A stretch of DNA of 38,534 nt from Synechococcus sp. M44_DOE_062. GTDB lineage: Bacteria; Cyanobacteriota; Cyanobacteriia; Thermostichales; Thermostichaceae. The notes beneath the pieces were generated by a model that saw only the letters and a program-made list of their open reading frames with translations, was not told the origin of the DNA and made no database searches. This document shows positions 1 through 38,534 of this stretch, piece after piece. The position numbers were made by a program, and so were the translations under genes. The DNA is taken from positions 1 to 38,534 of the forward strand of contig DVDX01000071.1 in NCBI GenBank assembly GCA_015295985.1, in the 5' to 3' direction. How positions within the stretch are numbered: position 1 is the stretch's first letter; every line of letters starts with the position of its first letter.

Positions 1-200
1 TTTGGGGCCGGAAAGCCTTGTGGCACAAGGCGTCGAGGGATCCGACGAAAGAATGAGCCTTTGCGGGATTTGGCGCGATGCTCGCAGAGGCGTTGATACC
101 ATTTTGGTGTTCTTTCCGAAACATCGGGATCCGGATTCCTGCAACTGCCTGAAGGAGTTATCTGGCTGAGGGTATAGTGGGTGCAGTTTGGAGAAGTCCC

Positions 201-1265
201 ATGAAAACGTGGATTGCCTCGGCTACAAGCCTACTCTGCTGTGTGCTTGTCCTGGTTCTGTTTTGGCCCCACGTTACCTCTGCCCAAAGGCAGACCCTCA
301 ACCTCTACATCTGGTCGGAATACATCGATCCCGATATCCTCACTGCCTTTGAAAAAGCCACCAACAGCCGCGTGGTGGTCAGCGTGTACGAATCCAATGA
401 AGACATGGTGGCCAAACTGCGAGGGGGTGGCACCAGTCAGTACGACATTGTTGTTCCTACCGACTACATTGTGCCCAACATGTTGGAGCTGGGCCTGCTG
501 CAGCCTCTCAATAAAGAATTGATCCCCAACCTGAGCAACCTGGGCGAAAAATTTGTCGGTCTGCCCTTCGACCCAGAAAACACCTACACTGCCGCCTATC
601 AGTGGGGCACTACCGGCATTGGCTACCGCAAAGACCGCCTGCCCGAAAACTTTGAACGCTCTTGGGGACTGATTTTCGACCCGCAGCAGCAGTATGGCCC
701 CTTTGTGATGATTGATGAGATGCGCTCCATGATTGGCGCCGCTGCCGTTTACCTGGGCTTTGATATGAATACCACCGTTCGCTCTGAGCTGCAGCAGATC
801 CAGCAGCTTTTGATCGACACCAAGCGCCGCAGTGCTGGCCTAATTGGGGGTGTGGGGGGCAAAAACCAACTGGTTTCTGGAACGGCCAATGTAGCCATCG
901 TTTACAGCGGCGATGCCCTGCAAGCTGCCGAAGAAAACCCCAACATCGGCTATTTTGTCCCCCGCGAGGGTGCCCACATTTGGCTGGATGTGATGGCCAT
1001 CCCTGCCCAGGCCCCCAACCCTGAGCTGGCCAATCGCTTCATCAACTTCATTCTGGATGCCGAAGTCGGCGCTCAACTGAGCAACCACAACCGCTTTGCC
1101 ACCCCCAACGCTGCGGCGCTGCCCATGATCAACCCGGAAGATCTGCAGAACCCGGCCATCTACCCCGACGAAGAGGCCCTCGCCAAACTCACCTACCTTA
1201 AAGTGCTGTCAGGGGAAGAGCTGCGCCTCATCGACGCCCTCTGGACAACGGTGAAAAGCAGCTAG
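201..1265 (+). CDS. potD: Spermidine/putrescine ABC transporter substrate-binding protein (PotD/PotF type)
   Basis: This is a periplasmic solute-binding protein that would deliver polyamines to a PotABC importer. The mature start reads LNLYIWSEYIDPDILTAFEK, which is typical of the PotD/PotF family, followed by the YDIVVPTDYIVPNML and NTYTAAYQWGTTGIGYRKD segments that line the ligand cleft. The first ~28 residues (MKTW..., hydrophobic core, TSA-Q) form a Sec signal peptide. The frame also opens at a GTG at 177, but the ATG at 201 has a GGAGAA ribosome site six bases upstream and starts directly at the signal peptide, giving 354 residues, the usual family length. The permease and ATPase genes are not downstream, so they would have to lie upstream of the window or elsewhere. 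Whether the ligand is spermidine, putrescine or another amine cannot be read from the sequence. Confidence 0.88.
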   Translation: MKTWIASATSLLCCVLVLVLFWPHVTSAQRQTLNLYIWSEYIDPDILTAFEKATNSRVVVSVYESNEDMVAKLRGGGTSQYDIVVPTDYIVPNMLELGLLQPLNKELIPNLSNLGEKFVGLPFDPENTYTAAYQWGTTGIGYRKDRLPENFERSWGLIFDPQQQYGPFVMIDEMRSMIGAAAVYLGFDMNTTVRSELQQIQQLLIDTKRRSAGLIGGVGGKNQLVSGTANVAIVYSGDALQAAEENPNIGYFVPREGAHIWLDVMAIPAQAPNPELANRFINFILDAEVGAQLSNHNRFATPNAAALPMINPEDLQNPAIYPDEEALAKLTYLKVLSGEELRLIDALWTTVKSS

Positions 1266-1304
1266 GGATCCCTTTCCCTCAACTGCTGCGTCAGCGGGGT
1301 AGAG

Positions 1305-1487
1305 ATGCGGAGCTATGAGTGGCAAGGGTTGGACATCGAGCCATTTCCCAATCTCAAACGCTGGTTGGCAGCCATCGAAGCCTGTCCCGCCGTGCAGAAG
1401 GGCTTGCAACTGCTAGCAGAGGTGTGCCGTTCCCCCGAGCAACCCCTCAGTGACGAGGAACGGAGGAGCCTACTTGGCGACCGGTAA
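1305..1487 (+). pseudogene. Truncated glutathione S-transferase C-terminus (relic)
   Basis: The 60-residue frame matches only the C-terminal tail of cyanobacterial/proteobacterial GST proteins: SYEWQGLDIEPFPNLKRW, then a helix ending in CPAVQKGL. The thioredoxin-like N-terminal domain and most of the helical domain are absent. Only 39 bases separate the frame from the potD stop, and no GST-like residues can be read there in any frame. The ATG at 1305 lies inside what would be an internal part of a full GST, so it is probably not a real start. I read it as the remains of a GST gene removed by a deletion that joined it to potD. A short expressed peptide cannot be excluded. Confidence 0.6.
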
Positions 1488-1527
1488 CACCAAAGGTGCT
1501 GATGCTAAGGGACAATCTTGTTAGCTC

Positions 1528-1556
1528 TCGACACAAAACTTGACACTTTTTAATAT
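1528..1556 (+). promoter_or_regulatory. Candidate sigma70-type promoter for the Hli gene
   Basis: TCGACA at 1528-1533 and TAATAT at 1551-1556 are separated by exactly 17 bases, which would start transcription near 1563, about 37 bases before the Hli ATG. A TTGACA also occurs at 1540-1545 but has only a poor -10 (CACATT) at the right distance. No clear HLR1 box for RpaB was seen. The call is by eye only. Confidence 0.35.
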
Positions 1557-1599
1557 CTGAGCCACATTAAAGATGTCACCCGTTGATGGAGCTAAAACC

Positions 1600-1743
1600 A
1601 TGGAAAACCAAGAAGCTAAGTTCGGCTTTACCACCTTTGCCGAAAAATGGAATGGCCGTTTGGCGATGCTGGGGTTTGTGATCGGCGTTGCGACCGAGTT
1701 GCTGACCGGTCAAGGGATCCTCTCCCAAATTGGCCTAATGTAA
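1600..1743 (+). CDS. High-light-inducible protein (Hli/Scp, one-helix CAB-family)
   Basis: This 47-residue protein is a single-helix member of the chlorophyll a/b-binding superfamily, which sits in the thylakoid membrane, binds chlorophyll and carotenoid, and protects photosystems under excess light. The defining motif is visible at residues ~15-28: EKWNGRLAMLGFVIG, with the Glu/Asn/Arg pigment-binding residues and the helix-packing Gly. The C-terminal ELLTGQGILSQIGL is also typical of the family. A GGAG at 1588-1591 precedes the ATG by eight bases. An in-frame ATG at 1573 would add nine residues (MSPVDGAKT) but has no ribosome site. A terminator-like hairpin follows at 1782-1819, so the gene is probably monocistronic. 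Confidence 0.88.
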   Translation: MENQEAKFGFTTFAEKWNGRLAMLGFVIGVATELLTGQGILSQIGLM

Positions 1744-1781
1744 TCCCAGCACACCTAAGACACTGCTGTAGATCCTTGCTT

Positions 1782-1825
1782 GCCTGGCTGTAGTTTCCAC
1801 TCTCTGCAAGCAGCCAGGCTATTGC
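1782..1825 (+). terminator. Rho-independent terminator after the Hli gene
   Basis: A perfect nine-base inverted repeat, GCCTGGCTG (1782-1790) and CAGCCAGGC (1811-1819), encloses a 20-base loop and is followed by a T-rich tract. It lies 39 bases after the Hli stop codon and before the convergent histidine-kinase gene. Confidence 0.5.
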
Positions 1826-1916
1826 ATTGCTTTTTGATCTGTATCTATCTGTACCTGGATGAAGGGCAAGCGCAAACAGTCCAGTTGAGCTTTTCCCACC
1901 TCGCGTTGACTGCTGA

Positions 1917-1954
1917 CCCTTCTCTCCTGCCAGGGGAGAGGCCGGGAGTAAGAG
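1917..1954. repeat. Short dispersed palindromic repeat, CTCTCC-hairpin/GGCCGGGAGTA type
   Basis: CTCTCC (1922-1927) pairs with GGAGAG (1935-1940), followed by GGCCGGGAGTAAGAGC. The tail is shared with the elements at 9751-9812 and 9969-10024, so this looks like a compact member of the same intergenic repeat family. Confidence 0.4.
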
Positions 1955-1992
1955 CTAGCAGTGCAAAACAGACAGATGGGATCCCTAGGGAT

Positions 1993-4900
1993 CTACTCTT
2001 CCAGATCCTGCAAGTATTGGCGGATATCGGCCAAGATGCGTTCTAGCTCTTCTGGGGCCTGCAGAGCGCGTGTCCATTCATGACCACCTTGGGATCCCTG
2101 CTGGGCTAGCGCTACTCCCAAGTGCTCCAGCTCGCGAACCACTTGGCAAAAAGCATTAGCTCCTACGTTGGAGCTGGCCCCTTTGAGGCGGTGGGCGAGC
2201 CGCCGCATTCTTTCTGCGTCGTAACCGGCAATGGCTTGGCGCAGTTGCGGAAGCTGGGTCTCGCAATCTTGAATGAACACCTGCAGCAGCTCCCGCTGGA
2301 ACCCCCGATCCCCGCCGGAAACCTGATCCAGATAGGCAGAGTCGATGGGGTAGGGCTGGGTGGGAGAAGAGGGATCCCTGTCCCCACCGGGGGAAGTTGG
2401 AGAAGCTGCTCCAGAAGCGGATCCGTTGGAGGATCCTGCTGCAGACTGAGCAATCATCTGGCTCCAGTGGTTGAGCACCCTTTCCAAATCTTCCTTCAGC
2501 ACCGGCTTGCTGAGGTAGTCGTCCATGCCTGCCTGCAAGCAGCGCTCCCGATCCTCCTGCATGGCGTTGGCCGTGATGGCAATGATGACGGCGCGACGGC
2601 GGGATCCTTTTTCCAGTCTTTCCTGCTGGCGGATACGGCGGGTGGCCTCGTAGCCATCCATCACCGGCATTTGACAATCCATGAGGATGAGGTCGTAGCT
2701 GACCTTCTGCAGGAGATCCAACACCTCCTGACCATTGGCCACCACATCGGCCATGTAGCCCAAGCTCTGGAGCTGGCGCAAAGCCACCTTTTGGTTGATA
2801 GGGTTATCCTCTGCCAGCAAAACGCGCAGGGATTGCTGGGGTCGGTCAGCCATAGGCGTCGTTTGAGAGAGAGGGGAACCAAGGCCCAAAAGAGAGGTGG
2901 AGAGACCGGAAGATTTCCCCAGCGCCATAACCAACGCCTCCTGCAGACGGCTTTGTTTCACCGGCTTGACCAAGTAGGCGGCAAAACCAATCTCGGCAGC
3001 GCGACGGGAGTGCTCCCCCAATCCCAGCGAGGTCATCATCACCAGTTGCGTCTCCGTCAGTTGCGGATCTGCCTTGATCCAACGACCCAAGGTTTCCCCA
3101 TCCACCTCCGGCATTTGCATGTCCAAAACGGCCAGGGGGAAGGGTTTGCCCTCGCGAACGGCTTGGCGTAGCTTGTCCATAGCCCGATAGGCATTTTCGG
3201 CCTCTTCTACCACCATTCCCCAAGCCGTGGCCTGGCAGCGCAGGATCTTGCGATTGGTGGCATTGTCGTCCACCACCAACAGCCGCTTGCCCTGCAGATC
3301 CACCGGGACGCGAGCAGAAGGCTGGGAAAGCTGCTGGGCATAGGGCTGCCGCTCCAGGGTCAGCTCAACGCTGAAGGTGCTGCCCTGCCCCTCTTGGCTT
3401 TGCACCGAGATGGATCCCCCCATCAGTTCTGTCAGTTGTTTGCAGATGGCCAAGCCCAGTCCTGTACCTCCGTATTTGCGGGTGGTAGAGGCATCCACCT
3501 GGCTGAAGGGTTGAAACAGCTTGCTTTGGGCCGCCGCCGGGATCCCAATCCCGGTGTCTCGCACCGAGAGCTTGAGGTGGACATGGGTAGCGGTTTCTTG
3601 CAGCGCCTCCGCCTGGATCACCACCTCCCCTTGGTGGGTGAACTTAATGGCATTGCTCACCAAATTGTTGAGAATTTGCCGCAGTCGAGAGGCATCTCCC
3701 CGCAGGTAGCGGGGCACTTCTGGCGGCATGAGCACCGCCAGCTCCAATCCTTTGGCGTGGGCAGTGGGAGCAAACAGATCGGCCACCTCTTCCAGACACG
3801 AGCGAAGATCGAAATCCAGGATCTCCAGCTCCATTTCCCCGGCCTCCAATTTGGAGAAGTCCAGGATGTCGTTGATGAGAGTGAGCAGCGCATCGCCGCT
3901 AACGCGAATGGTCTCTACAAAGTCCCGCTGTTCCGCGTTGAGGGGGGTCTCCAGCAGCAGGCTCGTCATCCCCAACACCGCGTTCATCGGGGTGCGGATC
4001 TCGTGGCTCATGGTGGCCAAGAAGCTGCTTTTGGCCTGAGCAGCCTGCTCTGCTGCTTTGCGGGCTTGTTCTAGCTCGAGGCTGCGCTTTCTCTCCCGCT
4101 CCAAAAGGGCTGCCTGGGTGAGGGCAATGCCAATTTGGCTGGCCAACTGCGATAGCAGCTCCATCTCAAAGGGTTGCCACTGACGCGGCCCGGAGCACTG
4201 GTGGGTCAGCAACAACCCCCACAACTGCTGCTCCAAAAACAGCGGCACCACCAAGTTGGCCCTGACCTGCATCTTTTCCAGCAGCTCCACGTAGCAGGGC
4301 TCCAGATTTTCGGCGTAAATGTCGCTAACCGCTTGAATCCGGCCCTGGTTGTAGAGCTCGGCGTATTTCTCCTGAAAACAGGGATCCTCAATCACCTGTC
4401 CTGCCAGCGAGGGGATCCCTAGCTGAGTTTTCTCGTTGCAGATGATCCCAGAGCCATCCGGCTGGAAGCGGTAGACCAAAACCCGGTCGGCCTTGAGCAA
4501 AGCTTGGATCTCTGCCACTGCAGTTTCTAAAATCTCGGCAATATCCAGGGACTCGCGGATTTTGAGGCTGAGATTGGCCAGCAACTGAGCCCGGCGGTTT
4601 TGCCGCTCCAGTTCTTCTGCCGCTTTCTTCTGCTCGGTAATGTTGCGGAAGATGCCCCGCGTAGCTACCATCACCCCATCTTCAAAGCGGCAGTTGACAT
4701 TGCCCTCCACCCAAACGGTTTCACCCCTGGCCGTGAGGAAGGCTGTCTCTACTCTCTCTACTGTCTCCCCCGATAGAAGCTTCTGGAAAAAAGCCTGGCA
4801 GTGCTCCCGGCAGTCAGGATGGAGAACGTCGAAGACAGTCATTCGATAGACCTGAGCTTCGTCGTAGCCCAGGGTCTCTTTCCAAGCGCGGTTGACATAC

Positions 4901-6576
4901 AAAAAGTGCCCTTCGGCATCCACGCTTTGGATAAGGTCGGTGGCATTTTCGAAGAGATCCCGGTAGCGCTCTTCGCTTTCTTTCAGGGCCAGCTCCGCCA
5001 GCTTGCGGTCGGTGATGTCGATGCCGGTACCCATGACAAACTCCACCTCGCCGGCAGCATTGATTAGGGCAGTGTTGGACCAAGAGATGAGCCGCAGTGC
5101 CCCCTGCTTGGTGCGCCAAAAATTCTCATGGCGATTCAAAAAGAGGGAATAATTGCTCTTGAGCTGTTCAAAAGCTTGCTTCACACCAGGCACATCTTCC
5201 GGTGGGATCAGGCCCAAATCCCACAGCAGCCGGTTCTTCACCTCTGCCAGCGAGTAGCCGGAGAGCTGCTCGGCAGCGCGGTTGAAGCGCAGGATACGCC
5301 CTTCTGGATCCATGACCACCACCAACGCCCCTGCCGTATCGATAACCGCGTTGGTAAAATCCCGCTCTTGCTTAAGGGATCGTTCTGCCTCTTCCCGCTC
5401 GGCAGTCTCCCGGCGGATGAGGAAGTAAACCGAGGCCAAAACCAGGTAAGTAAAAAGGATCCCGCCAAAAGCAATAAGATTGGTTCTAACCCAGGCAAAC
5501 TGAAATTCTTGGCTGCGCTGCTGCAGAAGGCGATTCTCCTCCTGTTGGAGCACCTGGATCAAATCGGCAATTTGCTCCACCAACCTTGGCCCTTCACTGC
5601 TTTCCAAAGCTTCCTGGGTGGCGAGTAGCCCCTCTTGCTCCCTCAGCCGGATCAAGTCTTGGATGACTCGCAGCCGTTGCTCCAGCAGCAGCTCTAGGCG
5701 CTTCAGACGCTCCTGTTGCAGGGGGTTGTCAGAGGTTAGCTCTTTCAGCAGGCGCAGACGGGTAGAGATTGCTTCAAGGCTGTCTTGGTACTCACCGAGG
5801 TAGCGAGGATTATCGGTCAGAAGATAGCCGCGTTTACCGGCCTCGGCGGCGCGGGTTTCCGCCAACAATCCTTCTAAGTTTTGGATCACTTTTAGAGTGT
5901 GGGCCACTCGGTCTGTAAGCTGCGGCAGTTGAGAGGCATTCCGCTGAGCTGAGTAGGTGATCCCGCCCAAGATCAGGGCAGCCAGGCCAAAACCGGCGGT
6001 AACTTTGAGAAGAAAGCGGTTTTTGCGGGCAGGTTTAGTATCCCCTGACTTCGGCAGCAGAGGGGCCTGAGCCAGTTCCCTCAAAGTCCGGCGCAGCTCC
6101 AGTTGGGCCACCACCTGATGGGCCAGAGCTTGCAATTGCTCCAGTTGTTCTGGGGTCAGGTGCCGAGGCTGATAATCGACAACGCAAAGCGTGCCCAGGG
6201 CCTGCCCTTCTGGAGTTACCAAGGGGATGCCAGCGTAAAAGCGAATGTGGGGCTCTTGAGCGACAAGCGGGTTATCAGCAAAGCGGGGATCCTGAGTGGC
6301 ATCGGGCACCACCAGCGGCTCTTTAGGCGACAAGATGGCGTGGGCGCAGAAGGCCACATCCCGTGGGGTCTCCTGCACATCGATGCCGAATTTGGCTTTA
6401 AACCACTGGCGGTGTTCGTCGATGAGGCTGACCAGAGCAATGGGCGTGCCGCAGATGTGGGCAGCCAGCCGTACCAAATCGTCAAAGCTGGCCTCAGGGG
6501 CGGTGTCCAGAATCTGATACTGCCGCAGGGCAGCCAGCCGCTGCTCCTCGTTGAGGGGGAGGGGGGCCTTAGGCAT
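1993..6576 (-). CDS. Hybrid sensor histidine kinase GAF-CHASE3-PAS-PAS-GAF-HisKA-HATPase-REC-REC-HPt
   Basis: This 1527-residue membrane-bound phosphorelay kinase holds every step of a His-Asp-His chain in one protein. Domains in order: GAF (~20-165); membrane helix (~188-208); CHASE3-like periplasmic helical sensor (~215-360); membrane helix (~366-388); PAS (~405-520); PAS (~533-650); GAF (~672-825); HisKA with the SHEIRTPMN box and His858; HATPase_c (~960-1080) with DTGIGI and GGTGLGLAI; receiver 1 with Asp1152 ([11 protein letters not shown]); receiver 2 with Asp1300 ([11 protein letters not shown]); and HPt with His1462 ([13 protein letters not shown]). The second GAF lacks an obvious bilin-attachment Cys-His pair, so a non-photosensory role is more likely. 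The ATG at 6576 has no clear Shine-Dalgarno sequence. No response-regulator gene is adjacent, so its output partner is encoded elsewhere. All catalytic residues are intact. Confidence 0.9.
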
Positions 6577-6976
6577 AGGTCAAACTAAGCGAAGAGGAAA
6601 GGAGCCCGACCTACCGATCTCGGAGGTCTATAGTCCTAAGGTAAAAGAGGTAACCCCAGCATAACTTCCAGACCTCATCGTCGAAAGCTACAGGGATCCG
6701 ATCCCCAAACCAGCTTCCCGTTGGATCAGTTCGCTACATTTTCACCACGCCTGCGTCAGCTACTCTAGCTCCTGCAAACGAGCCAGAATGAGGGTCTAAG
6801 CCGTAGCCCGTCTGGAGCCGCCGCGGGCAGAAGGGAAAAAGACTGACCGGATCCCAGTTTCAGTATTTATACTGATGTCAAAGATGAGAAAGCTCAATAC
6901 GCTTCGTCTGATGCATTTGGTTTCACTTACCCTATAAATAATCAAATCCTAACATTTTTTTTAAGCAAGCTTTGAG
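6577..6976. other. Intergenic region with small palindromes only
   Basis: The region lies between the divergent histidine kinase and Roadblock-like genes. I see a hairpin GACCT/AGGTC at about 6609-6629, a CAGTA-TTTA-TACTG palindrome at 6861-6874, and a marked rise in A+T towards 6900-6970. No coding frame or recognisable RNA was found. Confidence 0.5.
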
Positions 6977-7005
6977 TTGAAATTTCTCAACGAAAGGCTT
7001 ACTAT
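6977..7005 (+). promoter_or_regulatory. Sigma70-type promoter of the Roadblock-like gene
   Basis: TTGAAA (6977-6982) and TACTAT (7000-7005) are spaced by exactly 17 bases, with transcription expected near 7012, about 30 bases before the ATG at 7044. The -35 lies in the palindrome TTGAG-TTGAAATTT-CTCAA (6972-6990), a possible operator. Confidence 0.5.
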
Positions 7006-7043
7006 AGAGCGACGAGCTTTGTAAAGGGGGAATACTCTCAGTC

Positions 7044-7421
7044 ATGCAAAAACTCCAAGACAGTTTGGTGAAAGCCCTGAGCATCGATGGAGCACTGGGG
7101 GTAGCGCTGGGGGATTGGAAAACTGGGATGTGCTTGGGATATAAGGGCACCAACAGCCCCGCTTTTCCTGAAGCTAACTTGGAGCTGGCAATCGCCGGAA
7201 ACACAGAAGTGATTCGCGCTAAGATGCGAGTCGCGGAGTCACTTAAGCTCACCGACAGAATCGAAGAGATTTTAATCATCCTGGAAACTCAGTACCATCT
7301 AATGCGTACGCTTAAAACCATAAACGGCCTATTTTTCTACCTAGTCTTAGACCGAGAAAAAGGGAACTTAGCTCTTGCCCGCATTAAACTCAGTCAAATT
7401 GAGAGCGAATTGACCCTCTAA
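7044..7421 (+). CDS. Roadblock/LC7-like protein
   Basis: This 125-residue cytosolic protein has the length and pattern of a Roadblock/LC7 domain: an N-terminal helix (MQKLQDSLVKAL), a two-strand segment with GALGVALGDWKTG, a long helix (NLELAIAGNTEVIRAKMRVA) and a closing pair of strands (YHLMRTL, LFFYLVLDR), then a last helix. In bacteria such proteins usually form dimers that regulate small GTPases or act as scaffolds. AAGGGGG at 7024-7030 may act as the ribosome site, with a long spacing of 13 bases. The gene is more A+T-rich than its neighbours. It lies 1.6 kb from two longer proteins with a similar fold and a V4R protein, and may belong with them. The assignment is from pattern, not from a search. 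Confidence 0.65.
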   Translation: MQKLQDSLVKALSIDGALGVALGDWKTGMCLGYKGTNSPAFPEANLELAIAGNTEVIRAKMRVAESLKLTDRIEEILIILETQYHLMRTLKTINGLFFYLVLDREKGNLALARIKLSQIESELTL

Positions 7422-7555
7422 GGGCAACTTGAAAGAGATGAAGCATCACGGCGAGCAGGGAGTCTAATTTGGCCGTGGAGCTACACTCCCAACGCCTATC
7501 CCTGGCCGACAGGGCATGCCGGCGTATCTCAACCTAAGTGTTGAAAGAAAGAGAG

Positions 7556-7638
7556 TGCGGAACCGGGGACTTGAACCCCGAAGGCATTGCTGCCACTAGA
7601 ACCTGAATCTAGCGCGTCTACCATTCCGCCAGTTCCGC
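7556..7638 (-). tRNA. tRNA-Leu (anticodon CAG)
   Basis: Read on the minus strand, the 83-base molecule begins GCGGAACTGGCGG and ends GGTTCCGCA, so a seven-base acceptor stem (GCGGAAC/GTTCCGC) and an A discriminator are visible. The anticodon arm is CTAGA-TTCAGGT-TCTAG, giving anticodon CAG (reads CUG). The long variable arm expected of a class II tRNA-Leu and the GGTTCAAGTCC T-arm are present. The 3' CCA is not encoded, and there is no intron. Confidence 0.95.
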
Positions 7639-7765
7639 GGCGATCTACAAGTCTGCCCAAAGCAGGGGATCCCTGTCAAGGTTCATGAGAGGTTTGGAGT
7701 GTTGGGAAGAGGGGATCCCTCGTCGGCGGCTCTATCTGTGCTAAGCTCTGCTGCGCACGAGATGA

Positions 7766-8881
<1,116 letters not shown>

Positions 8882-8900
8882 GCTGGCTGAGAGATTTCTC

Positions 8901-8939
8901 TGTAAATTCCTGTAAATTCCCGATCTGCTTTGGTACAAT
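8901..8939 (+). promoter_or_regulatory. Promoter of the first 203-residue paralog, with tandem 10-bp repeat
   Basis: TGTAAA (8911-8916) and TACAAT (8934-8939) are spaced by 17 bases, with a TGG just upstream of the -10. The -35 is the second unit of an exact tandem repeat, TGTAAATTCC at 8901-8910 and 8911-8920, which may be a regulator site. Transcription would start near 8946. Confidence 0.5.
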
Positions 8940-9007
8940 ATGCATATGAGATAGACCGTGTATATACTTAGGCTATCCCACGCAGTTCCAGGAAGGAGTC
9001 AGATCCA

Positions 9008-9619
9008 ATGACCATCCGAACCCTCAGCAGCGTGATTGAACAGTACATTGCCGGCCTTCCGGGCTTGATTGCTGTTTTGATAGGGCGAGCCACCGACGGT
9101 GCTACGGTGGCCAAAGTAACCTACGCCAGCGATTCCCAAGAGGAGCAAGCCCTAGAACTTTTGGGCACCTACGCCGGCGACTTGTTGCAGGCCAATAGCC
9201 GCCTTTGTCAAACTGTCAGCCCCGACCAAGAGGCGGACTACCTTTTGGCAGGTACTCCGGCGCTGCGGGTTGTCATCAAAGCCTTTCCCCAAAGCCCCTA
9301 CTTTGTCTTGTTTCTGACCCGTTCCATCACCGACTTGAAAGCGATTTCAGACCGGATTAAGGCCATCCTGATCGACGGAAAACCGCTGCTGCCCCCTGTG
9401 CAAGACAGCACTATGTCTGTAGCTCAGGCTTTGATGGACTATGCCAAGCGCTACGCTCCGGATCCCAACTTTGTGGCTCTGCGCCTGTCTTTGAAAACGG
9501 GTCTAGACCGCAACCGCCTGGAAAAGGGCACCCTGAGTCGGCAGGAGCTGCGCATTCTCTACAAAGCGGTAGCCGATCTTTTGGGCCGAGAGCGCCTGCC
9601 TATTGCCATGCCGGTTTGA
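9008..9619 (+). CDS. Roadblock/LC7-like protein with C-terminal helical extension (paralog 1)
   Basis: This 203-residue cytosolic protein is of unknown function. The first ~125 residues follow a Roadblock/LC7 pattern: helix (TLSSVIEQYIAGLPG), strands (LIAVLIGRATDG), a helix with LLGTYAGDLLQAN, strands LRVVIKAF and YFVLFLTR, and a closing helix (TDLKAISDRIKAIL). The last ~60 residues, from YAKRYAPDPN on, form a separate charged helical tail. A strong ribosome site, GGAAGGAG (8991-8998), lies nine bases before the ATG. A second copy lies at 10148, with the 182 bases at 9443-9624 identical to those at 10583-10764. The neighbouring V4R protein suggests a shared signalling or ligand-sensing role, which is inference. 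Confidence 0.75.
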   Translation: MTIRTLSSVIEQYIAGLPGLIAVLIGRATDGATVAKVTYASDSQEEQALELLGTYAGDLLQANSRLCQTVSPDQEADYLLAGTPALRVVIKAFPQSPYFVLFLTRSITDLKAISDRIKAILIDGKPLLPPVQDSTMSVAQALMDYAKRYAPDPNFVALRLSLKTGLDRNRLEKGTLSRQELRILYKAVADLLGRERLPIAMPV

Positions 9620-9646
9620 GTAGTTCAAAATAGGTAGCAAGCTTTG

Positions 9647-9680
9647 CCCAGAGGTAGGTGCTACACTGGGAGGCTTTTTT
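9647..9680 (+). terminator. Possible terminator after paralog 1
   Basis: CCCAG (9647-9651) can pair with CTGGG (9666-9670), followed by AGGC and six Ts (9675-9680). A competing pair, GTAGCA (9634-9639) with TGCTAC (9659-9664), overlaps it. The stem is short, so strength is uncertain. Confidence 0.4.
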
Positions 9681-9709
9681 AAGTTTATTTTAAGTTTACT
9701 TTAAGTTCA
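9678..9709 (+). repeat. Three tandem 11-bp repeats, TTTAAGTTTAT type
   Basis: The units TTTAAGTTTAT, TTTAAGTTTAC and TTTAAGTTCAT follow one another with an 11-base period, one turn of DNA. This resembles the spacing of PhoB/SphR-type direct-repeat sites, although the core TTTAAGTT differs from the Pho-box YTTAACCW. It could equally be a replication-slippage repeat beside the terminator T-tract. Confidence 0.5.
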
Positions 9710-9750
9710 TTTCATTTGCTTTATCTGTTAGCCACACCGCCGGGAAGTCC

Positions 9751-9812
9751 CGTCCTCTCTCGCTTTAGCGGCGCGGAGCGCTTTGCGTTAGCATGAGGGT
9801 CGGGGTGAGAGG
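9751..9812. repeat. Dispersed mini-hairpin repeat, copy 1
   Basis: The element begins CGTCCTCT, contains short back-to-back hairpins (CGC-TTTA-GCG and GCGC-GGA-GCGC, then GCTTTGCGTTAGC), and ends AGGGTCGGGGTGAGAGG. The frame GTCCTCT...AGGGYCGGGRGTR is shared with the element at 9969-10024. Such chains of mini-hairpins are typical of dispersed repeats in cyanobacterial genomes. Confidence 0.5.
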
Positions 9813-9852
9813 TGGTCGTTCTTCTATAATCAACTTGGCTGTACAAAACGGC

Positions 9853-9952
9853 ATTGCCGGAATCTGGTACAGCTACGCGGTGGGACATCCCGTGTCTGCG
9901 TGCCTACGGCACGGCTTCGCCGAACGGGGAGGGTTCTTGCGATAGCTCCCCG
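9853..9952. repeat. GC-rich hairpin cluster between the paralogs
   Basis: Visible stems are GTGCC-TAC-GGCAC (9900-9912), CGGC-TTC-GCCG (9912-9922) and CGGGGAG (9925-9931) with CTCCCCG (9946-9952). The last is followed by GATGAAGCGAGAAGCC, which recalls the right end of some IS200/IS605-type elements. No transposase is present, so it may be a decayed or non-autonomous element. This last point is tentative. Confidence 0.35.
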
Positions 9953-9968
9953 ATGAAGCGAGAAGCCT

Positions 9969-10024
9969 GTCCTCTGTCCGTAGGACGGTCGCGTGAGCGT
10001 CGCGTAGCAATAGGGCCGGGAGTA
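9969..10024. repeat. Dispersed mini-hairpin repeat, copy 2
   Basis: The element begins GTCCTCT, contains GTCC-GTA-GGAC (9976-9986) and GCGTGAGCGTCGCG (9991-10004), and ends AGGGCCGGGAGTA. It has the same frame as copy 1 and runs directly into the V4R relic at 10024. Confidence 0.5.
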
Positions 10025-10089
10025 TGTCACTGCTTAAACACTTGCATCTCGACTGTGACCTGAGGCTCATCTCCCGGCCTAAAGGCTGA
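10024..10089 (+). pseudogene. Relic of the N-terminus of a second V4R gene
   Basis: The 21-codon frame reads MSLLKHLHLDCDLRLISRPK. It aligns with the first residues of the V4R gene at 10852 (MLEHLHLDRERKLISLFGEP). About 31 of 42 bases agree from CTTAAACACTTGCATCTCGAC onward. The frame then stops, and the other ~400 residues are missing. It lies after paralog 1 just as the intact V4R gene follows paralog 2. A duplicated paralog-V4R unit with one V4R copy deleted is the simplest reading. Confidence 0.6.
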
Positions 10090-10147
10090 GGGTGGGGAGC
10101 ATGTCGTTTCTTTCAATACTCACCAATCTCTATCTGGAGGCAAGCTG

Positions 10148-10759
10148 ATGACCATACGTACCCTTGTCAGCGTGGTTGAGCAGCACATTGCCGGTCTTCC
10201 GGGTTTGATCGCGGCTTTGGTGGGGCGAGTAACCGATGGCGTTGCAGTGGCTAGGGTTGCGTACACCAACGATGTGCAGGAGGAAATCTCTCTGGAACAG
10301 TTGGGCAACTACGCGGCTGACTTGATACAGGCCAACAATCGCCTCTGCCAGTCGGCAAGCCCTGACCAAGAGGCGGACTATCTTTTGGCAGGTACTTCGG
10401 GGTTGCGGGTTGTCATCAAAGCCTTTCCCCAAAGCCCCTACTTTGTCCTGTTTCTGACCCGCTCCACCACCGACCTCAGGGCAATTTCAGAGCGGGTTAA
10501 AGCCATCCTCATTGACGGAAAACCACTGCTGCCCCCTGTTCAGGACACCACTACATCCACTGCTCAGGCTCTGATAAGCTACGCCAAGCGCTACGCTCCG
10601 GATCCCAACTTTGTGGCTCTGCGCCTGTCTTTGAAAACGGGTCTAGACCGCAACCGCCTGGAAAAGGGCACCCTGAGTCGGCAGGAGCTGCGCATTCTCT
10701 ACAAAGCGGTAGCCGATCTTTTGGGCCGAGAGCGCCTGCCTATTGCCATGCCGGTTTGA
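10148..10759 (+). CDS. Roadblock/LC7-like protein with C-terminal helical extension (paralog 2)
   Basis: This is a 203-residue paralog of the protein at 9008, with the same Roadblock-like N-terminal ~125 residues and the same helical tail. The N-terminal parts differ at many positions (for example IEQYIAGLPGLIAVLIG against VEQHIAGLPGLIAALVG). The last ~60 residues are identical, and 182 bases (10583-10764) running past the stop codon match exactly. GGAGG (10136-10140) lies seven bases before the ATG. The V4R gene follows 92 bases downstream on the same strand, so the two may be co-transcribed. Partners and ligand are unknown. Confidence 0.75.
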   Translation: MTIRTLVSVVEQHIAGLPGLIAALVGRVTDGVAVARVAYTNDVQEEISLEQLGNYAADLIQANNRLCQSASPDQEADYLLAGTSGLRVVIKAFPQSPYFVLFLTRSTTDLRAISERVKAILIDGKPLLPPVQDTTTSTAQALISYAKRYAPDPNFVALRLSLKTGLDRNRLEKGTLSRQELRILYKAVADLLGRERLPIAMPV

Positions 10760-10851
10760 GTAGTCGAGAATAGCTGGCGAGATTCGTCTGAGGGTAGTTG
10801 CTGCGCCTGCGGATCTCTTTATTTACTTTACCCATCTGAATTCACTGGCCC

Positions 10852-12117
10852 ATGCTTGAACATCTGCATCTCGACCGCGAGCGTAAGCTTATCTCCTTGT
10901 TTGGAGAGCCGGTTATCTTCCACTGCCATCACTACAACCTCTTCCTGCAGCAGACTATCGAAGATCCCGACTGGATTGATGGAGTAGGGATCCTGCGCAC
11001 AGCAGCTCAGGAGATCTTCTACAGTCTTCTGTACGGAGCTTTCAAGGCTCTTGGCGTTCAGGAGACCCAAGAGCGCCTGGCAGTGGCAGCTCAGATCTTC
11101 AGCTTTTTAGGATTTGGGCGGCTGGCGTTTGAGGTGACACCTTCAGGCGGGGAAGTGCAACTTACCCATTCTCACTATGCAGAAGGTTGGCTGAGCAAGT
11201 ACGGAGAGCAGGTCAGCCGCACGCGCCCGATTGACCACTTGGCGGTGGGCTATGTGGCGGCAGCTTTGGATGCCACTTTTGGCGAGCTGGGAAGCTACGC
11301 GGCAGAAGAAACGGAGTGTATGGCCGTTACGCGCAAGGATCACTGCGTGATCCAAGCCACTCGGCTGCCAAAGCCTCAGTCGCTGACTCCCAGTCCAGGC
11401 ATGGGCAAGCTTATTGAGCAGCCAACCCAGTTCCCGCAGCCCGTAACGGCAGTGGACTATGACGCGGTCAACGAAGCTCTGTGGGGCTTGCCTTTGGCTG
11501 GAGATGAGCGGGGGCAGATTCGTGCGTTTAACGTGTTGCTAACACGCATGCCCGCCAACTACTACAACCGCATTCAGTATCGCTTTTTGCAGGAGCTGAA
11601 GGCGGTGCAGGCTGAGCTGATGGGGGTGGGGGAAGCCCTCATCCGCGAGTCAGGGCATGTCTGTGTTTTCTACACCTTTGGCAACATCATGGAATCGGTG
11701 GAGTGGGAAACCCTTGTGGGGCCGATGTTGGAGAAGGACACCGACTGGATCCACGGTGGTTATGCGGTGGCCAGCAGTCTAGGGTGGGGTCGCTGGCAGG
11801 CTTTGGAGGTGGTAAGCGGCGAGTCTTGCCGGGTAGCCATTGACGGTAACTACGAAGCCAACTACTTTTTGGCTTCCTACCCACGAGCAGAGGATCCTGC
11901 CTGCTACTTTGCTCAAGGGGCGGTGCCGGCGCTGATGAATCTGGTTTACAGCGGCAACATTCAGCAAAAGCCGGTTTTGGATCAAGTCTTCTACAACCGC
12001 CTCTTCCAACGGGGTGGGCTCTTCCGCGGCAAGGAGACCAAGGCCAGAGAGCAAGGGGATCCCTGGTGCGAGTTCTACGCCGCTCGCGTCAGCGGGACGG
12101 AGTCCTTGCGGGTGTAG
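10852..12117 (+). CDS. Double V4R (4-vinyl reductase-like) domain protein
   Basis: This 421-residue cytosolic protein appears to contain two V4R-like small-molecule-binding domains. The first (~residues 40-175) shows the family layout: a hydrophobic helix (GILRTAAQEIFYSLLYGAF), a G-rich LGFGRLAFEV strand, the RPIDHLAVGYVAAALDATFG helix and the closing Cys pair ETEC-x8-C (EC...DHC). The second (~215-400) repeats the plan, with VCVFYTFGNIMESVEWETLV, GWGRWQALEVV and an acidic/cysteine segment (EDPACYFAQGAVPALMNLVY). V4R domains occur in hydrocarbon or ligand sensors and in tetrapyrrole and methane metabolism. No enzymatic domain is fused, so a sensory or carrier role is inferred. There is no clear ribosome site before the ATG. 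A small gene follows six bases after the stop. Confidence 0.75.
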   Translation: MLEHLHLDRERKLISLFGEPVIFHCHHYNLFLQQTIEDPDWIDGVGILRTAAQEIFYSLLYGAFKALGVQETQERLAVAAQIFSFLGFGRLAFEVTPSGGEVQLTHSHYAEGWLSKYGEQVSRTRPIDHLAVGYVAAALDATFGELGSYAAEETECMAVTRKDHCVIQATRLPKPQSLTPSPGMGKLIEQPTQFPQPVTAVDYDAVNEALWGLPLAGDERGQIRAFNVLLTRMPANYYNRIQYRFLQELKAVQAELMGVGEALIRESGHVCVFYTFGNIMESVEWETLVGPMLEKDTDWIHGGYAVASSLGWGRWQALEVVSGESCRVAIDGNYEANYFLASYPRAEDPACYFAQGAVPALMNLVYSGNIQQKPVLDQVFYNRLFQRGGLFRGKETKAREQGDPWCEFYAARVSGTESLRV

Positions 12118-12123
12118 GGATCC

Positions 12124-12420
12124 ATGCAGGTGCGCATCCTCAGGCGGCGGGAATGTGGAGCGGGGTGGGCCACCGATCTGCTGCTACCACGTTGCCTTGT
12201 CTGGTCAGAGGTAGAAGCTCTGGCCCAGGAGTGGGGGGCTGCTTGTCGCTGTTTTCAAGGGCAACTGGTGTGGCTGGATCTGCCCTCAGGCCGGATTACG
12301 GCTTCATTGCGGGTGCCCCGCCTGACGTTGCGACTTCACGATGCTGACACTGAGACGCAGATCTTGAATCGTTTGCAGCAGTTGGCGAAGTCTGCTGATT
12401 CCAAGGTAGAGGAGAGTTGA
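12124..12420 (+). CDS. Small protein of unknown function, downstream of the V4R gene
   Basis: This 98-residue frame starts six bases after the V4R stop codon and is probably translated from the same message. It is basic and Cys/Trp-containing near its N-terminus (RILRRRECGAGW), then predicts a mixed strand/helix fold (LPSGRITASLRVPRLTLRL) and ends in a charged helix. I do not recognise a family. The close spacing is the main support; the Arg-rich composition leaves some doubt. Confidence 0.5.
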   Translation: MQVRILRRRECGAGWATDLLLPRCLVWSEVEALAQEWGAACRCFQGQLVWLDLPSGRITASLRVPRLTLRLHDADTETQILNRLQQLAKSADSKVEES

Positions 12421-12442
12421 GGGCAAGCCTGGCGCAAACAGC

Positions 12443-13102
12443 CTATCCTGCCATGGCAAAGAGGGCACTCCAGTCGCGGTTGGGAACGCCGGGCTTAGCA
12501 ATGATCTCAAGGATGCGATTTTGGGCGGCGGGCTGGAATAAACTTTCGACGGCTACTTGGGCTACTTTCGTGCGGGGGATGCTGCCGTCAAAGAGGGTAT
12601 CCGCCTTGGACAAGACAATGCCATCGTCGTTGTCTTGGTTTTTTAGGCCCCCCGGTCGAACGATGGTGTAGGTGAGGCCGCTTTTTTGCAGGTATTCTTC
12701 TGCCCGTTTTTTCCACACCAGAATCAGCCAAAACAAATTGAGGGGGTGGAACAACTGGGACACGCACAGAGAAGAAATCAAAACAAAGTGTTGGATCCCT
12801 TTGGCTTTAGCCACCTCTACCAGGTTCTTGGTGCCTTCATAATCCACTCGGTAGGGCTGCAAGGGATCCCAACTGGGCCTGGCCCCAGTGGCACAGAACA
12901 CCACCGTGCATCCTTCCATGCCTGTCTCCAGCGTGGCCGGATCCAGCACATCCCCCACCACCACTTCAGCCTCTGGGGGCAGAACTCGAGCGGCCAGCTC
13001 ACGGCTGCGCACCAGCGCTCGCACTTGGATGCCACGGCCCACCAACTCTTTGACGATGCGGCGTCCGGTTTCTCCCGTAGCTCCTGCAACAAAAGCCTGC
13101 AT
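12443..13102 (-). CDS. Atypical SDR (NAD(P)-binding epimerase/dehydratase-like) protein
   Basis: This 219-residue protein opens with the Rossmann nucleotide-binding motif AGATGETGRRIV and continues with RALVRS (cofactor selection), VVGDVLDP, CATGARPSWDPLQPYRVDYEG and HFVLISSLCVS, the pattern of atypical short-chain dehydrogenases such as the Ycf39/Tic62-like group. The ATG at 13102 has AGGAGA five bases upstream; an in-frame TTG at 13117 would add five residues but overlaps that ribosome site. It diverges from putA across a ~140-base gap. The catalytic Tyr-xxx-Lys of classical SDRs is not evident, so it may bind NADP(H) as a chaperone or regulator. Substrate unknown. Confidence 0.8.
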   Translation of the reverse strand: MQAFVAGATGETGRRIVKELVGRGIQVRALVRSRELAARVLPPEAEVVVGDVLDPATLETGMEGCTVVFCATGARPSWDPLQPYRVDYEGTKNLVEVAKAKGIQHFVLISSLCVSQLFHPLNLFWLILVWKKRAEEYLQKSGLTYTIVRPGGLKNQDNDDGIVLSKADTLFDGSIPRTKVAQVAVESLFQPAAQNRILEIIAKPGVPNRDWSALFAMAG

Positions 13103-13239
13103 AAGTTTCTCCTGCAAAGCTGTTTATACGCGGTGTAGCTATTTGAGGATTTGCAGTGGCCCCATCAGCCATTATCTTCCCAAAATCGGCCTCAGGTTTC
13201 CTCCTTTCCATGACAGGATGGTAGGGATCCCGCGCCCCA

Positions 13240-16203
13240 GTGCATCAGATGGTTGCCCAAGCTGCTCCTACTGCCTACGAGACTCAAACCCAAGCTCTTG
13301 CCCAATCTCTGTTGGCTTCTTTTTGGGGAGAGAAGAGATCCCTGCTGGCCCAGTGGCGAGAGCAACTGCGCTGGGAGGACAAGCTGCTGGCTTGGGCAAT
13401 GGAAAACCCCCACTTGCGCACCCAGTTGTTCCGCTTGATCGATGTCCTGCCCAGCTTGAAAAGCAAGGCTGAGGTGGCCCGCCATTTGCAGGAGTATCTC
13501 TTGGATCCCGCGGTGGAATTGCCAGGGATGCTGAAGAGCCTGCTCAACTTTGCAGACCCCGACTCCCTGCCAGGACAGTTGGCTGCCACCACCCTAACCG
13601 CTGCCGTGGAAGCCTTGGCCCGTCGCTACATTGCCGGAGAAACCCTGCAGCAGGTCAGCAAAACTCTGGAAGCTCTGCACCGGCAGGGTATGACTTTCAC
13701 CCTGGATTTGCTGGGGGAAGCCGTCATCACCGAAGCGGAAGCCCAATCCTATCTGGATCGCTATCTGCAGGTGATGGAGCATTTGGCAAAGATGGTCAAA
13801 ACCTGGCCACAACCGCAGCCTGTGCCGCAAGTGTCGGTGAAGCTGACAGCTTTCTATTCCCAGTTCGATCCCATCGATCCCCTGGGGGCCAAAGCCAAAG
13901 TGGGGGAACGGATTCGCGTCCTCTTGCGCCGGGCAGAAGCTCTGGGAGTCGGGATCCATTTTGATATGGAGCAGTACCGCTACAAATCCCTCACCCTGGC
14001 CATTTTGCAGGAGCTGCTGCTGGAGCCGGAGTTCAAAAGCCGCACCGACGTTGGCCTGACGCTGCAAGCCTACCTGCGGGATAGCTACACCGATCTGCAA
14101 AACCTGATCGCCTGGGCCAAAGAGCGGGGATCCCCGGTGACGGTGCGCTTGGTCAAGGGGGCCTACTGGGATCAAGAGACCATCCTGGCGGCGCAAAAGC
14201 ACTGGCCACAGCCGGTTTACAACAGCAAGTCTGCTACCGACGCCAACTTTGAGCGCATGACCCAGCTTTTGTTGGAGCACCACACCCATCTCCGCGCTGC
14301 TATCGCCAGCCACAATGTGCGCTCTCAGGCCAAAGCCATTGCCATTGCCCAAGCGCTGGGGATCCCCCAGTCTGCTTTTGAACTGCAGGTGCTCTACGGC
14401 ATGGCCGATCCCCTGGCCAAGGCTCTGGTGCAGAAGGGACAGCGGGTGCGGGTGTACTGCCCCTACGGGGAGCTGCTGCCGGGTATGGCCTACTTGATCC
14501 GGCGCTTGCTGGAAAACACCGCCAACACCTCTTTTCTGCGGCAAAGCCTTCAGGGCTACAACCCCGAGCAACTGTTGGCCCCACCGGTCTTGGAGGAGGG
14601 ATCCGTTTTTCCAGCTCCTTCCCTCTCGTTTGCCGCCGCTCCCGACACCGATTTCAGCCAGCCTCAGCAGCGGGATCCCTTCTTTCAGGCATTGGACAAG
14701 ATTCGGCCTCAATTGGGTCAGAGGGTTCAGCCCTGGATTGCCGGAGAATATCGCCCCACCCGACAAGCGATGCTCTCCCTCAACCCTGCGGATCCCCAAC
14801 AGGTGGTAGCGGAAATCGGGTTAACCAATCTGGAACAGGTGGAGCAAGCCTTGGCAGCAGCCCAGGCCAGTTTTCCCATCTGGAGACGCACCCCTGTGGC
14901 CGTGAGGGCCGGGATCCTGCGGCGGGTGGCGGAGCAAATGGAAGCCCAGCGGGCGGAGCTGGCTGCTTGGATGGTGCTGGAGGTGGGCAAGCCCATCGCC
15001 CAGGCCGATGGGGAAATTTCTGAGGCCATCGATTTTTGCCGCTACTACGCCCAACAGATGGAGGCCCTGGATCGAGGACGGGAGTGCAACCTGCCCGGCG
15101 AAACCAACCATTACCACTACCAGCCCCGCGGTGTGGCGGTGGTGATTGCCCCTTGGAACTTTCCCCTCTCCATCCCCTGTGGCATGACGGTTGCAGCTCT
15201 GGTGGCCGGGAATTGTGTGCTGCTTAAACCGGCAGAACAATCCTCGCTGATTGCGGCCAAGCTGGCGGGCTTTGTCCTCAAGGCGCTGGAGGAAGCCGGG
15301 ATCCTGGAGGGTGTTTTTCAATTCCTGCCAGGGGTGGGCGAAGACATTGGCCCTCTGCTGGTTCAAGACCGGCGGGTGCACCTGATTGCCTTCACCGGAT
15401 CCCAGGCGGTGGGCTGCCAAATCCTTGCCCAAGCCGCACAACTGCAGCCGGGCCAGCACCACATCAAGCGGGTCATTGCCGAGATGGGGGGCAAAAACGC
15501 CATCATTGTGGACGAAAGCGCCGACCTGGATCAGGCGGTCAAAGGGGTGGTCAACTCTGCCTTTGGCTACAGCGGCCAGAAATGCTCCGCCTGCTCGCGG
15601 GCGATTGTTTTGCAGTCCATTCACGATCTGTTCTTGGGACGGCTCATCGAGGCAGTGCGCTCTTTGAATGTAGGGGATCCGGCCCACCCCGGCACCCAAG
15701 TTGGCCCGGTCATCGATGCAGAAGCCCAAGCCCGCCTGCAACAGGCCATTCAATCGGCCCAAGCCTATGCCCGTCTTGACCTCAGCCTGCCCGTGCCGGA
15801 AAAAGGCTACTTCGTCGGCCCCACTGTGTTCAGCCAGGTGGATCCCCGGTCGGAGCTGGCACAGCGGGAGCTGTTTGGCCCGGTTCTGGCGGTGATTTCA
15901 GCGCCGGACTTTTCCTCTGCTCTGCAGATAGCCAATGCCACTCCCTACGCCCTCACCGGCGGCCTCTACAGCCGCACCCCTTCTCACATTCAGCAGGCTC
16001 GCCAGGATTTTGCCGTCGGCAACCTCTACATCAACCGCGAGATTACCGGGGCGCTGGTGGAGCGGCAGCCCTTCGGCGGCTTCAAGCTCTCCGGCGTGGG
16101 ATCCAAAGCCGGTGGCCCCGACTACCTGCTGCAATTTTTAGAACCCCGCACCGTAACCGAAAACACACAACGGCAGGGCTTTGCTCCCCTCCAGGGATCC
16201 TGA
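13240..16203 (+). CDS. putA: Bifunctional proline dehydrogenase / delta-1-pyrroline-5-carboxylate dehydrogenase
   Basis: The enzyme oxidises proline to glutamate, passing electrons through FAD to the quinone pool and then to NAD. The 987-residue chain lacks the N-terminal DNA-binding domain of enteric PutA, so it is purely catalytic. The proline dehydrogenase barrel (~80-470) shows VSVKLTAF, HFDMEQYRYK, VRLVKGAYWD, ASHNVRS and YLIRRLLENTANTSF. The aldehyde dehydrogenase domain (~500-975) shows PWNFPLSIPCGM, FTGSQAVG, the general-base EMGGKN and the catalytic Cys in YSGQKCSACSR. The GTG at 13240 follows GGTAGGG by 13 bases; an ATG at 13249 is an alternative start. The gene is rich in GGATCC sites (about 15). 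Confidence 0.95.
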   Translation: MHQMVAQAAPTAYETQTQALAQSLLASFWGEKRSLLAQWREQLRWEDKLLAWAMENPHLRTQLFRLIDVLPSLKSKAEVARHLQEYLLDPAVELPGMLKSLLNFADPDSLPGQLAATTLTAAVEALARRYIAGETLQQVSKTLEALHRQGMTFTLDLLGEAVITEAEAQSYLDRYLQVMEHLAKMVKTWPQPQPVPQVSVKLTAFYSQFDPIDPLGAKAKVGERIRVLLRRAEALGVGIHFDMEQYRYKSLTLAILQELLLEPEFKSRTDVGLTLQAYLRDSYTDLQNLIAWAKERGSPVTVRLVKGAYWDQETILAAQKHWPQPVYNSKSATDANFERMTQLLLEHHTHLRAAIASHNVRSQAKAIAIAQALGIPQSAFELQVLYGMADPLAKALVQKGQRVRVYCPYGELLPGMAYLIRRLLENTANTSFLRQSLQGYNPEQLLAPPVLEEGSVFPAPSLSFAAAPDTDFSQPQQRDPFFQALDKIRPQLGQRVQPWIAGEYRPTRQAMLSLNPADPQQVVAEIGLTNLEQVEQALAAAQASFPIWRRTPVAVRAGILRRVAEQMEAQRAELAAWMVLEVGKPIAQADGEISEAIDFCRYYAQQMEALDRGRECNLPGETNHYHYQPRGVAVVIAPWNFPLSIPCGMTVAALVAGNCVLLKPAEQSSLIAAKLAGFVLKALEEAGILEGVFQFLPGVGEDIGPLLVQDRRVHLIAFTGSQAVGCQILAQAAQLQPGQHHIKRVIAEMGGKNAIIVDESADLDQAVKGVVNSAFGYSGQKCSACSRAIVLQSIHDLFLGRLIEAVRSLNVGDPAHPGTQVGPVIDAEAQARLQQAIQSAQAYARLDLSLPVPEKGYFVGPTVFSQVDPRSELAQRELFGPVLAVISAPDFSSALQIANATPYALTGGLYSRTPSHIQQARQDFAVGNLYINREITGALVERQPFGGFKLSGVGSKAGGPDYLLQFLEPRTVTENTQRQGFAPLQGS

Positions 16204-16234
16204 GGATCGAGTTTGGGAGGGGCGGCTCAGGGGT

Positions 16235-17287
16235 TTATTGGAGAGGCTTGGCGACATCCCCAACCTTGAAGCCTGCCCCACTGAGGATACGTCCCACGCC
16301 GGAGCTGTCATCCACTTCCGTCAGTTGGATCTGTCCGGCTGGCTCAGTCAATTTGCGCAAGACGGCCCCTGTGGCTGGATCCTTGACCTCGCGGACAACG
16401 CGCTCCACAGCAAGAATCAATCCCACCCGATAGCCATCACGGCTGCCCTTGTTCAGGATCACCTGGTTGCCGTAGACATCCGCCACCAAGGCATCCACCG
16501 TTGGCAAAGAGCGGGGCTGAGCCGCCAAGCGTCCGGCAAACCCCACCAGCTGTCCGGCAATTTGCTCCACCGCCTGTTGGGTTGCCAAAACCAACAGCTT
16601 CTCTTCGTTGCTGGTGGCGGATCCCCCCCCAAAGCCGGCGACCGTGACCGTGCTATCGGATTGGCTGACATTGCCCCGGCCCTCGACCACAGCCAAGATC
16701 TCGGCAGTACTGGTGCTCACCAAGCGAGCGTTTAACTGTACGTTGGCATCCGCATCCACCGACTCAGCCCCCACTGCTAGCGGGAAGCTGCCAAAGGGGG
16801 TCAAGACCGGCGCCCCACCCCCGGAACGACGCACCGACACATCAAACTGCGTCACACTGCCGAGGATCACAGCATCGACCCCCAGGATCCGGCCTACCTG
16901 AGCAGCGGTATTGGCATCCAGCCGCCCGGATAGCCCTAGGTTCTGCTCGGCCAAGATCGCGTCTAGCCGCGAGCGCTCGATGACGGAAAAGGTGCCATCT
17001 TTCACCGGCCGATCCACCAACAGATCGCTCACCCCCCGCGAAGCCTCGCGGATGCTGTAGGGATTGCTGAGGCTGCTGAAATCAAAGTCCAAGACCGCAA
17101 TCCGAGGACGGGATACGGGCTGCGGCGCTTGTCCCACCTGGCTGGGGGCAGAGAGAGTGCAGCGAATGTCCTGGGGAAATTGCTGACAGAGGGCCGAATT
17201 GGCGGATTGGGCCACTGCCGGGATCCCTGTCCAACTGAGGCTCACCAGAGGGATTCCGAACAGCAAAACGGAAGAGAGGTTGCGCAT
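16235..17287 (-). CDS. CsgG/HfaB-family secreted protein
   Basis: This 350-residue exported protein begins with a signal peptide (MRNLSSVLLFGIPLVSLSW...AVAQ). The frame is open to 17500, but the ATG at 17287 has AGGAGA about ten bases upstream and starts at the signal peptide. The CsgG-like core starts at RIAVLDFDFSSL and includes ASRGVSDLLVDRPVKDGTFSVIERSRLDAIL, QVGRILGVDAVILGSVTQFD, a VQLNARLVSTSTAEILAV strand pair and IAGQLVGFAGRL. CsgG itself is the outer-membrane channel for curli. No lipobox Cys and no curli genes are seen, so this is a relative with an unknown cell-envelope role. The C-terminal ~90 residues resemble a small beta-rich domain (VILNKGSRDGYRVG). Confidence 0.8.
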   Translation of the reverse strand: MRNLSSVLLFGIPLVSLSWTGIPAVAQSANSALCQQFPQDIRCTLSAPSQVGQAPQPVSRPRIAVLDFDFSSLSNPYSIREASRGVSDLLVDRPVKDGTFSVIERSRLDAILAEQNLGLSGRLDANTAAQVGRILGVDAVILGSVTQFDVSVRRSGGGAPVLTPFGSFPLAVGAESVDADANVQLNARLVSTSTAEILAVVEGRGNVSQSDSTVTVAGFGGGSATSNEEKLLVLATQQAVEQIAGQLVGFAGRLAAQPRSLPTVDALVADVYGNQVILNKGSRDGYRVGLILAVERVVREVKDPATGAVLRKLTEPAGQIQLTEVDDSSGVGRILSGAGFKVGDVAKPLQ

Positions 17288-17483
17288 GGTTGAGCGATCT
17301 CCTAAATCTGAGGGGGGCCACATTTCACTCACAGCCTGCATCCAAAAGAGCTGCAGGGCGGTGACCGATATCACCTGGCGGCTAGGGGTTAAGGATCCCG
17401 GCATCGCCCGTTCCCAGCAGATGTCCCATACTCTAGCGGCCACAGGCCTGTTGGGAAAATGGATTGAGAAGATTTGCACAGAA

Positions 17484-17503
17484 GAGTTGACAGATCTCAA
17501 CTC
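17484..17503. promoter_or_regulatory. Palindrome GAGTTGA-N6-TCAACTC
   Basis: A perfect seven-base inverted repeat with a six-base centre (CAGATC) lies 197 bases upstream of the CsgG-like start and 145 bases upstream of rpmF. It could be an operator for either gene. A TTGACA lies inside it, but no matching -10 is found downstream. Confidence 0.3.
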
Positions 17504-17647
17504 TATTGAGCCGGGATGCTCGCCCTCTTTCAGTCAAGCGCTGATAGGCCACTGGCCTGAATAAAGCTGGGATCGGCGGTGCAAGCTAGGACTCCGCCGC
17601 TGACGCGATCAGTGCTACCCTAGTAAGGCTGTATTCCTGTACCAGCT

Positions 17648-17827
17648 ATGCCTGTTCCCAAGAAGAAAACCTCTAAAGCCCGCAGTCGCAGGCGCTACGC
17701 CGTCTGGCTTGGTAAAGCAAAGCTACAGGCCCAACGAGCCATGACCATTGGGCGCTCGATTTTGAGCGGTCGCAACACCGGCTTCTACTACCCCAAAGCC
17801 AAGTCCGAAGAAGAGGAAGAAGAATAA
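17648..17827 (+). CDS. rpmF: 50S ribosomal protein L32
   Basis: This 59-residue basic protein starts MPVPKKKTSKARSRRR, the conserved L32 beginning, and ends in the acidic tail KSEEEEEE seen in some cyanobacteria. The zinc-binding cysteines of the C+ form are absent, as in most cyanobacterial L32. There is no clear Shine-Dalgarno sequence. A J-domain gene follows on the same strand after 121 bases. Confidence 0.95.
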   Translation: MPVPKKKTSKARSRRRYAVWLGKAKLQAQRAMTIGRSILSGRNTGFYYPKAKSEEEEEE

Positions 17828-17948
17828 AGCTCTATTGAGGCTTGCCGCGGGGATCCCGGCGGCTGCACGAGTAATACACTGGATTAAGGTCTAGCTCCCT
17901 GGAGAAGCGCTCTGCTGACCCTACCGTCTCGCTTATCCATTAGCCTGC

Positions 17949-18365
17949 ATGCGCTCGTTGACCTCTCTCACCTACTACCAACGGTTGGGCCTGTCTCCAG
18001 GGGCATCTCCTGAGGCCATCCGGCGGGCCTATCGGCAGTTGAGCAAACGCTACCATCCCGATACTTCTCCCCTAGCTCCGGAAGTGGCCATTCGCTGCTT
18101 TCAAGAGTTGCAGGAGGCCTATCTTGTCCTCAGCAACCCGGCGAAACGGGCCATCTACGATGCCAGTTTACGGGCGGTGACTGCCAACACAGGATCTCTG
18201 GGCATGACGGGATCCCTCAACGGGGATTCTCTGGAGCTGCGCATGGAAACCCGCCCACTTTCCGCTGGCGAGCTGTGTGCTCTGCTGCTGATGGGATCCA
18301 CCCTGGTTGTGTGTTTGGTGTTGGCAGGTGTTCTCGCCTGGCTGCGAGAAAGTGGGGCAAGCTGA
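17949..18365 (+). CDS. Membrane-anchored J-domain (DnaJ-like) protein
   Basis: The 138-residue protein carries an N-terminal J domain (~8-72): YYQRLGLSPGASPEAIRRAY, KRYHPD with the HPD motif that stimulates DnaK ATPase, and FQELQEAYLVLSNPAKRAIYD. A short linker is followed by one C-terminal membrane helix (LCALLLMGSTLVVCLVLAGVLAWL). The Gly/Phe and zinc-finger regions of full DnaJ are missing, so it is a type III co-chaperone that would recruit DnaK to a membrane. The genes downstream (DUF3143, gloB) run in the same direction. Confidence 0.9.
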   Translation: MRSLTSLTYYQRLGLSPGASPEAIRRAYRQLSKRYHPDTSPLAPEVAIRCFQELQEAYLVLSNPAKRAIYDASLRAVTANTGSLGMTGSLNGDSLELRMETRPLSAGELCALLLMGSTLVVCLVLAGVLAWLRESGAS

Positions 18366-18492
18366 TTTTGTGGGCACTCCCCGCCCTCTTCGGTACCTCA
18401 CCGGGACAGAGTTCTCAGGTTCTGCATCAGGAGTGCTTGAATGAACATAGCCCATTGACTCTAGGGTTTGATTGCCTCTCTCGAATCTCGCC

Positions 18493-18756
18493 ATGCCTTT
18501 GCCCCCCGCAACTACGCCCCTGTACAATCACCCTCTCCACATCATCGAACGCTGGCTGGAGGATCAGGGCTGTACCCGCGACCCGCAAGATGTGGAGCAG
18601 TGGTTTTGCGAACGGCCTGGCTGGAAAGCCATTTTGCGCCTGGAAGAAACCAGCATTTGGGTGCGATACACCTACCCAGACGGCAACACCAAAACTTTAT
18701 CTTTTCCCTATTCCCTCAGCCGGCAAGACGTAGAACAGGCCATTTTTGAGAGCTAG
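18493..18756 (+). CDS. DUF3143 family protein
   Basis: This 87-residue cyanobacterial protein is of unknown function, with the family pattern [37 protein letters not shown] and SRQDVEQAI. An in-frame TTG at 18472 would add seven residues, but the ATG at 18493 begins at the conserved region. gloB starts seven bases after its stop, so the two are very likely translated from one message. Confidence 0.8.
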
Positions 18757-18763
18757 CCAAGCC

Positions 18764-19522
18764 ATGCGCGTCCTGCAGTTGCCCGCCCTGCGCGATAACT
18801 ATATCTACCTGCTCTACGACCCTGACACTGCAACAGCAGCCGTGGTGGATCCGGCGGTGGCCGAGCCGGTGCTGGAAAAGCTGACCGAGCTGGGGGCGGA
18901 GTTGGTGGCCATTTTCAACACCCACCACCATCACGACCACGTGGGGGGTAACCGGCAGCTTTTGGCTCGCTATCCTCAGGCTGCCGTCTATGCCGGCGAG
19001 GCGGATTGGGGGCGGATCCCTGGCCAGACGGTGGGGCTAAAGGCGGGAGAGACTGTGGTCTTTGGGGACCAGCGGGCAACGGTGCTGTTTGTGCCCGGCC
19101 ATACCCGCGGCCACATTGCGTATTACTTTCCCGATAGCGGGGATCTCTTCTGTGGCGATACTCTGTTTGCTGGGGGATGCGGGCGACTGTTTGAGGGCAC
19201 TCCGGAACAAATGGTGGGATCCCTGGATCAGCTGCGCCGGTTACCTGAACCAACGCGGGTGTGGTGTGCCCACGAGTACACCCTCAACAACCTCAGGTTT
19301 GCCCTGACAGTGGATGGGGAAAATCCCGACTTGCGGGCCCGTTATCAAAAGGTGGCCGCCCTGCGCCAATCGGGATCACCTACCGTCCCCAGTACTATCG
19401 GCGAGGAGCGGCGCACTAACCCGTTCCTGCGCTGGGATCAGTCGGCTCTGCAAGCTGCCACCGGGCTCCAGGATCCGGTGCGAGTCTTTGCTCGCCTACG
19501 TGGCATGAAGGATCAATTCTAA
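18764..19522 (+). CDS. gloB: Hydroxyacylglutathione hydrolase (glyoxalase II)
   Basis: The enzyme hydrolyses S-lactoylglutathione to lactate and glutathione in methylglyoxal detoxification. The 252-residue metallo-beta-lactamase fold carries the binuclear metal ligands THHHHDH, the His of VPGHTRGH, the bridging Asp of FCGDTLF and the His of WCAHEYT. The [10 protein letters not shown] segment and C-terminal RTNPFLRW glutathione-binding region are also present. The frame opens at 18746, but the ATG at 18764 lies seven bases after the DUF3143 stop and gives the normal length. Confidence 0.93.
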
Positions 19523-19584
19523 AAATCTCGTTCTAACGTCTCGATGACACCTCACCCTTTAGGCATAAACTTTTGCGGAGGGAA

Positions 19585-19603
19585 CTTAACCAAACCTTAA
19601 AGT
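19585..19603 (+). promoter_or_regulatory. Candidate Pho box (SphR-type)
   Basis: CTTAACCA (19585-19592) matches the cyanobacterial Pho-box unit YTTAACCW, followed after three bases by CTTAAAGT (19596-19603). Units of 8 bp spaced by 3 bp are the known SphR arrangement. Only one unit is perfect. It lies ~100 bases upstream of the EAL gene, with a possible -10 CATACT at 19636-19641. Confidence 0.35.
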
Positions 19604-19698
19604 TATTTCCCCAAAGTTTCCCTTGGGAACCGAAGCATACTGGTAAAAAATGAGATACACAGCTTCAGCGTGAGTGCTCAGCAATCTCCCGATGCCCT

Positions 19699-20781
19699 AT
19701 GCCTTGCTCCAATTGTGCAGCCTTGCCAGACCCTCTGCAAGGGTCAGGACGGTTGTTTCTCTGGCTGCCGATTCTCCATACCCGCAGCAAAGTGTTGCAA
19801 GCTCTGGCAACTGAGCCTCAGCTTTTTATCCCAACCCAAGTTCAGCCTTTAGAAGATCTTGGTCTGGTCATCTCCATCCCCGAGGGCACCCTTAGGAGGA
19901 CACTGGAACAAATTGCCGGGCTCCTTTCTACAGAGGAGATGCGCTCCAGCCGAGCTTTGTTTTTAGAGGGGGATGCGGATCCCCGCTGGCAGGATTGTGG
20001 GCGGGTGGAGTCCTTGCTGCAGGTGCTCCACCGTGCTCGGGCAGAGTTGCTGATCCAAGTATTGGCGGAAAACCGGCTCACTGCCTATTTTCAGCCCATC
20101 GTCTCAGCTCGGGATCCCAGTCAGGTGGTGGCCCACGAAGCTCTGATGCGGGGGATCGATGCCGATGGGAAGCTGATTAGCCCCGGTCTTCTCCTTGACA
20201 TGGCCCGTGAAGCCCGCCTGCTCTGCCCGTTGGACCTGTCTGCCCGCCGCACTGCTATTGAAGCTGCCATTCAGCACCGCCTAGAAGGGGACCTGTTCAT
20301 CAACTTCAGCCCCACAGCCATTCACGATCCGGCCTTTTGCCTGCGCTCCACCGTTTGGGCTATCAGCCGCGCCGGGATCCCGCCGGAACGGGTGGTGTTT
20401 GAGGTAAACGAGTCGGATCGCAGCCCCGACATCGGCCATTTGCAGAGGATTTTGCAGTTTTACCGGCAGGCGGGCTTCCGCATGGCCCTTGATGATCTTG
20501 GCGCTGGCTATGGATCCCTAAACCTCTTGCACCAATTGCAGCCGGACGTGATCAAGCTGGATGTGGAGCTGATCCGAGGAGTGGATCGGGATCCCTACAA
20601 GGCGGTCATTGCCCAAAAGCTCCTAGAAGTGGCCCAAAACCTGGGGATCACTACTGTGGCGGAGGGGATCGAGACCCCTGAAGAGCTGCGGTGGGCTCAA
20701 GAGCAAGGAGTTAATCTGGTGCAGGGGTTTCTCATCAGCCCACCCCAACCCGCCCCCTTGACATCAAGGCCAGCAGGATAG
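19699..20781 (+). CDS. EAL-domain cyclic di-GMP phosphodiesterase
   Basis: The 360-residue protein has an N-terminal ~120 residues of unknown type that begin with a CSNC pair, then an EAL domain (~125-350). The active-site set is complete: HEALMRG (the EAL motif), Asn in FINFSPTAI, Glu in VFEVNES, the metal Asp pair in ALDDLGAGYGSL, Lys in DVIKLD and Glu in VAEGIET, with the QG near the end. It should therefore hydrolyse c-di-GMP to pGpG. No GGDEF, PAS or membrane segment is present. The 3' end overlaps the convergent MFS gene by 47 bases. A possible Pho box lies upstream. Confidence 0.88.
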   Translation: MPCSNCAALPDPLQGSGRLFLWLPILHTRSKVLQALATEPQLFIPTQVQPLEDLGLVISIPEGTLRRTLEQIAGLLSTEEMRSSRALFLEGDADPRWQDCGRVESLLQVLHRARAELLIQVLAENRLTAYFQPIVSARDPSQVVAHEALMRGIDADGKLISPGLLLDMAREARLLCPLDLSARRTAIEAAIQHRLEGDLFINFSPTAIHDPAFCLRSTVWAISRAGIPPERVVFEVNESDRSPDIGHLQRILQFYRQAGFRMALDDLGAGYGSLNLLHQLQPDVIKLDVELIRGVDRDPYKAVIAQKLLEVAQNLGITTVAEGIETPEELRWAQEQGVNLVQGFLISPPQPAPLTSRPAG

Positions 20782-21910
20782 TCGCTCCTAGCCCTTGGGT
20801 GACTACCGAAAAGAGCACTAAGCCAGTCAGGGAGAAATCGTAAAGCACCCCCATCAGGGCGCTGCCCACAAACCAAGCCAATCCATAGACACTGGTGAAT
20901 AGACCAAAGGCAAAGCCCCTCGTCTCAGGAGCTACCATACCGGCCACCGCCGCCTTCATGATGGATTCTTGGGCCCCCAAACCAATCCCCCAGAGCACCA
21001 TGCCCAGCACCGTCAGAGCATAGGTACCGGAAAAGGCCAGCGGCGCAAATCCAGCCGATACCACCACCACCCCCAGCAAGCTCCACAGCCCCACGCGGTC
21101 GAACAGCCAGCCACATCCTAAGGCAGCCAGGGCATCCACCCCCATAGCCAGGGCATACAGCAGCGGGATTTCTACACCACCGCTTCCCTGCCCATTGACC
21201 TGCTGCAAATGCAAAGCAATCAAGAGGAAATCCGCAAAGCCCATCGCTATACAGGCGGCAGCGAGCAGATAGATCCAGAACAGTCTTGGCAGCTCTTGAC
21301 CTTTAGCAGGTGGGGGATCTGATTCAAACTTTCTCGGATTGGGATAGATCTGTTGTCCCAGCAGCAATACCCCCAACCCCATCAAGGCCGGGATTCCGAG
21401 TACCAAGAACCCACCGCGAAACCCTTGCCCGGCCCAAATCATCACTGCCACCAACAGCGGTCCCCCTACAGCCCCAATTTGATCCATTGCCTCGTGCAGA
21501 CCAAATCCCAGGCCCCGCCCCACCTGCGTAGCAGCATGAGAAAGCAACACATCCCGCGGCGGAGTGCGGATCCCTTTGCCAGTTCGTTCCGTCAACAACA
21601 GCAAGGCCGCCAAAGGCCAATGGCCCACCCAAGCCAGAGCGGGGATCACCAGTGTATTGATGCCATAACCCAGGGTGGTGAGCTGCCAGTAGCGCCCAGT
21701 GCGATCGCTCAAAACCCCAATCCCCAGACGCAAACCATAGGCCAGCAGTTCTCCCCCGCCTGCCACCAAGCCCACCACTGTGCCGCTGGCTCCTAGGGAT
21801 CCCAAAAAAGCCCCAGCAATGCTGCGTGCCCCTTCATAGGTAGCATCGGCGCAGAGGCTGACGATCCCCAGCAGAACAATAAAGCGCCAGGCAGAAGGGG
21901 AATCGGGCAT
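20735..21910 (-). CDS. Major facilitator superfamily transporter
   Basis: The 391-residue protein has about twelve hydrophobic helices and the MFS signature between helices 2 and 3 (LRLGIGVLSDRTGRYWQ), repeated in weaker form between helices 8 and 9 (CGWLFDRVG). The TGKGIRTPPRD segment after helix 4 is typical of a subgroup annotated only as MFS permeases. Substrate is unknown. GAGGAG lies about ten bases before the ATG. The C-terminus overlaps the EAL gene on the other strand. Confidence 0.88.
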   Translation of the reverse strand: MPDSPSAWRFIVLLGIVSLCADATYEGARSIAGAFLGSLGASGTVVGLVAGGGELLAYGLRLGIGVLSDRTGRYWQLTTLGYGINTLVIPALAWVGHWPLAALLLLTERTGKGIRTPPRDVLLSHAATQVGRGLGFGLHEAMDQIGAVGGPLLVAVMIWAGQGFRGGFLVLGIPALMGLGVLLLGQQIYPNPRKFESDPPPAKGQELPRLFWIYLLAAACIAMGFADFLLIALHLQQVNGQGSGGVEIPLLYALAMGVDALAALGCGWLFDRVGLWSLLGVVVVSAGFAPLAFSGTYALTVLGMVLWGIGLGAQESIMKAAVAGMVAPETRGFAFGLFTSVYGLAWFVGSALMGVLYDFSLTGLVLFSVVTQGLGATILLALMSRGRVGVG

Positions 21911-21951
21911 AACCAGCTCCTCGGCGTTGAGTCAGATCTAGGCTATTGCTG

Positions 21952-21987
21952 TGAGTATCTTGAGTATAGTGAGTTAGATGAGTTAGG
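21952..21987 (+). repeat. Four tandem 9-bp repeats in front of the antitoxin gene
   Basis: The units TGAGTATCT, TGAGTATAG, TGAGTTAGA and TGAGTTAGG follow without gaps and end three bases before the antitoxin ATG. They occupy the place of the promoter -10 and ribosome site; a TATAGT lies inside (21965-21970). They may be the antitoxin/toxin operator or a slippage-prone array that sets expression. Confidence 0.7.
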
Positions 21988-21990
21988 TTG

Positions 21991-22227
21991 ATGTCAATTG
22001 TAACTGTTGATGAAATTCAACGTGATCCCCTAAAGTACCTTCATCAGGTGGAGATGGGTAAAACTCTTGTCATTGTTAAGTCGGGCAAGCCTATTGCTGA
22101 GCTCAGACCTATCTCCAGTAGTCAGCGGTTACGCCCGTTTGGTCTGTGTGCGGGTGAATTTGTCGTTCCAGATGATTTCGACGCTCCTTTGCCAGAAGAT
22201 GTTCTCAACGCATTTGAGAGCCAATGA
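21991..22227 (+). CDS. Phd/YefM-family antitoxin
   Basis: This 78-residue protein reads MSIVTVDEIQRDPLKYLHQV, then KTLVIVKSGKPIAELRPI, the pattern of the Phd/YefM DNA-binding antitoxin fold, and ends in an acidic region (FDAPLPEDVLNAF) that would wrap the toxin. A TTG at 21988 is in frame but the ATG at 21991 is more likely. Its stop overlaps the toxin start as ATGA, so the pair is translationally coupled. The pair is visibly less G+C-rich than its neighbours, which suggests transfer. Confidence 0.88.
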   Translation: MSIVTVDEIQRDPLKYLHQVEMGKTLVIVKSGKPIAELRPISSSQRLRPFGLCAGEFVVPDDFDAPLPEDVLNAFESQ

Positions 22228-22622
22228 GAATTCTTCTAGATACACACATCTTTTTATGGTTTATCAGCTTATGGTTTATCAGCGGCAGCACCCGACTGTC
22301 AGAGCATCTTCGAGACGCAATTCGCGATCCAGAAAACCAGGTTTATCTGAGCGTAATCTCAATCTGGGAAGCCACTTTTAAGCACCAGTTGGGCAAGCTA
22401 CCTTTGCCGGAGCATCCCGCAACTTATTTACCCAGACAAAGAAACCCACATCAAATTGCCAGTCTTGACCTTGATGAGGATAGCGTAGCTCAACTAGCTA
22501 AGCTTCCGCTACTACACCGTGAACCGTTCGACAGAATCCTTATTTGCCAAGCTCTACAAAATGGATTGACCATTGCAACAGTGGATGCAGCCATTCGTGC
22601 CTACCCGGTCGATACTATGTAG
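22224..22622 (+). CDS. PIN-domain (VapC-type) RNase toxin
   Basis: This 132-residue PIN ribonuclease toxin has the acidic active-site residues in LLDTH (Asp6), SIWEATFK, EPFDRIL and ATVDAAI. Compared with the usual family start (LLDTHIFLWFIS-GDxRLS), this one reads IFLWFISLWFISGSTRLS: an exact 15-base tandem duplication (22254-22283) has inserted five extra residues in the first helix, next to the active site. The frame is kept, but activity may be altered. Paired with the antitoxin by an ATGA overlap. Confidence 0.87.
   Translation: MRILLDTHIFLWFISLWFISGSTRLSEHLRDAIRDPENQVYLSVISIWEATFKHQLGKLPLPEHPATYLPRQRNPHQIASLDLDEDSVAQLAKLPLLHREPFDRILICQALQNGLTIATVDAAIRAYPVDTM
22254..22283 (+). repeat. 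15-bp tandem duplication inside the toxin gene
   Basis: TTATGGTTTATCAGC occurs at 22254-22268 and again at 22269-22283 with no mismatch, adding the residues LWFIS in frame. An exact, length-conserving duplication implies recent origin or reversible slippage. Confidence 0.9.
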
Positions 22623-22688
22623 TATTGCAGTTATTCCAATGAAATTGTGAACCAATGAATCCATAGAGAACAAAGATTATCAGCCAGA

Positions 22689-22715
22689 GAAAAAGGAGGA
22701 TCCTCAGCTTTTTTC
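22689..22715. terminator. Bidirectional terminator between toxin and antiporter genes
   Basis: AAAAAG and CTTTTTT flank the palindrome GAGGATCCTC, so either strand forms a GC-rich stem with an A/T-rich edge ending in a T-run. It overlaps the antiporter stop codon (22704-22706) and lies 66 bases after the toxin stop. Confidence 0.6.
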
Positions 22716-24353
22716 GCCTTCGAGAACGGGGATCCCTCTCTTTCCAAAATCCTCTTCCTCTACCAAAATCACCGGAATCGGGCTGGTTTCCAGCACTGCT
22801 TGGGAGGTGGATCCCACCAACACTTGCTCCCAGCCACGGTGGCCACGCTTGCCCATGACTATGTCGGTTACCTGTCGCTCCTGAGCTAGGGTTACGATGG
22901 TCTCTGCCAAGGGCCCCGAGGCCAAGCAAAACTGGTGGCGAATATCGGCCAAAAGTCGCTGGGTGAGTTGCCGCAACGGTTCCACCTCTTTCCCCTGCGG
23001 CTCGTCGGTAACATGCAACACAATCACTTCCCCATCCACCCGCCGCGCCAGATCGGCCACCTTGCGCAGCACGGCTTCGGCCAAAGGGGAGGTGTCCACT
23101 GCTGCCAAAAAGCTTACCTTACCCTGGCTGCCCACCTTGGTGGGATCCACCTCTCCCTTTTCCAAAAGCCGGGGAGCACACACCTGGGTTAGCCAAGCGC
23201 CTAGGGGGGCTGTAGCCAAAATCGACAAAGCCGCTAAGGCCAAAATGATCTCCCCACCGGGGATCCCTTGGGCCAAAGGGATCCCACCAATGGCCGCCTG
23301 CACTGTCGCCTTGGCCATGTTGCCCGGCAACAAAAACAGCCGCTCCCGCCAAGTCCAGTTGCTCCCCAGGGTGGAAAGCCACCAGCCCAGTCCCCGCCCC
23401 AGCAGCAGGCTCAGGGTCAAAAGCAGCAAGCCCGGCCAAAACACGGATCCCAGCACCCCCAGATCCAGTGACGCTCCCATTAGCACAAACAACACGATCT
23501 CCGCCACCGTCCAGAGGGCATCGAACCCACTCCGCAGCCGCCGCGCCAAAGGGGCATCCAGCTCAATCAGAAAAAATCCCATGGCCATCACCGCCAGATA
23601 GCCGGAGAAATAGGGCCACACTTGGGGTGCCAGCACCAGCCCTAGGGCCATACAGGCAGCCAGCAGCACTTCCTGCACGCTGTTACGGGTCCAGTTTTGT
23701 TGGGTTAGCAGCGACACCAGAAGCCGCGCCCCCAGGTAGCCTATGGCCACGCCCAGCAGAATCTCCATCCCCACTTGGAACGGCAGCCACTGCAGCGGCG
23801 ACAGCTCCAGGCCCAGCAGGCGAATGCCCTCGGCGGATCCCTGGCCCAAAAAGCTGAGCAACAGGCTAAACCCTAAGAGCAGCAGCACATCGGAAAGGGC
23901 ACTGCCGGTCAAAATGGCATCCGGGATCCCTTTGGCCACCCCCCAGCCCAAACTCTTGAGGCGCAACATCCCCGGCACGATCACGGCTGGGGACTCCGCC
24001 CCAATCACGCAGCCCAACAGCAAACCGGTAGGCCAGTCCAACCCCAGGATCCAGGTGCTCAACAGGGCCACTGCCACCGCCTCGCAGGCCGCCGGCAAAA
24101 AACCCAGCCGCAACGCCACGGATCCCTGCTGGGCCAGCTTCTCCCGATCCAGCCCCAGGCCCGCCTTCATCAAAATGATCATTACGGCCACCACCCGCAG
24201 ATCCCCTGCCGCTGCCAGCACCTGGGGGGACAGGACATCTCTCAGCAGGATCCCCACGAGGATCATCCCCAGCAGAGGGGGCATCCCCAGCCGACCCACG
24301 ATTTGGCCGACAAAAAAGCCCATCACCAAGATCCACAGCCAACTGCCCAGCAT
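22704..24353 (-). CDS. Cation/proton antiporter fused to a universal stress (USP) domain
   Basis: The 549-residue protein has an N-terminal membrane part (~1-400) of the CPA monovalent cation:proton antiporter type, with about 12 helices, GQIVGRLGMPPLLGMILVGILL in the first, and GAESPAVIVPGML near the conserved transport region. The C-terminal ~130 residues form a USP domain: VSFLAAVDTSPLAEAVL, VIVLHV, then DIVMGKRGHRGWEQVLVGST, and PIPVILV, which resembles the nucleotide-binding form. The start is ATG at 24353, with GAGGA seven bases upstream; a GTG at 24356 is the alternative. A fluoride riboswitch lies 150-240 bases upstream on the same strand, so the substrate is likely tied to fluoride defence, through Na+/H+ or fluoride/H+ exchange. 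This is inference from the riboswitch. Confidence 0.9.
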   Translation of the reverse strand: MLGSWLWILVMGFFVGQIVGRLGMPPLLGMILVGILLRDVLSPQVLAAAGDLRVVAVMIILMKAGLGLDREKLAQQGSVALRLGFLPAACEAVAVALLSTWILGLDWPTGLLLGCVIGAESPAVIVPGMLRLKSLGWGVAKGIPDAILTGSALSDVLLLLGFSLLLSFLGQGSAEGIRLLGLELSPLQWLPFQVGMEILLGVAIGYLGARLLVSLLTQQNWTRNSVQEVLLAACMALGLVLAPQVWPYFSGYLAVMAMGFFLIELDAPLARRLRSGFDALWTVAEIVLFVLMGASLDLGVLGSVFWPGLLLLTLSLLLGRGLGWWLSTLGSNWTWRERLFLLPGNMAKATVQAAIGGIPLAQGIPGGEIILALAALSILATAPLGAWLTQVCAPRLLEKGEVDPTKVGSQGKVSFLAAVDTSPLAEAVLRKVADLARRVDGEVIVLHVTDEPQGKEVEPLRQLTQRLLADIRHQFCLASGPLAETIVTLAQERQVTDIVMGKRGHRGWEQVLVGSTSQAVLETSPIPVILVEEEDFGKRGIPVLEGEKS

Positions 24354-24457
24354 CACCAGATCCTCATCTCCTTGCCGTCAGGGTGTCGAAGGGCAGCCCA
24401 GGGAGAAAAAGCCATCCGCGTCAGGAGTGGGAGCACCATCGCGTCCGCAGGGTGGGG

Positions 24458-24590
24458 CCTCAAACAAAGCTGAAGACTCCTACCCCCTGGACTTGCCCAG
24501 AAGTGTAGGAGTCATCAGCCCCAATGTTCGAGGTTAAAACCCTCTTGGAAAATTCCAAGTGAGGCGGTTGCGGTGAACTCCATCACCGGT
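24458..24590 (-). promoter_or_regulatory. Fluoride riboswitch (crcB motif) with terminator-type expression platform
   Basis: The minus-strand RNA matches the crcB/fluoride aptamer. It has stem 1 and loop CGGTG-ATGGAGTT-CACCG (24571-24588), the conserved AACCGCC after it (24569 down to 24563), the 3' half GGGGC pairing with GCCTC as stem 2, then the conserved TGATGACTCCTAC (24505-24517). GGAGT in the first loop can pair with ACTCC in the last segment as the aptamer pseudoknot. GACTCCTAC is also complementary to GTAGGAGTC at about 24475-24483, which would form a hairpin followed by GCTTTGTTTG, a terminator. Fluoride binding would block it and allow expression. Only an antiporter gene follows. 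Stem 2 is longer than usual. Confidence 0.87.
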
Positions 24591-24642
24591 TGCCGGAGCA
24601 TTACTCGAAAGCTGACCGGCAACTCACTTGGCACCTAAGGTA

Positions 24643-25269
24643 TCATGCTTTGTCTTCCACTGCAATTGGGCGATAGGGGTGATCGGGACATCCAATGGAG
24701 CGATAGAAATCGCTGCACACATTGTGGGTGAGGCGGTCACTCATACTCCGGGTTACCTGCTGAACCACTTGATGGGCCACTCGATAAACCAACTTGCGGG
24801 GCAGAACCTGCAAAAACCTGGGCAAAGCCAGCCAGATCTCCAGATGAAGAGCCCAGTGAACACGGGTGGTGGGCAGGTCTTTTAGGGATCCCTGTAGCTC
24901 CTCCAGCCGGAAATCGGCTTGGCAGTTAACCCGGTAAGGCATTCCCTCATCGCCGGGCAACTCAATCGAGGTCAGGCGAAACCGGTAATCTTCATCCGGC
25001 CAGATCCTCACCCCAAAACTGGGCTCCAGCTCAAACCCAAGGCCACCCATGCGAAAAAACTGCAGCCGGTAGGTCTCTGCGGACAAAGCTTCCACCTGCA
25101 ACGGCCTAAAGCACCGCTGAATCCACTGGGCGTGGCCTCTTAGGTAGCGGGCCAAGGTCTCCCGATCCGTCTCCAGATCCACTTGTCCACACCGTGTGGC
25201 TCGCAAATCCAGGTGGGCTTTGTCCAGAGAGGGATCCAGAAGATCAGGGACGCCGCCTTCGGGGGACAT
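24643..25269 (-). CDS. DUF1997 family protein
   Basis: This 208-residue cyanobacterial/plastid protein is of unknown function. The recognisable pattern is LARYLRGHAQWIQRCFRP, LSAETYRLQFFRMGGLGFELEPSFGVRIWP and the C-terminal helical LPRKLVYRVAHQVVQQVTRSM. The frame is open to 25383, overlapping hisIE, but the ATG at 25269 has GAGGGG just upstream and begins eight bases after the hisIE stop, so it is the likelier start. It sits between hisIE and the riboswitch-controlled antiporter. Confidence 0.78.
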   Translation of the reverse strand: MSPEGGVPDLLDPSLDKAHLDLRATRCGQVDLETDRETLARYLRGHAQWIQRCFRPLQVEALSAETYRLQFFRMGGLGFELEPSFGVRIWPDEDYRFRLTSIELPGDEGMPYRVNCQADFRLEELQGSLKDLPTTRVHWALHLEIWLALPRFLQVLPRKLVYRVAHQVVQQVTRSMSDRLTHNVCSDFYRSIGCPDHPYRPIAVEDKA

Positions 25270-25276
25270 GGCCCCC

Positions 25277-25972
25277 TCACTTGGCGGAACGGCGGGCTTG
25301 GAGCTGGCGATAGACATCCTTAATATCCACCTGATAATGAGCAAGAGCCACGAGACAGTGGTACCAGAGATCGGCCATCTCACGGGCCAGGGCAGCGCGG
25401 TCTTGATCCTTGGCCGCCATCACCACCTCAGCCGTCTCCTCGCCGAGTTTCTTGAGAATGGCGTTCTCTCCCTTGGCCAGCAAGCTGCTGGTGTAAGAGT
25501 CAGGGCGGGGATCTGCCTGGCGGACCTTCACCACAGCAAACACCTGGGACAGGGTATCCGCTGCCGGGATGGGATCCCTTTGATCCCCTGGCATTGGGCG
25601 GAAGAAGCAACTGCGCGCCCCCGTGTGGCAAGCCGCCTCTCCCACCTGCTCCACCAAGATCACCAGCGCGTCGCCGTCGCAGTCGTAGCGGATTTGCCTG
25701 ACCCACTGCACATGACCGGAAGTTTCTCCCTTGGGCCACAGGGCCTGGCGAGACCGGCTCCAGAACCAGGTGCGGCCCGTTTCCAAAGTTTTCTGCAGCG
25801 ACTCCCGGTTCATCCAGGCCATCATCAGCACCGTTCCATCCAGGTAGTCCTGCACAATGGCTGGGATCAGGCCCTGTTCGTTGTAGCTGAGGCTGCCCAG
25901 CCAGGTGATCTCCTCAGGTAGGAGGGATCGAGGGGGATCCGAGGAAGGGTTGAAGGCCGGGGCAGCAACCAT
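25277..25972 (-). CDS. hisIE: Bifunctional phosphoribosyl-AMP cyclohydrolase / phosphoribosyl-ATP pyrophosphatase
   Basis: The protein catalyses the second and third steps of histidine biosynthesis. The 231-residue chain has the HisI part (~30-130) with the metal-binding DCDGD and [10 protein letters not shown] motifs, and the HisE part (~150-231) with [13 protein letters not shown] and ADLWYHCL. The frame is open to 26044, but the ATG at 25972 gives the usual length and starts just before the family's N-terminal region. No other his genes are adjacent. It leads into DUF1997 with an eight-base gap. Confidence 0.93.
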
Positions 25973-26046
25973 AGAGCAGCAACCTGAAAAACCGCATTGA
26001 GAGCAGAATAACAGAACCAGCCCTCGCCAAGATATCCTTGACAACC

Positions 26047-26352
26047 TCAGCCAAGGGGTACCAATTCCCGTGCCGCCAGGGACAGGACTATCCCTTCTCC
26101 CTCACCGGCCAGAGTCACCAGCCAGCGGTCGCGGTTTTCACGGGCGAGGATGATCCCCAGCCTCCCCTTAACAGAGGGAGGATACAACACTCGTACCCCC
26201 ATGCCCGGCTCGAGCTGGGCAGCCGACCGCAGGGGATCCCTTTCCAACTCAAGAGCTGGGTTACCGGGGATCCGCTTCTCCATTACCCAGGTCGCCCCAG
26301 GGTTCTCGGCTTTCCCTTCGGCAGCAGATGCCATGATCTCCCTCACCATCAC
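26047..26352 (-). CDS. Small protein of unknown function upstream of hisIE
   Basis: The frame gives up to 101 residues, and several ATGs are possible (26352, 26349, 26334, 26283). The C-terminal ~50 residues look like a small beta-barrel ([42 protein letters not shown]), similar in outline to KOW/SH3-type folds. I do not recognise the family. It lies 74 bases upstream of hisIE on the same strand. Support is moderate. Confidence 0.5.
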
Positions 26353-26466
26353 CTCTCCTAAGCACCACCGGCAGGATAAAAAGTAAACTCAGGCGCTAGG
26401 GCTAGAGTCAAACCGGACTTTTCTGGCCAGGATAGACACTCTGTTGAGGAATGGCTGTATCGCAGA

Positions 26467-28869
26467 TCACCAACTTAACCCGGAAGTCGGGCCGGGAGCA
26501 CCCGTGCGGGGTTGGCCAGAAGCGCTGGGCAGCAGCTTACGCTCTGGCTTGCGCTCCAGGGACAAGGCTGACCGTTCCAAGCGCGTATCCACCAGTACCG
26601 AGGGAGAAGCCCAGTGAACACGCTCCAGCAGGCGCTGCAGCAGTTGAGCATCAATGATGTCCACACGGCGGGAGGCTGTCGCTGTTCCGGCCACCAGGGG
26701 AGTAGGGGTGGCCTGAAGAGGGGATCCCCCAGCAAGAGGTTCTGACCCATCGCTGGGATCTTTTAGCACCAATTCCGCCATTGCCTGGGCCACCTCTTGA
26801 CCATACACCCCATCGGGGCCAGAGGGGAGCAGATCCAGCCGTCCCTGCTGGGCGGCCAAGCGGCTTAACCCCAGTTGCACAGCTACCACCGCTGCCCCCC
26901 GATCCCCCCGCCTCAGCGTGCGTTGGCCGGCCAGAATGCTCTTGAGTTGGGCTTTGGCCGCCTCTTGCTCGCTGCCGGGCAAAAGTTGCACCAGCCCCTC
27001 CAGCCGATCTCCCTCAGAGCCAGCCTCAGTCTCTGGATGGGGATCCCTGGCCCAGAGGCGGTTCATGTCGTAGAGCAAAATGGCATGGGGCACAGGACGG
27101 CTGGGTTGTTGGGGGCCGGCATGGCCGGTGGCCAAAATCTGCCCCCGGTAGACCAGCGACGTGCTAAAGCCAGAGTCCAGCAGCACGGCTTCGCGGATCC
27201 CGGTTTTGGGCAAAATACGGGCCAGGGTGGCGGCGTTGACATGGGTTTTGGTAACTCCGATCACCACCTGATCTCGGTCATCCACACCAAAGAAAGCCCT
27301 GGGGCGGAACTCAGCGGCGCTGGAAAGACGGAAAGAATCGATCTCCGCCTGAGAGAGGGCATGACCATCCTTGACCAGCCACAGACCGGCCACAAACAGA
27401 TCCGTGACATCCGGCATCAACTGGCGGATGTTCTCCAAGCGGGTCATCGTATCGGGGTCGAAGGGCACAAAGCGGATGCGATCCCTGCCCAGCAGCACCA
27501 AGGGGCGACCGCGCACCACCTTGTCGTCTTCGGGGCGACCGGGGATGAAGGTCTTGTGGTTGGCAGCCATCACCGGCCCCACCATGACATTGCTGGCAGA
27601 GTTGATCCAAGGGATGGAGAAGAAGCTGCCATTGATGCCGGCATCAGCCTGGTAGCGCTGGGCCAGGGTGCTAACCTCGTAGCGTCGCTCCGCATGCACC
27701 GTAGCCGCCCGTCCGCCGCGAAGGGTGAGGACACGCACTTGGTCGATCACTTCGTCGGTCAAGGCCAACGGTTGGGTTACATCCAGCCAGTAGTCGGGGC
27801 TGCGGCTAAGGCTAAAGGTGCGGGCGCCAACGATGGCTTCGGTGATGCGAAACTGGTTAAACCGCCGCACCTCCAGCAAGTTGGGCGATTGTCCTGTAAA
27901 ACCGGGATCCATCGTAAAAGACATCCAGTAACCGGCATCGGCCAGGTATTGCTTTACCCGCTCGTCTCGATTGCCTTCGGGATAGGCGAAGTAGTGGATG
28001 GGGTGGCCCAGCTCCTGCTCCAGCTTGGTCTTGCAGTCGAACACTTCCCGCCGCAGACGGGCATCGTCTAGCACCCGCAGATCGGGGGGATGGTTGACGG
28101 TGTGGGCAGCAAAGTCGATTAGCCCGCTGGCATCCATCTCCCGCATTTGATCCCAGGTAAAGTGATCCTTGCTGGTGGGCACGCCGACAAACCCGGTTTG
28201 CACAAAATAGGCGGCGGGGTAGTTGTACTCCTTCAGGAGCGGGTAGGCGTTCTCGTACAGGCCCAGGTAAGCGTCATCAAAAGTGAGCAAAATGGCTTTC
28301 TCCGGCAAGGGATCCCCGTCCCGCAGGTGTTTGTAGAGCTGGTCGATGTGGATGGGGGTAACTCCTGCTTGTTTAATGGCCTCAAAGTGTTGCCGCAGCT
28401 CCGCCACCGTGGTGTCAAACCAGACCTGTTTGCGACCAGCCACCACGTCGTGGTACATGATGGCGGGCACATAGGAAAGACTGGCCAAGGGATCCAAAGC
28501 AAAGGGATCCCGTTCCAGTTGGGGTTCTGGGGAGATGGGCAAGCGCTGTTGAGCCGCTTTAGCCTTGGCGCGGGGGGCGGGTATCTCGGCTACAGGCAGC
28601 GATAGCCCTGGCAGGCGGCTGACCCAATCGGGATGAGCAGTTGCCCAGGCTACCAGGGCTCCAGTCCCAAACCCCAGCAGGATCACCAGCAAGCTTAGAA
28701 GGTGGAGTAACCTAAGGCGAGACTTCGCCGACGGACGTTGAGGGGGATGAGAAGAGATTTGTCGTGGAGTGGGCGAGGAGTATGGCTGGGATCCCTTTGT
28801 TGACCCAGAGCCTGAGTAGCCTTGGGGCATCGACCCTCCCAAGCGCGTTGGATGTCGCCGAGCTGTCAT
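26467..28869 (-). CDS. Membrane-anchored NodB polysaccharide deacetylase + phosphodiester glycosidase (NAGPA) fusion with PG-binding module
   Basis: The 800-residue envelope protein has a short basic cytoplasmic stretch, one membrane helix (~54-76) and then three modules outside. (1) NodB-type deacetylase (~130-345): AIMYHDVV, ILLTFDD with metal Asp198/199, AAHTVNHPPDLR and FAYPEG. (2) A NAGPA/DUF2233 phosphodiester-glycosidase-like domain (~400-610): GINGSFFSIPW, DRDQVVIGVT and REAVLLDSGFSTSLVYRG. (3) A peptidoglycan-binding repeat (~650-705): LRRGDRGAAVVAVQLGLSRL and GPDGVYGQEVAQAM. A plausible role is trimming an envelope glycan held at the wall. GGGGAG lies upstream of the ATG at 28869; the frame is open to 28932. 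I do not know this fusion from a characterised protein. Confidence 0.85.
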   Translation of the reverse strand: MTARRHPTRLGGSMPQGYSGSGSTKGSQPYSSPTPRQISSHPPQRPSAKSRLRLLHLLSLLVILLGFGTGALVAWATAHPDWVSRLPGLSLPVAEIPAPRAKAKAAQQRLPISPEPQLERDPFALDPLASLSYVPAIMYHDVVAGRKQVWFDTTVAELRQHFEAIKQAGVTPIHIDQLYKHLRDGDPLPEKAILLTFDDAYLGLYENAYPLLKEYNYPAAYFVQTGFVGVPTSKDHFTWDQMREMDASGLIDFAAHTVNHPPDLRVLDDARLRREVFDCKTKLEQELGHPIHYFAYPEGNRDERVKQYLADAGYWMSFTMDPGFTGQSPNLLEVRRFNQFRITEAIVGARTFSLSRSPDYWLDVTQPLALTDEVIDQVRVLTLRGGRAATVHAERRYEVSTLAQRYQADAGINGSFFSIPWINSASNVMVGPVMAANHKTFIPGRPEDDKVVRGRPLVLLGRDRIRFVPFDPDTMTRLENIRQLMPDVTDLFVAGLWLVKDGHALSQAEIDSFRLSSAAEFRPRAFFGVDDRDQVVIGVTKTHVNAATLARILPKTGIREAVLLDSGFSTSLVYRGQILATGHAGPQQPSRPVPHAILLYDMNRLWARDPHPETEAGSEGDRLEGLVQLLPGSEQEAAKAQLKSILAGQRTLRRGDRGAAVVAVQLGLSRLAAQQGRLDLLPSGPDGVYGQEVAQAMAELVLKDPSDGSEPLAGGSPLQATPTPLVAGTATASRRVDIIDAQLLQRLLERVHWASPSVLVDTRLERSALSLERKPERKLLPSASGQPRTGAPGPTSGLSW

Positions 28870-29153
28870 GACCTCACTCCCCACTTCCAATGGCAAAGGC
28901 TTAGCCCTCGCCGGAACGCCTTTTCTCAGCAACAGCCCACCCCTAGGGCAGCAGGAAAAGGCAGCCTTCCAGACAACGGCAAAGCCAACGCTAGCCTACC
29001 ACCCCATCCTCAAGTTGGGGATACACGAGAAATCGCCACTTGTTAAAAAACTACGGGGAGCCCTTGGGCTGTCCAAGCAAGAGAGTTTTGGTTGAAAGAG
29101 TTTGAATTGGCGGCTTTGGCAAAAGAACCCAGAGCTTTTCAGGAAACTACCCG

Positions 29154-29660
29154 CTACTCAAGGTTGCTTAACAGATTGGATTCGGCAATGCCGACGATCT
29201 TGCCTCCCCTTTGGGTGATCCGCTTCACTTCTTGGGAAAGGCGGCTGAAGGGCACTTTGTACTCGACAACACTTCTGCGCACACCGCCTCCCACGAGGCC
29301 GGATACCTTGATGGTGAAGATTTTATCGCTATTGGGTAGCCCGCTTTCTGAGCTGCTGGCCTGAGTAACTTGTGGTTCTGGAGCCGATGTTGCCTGAGAC
29401 CCAACCTCTTGAGGCGCAGTAGCAACGCTCTCCCGCTCTAGGAGCAGCCGCCAACTGCGGGGATAGGCGGGGGCCAGACGATAGACCACTCTGTAGGACC
29501 CGGTCACGTGGTCATCCTCAGACTCCACCTTCACCACAGTTCCAGCCGGAATATCCAGCTTGGCCCCCTTGGACATGACTTTAATTCCCGGCCAATTGGT
29601 GGGCGTATCTGTCAGCAGCTCGACCTCAAAGGCTTGATCCCCCAACAACAACTTGGCCAT
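29154..29660 (-). CDS. CpcD-like phycobilisome linker-domain protein with novel N-terminal domain
   Basis: The 168-residue protein ends in a CpcD-like domain (~112-160): KIFTIKVSGL, VVEYKVPFSRLSQEVKRITQ, RGGKIVGI. This is the small rod-linker/capping domain that is also found at the N-terminus of cyanobacterial ferredoxin-NADP reductase. The N-terminal ~75 residues (GDQAFEVELLTDTPTNWP, AGTVVKVESEDD, YRVVYRLAPAYPRSWRLLL) are of unknown type, joined by a Ser/Thr/Pro/Gln-rich linker. The start is ATG at 29660 with CGGAG about ten bases upstream; the frame opens at 29711. It would attach a partner to the phycobilisome or to phycocyanin. This is inference. Confidence 0.78.
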   Translation of the reverse strand: MAKLLLGDQAFEVELLTDTPTNWPGIKVMSKGAKLDIPAGTVVKVESEDDHVTGSYRVVYRLAPAYPRSWRLLLERESVATAPQEVGSQATSAPEPQVTQASSSESGLPNSDKIFTIKVSGLVGGGVRRSVVEYKVPFSRLSQEVKRITQRGGKIVGIAESNLLSNLE

Positions 29661-29795
29661 CTCAACAACTCCGTTTTGCTCAGCATTCGGTGGCGGGAGA
29701 GCCGCCCACAACCACAGCTTTATCGTCAGACATTCTACCGTTGCCAGGTGCCCACCAGAAACTTCCCGCGGGCAGGGATCAGCTAAAGTCAGAGT

Positions 29796-29824
29796 GTTGT
29801 AGATTTGTTAAGCAGTTGTAGATT
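29796..29824 (+). promoter_or_regulatory. Direct repeat GTTGTAGATT in front of the DUF4079 gene
   Basis: GTTGTAGATT is repeated exactly at 29796-29805 and 29815-29824, 19 bases apart, within 55 bases of the ATG at 29849. It could be a binding site, but no regulator is evident. It also lies between two divergent genes (CpcD-domain protein on the other strand). Confidence 0.3.
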
Positions 29825-29848
29825 CGTCGCAGAGGAAAAGGGATCCCC

Positions 29849-30403
29849 ATGAACCTGTTGAGCTTGGCCTTGCCAGATCTGTCGGCAGCTTCGGATCGGT
29901 TGACTGCTGCCTTGCAGCCCGTAGCTCAGTTTTTTGCTGACCTTAACTTGCCCCAGCCCATTGTGCAGTGGGGTCACCCCTTGATGATGGGGATCGTGGT
30001 GGTGGTGATGGGCAGCTTTGTCGGCTTAACCGGGTGGCGAGGGCGGGCCTTGCGTCTGGCAGCCGCCTCCACAACCTCAGAGGGATCCCTGCCAGAATCG
30101 GCCCAAAAGCCTCTGCTGGATCACCGCAAACTGGCCCCCTGGATGGCCACCTTCATCGCCCTGGGCTACACGGGCGGCATCCTCTCCCTGGTGATGCAAG
30201 GGAAGCCGCTGTTGAGCAGTCCCCATTTTTGGACGGGATCCCTGGTGTTGCTGTTGTTGGCGGTGAATGGAGCTTTGTCTCTCAGTGGCTTTGGGGGCAA
30301 TCGCGAGGCTCTGCGCACCACCCATGCCTATGTGGGCAGCCTCATCCTGTGCGTGCTGTTTGCCCATGCCCTGTTCGGGCTCAAGCTGGGCCTGTCTTTG
30401 TAG
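29849..30403 (+). CDS. DUF4079 family membrane protein
   Basis: The 184-residue integral membrane protein has about five hydrophobic segments (PLMMGIVVVVMGSFVGL, WMATFIALGYTGGILSLVM, WTGSLVLLLLAVNGALSL, THAYVGSLILCVLFAHALFGL) and conserved His residues in QWGHP, DHRKLAP, SSPHFWTG and TTHAY that suggest a heme- or metal-binding cytochrome b561-like fold. The family is common in cyanobacteria and its function is not known. GAGGAAAAGGG precedes the ATG. Length is normal. Confidence 0.8.
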   Translation: MNLLSLALPDLSAASDRLTAALQPVAQFFADLNLPQPIVQWGHPLMMGIVVVVMGSFVGLTGWRGRALRLAAASTTSEGSLPESAQKPLLDHRKLAPWMATFIALGYTGGILSLVMQGKPLLSSPHFWTGSLVLLLLAVNGALSLSGFGGNREALRTTHAYVGSLILCVLFAHALFGLKLGLSL

Positions 30404-30464
30404 ATGTCTTTGTAGAGTAGATGAGTCTGATGACGGTAGTCCAAGGTTTCCCCCTGGACAGGAA

Positions 30465-31619
30465 CTAGCGATGGGGCTGCAGAGATTGCAGCAGGTGGAG
30501 CACGGTGAAAACGCCGATACCCAGCAGGACGATGGCTCCCACTAGGTAGCTGCTGGCATTGGAGCGCTGCTCTTCCAAGAGGGTTTCAGGGGACTTGGGC
30601 GCAATCATAAACCTTCCCCCAGAAAGGGGTTTTCGGATCACGGGATCCCCTGCCTCAAAGCGCGCCTGCCCCATGGCAAAGGCCATTGCATCCGCGGGAA
30701 TCACCCATTCTTTATAGATGAAAGATCGAGTGGAGCGATTTTCTGTTCTCACCTGGGAAAAGTAGCGCTTGAGATCGAAGTTGAACCGGCTGGGGCCTTT
30801 TCCGGGAAAAACATGCTCATCCACAACCGCCATGGCCTCTACCTCCGCACCCGTGGGATCCACCCTCACCCTTCCGGTTTCGTCCTCGATGAAAAAAGGG
30901 ATCTGGCGAACCACCGAGTGAAGGGTTTCATTTCTCGTTCTCGTCTCTCTCTCCAGGAGGTATTCCCGACCTGTACTTGGATCGAAGTACACGTTGTTGT
31001 AGTCCTTTTGAGGAGAGCCTGCCTCAGAAAACGGTGATTTTTCGGGATAGGCTGGAGAGCCAAGCTTTTGTGGGTAATCGGGGTAACCAGGCTTTTTCTG
31101 GAAAGAATCTGAACCGGGGTAGCCGGAGCCGGGCTTTTGCGGAAAGGATGCCGCGCCGAAGTAGCCAGGGTTGGACTTTTGTGGGAAAGAATCGGAGTAG
31201 CCGGGATCAACCCTTTTCTGGAAAGAACTGGAGTCAGAGTAGCCCAAGCTGGGCTTTTTTCCGGCCATTCTCCCCGGATAGGATTTTGTCCGGGATCCCA
31301 GACGCAGAGCGTTCTGGTATTCCCCTTCGCTGATCCGTTCGCTGTAGGTTACATCGCCTTCGCTATTCAAATACTTTCGATAGCATTCGACTTCATCATA
31401 CTCCCAAGAGATCTCGGACTTGTAATAGACACAACCCTGCCATAAACTTGGGCCAAGTTTGCTCCTTTTGCCTGGGGACTGGTCTGACCGAGATTGCGAA
31501 GCTCGGCTACCTTGAGCAGCCGAGTTGTAGAGAGCTGTTGAACCAACCTTTGGGAGCGCAAATAATGAAAACAGAGAGCCAGGAAGACAAAGCAGCCCAA
31601 GCAGCGTCAGCCAGTTCAT
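30465..31619 (-). CDS. Prokaryotic GIDE-domain membrane protein with Tyr-rich tandem repeats
   Basis: The 384-residue protein has an N-terminal membrane helix (MNWLTLLGLLCLPGSLFSLF), a GIDE-like domain (~225-350) with RQIPFFIEDETGRVRVDPTGAEV, YKEWVIPADAMAFAMGQ and FMIAPKSPETLLEEQRS, and a second membrane helix (~358-377). This is the layout of MUL1/GIDE, a mitochondrial E3 ligase whose prokaryotic relatives lack the RING finger, as this one does. Between the first helix and the GIDE domain there is an extra ~85-residue region of degenerate GYxDSxxFPQK repeats, which I have not seen in such proteins. GGAAGG lies upstream of the ATG at 31619. Confidence 0.82.
   Translation of the reverse strand: MNWLTLLGLLCLPGSLFSLFALPKVGSTALYNSAAQGSRASQSRSDQSPGKRSKLGPSLWQGCVYYKSEISWEYDEVECYRKYLNSEGDVTYSERISEGEYQNALRLGSRTKSYPGRMAGKKPSLGYSDSSSFQKRVDPGYSDSFPQKSNPGYFGAASFPQKPGSGYPGSDSFQKKPGYPDYPQKLGSPAYPEKSPFSEAGSPQKDYNNVYFDPSTGREYLLERETRTRNETLHSVVRQIPFFIEDETGRVRVDPTGAEVEAMAVVDEHVFPGKGPSRFNFDLKRYFSQVRTENRSTRSFIYKEWVIPADAMAFAMGQARFEAGDPVIRKPLSGGRFMIAPKSPETLLEEQRSNASSYLVGAIVLLGIGVFTVLHLLQSLQPHR
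31002..31259 (-). repeat. Degenerate Tyr/Pro/Gln-Lys repeats inside the GIDE gene
   Basis: About seven units (residues ~121-206) follow the pattern [P/L]GY-x-[D/G]-S-x-F-[P]QK: SLGYSDSSSFQK, DPGYSDSFPQK, NPGYFGAASFPQK, GSGYPGSDSFQK, PGYPDYPQK, SPAYPEK and FSEAGSPQK. Unit length varies from 7 to 14 residues, so it expands and contracts by whole codons. Confidence 0.75.
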
Positions 31620-31720
31620 AGAGGCCTTCCTTTCCGGGGGGTGGGAGTGAAGTTGGCCTCATGCTAGCAGTTATCCATAAAACAGCATTTAAGAGAAGTT
31701 TAAGGTCATCCCGAATGCGG

Positions 31721-32614
31721 TCAGTTCCGAGCTTGACTTGGCAACTGAGACGGGTTTCCCCGCAAGGCTTCCAGGAAGGCAAATACTGCAGGTGGATGCA
31801 ACGCAGAGGCCAAGACGGCAGCCCCGATCACCCGCTCCAGTGGGATCGGCAGCCGGCGGATCTGGATTCCTTCGGGAATGGGAATGGCGGCCAAGCGAGG
31901 TAAAATGGCAGCCCCCAGACCCTGTGCCACCATGTTCACAATGGTGGAGTCTTCCTTCACCAAGTAGGCCACCTTGAGGGTTTGGTGAGCAGCTTCCCAG
32001 TGGTTCCGCACCGCCGTGGTGCATTCGGCGTAGTTGTAGAGAATGTAGGAAAAACGCGAAAGATCCTCCCAGGTCAGGGTTTCCGGTAGAGGCCCAAAAC
32101 TGAGTGGAACCAACACAATGAACTCATCACGGGCAATCTCCCACGTCTGTAGATCCTCAGCAGCCCGCGGCAGAGGCAATAGACCAATATCCACCTGGCC
32201 CGATCGCAACAGATGTTCGACAGTGGCTGGATCTTCTTCCGTAAGGGTGAGGGTAATCTGCGGAAATTGTTGGCGGAAGCGGGCAATCACCGGTGGCAGC
32301 AAATGGGTTGCAGCACTGCGAAAAGCGGCAACCCGCACACTTCCCCCCCGCAACCCTTTTTCCAGGTTGGCCTCATAATCCATTTGTTCCCGCAGTTGCA
32401 GCATTTTGCGCACATGGCGCAGCAGCCGCTCTCCCACCGGGGTTAGGCGTGCCCCAAAGCGACCGCGCACCAGTAGAGTCACCCCCAGTTCTTCCTCCAG
32501 GCTAGCAATGGCCCGGCTCACCGCCGACTGGGAAATGTGCAGTTGTAGGGCGGCATCGCTGAAATTCCCCCGCTCCACCACAGCCACTAAGGTTTGCAGT
32601 TGCGAGATGTTCAT
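31721..32614 (-). CDS. LysR-type transcriptional regulator
   Basis: The regulator has an N-terminal winged helix-turn-helix (FSDAALQLHISQSAVSRAIASLEEELGV) and a C-terminal periplasmic-binding-like sensor (VRVAAFRSAATHLLPPVIARF, QVDIGLLPLP, MVAQGLGAAILPRLA). ATG codons at 32614 and 32623 are both possible; neither has a clear ribosome site, and a palindromic site overlaps them. It diverges from a cupin gene, the usual arrangement for a LysR regulator and its target. Inducer unknown. Confidence 0.88.
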   Translation of the reverse strand: MNISQLQTLVAVVERGNFSDAALQLHISQSAVSRAIASLEEELGVTLLVRGRFGARLTPVGERLLRHVRKMLQLREQMDYEANLEKGLRGGSVRVAAFRSAATHLLPPVIARFRQQFPQITLTLTEEDPATVEHLLRSGQVDIGLLPLPRAAEDLQTWEIARDEFIVLVPLSFGPLPETLTWEDLSRFSYILYNYAECTTAVRNHWEAAHQTLKVAYLVKEDSTIVNMVAQGLGAAILPRLAAIPIPEGIQIRRLPIPLERVIGAAVLASALHPPAVFAFLEALRGNPSQLPSQARN

Positions 32615-32627
32615 AGATCCCATCTAT
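32613..32627. promoter_or_regulatory. LysR-type operator palindrome ATAGAT-CCC-ATCTAT
   Basis: A perfect six-base palindrome with a three-base centre contains the T-N11-A pattern that LysR regulators bind. It overlaps the start codon(s) of the LysR gene itself. A second, weaker ATAG...CTAT (around 32639-32654) lies just upstream. Autoregulation and control of the divergent cupin gene are plausible. Confidence 0.55.
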
Positions 32628-32776
32628 TCGATCTGCGCATAGATGTGATGCTATCTCAGGTTTGAACCCTTCGCCGTACCTGACTAGACTACGACATAAC
32701 CCCTTCTTCACACTGCGAAACAGCGGGAAACAGTGTGAAAATCTCCTTATCTCCCTGTCATTGGTCAAGTGTCCCC

Positions 32777-33253
32777 ATGTCAAGATCCATGTTTGCTCTA
32801 TTGCCTTTCCATCAGTTTCGAGATACTCCCGGCGTGCGCTTTTTCGACATCACGGTTGCGCGATCCAACGCCCGCGATTTGGTTTACCACGATGGGCCCG
32901 CCATCAGTCCCCCCAACAATCCGCAGGGCTATTGGCAGTTTTATATGCATCCACACCAGGAGGACAACTTGCTGGCTCTATGGGGGGGACGGACGTTTTA
33001 CCTAGTGAATTTTAGCTGGCGGGATCCCTTCCATATTGTACGCCTAGAAGCAAACCGGGGCATTTTGCGCATTCCTCCCGGCACTTTTCACCGTTCCGTC
33101 TCGGATCCAGAGGGATCCATTGTGTTGAACCAGGCGGTGCGCGACGAAAAAGCCATCTTGGAAAAGGAATTTCGCATCTACGACAGCAGCCGCATTCCCC
33201 GATTGCTGCAGGTGACCTCGGCACCCGCCCCTTTGCCCCGCATTTGTGCCTGA
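32777..33253 (+). CDS. Cupin-fold protein of unknown function
   Basis: The 158-residue protein shows a cupin pattern: YWQFYMHPHQEDNLLALWGGRTFYLVN (metal-ligand His and Glu), then GILRIPPGTFHRSVSDPEGS with the second-motif His. The frame opens at 32735, but the ATG at 32777 is the likelier start. It is similar in outline to dTDP-sugar epimerase-like or sensor cupins, but no substrate can be read from it. It diverges from the LysR gene and is a candidate target of it. Confidence 0.7.
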   Translation: MSRSMFALLPFHQFRDTPGVRFFDITVARSNARDLVYHDGPAISPPNNPQGYWQFYMHPHQEDNLLALWGGRTFYLVNFSWRDPFHIVRLEANRGILRIPPGTFHRSVSDPEGSIVLNQAVRDEKAILEKEFRIYDSSRIPRLLQVTSAPAPLPRICA

Positions 33254-33285
33254 GTGCAGTCAAACCCTACTCCTCCGCTCCACGG

Positions 33286-33317
33286 CCACAAAGGCAGAGG
33301 CTCAGCCCTCTTTGTGG
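33286..33317. terminator. Hairpin CCACAAAG...CTTTGTGG between cupin and deoC
   Basis: A perfect eight-base stem with an inner AGAGG/CCTCT pairing lies 33 bases after the cupin stop. There is no T-run on the plus strand, so termination is uncertain. Confidence 0.35.
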
Positions 33318-33373
33318 ATCCCTGTAGGTGAAAGCTGAGGCTAGAGTAAAGATGGGTGCTGGGGGATCGACCA

Positions 33374-34069
33374 ATGCTCTCTCTGGAGCGCAAGGGCATA
33401 GCGGATGGCTCAATCAATTTGGCGGAGTACATCGACCACACGCTGCTGTTGCCGATGGTTACTCCAGAACAGATCGACCAGGGGTGTGAGATTGCCTTGC
33501 GCTATCGTTTCCCCACTTTTTGCGTTCCTCCCTGCTACGTGCCGCGGGTGGTGGAGCGGCTGCATGGATCCCCGGTCAAGGTGAGCACGGTGGTGGGGTT
33601 TCCCCTGGGCACAACCACTGCAGAGGCCAAGCTCTACGAGGCTCAACTGGCGGTGGAGCAGGGGTGCCAGGAGCTGGATGTCCGCATCAACTTGGCTTGG
33701 CTCAAGGCGGGGGAGCTGGATCGCCTCCATGCCGAGATTGCCCAACTGGTGGAAGAAACGGGGGTCTGCGTCAAGGCCATTTTGGAAACGGCTTTGCTGA
33801 CTGAGGAGGAGAAAAAGCTGGCCGGGGAGATTTGTATCGATGCGGGGGCGGCTTTTCTGATGACTTCCACCGGCTGGATGGGGGGGGCGACGCCGGCAGA
33901 TGTGCAACTGTTGTGGCAGCTTAGCCGCGGTAAAGTGGGGGTGAAAGCGTCGGGGGGCATCCGCACAGTGGCTCAAGCAGAGGCCATGATCCAGGCGGGG
34001 GCTAGCCGTATCGGTACCTCTTGGGGGCTGGAGCTGATGCAAGAGCTGCGAGCCAGAGGAACCTCATGA
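33374..34069 (+). CDS. deoC: Deoxyribose-phosphate aldolase homologue lacking the Schiff-base lysine
   Basis: DeoC splits 2-deoxyribose-5-phosphate to acetaldehyde and glyceraldehyde-3-phosphate through a lysine Schiff base. The 231-residue chain has the family fold: IDHTLLLP, STVVGFPLGTTT, ELDVRIN (Asp102), CVKAILETALLTEEE and GVKASGGIRT (Lys191). At the key place, however, where the family has F-[IV]-K-T-S-T-G, it reads FLMTSTGW, so Met163 replaces the Schiff-base Lys. The codon is ATG, one base from AAG. It may be inactive, altered in function, or a sequence error. The start is ATG at 33374. Its stop overlaps the recO start (ATGA), so the two are coupled. Confidence 0.9.
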   Translation: MLSLERKGIADGSINLAEYIDHTLLLPMVTPEQIDQGCEIALRYRFPTFCVPPCYVPRVVERLHGSPVKVSTVVGFPLGTTTAEAKLYEAQLAVEQGCQELDVRINLAWLKAGELDRLHAEIAQLVEETGVCVKAILETALLTEEEKKLAGEICIDAGAAFLMTSTGWMGGATPADVQLLWQLSRGKVGVKASGGIRTVAQAEAMIQAGASRIGTSWGLELMQELRARGTS

Positions 34070-34923
34070 GTGGCCGCACCTATCGGGTTACGGGTATTAA
34101 CCTAAAAGGGATCCCACTGGGGGAAGCGGATCGGATTGTGACCATCTTGACCCGCGAGCGAGGGTTGATCCGGGCAGTGGCCAAGGGATCCCGTAAGCAG
34201 CCTTCCAAGCTGGGGGGGCGGATGGAGCCTTTCGTGGTCAACGATTTGCTGATTGTGCAGGGGCGCTGGTCTGCTCAAACAGAGACTTCCCAGCGTCTAC
34301 AGCGCATCGTCCAAGCGGAAACCCTACAGACTTTTCCGCGTCTCAGCCGCAGTTTGGCCCATCTTACAGCAGCGCAGTACTTGGCGGAGGTGGCTCTGCT
34401 GTTGGCCTTGCCCGATCAAGCTCAGGAAGAGCTGTTTGTGGTGTTGGTCGAACACTTGGAACGCATCGAGCGGGCCGCTTCGGAACGGGCTGTTTTGCCT
34501 TTGCTCACCCACGGCTTGTATCACCTCCTGGCGTTGGCAGGGTTTGCTCCTCAAGTTAATGCCTGTTACTTCTGTCAAGGAGAGTTGGTCGACAGCGTTT
34601 TTTTCAGCCCCCAGTGGGGGGGCTTGGTCTGTGATCCCTGCCGGGTGGCCCAGCGGCCCGGCCCCATTGCTTGGGTCTCTGCTTCTGCCTTATGTGCCTT
34701 GGGATCCCTGCCCAACTCGACATTGCCTCTGCCTGAGGATTCGCTGCCTTTGGCTGCTTGGCTGGAGGCAGAGCGTCTGTTACGGCGCGTTTTGGAGCAT
34801 CATACGGATCGAGAGATCCGTTCGGCGGAGTTATTGGCCAGTTGCTATGCTGTTCCCACGGCAAACGGCCAGGGCTCCCCAGCTTTTCCTGAGGGACATT
34901 CCAAAGAGTGGGCATCGGCCTGA
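34066..34923 (+). CDS. recO: DNA repair protein RecO
   Basis: RecO loads RecA onto SSB-coated DNA in the RecFOR pathway. The 285-residue protein starts with the OB-fold (RTYRVTGINLKGIPLGEADRIVTILTRERGL) and ends in the helical part, with a CYFCQGELVD...CDPC four-cysteine zinc site. The frame is open to 34021, but the ATG at 34066 overlaps the deoC stop and starts at the conserved N-terminus. No SD is needed given the coupling. Confidence 0.92.
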   Translation: MSGRTYRVTGINLKGIPLGEADRIVTILTRERGLIRAVAKGSRKQPSKLGGRMEPFVVNDLLIVQGRWSAQTETSQRLQRIVQAETLQTFPRLSRSLAHLTAAQYLAEVALLLALPDQAQEELFVVLVEHLERIERAASERAVLPLLTHGLYHLLALAGFAPQVNACYFCQGELVDSVFFSPQWGGLVCDPCRVAQRPGPIAWVSASALCALGSLPNSTLPLPEDSLPLAAWLEAERLLRRVLEHHTDREIRSAELLASCYAVPTANGQGSPAFPEGHSKEWASA

Positions 34924-35387
34924 AAAAGTTGTGAAGGTATGTATCAAGTCTGGCCCAATAGCCGCAAAATAGAGCATCAAGGCGGGTTGGCAGCCGGTTT
35001 CGGATGATAAGTTAGCTTATGGAAAGTAACTTCTTACGAAGGCCTCTCAGGTTTGAGCAATGGTTGGGGGGGAGGAGTGCCTTGCACCAGGTACTGGACA
35101 GCATAATCAGGTGGGATTGAAGTTGGAGCTTTTAACAAGATTGAATCCACTGCTGAGAGGGCCTTCTATTTGGTGCTTGTTTCCCGGAGCTGCATCCCTG
35201 GGGTGCGGCTTTGGTTAGTTGCAGATGATTGCTTGTGAGTGTTCCCTATTCGCCGGGTAAGTCTGCCCAACTGAGGAGCAGCCCCTGAGGTTCCTGCATC
35301 CGCCCAACTCAAGTTAGCGCCCACCTCAGTTCTTTTTCAGATTTCTCTTTTACCGAGTACCGTTAGAAGTTCAGGAGTTGCAGCACC
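34924..35387. other. Long leader/intergenic region upstream of rpaB
   Basis: In these 464 bases I see palindromes ATAAG-TTAG-CTTAT (35007-35020) and GTAA-CTTC-TTAC (35026-35037), and a strong hairpin AGCTGCATCC...GGGTGCGGCT (35188-35210) followed by TTTGG, a possible weak terminator or attenuator. No gene of more than ~11 codons is convincing. A long rpaB leader or a small RNA is possible; no clear promoter or HLR1 box was found. Confidence 0.45.
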
Positions 35388-36128
35388 GTGGAAGCACAGC
35401 GTAAGGAACGGATTCTGGTGGTCGATGATGAGGCCAGCATTCGGCGCATTTTAGAAACCCGTCTGTCCATGATTGGGTACGACGTGGTCACAGCTTCGGA
35501 CGGCGAGGAGGCGCTGCAGGTTTTCCACAAGCAGGATCCCGATTTGGTGGTGCTGGATGTGATGATGCCGAAGCTGGATGGCTATGGGGTTTGCCAGGAG
35601 CTGCGCAAAGAATCGGACATCCCCATCATCATGCTGACGGCGCTGGGAGATGTAGCTGACCGTATCACAGGGCTGGAGCTGGGAGCAGACGACTATGTGG
35701 TCAAGCCCTTTTCCCCCAAGGAGCTGGAAGCTCGCATTCGGTCGGTGTTGCGACGGGTGGCGCGGTCGGCCCACGATGGGATCCCCAGTTCTGGGGTGAT
35801 TCAAGTGGGGGATATCCGCATCGACACCAACAAGCGGCAGGTCTACAAACGGGACGAGCGCATTCGCCTGACAGGGATGGAGTTTAGTCTGCTGGAGCTG
35901 CTGGTCAGTCGGTCGGGGGAGCCTTTTTCCCGCTCCGAGATTCTGCAAGAGGTGTGGGGCTACACCCCGGAGCGCCATGTGGATACGCGGGTGGTGGATG
36001 TCCACATTTCGCGGCTGCGGGCCAAGCTGGAGGATGACCCCAGCAACCCAGAGCTGATCCTGACGGCCCGAGGCACCGGCTATCTGTTTCAGCGCATCGT
36101 TCAGGGAGAGGAACAGGCACGGTCTTGA
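35388..36128 (+). CDS. rpaB: OmpR-type response regulator RpaB (Ycf27)
   Basis: RpaB is the essential cyanobacterial regulator of high-light genes and photosystem/phycobilisome coupling, binding HLR1 sites. The 246-residue chain has a receiver (~8-120) with the phosphoacceptor Asp57 in VVLDVMMPKLDG and the signalling Lys in VVKPFSP, then an OmpR winged helix (~145-240): RLTGMEFSLLELLVSRSGEP, EVWGYTPERHVDTRVVDVHISRLR. Identity with other cyanobacterial RpaB is visibly very high. The GTG at 35388 has AGGAG (35373-35377) ten bases upstream. Its 3' end overlaps the convergent TPR-glycosyltransferase by 28 bases. The Hli gene at 1600 is a member of the kind of regulon it controls. Confidence 0.95.
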   Translation: MEAQRKERILVVDDEASIRRILETRLSMIGYDVVTASDGEEALQVFHKQDPDLVVLDVMMPKLDGYGVCQELRKESDIPIIMLTALGDVADRITGLELGADDYVVKPFSPKELEARIRSVLRRVARSAHDGIPSSGVIQVGDIRIDTNKRQVYKRDERIRLTGMEFSLLELLVSRSGEPFSRSEILQEVWGYTPERHVDTRVVDVHISRLRAKLEDDPSNPELILTARGTGYLFQRIVQGEEQARS

Positions 36129-37933
36129 GAAGGGATCCCTTGCAACCTCTCTTCGAGAGCGACCTGCACCCGCCTCAACACGCCAACCCAGTCCCCTGGT
36201 GTGTCTTGTCGAAACAAGCGCATCACCCCAGGGTACCAGGGGCTATCTTCTCGATGGAGAAGCCAGCGCCAATCGGCAGCAAAGGGCAGCAGCACCCATA
36301 CTGGCTTGCCCATTGCCCCGGCCAAATGAGCAACGGCTGTATCAACGCTAATCACCAGATCCAACTGGGCAACGGCTGCGGCTGTATCTACAAAACTGCG
36401 GAAACGGGATCCCAGCTCCACCACCTGGTACTGCTCCAATAGGGCTCCCACCGGGTGAGGACTCGATTCGAGTGGCGCGAACAGATCTTCCCCCACCTGC
36501 AGACTAATCCACTGGATGGAAGGCCCATGCAAGTGTTGGAGCAACAGATTCAGAGGGCAACTTTTCAGCCTTTGTACGCGGTTGAGCTCAGGATGGGCAC
36601 GCCGACCACTGGCCCACACCAGCCCCACTTTCATCCGCTCCTGAGAAAGCTCCGGCCAGGAGAGGCTTAAAGAAGTCTGCGGGCCGTCGGCACGAACGGG
36701 ATAGACAAGATAAGGGATGCGGGCGGGGATTGTCTCCAGGGTGGTGCCCAACCGCTGCGGCAAGCTAAGCAAGGGCAGATGGCAATCAAAAGAGGGCAAG
36801 GGATCCGTTTCCGAGATCACCTGCACCTGGGGAAGGGGGAAGCACCCTCTCAACAGCTCAACAAGGGATCCCTGGCAGCGGAGGTAGATTTGCGCTTGGG
36901 GATGGGCCTCGGCCAGCAGCGGCAGGTAGCGCACAAACTGAATCGTGTCCCCCAACCCTTGTTCGGCGTGGAGCAGCAGGGTCTGACGGCCCAGGGGAGA
37001 TCCCGTCCACAGAGGCGAAAGAAAACGCGGGTAGGCTGCCCCTTGTCGCTGCAGCCGCCATTCGTATTCCCGCCACCCCTCCTCGTAGCGGCCCAGGGTG
37101 AGCAAAGCCGTGCCCAGGTTGTAGTGGATCTCCGGCCAGTGGGGGGCCAGTTGCAAGCCGCGCCGATATGCCTCAATGGCCGCTTCCAGCCGGTTTTGTT
37201 CTTGCAAGAGGGTGCCCAAGTTGTTGTGGGGCTGGGCATCCCTCGGCAGCAGCAAGATGGCCCGTTGCAGACAATCGGCGGCCTCTTCCAGGCGATCCTG
37301 CAGGTGCAGGCAATGGCCGAGGTTAACGAGAATTCGCCCCTCCTGGGGTGCAAGGGTAAGAGCTTGGCGAAACCAGCTTTCGGCTTCCCCAGCTTGGCCA
37401 TCGAGCATCAGGGCATTCCCCAAAGCTGCCAAGGCATAAACCTGGGGAGGCTGGGCTGCTGCTGCCTGCCGCAACACCTCAATTGCCTGGGCCAATTTTC
37501 CTAGGGTGAGCCAACAACTGCCCAACCGGAAAAGCAATTCCCCATCACCGGGGGCAAAGGCCAGCCCCTGTTTATAGGCCCGCGCCGCTTCCTCAGGGTT
37601 GCCGAGCTGCATCCAGGCATCGCCCAGATCCTGCCAGGCTGGTGCCCAGTCTCCCCGCAGGTGCAGAGCCAGTTGCAAGGGGGTCAAAGCTTGGCAGGGA
37701 TCCCCCATCTGCAGATAAAGGGATCCCAGCAACGCCTGAGCGGCAAACAGATGCGGATGGGTGCGGGTAAGCTGCCGGCAGAGGTGCAGAGCAGCCTGCA
37801 GATCCCCTGCCTGTCGATAGCGCTGAACCCACGTCAGAGCCGCCTCTGGGGATGGGATCTCGGATCCCCGCTCTGGATTCTGTGACCCAGCCGCTTGCCG
37901 GTTGTTTTTCCCTCGCCCAAAGCCCCGTGGCAC
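36101..37933 (-). CDS. TPR-repeat glycosyltransferase (GT9-like)
   Basis: The 610-residue protein has about eight TPR repeats (~30-300; for example APAWQDLGDAWMQLGNPEEA, PHNNLGTLLQEQNRLEAAI) followed by a heptosyltransferase-like domain (~320-590): LHAEQGLGDTIQFVRYLPLL at its start and SVDTAVAHLAGAMGKPVWVLLP near its end, the site that binds the sugar nucleotide in GT9 enzymes. It is probably a protein or glycan glycosyltransferase in the cytosol. The GTG at 37933 has AAGAGG about eight bases before it. The acceptor is unknown. Confidence 0.88.
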   Translation of the reverse strand: MPRGFGRGKNNRQAAGSQNPERGSEIPSPEAALTWVQRYRQAGDLQAALHLCRQLTRTHPHLFAAQALLGSLYLQMGDPCQALTPLQLALHLRGDWAPAWQDLGDAWMQLGNPEEAARAYKQGLAFAPGDGELLFRLGSCWLTLGKLAQAIEVLRQAAAAQPPQVYALAALGNALMLDGQAGEAESWFRQALTLAPQEGRILVNLGHCLHLQDRLEEAADCLQRAILLLPRDAQPHNNLGTLLQEQNRLEAAIEAYRRGLQLAPHWPEIHYNLGTALLTLGRYEEGWREYEWRLQRQGAAYPRFLSPLWTGSPLGRQTLLLHAEQGLGDTIQFVRYLPLLAEAHPQAQIYLRCQGSLVELLRGCFPLPQVQVISETDPLPSFDCHLPLLSLPQRLGTTLETIPARIPYLVYPVRADGPQTSLSLSWPELSQERMKVGLVWASGRRAHPELNRVQRLKSCPLNLLLQHLHGPSIQWISLQVGEDLFAPLESSPHPVGALLEQYQVVELGSRFRSFVDTAAAVAQLDLVISVDTAVAHLAGAMGKPVWVLLPFAADWRWLLHREDSPWYPGVMRLFRQDTPGDWVGVLRRVQVALEERLQGIPSQDRACSSP

Positions 37934-38071
37934 GTCTTTGCCTCTTTTGAGATCCTTTTCACTTCATAGCGCCCTCCCCCCGGTGTCCAAATGGCAACGG
38001 TGGGATAGGATCCCTACTCAGGCTAACAAAAGGTTTCCATTGCCCCAGTTTTCACGGGCCATCCTTGGGGC

Positions 38072-38272
38072 TCAGTTGCGGCGAAACAGGCTGTCCAGGT
38101 AGATGCGCGCTGCCCGCCGGTCGCTCTCCCCACTTTGGAGCAGGAATAACGAGAGCGCTGCCGTCACCACCCGATCCTGATCCCAGTCGGGATGACGAGA
38201 GAGGTAGTTCTGGAGAGTGTCATGCAGCTCCTCAGGAATTTCACTCAAAATGCTGACGCTGTGAGAACTCAT
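38072..38272 (-). CDS. DUF2811 family protein
   Basis: This small (66-residue) cyanobacterial protein is of unknown function: VSILSEIPEELHDTLQNYL, HPDWDQDRVVTAALSLFLLQ, DRRAARIYLDSLF. The frame opens at 38287, but the ATG at 38272 begins at the conserved part. It lies upstream of the TPR-glycosyltransferase gene on the same strand, with a ~140-base gap. Confidence 0.85.
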   Translation of the reverse strand: MSSHSVSILSEIPEELHDTLQNYLSRHPDWDQDRVVTAALSLFLLQSGESDRRAARIYLDSLFRRN

Positions 38273-38534
38273 AGTCCAACTACTCACTCGGGGTCAAAAG
38301 GAGGGGAAAACGGAACCCAAAAAACTTGCGGGCACAGCCAAAACTTGGGCTGCCCAAACAGCACGAACCCGAAATACCAAAACCCAACTTGGGTAGGACA
38401 GGGGCCTCACCAGACCCGCAAACAGAGAAGCGAGCGATATAAGTTCATAGCTTGCCCGTAGCGGACGGGAGTGAGGGCATGCTCAGCCGCTCTTCAGCCT
38501 GCCTTGGGCTGTAGAACAGATGAAGTCTTTATCT

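Follow-up and report, generated by a model that had tools for sequence, protein, structure and literature searches.

Fluoride riboswitch and antiporter gene at the locus

The window, a stretch of 38,534 nucleotides from Synechococcus sp. M44_DOE_062, carries a fluoride riboswitch aptamer (24596-24499, minus strand), followed on the same strand by a gene (24356-22704) whose product of 550 amino acids joins a cation/proton antiporter fold to a C-terminal USP domain. We refer to this protein as antiporter-USP. Beyond it lie a PIN-domain gene on the plus strand (22224-22622) and an MFS transporter gene on the minus strand (20735-21910). The initial annotation had placed a fluoride riboswitch at 24505-24590 of the minus strand, about 150 bases upstream of an antiporter with a C-terminal USP domain, and had proposed scoring the region with the Rfam crcB covariance model. 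This range falls within a match to RF01734 that covers all 64 model positions at 51.1 bits (cmscan, E 1.8e-11), above the gathering score of 34 bits that serves as the curated cut-off, and the GTG start at 24356 lies 142 nt past the aptamer end. No other RF01734 match occurs in this genome. A custom model built from 30 cyanobacterial aptamers, the window aptamer among them, gave it 66.9 bits.

The conserved parts and pseudoknot strands named in the initial annotation could all be read at the locus. P1 is formed by CGGTG (24588-24584) and CACCG (24575-24571), followed by AACCGCC at 24569-24563 and by GGCTGATGACTCCTAC at 24520-24505, while the pseudoknot strand GGAGT (24581-24577) pairs with ACTCC (24512-24508), both on the minus strand. 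Thus P1, AACCGCC, GGCTGATG and the GGAG/CUCC pseudoknot, the parts by which class RF01734 is recognized, are all present. The riboswitch shares with the crcB motif (RF01734; Weinberg 2010, PMC2864571) these conserved parts, a score above the cut-off and a hairpin that overlaps the aptamer, and differs from it in the stretch separating AACCGCC from GGCTGATG, which at 42 nt exceeds the model consensus by ~30 nt. Judged by its sequence, it is an ordinary member of this known class.

RNA folding and comparison of leaders place an alternative terminator-like hairpin, the putative expression platform, at 24522-24466 on the minus strand. In the predicted fold, the aptamer 3' strand GCTGATGACTCCTAC doubles as the 5' arm when a hairpin forms with the downstream GTAGGAGTCTTCAGC, after which comes the T-rich tail TTTGTTTG (24468-24461, minus strand). 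Since the 3' strand is common to both structures, the ligand-bound aptamer and the OFF hairpin would be mutually exclusive, the kind of platform that is expected of class RF01734. The overlap of aptamer and predicted hairpin is plain to read in this leader. A terminator scan did not list the window hairpin, the T-run of which is imperfect.

A script was used to count hairpin pairs in 48 leaders taken from antiporter loci. The pairing CUA(C/U)/(G/A)UAG, at a spacing of 18-23 nt, occurs in 45 of them; where kept, it is usually longer (UCCUA(C/U)/(G/A)UAGGR), and three of these 45 leaders display a C-G to U-A double change. Overlapping terminators have been described for the fluoride riboswitch class, and the ligand was inferred to raise expression (Weinberg and co-workers, PMC2864571). 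The window leader is best read as a ligand-ON attenuator, with a translational component possible in other lineages. In addition, the switching hairpin has a loop that can pair with a segment ~40 nt downstream, such as GACTTG/CAAGTC near the start codon, as noted in seven leaders (L012, L014, L017, L020, L021, L025 and L030). A stem may cover the start codon in some leaders, a possible three-way switch.

An antiporter with an altered ion site

The open reading frame at 24356-22704 matches Na_H_Exchanger (PF00999, 100.9 bits against a cut-off of 26.2, E 9e-29) and Usp (PF00582, 74.9 bits against a cut-off of 24, E 1e-20), which bears out the domain composition given in the initial annotation. 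The antiporter fold spans residues ~15-386 and the USP domain residues 417-532, where the ATP-loop motif G-2x-G-9x-G(S/T) is intact (GKRGHRGWEQVLVGS). Among solved structures, NHA2 is the closest in sequence, with ~30% identity over the membrane domain. In a fold search, the AlphaFold model (mean pLDDT 79) reached Z 41 with MjNhaP1 and Z 28-33 with NHA2 of human and bison; KefC was also among the structural matches, weaker than NHA2 and NhaP. NCBIfam gave weak matches with potassium/proton antiporters as well as with a KdpD-like USP potassium sensor. The PF00999 score above the cut-off, together with the antiporter fold, places the protein in the CPA superfamily. As in NHA2 (SLC9B2) and NhaP-type antiporters, the modelled TM4 and TM11 helices are broken; unlike NHA2, the protein has Ser-Asp in place of Asp-Asp, an additional Glu at the TM4 break and the USP tail.

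The paired Asp-Asp in TM5 is the mark of CPA2 electrogenic Na+/H+ antiporters. The NHA2 pair aligns with Ser155-Asp156, the first Asp being replaced by Ser in all copies: among 116 clade sequences, a set in which some genomes are represented twice, 115 have Ser-Asp and one has Ser-Asn. Ser155, Glu121, Asp146, Lys349, Glu92 and Arg321 are invariant in this set, and the last three align with charged residues that are conserved in NHA2. The ion site is unusual, yet it keeps the charged residues of a proton-coupled antiporter, and the transported ion is not readable from the sequence alone.

Absence of crcB in the window genome

Two genomes of the same genus (G004 and G029) display, all in one direction, a DUF1997 gene, the switch, the antiporter, crcB, a short ORF and an MFS gene. 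The window has the antiporter between the same flanks, but the position of crcB is taken by the PIN-domain gene (PF01850), which lies on the opposite strand and outside the switch. The MFS transporter gene is the conserved flank past the missing crcB; its DNA is 82% identical to the gene on the far side of crcB in G004. Another member of the genus (G079) has the antiporter, a gap and the MFS gene, with no crcB between them. CrcB (PF02537) gave no match in the window genome (G000), while control genomes gave matches; it was likewise absent from G068 and G079 in the CrcB search of 242 genomes, and no crcB remnant was found in the window. A search with cyanobacterial CLC-F found none in the window genome. 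The only CLC of this genome was rejected as a CLC-F, being ClcA-like and without a match to the cyanobacterial CLC-F. The simplest history is that crcB was lost while the switch and the antiporter were kept, the alternative being a gain of crcB in the relatives. The PIN-domain gene is probably half of a toxin-antitoxin pair, and G068 has an ORF of similar size at the same place.

Distribution of the switch, the antiporter and known exporters

We searched one sample of 242 cyanobacterial genomes and found matches to the aptamer in 60, CrcB in 151, the antiporter in 107 and CLC-F in 12, the last called at E below 1e-148, well separated from ordinary CLCs at ~30% identity. The genes that follow 56 above-cut-off aptamers are antiporter orthologues in 48 cases, CLC-F in six, CrcB in one and another gene in one. 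The antiporter adjoins CrcB in 16 sampled genomes and CLC-F in six named loci plus G190; where antiporter and crcB or clcF are both present, they are often adjacent and in one orientation. These associations support a tie between antiporter-USP and fluoride, as the initial annotation had proposed, to the extent that gene order and conservation can indicate it. No upstream aptamer was detected in 58 of the 107 antiporter genomes, partly owing to contig ends, and a lax-threshold search upstream of the antiporter in these switch-less loci found none beyond known sites in L065 and L077. In L077, which comes from a member of the same family, a weak fluoride aptamer (2545-2619, 29 bits) lies on a different contig from the antiporter. 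Short crcB-like fragments that look like decaying genes were observed close to the antiporter in L116, L100, L095 and L108.

Antiporter and exporters tend to exclude each other. Both were present in 40 genomes, the antiporter only in 67, an exporter (CrcB or CLC-F) only in 120 and neither in 15, so that both exporters are missing in 67 of 107 antiporter carriers versus 15 of 135 non-carriers (Fisher p 1.5e-17). The anti-correlation holds when stratified by family (OR 0.056, p 2.4e-10) and by genus (OR 0, p 4.3e-7), strata that correct for shared ancestry partly, and in the worst case, with unlabelled genomes in one large mixed stratum (p 2.8e-5). The control gene KdpA also displayed an anti-correlation with the antiporter, a weaker one (genus-stratified p 0.003), which indicates that some of the background is structured; with the exporters, KdpA had no significant stratified association (genus p 0.1). 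The 15 genomes without antiporter, CrcB and CLC-F indicate that no known exporter is strictly required. The comparative pattern is new, whereas fluoride switches before Na+/H+ antiporters were already known. The initial annotation mentions neither this pattern nor the lack of crcB in the window genome.

Outside cyanobacteria, the antiporter with its aptamer was found in Methylotuvimicrobium buryatense and in a Methylobacter genome, at 66-67% identity. CrcB was not found in these two methanotrophs; a CLC-F search, run without a positive control, was empty. The methanotroph copies (L145 and L154) have the cyanobacterial-type aptamer and lack the conserved hairpin with 22-nt spacing, so their expression platform may differ. 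The antiporter is also carried on Picosynechococcus plasmids, including pAQ7 of PCC 7002. Searching the literature for work on cyanobacteria or PCC 7002 and fluoride, we found nothing relevant.

A fluoride-defence transporter that may stand in for CrcB

Based on these findings, we postulate that a fluoride-responsive ON switch probably controls a stand-alone fluoride-defence transporter that is able to stand in for CrcB. Without fluoride, the aptamer 3' strand would pair with the downstream GTAGGAGTC, and the terminator-like hairpin would form and keep the gene OFF. With Mg-fluoride bound, this strand would be held in the aptamer pseudoknot, the hairpin would be blocked and the antiporter-USP mRNA would be made. 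The protein would then lower the fluoride burden enough to replace CrcB, which is missing from the operon and the genome. We take the ON direction from the known behaviour of the riboswitch class, and the functional substitution for CrcB from the distribution of the genes. Several observations weigh against this proposal: the cation/proton antiporter fold, the published opinion that Na+/H+ antiporters linked to riboswitches serve pH homeostasis (PMC11139923), the partial correction that strata provide and the weak anti-correlation of KdpA with the antiporter, the antiporter genomes without a detected aptamer, the genomes without antiporter or either exporter, and the imperfect T-run that the terminator scan passed over.

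The protein may instead be a helper that exchanges Na+ or K+ for H+ and repairs pH or ion damage from HF entry, leaving the exporter unreplaced. Its fold and Pfam family are those of cation/proton exchangers, it sits in operons with crcB and clcF, and the published view of riboswitch-linked antiporters agrees (PMC11139923). A helper would be expected in the company of exporters, yet most carriers lack both, and the anti-correlation persists inside families and genera; we consider this role possible, although it is not the one we would expect. The replacement pattern suggests that antiporter-USP is more than a pH helper and may take over the function of a fluoride exporter. The same pattern could be an artefact, produced by shared ancestry or by ecology and not by function, for which the anti-correlation of KdpA with the antiporter speaks. 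KdpA, however, is not significantly associated with the exporters under stratification, and the effect seen for the antiporter withstands both genus strata and the worst-case placement of unlabelled genomes, which makes an artefact the least probable of the explanations considered here.

If antiporter-USP does replace CrcB, the manner in which it does so can be read in different ways. It may export fluoride directly, as a CPA-fold, H+- or cation-coupled protein forming a third prokaryotic class beside Fluc/CrcB and CLC-F. The replacement pattern in 242 genomes, the absence of crcB alongside the antiporter in part of the genus, the crcB fragments beside it in L116, L100 and L095, and the altered, invariant ion site (Ser155 adjoining Asp156, plus the extra Glu121, where NHA2 has Asp-Asp) are consistent with this. 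Lys349, Glu92 and Arg321 are all kept, equally fitting a cation/proton exchanger, and, to our knowledge, no anion-moving (halide-moving) member of the cation/proton antiporter family has been described. It is a tentative and rather unlikely proposal that antiporter-USP is a third-class fluoride exporter that repeatedly took the place of CrcB and CLC-F in cyanobacteria and reached methanotrophs together with its riboswitch. Alternatively, KefC-like K+ efflux with H+ influx might slightly acidify the cytoplasm, so that fluoride leaves as HF and CrcB is replaced without any fluoride being moved by the protein. KefC is among the structural matches and the weak NCBIfam matches point to potassium transport or sensing; the KefC matches are weaker than those to NHA2 and NhaP, and weak-acid reasoning makes this a poor route at alkaline outside pH, leaving it improbable. 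Taken over all modes, cation/proton exchange, as a helper or as an indirect means of lowering fluoride, has slightly better than an even chance, direct efflux is doubtful, and the small rest falls to neither.

Relation to known systems and significance

Na+/H+ antiporters are the next commonest kind of riboswitch-linked gene after the exporters, and were assigned to pH homeostasis (PMC11139923). Antiporter-USP resembles them in its link to a fluoride riboswitch, and differs in being fused to USP, in being the principal gene served by the switch in cyanobacteria and in its complementarity to the exporters. The fluoride operon of Enterobacter cloacae FRM also joins a fluoride switch, crcB and a usp gene; there, UspA is separate and an antiporter is absent among the six genes (PMC5533749). 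With CrcB/Fluc and CLC-F, which are known to export fluoride, the antiporter has operons and riboswitch in common, while their folds are unrelated to its own. In Pseudomonas putida lacking CrcB, a benzoate transporter contributes to fluoride tolerance (PMC13104614), thus unexpected transporters can take part in this process.

In the absence of CrcB and CLC-F, a cyanobacterium would appear to be left with no fluoride exporter, and antiporter-USP is a candidate to fill this gap. The gene is annotated merely as a cation:proton antiporter, and an orthologue is carried on pAQ7 of the engineerable Picosynechococcus PCC 7002. Through it, the role of riboswitch-linked antiporters becomes directly testable. 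Antiporter-USP may be an unrecognised stand-alone fluoride-defence transporter.

Follow-up and report, generated by a model that had tools for sequence, protein, structure and literature searches.

The CpcD fusion protein of 168 residues encoded in the window (the whole 38,534-nt contig analysed here, from genome G000) is probably a phycobilisome rod-tip docking protein that is specific to an early-branching cyanobacterial order, which we take to be Thermostichales, and whose N-terminal barrel recruits a partner. In the proposed mechanism, the C-terminal CpcD domain would anchor the protein at the end of phycocyanin rods, a flexible linker would hold the N-terminal beta barrel off the rod, and the barrel would bind a partner protein or small ligand, so that the partner would be brought next to the antenna. 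We infer that the fusion protein sits on the rods in the cell and that its barrel serves for binding and is neither an enzyme nor simply a cap, with FNR as a reasonable first candidate for the partner. The CpcD docking domain is already known, and the new domain is the N-terminal barrel. To our knowledge, FNR is the only known non-antenna cargo of a CpcD domain, and a second, unrelated cargo module would mark the rod tip as a general docking site. No publication on the CpcD fusion protein was found in the open-licence literature searched, and it may be published elsewhere.

The fusion gene and its distribution

The features of the locus are as follows.

29154..29660, minus strand: CpcD fusion gene, 168 aa, ATG start, stop codon included
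29669..29672, minus strand: GGAG, probable ribosome binding site, kept in 5/5 genomes of the genus examined
29430..29660, minus strand: N-terminal domain (residues 1-77), a beta barrel of six strands in the prediction, PilZ-like in fold and lacking the c-di-GMP motif
29331..29429, minus strand: linker, residues 78-110, delimited by alignment, composition, dN/dS and low pLDDT
29184..29324, minus strand: CpcD domain (PF01383), residues 113-159, from the Pfam match, the strand-strand-helix-strand order in the model and Foldseek
29849..30403, plus strand: DUF4079 membrane-type protein (PF13301), divergent neighbour, 115.7 bits against 31.4
29801..29812, no strand: AGATTTGTTAAG within the shared divergent intergenic stretch, identical in 5/5 genus genomes aligned

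The gene named in the original prediction coincides exactly with the ATG-started minus-strand frame. The longest frame at this locus in the open reading frame list begins at TTG 29711; ATG 29660 is preferred because the GGAG at -12 to -9 of this codon is kept in all five genus genomes examined and the alignment of the orthologues begins at its Met. Among five genomes (10 pairs), dN/dS ranges over 0.06-0.22 in the N-terminal domain, 0.05-0.30 in the CpcD domain and, for the eight computable pairs, 0.13-0.47 in the linker, where two saturated pairs were dropped. Purifying selection acts on both domains and more loosely on the linker. These values are well below 1, and the CpcD fusion is therefore a real gene; moreover, the pattern matches that expected of a docking protein, namely two constrained domains and a loose tether. 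The linker is rich in Ser, Ala, Pro and Gln, changes fast, varies in length among the aligned orthologues and has a pLDDT below 50 at residues 79-105.

Protein matches at E<=1e-6 were found in 25 of the 388 genomes of the class, and eight of these 25 genomes have full-length matches. In the remaining 17, the match begins at residue 62 or further on and covers the CpcD part; most of these matches are rod linkers as judged by frame length. A profile of the N-terminal domain recovered the same eight of 388 genomes and no further ones; outside this order the domain was therefore not observed, and every copy is joined to CpcD. Full-length orthologues are thus present in 8/9 genomes of the order. 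In the ninth (G057), the assembly breaks at the locus and the DUF4079 gene is cut by the contig start, its end lying at bases 1-105 of the contig, so the fusion gene may lie in the gap and its absence is not demonstrated. A search of the genome_contigs set gave one relative, L001, whose protein equals that of L009 (G079); the two were counted once. Among viral contigs, none of 33 pattern matches was a relative.

In line with the suggestion that the gene lies away from any phycobiliprotein operon, no phycobilisome gene was seen near it, a point that counts against the docking reading. The other CpcD genes of the window genome are on contigs C15, C35 and C55 and its PBS_linker genes on contigs C7, C15, C35 and C71, all of them other contigs, and a Pfam scan of 20 further frames of the window gave no phycobiliprotein.

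The CpcD domain and the FNR of the order

The CpcD domain recognized in the original prediction was recovered by PF01383 (residues 113-159, E 7.1e-12, 45.9 bits against a cut-off of 27), and all eight family members match this model. In a 45-row alignment of CpcD domains, R128 and S130 of the V/I-R-[RK]-S motif are kept in 8/8 members, 3/3 FNR rows and 11/11 CpcD rows, and ApcC has Q and T in these columns (6/6). R140 is likewise shared by the eight members and the FNR and CpcD rows, and ApcC has N or S there; the ApcC-type features (LQNT motif; W at the L141 position) are absent from the CpcD domain of the fusion. In a tree of CpcD domains, the family sits with the rod proteins, apart from ApcC (ApcC branch 99/98), with a support of 60/70 for the family branch from few columns. 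Judged by its sequence, the domain is of the rod type, not of the core (ApcC) type. A simple equivalence with CpcD is argued against by K146, which is present in 7/8 members at a position where Q stands in 28/28 CpcD, CpcC and FNR rows, and by a loop before VR[RK]S that is shorter than in the CpcD and FNR rows. The pI of the CpcD stretch is 10.6 and that of the N-terminal domain 5.8.

The predicted structure is consistent with this assignment. The model of the full-length protein is poor (pLDDT 54), with a pLDDT of 71-75 in four of the five blocks of ten residues in the CpcD part. This part consists of E114-120, E131-137, H138-150 and E154-160, a strand-strand-helix-strand order that is the same as the CpcD topology (beta ribbon, helix, beta strand) described in an excerpt of PMC7994580. 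In a Foldseek search with this low-confidence model, 44 of the best 50 matches listed are phycobilisome chains, including the FNR CpcD domain in CpcL-PBS (8hfq); the best E among the matches listed is 4.4e-3, and none is under 0.001. Structure prediction, proposed as a check of the original prediction, therefore yielded a structural match to CpcD rather than none.

Among the closest known parallels is the three-domain FNR (PetH, FNR-L), which also combines a CpcD domain, a flexible linker and a non-antenna module. Its CpcD domain docks this module on rod ends, according to the excerpts of PMC9319322 and PMC10322944; the latter places the domain at the distal rod end, in contact with the Pfam00427 domain of CpcC2, and the former states that FNR without the CpcD domain does not bind phycobilisomes. 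Unlike in the three-domain FNR, the CpcD domain of the fusion is C-terminal rather than N-terminal, and the FAD and NADP domains are absent: NF045929 (FNR/PetH) matches residues 126-162 only, with 22.1 bits against 600. Nor does the CpcD domain of the fusion group with that of FNR. A tree constrained to join the two is 16.25 log units worse (p-AU 0.043, from a few-column tree with a family branch of 60/70), and the domain is therefore read as rod-type and not as the lost domain of FNR. Derivation from the FNR CpcD domain was considered and is disfavoured by this one-clade test; on the sequence comparison, the fusion's domain is probably not derived from it.

FNR (PetH) has no CpcD domain in any of the nine genomes of the order. 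NF045929 is matched from model position 96-111 onwards in eight of them and from position 54 in G101, where this start is reached only by reading through two stops, and none reaches the cut-off. The PetH frame of the window genome (L103, contig C73) begins directly at the FAD part. Of the 388 genomes of the class, 258 score at or above the three-domain FNR cut-off, so most have the long FNR, and a genome below the cut-off may still carry a fragmented or divergent long FNR. Genomes of f14, which we take to be Gloeobacteraceae (Gloeobacter), and of f33 score as short FNR, yet they are without the CpcD fusion gene, so the short FNR does not demand this gene. The co-occurrence of a short FNR and a separate CpcD fusion in the order is suggestive only. 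An excerpt of PMC10696076 notes the short FNR in Gloeobacteria and places the gain of the CpcD domain by FNR with or after the appearance of hemidiscoidal phycobilisomes. To this picture, as far as that excerpt goes, our data add a further order that has CpcD, CpcC and ApcC genes, the short FNR in 9/9 genomes and a CpcD fusion of its own, which bears on the timing of FNR joining the antenna.

One alternative is a split tether, in which the CpcD-less FNR of the order would be the partner of the barrel and the two together would do the job of the three-domain FNR. The short FNR throughout the order and the long form in most cyanobacteria are in favour of this explanation, but the fusion gene and PetH are on different contigs of the window genome, the CpcD domain is not nearest to that of FNR, and f14 and f33 manage the short FNR with no fusion gene; we regard it as unlikely. 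Similarly improbable is a broader version of a two-protein tether, in which the PilZ-like barrel and the rod-type CpcD domain would form an adapter that carries an electron-transfer partner to rod tips, be it FNR or, for instance, the DUF4079 product, the FNR of the order either never having gained its CpcD domain or having lost it. If true, it would be an independent solution for placing redox chemistry on the antenna.

The fusion protein could instead be a specialized rod cap whose sole role is to terminate rods, in competition with CpcD or CpcC for the last site under some condition, with the barrel as a spacer or shield. Its architecture lends some weight to this explanation: as in the CpcC rod linker, the CpcD domain is C-terminal and follows an N-terminal domain, and the rod type of the CpcD domain is that of the CpcD rod-capping linker. 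Unlike CpcC, however, the fusion has a 77-residue predicted beta barrel in place of the PBS_linker domain; PF00427 gave no row up to E 10, and the locus is not among the six PF00427 places of the genome. Unlike the CpcD rod-capping linker, it carries an extra N-terminal domain and a linker, and with the equivalog model of the CpcD rod cap, NF058509, it scores just 29.3 bits where the cut-off is 80. Moreover, the genome already has CpcD, the barrel is about as conserved as the CpcD domain within the genus, and a P-A-x-P-R-x-W-R stretch in the N-terminal domain that is invariant in 8/8 members exceeds the needs of a spacer. A pure capping role thus has a low probability, about that of the FNR tethers.

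It is less probable still that the protein acts at another place in the cell, its CpcD-like domain having been co-opted for a role away from the phycobilisome. The gene does lie apart from the other antenna linker genes, and at some positions the domain departs from every CpcD, CpcC and FNR row, but the rod-type residues are invariant in all eight members.

A second CpcD fusion is encoded in G043, which we take to be Synechococcus PCC 7336 (L137/L033; C1, about 2180759-2180983), and consists of a small N-terminal domain, a linker and CpcD. Its CpcD part scores 25.7 alone (cut-off 27) and 27.1 in the genome search. The N-terminus is not the barrel and weakly resembles the N-terminus of IF-2, with a best E of 0.0099 and six IF-2 chains on top of the PDB list. 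This fusion is independent of the family studied here and supports the re-use of CpcD as a docking module as a general idea.

The N-terminal barrel

The N-terminal domain had been described as beta-rich and of no known family, and both descriptions hold. In the eight members, only chance-level Pfam rows were found outside CpcD, the best being Urease_beta (E 0.032) and TrAA12 (E 0.077). The hits to NCBIfam (best E 0.022) and PHROGs (best E 0.18) are scattered, the N-terminal profile, run against PDB sequences, gave a best E of 1 to an unrelated entry, and BFVD gave no match at E<=0.001. Predicted alone with AF2 from a two-sequence alignment (79% identical), on which the barrel fold rests, the domain has six strands and no helix, with a pLDDT of 81.6 and a pTM of 0.68. 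The domain is thus conserved and predicted to fold alone as a barrel.

The nearest solved folds of this model are PilZ domains. In VIA-align, the PilZ protein 2gjg was matched with Z 9.0 and an rmsd of 2.6 over 74 aligned residues, and PilZ-containing chains fill the top seven rows, with Z 9.0 to 7.8. The phage lambda neck protein reaches Z 7.8, close after PilZ, and a Z under 8 can reflect a common arrangement. Foldseek gave weak E values only, of 0.06 for an uncharacterised Legionella protein and 0.12 for the first PilZ row. The c-di-GMP motif of PilZ is RxxxR ... [DN]xSxxG; this pair is present in 0/8 members, compared with 6/6 PilZ controls. The fusion also differs from PilZ domains in having no PilZ family match in Pfam at E<=1 for any of the eight members and no profile similarity, the hhalign probability being 0.3% with alignments that are shallow on both sides. 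Homology to PilZ by sequence was therefore rejected on the hhalign result and the missing motif pair, and the resemblance in fold was retained; on the basis of the model, we name the domain for its PilZ-like barrel and do not count it as a PilZ domain.

If the model is right, a small barrel of this kind that lacks the c-di-GMP motif points to a binding module more than to an enzyme. The idea that the protein docks an activity on the phycobilisome is accordingly kept in part. The rod-type residues and the Foldseek matches support docking, the former in sequence and the latter in the predicted fold. The N-terminal domain has no enzyme signature and so lends no support to a cargo that is an activity. 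A second-messenger or redox sensor, in which the barrel would bind a nucleotide or another ligand at the rod tip and signal to the antenna or to DUF4079, is in keeping with the leading PilZ rows and with the pairing with a divergent DUF4079 gene in 7/8 orthologues, but is very unlikely given the missing motif pair, the lack of a PilZ family match or profile similarity, and a phage neck protein that scores close behind PilZ.

The gene neighbourhood

The DUF4079 gene beside the fusion gene, which encodes what we take to be possibly a haem-binding membrane protein, keeps its divergent position in three genera, G043 being the one exception. In the open-licence literature searched, the word DUF4079 occurs in a single paper. 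Three histidines are kept in 7/7 rows of the DUF4079 alignment and two more in 6/7; the row of G101 departs at the C-terminus, where the frame may be shifted. A promoter scan of the region found none, and a terminator scan gave no more sites than shuffled sequences.

The near-repeat TTGTAGATTTGT / TTGTAGATTCGT, a possible regulatory site, lies at 29797-29827, upstream of the DUF4079 gene, and its first copy overlaps the kept AGATTTGTTAAG. Further along the window, 30465-31619 encodes a bacterial protein with a GIDE-like domain (PF12483, named E3 ubiquitin ligase) and a repetitive middle rich in Ser, Pro, Gly, Lys, Phe and Gln. On the other side of the fusion gene, 26467-28932 encodes a single protein that joins a polysaccharide deacetylase to a phosphodiester glycosidase domain.
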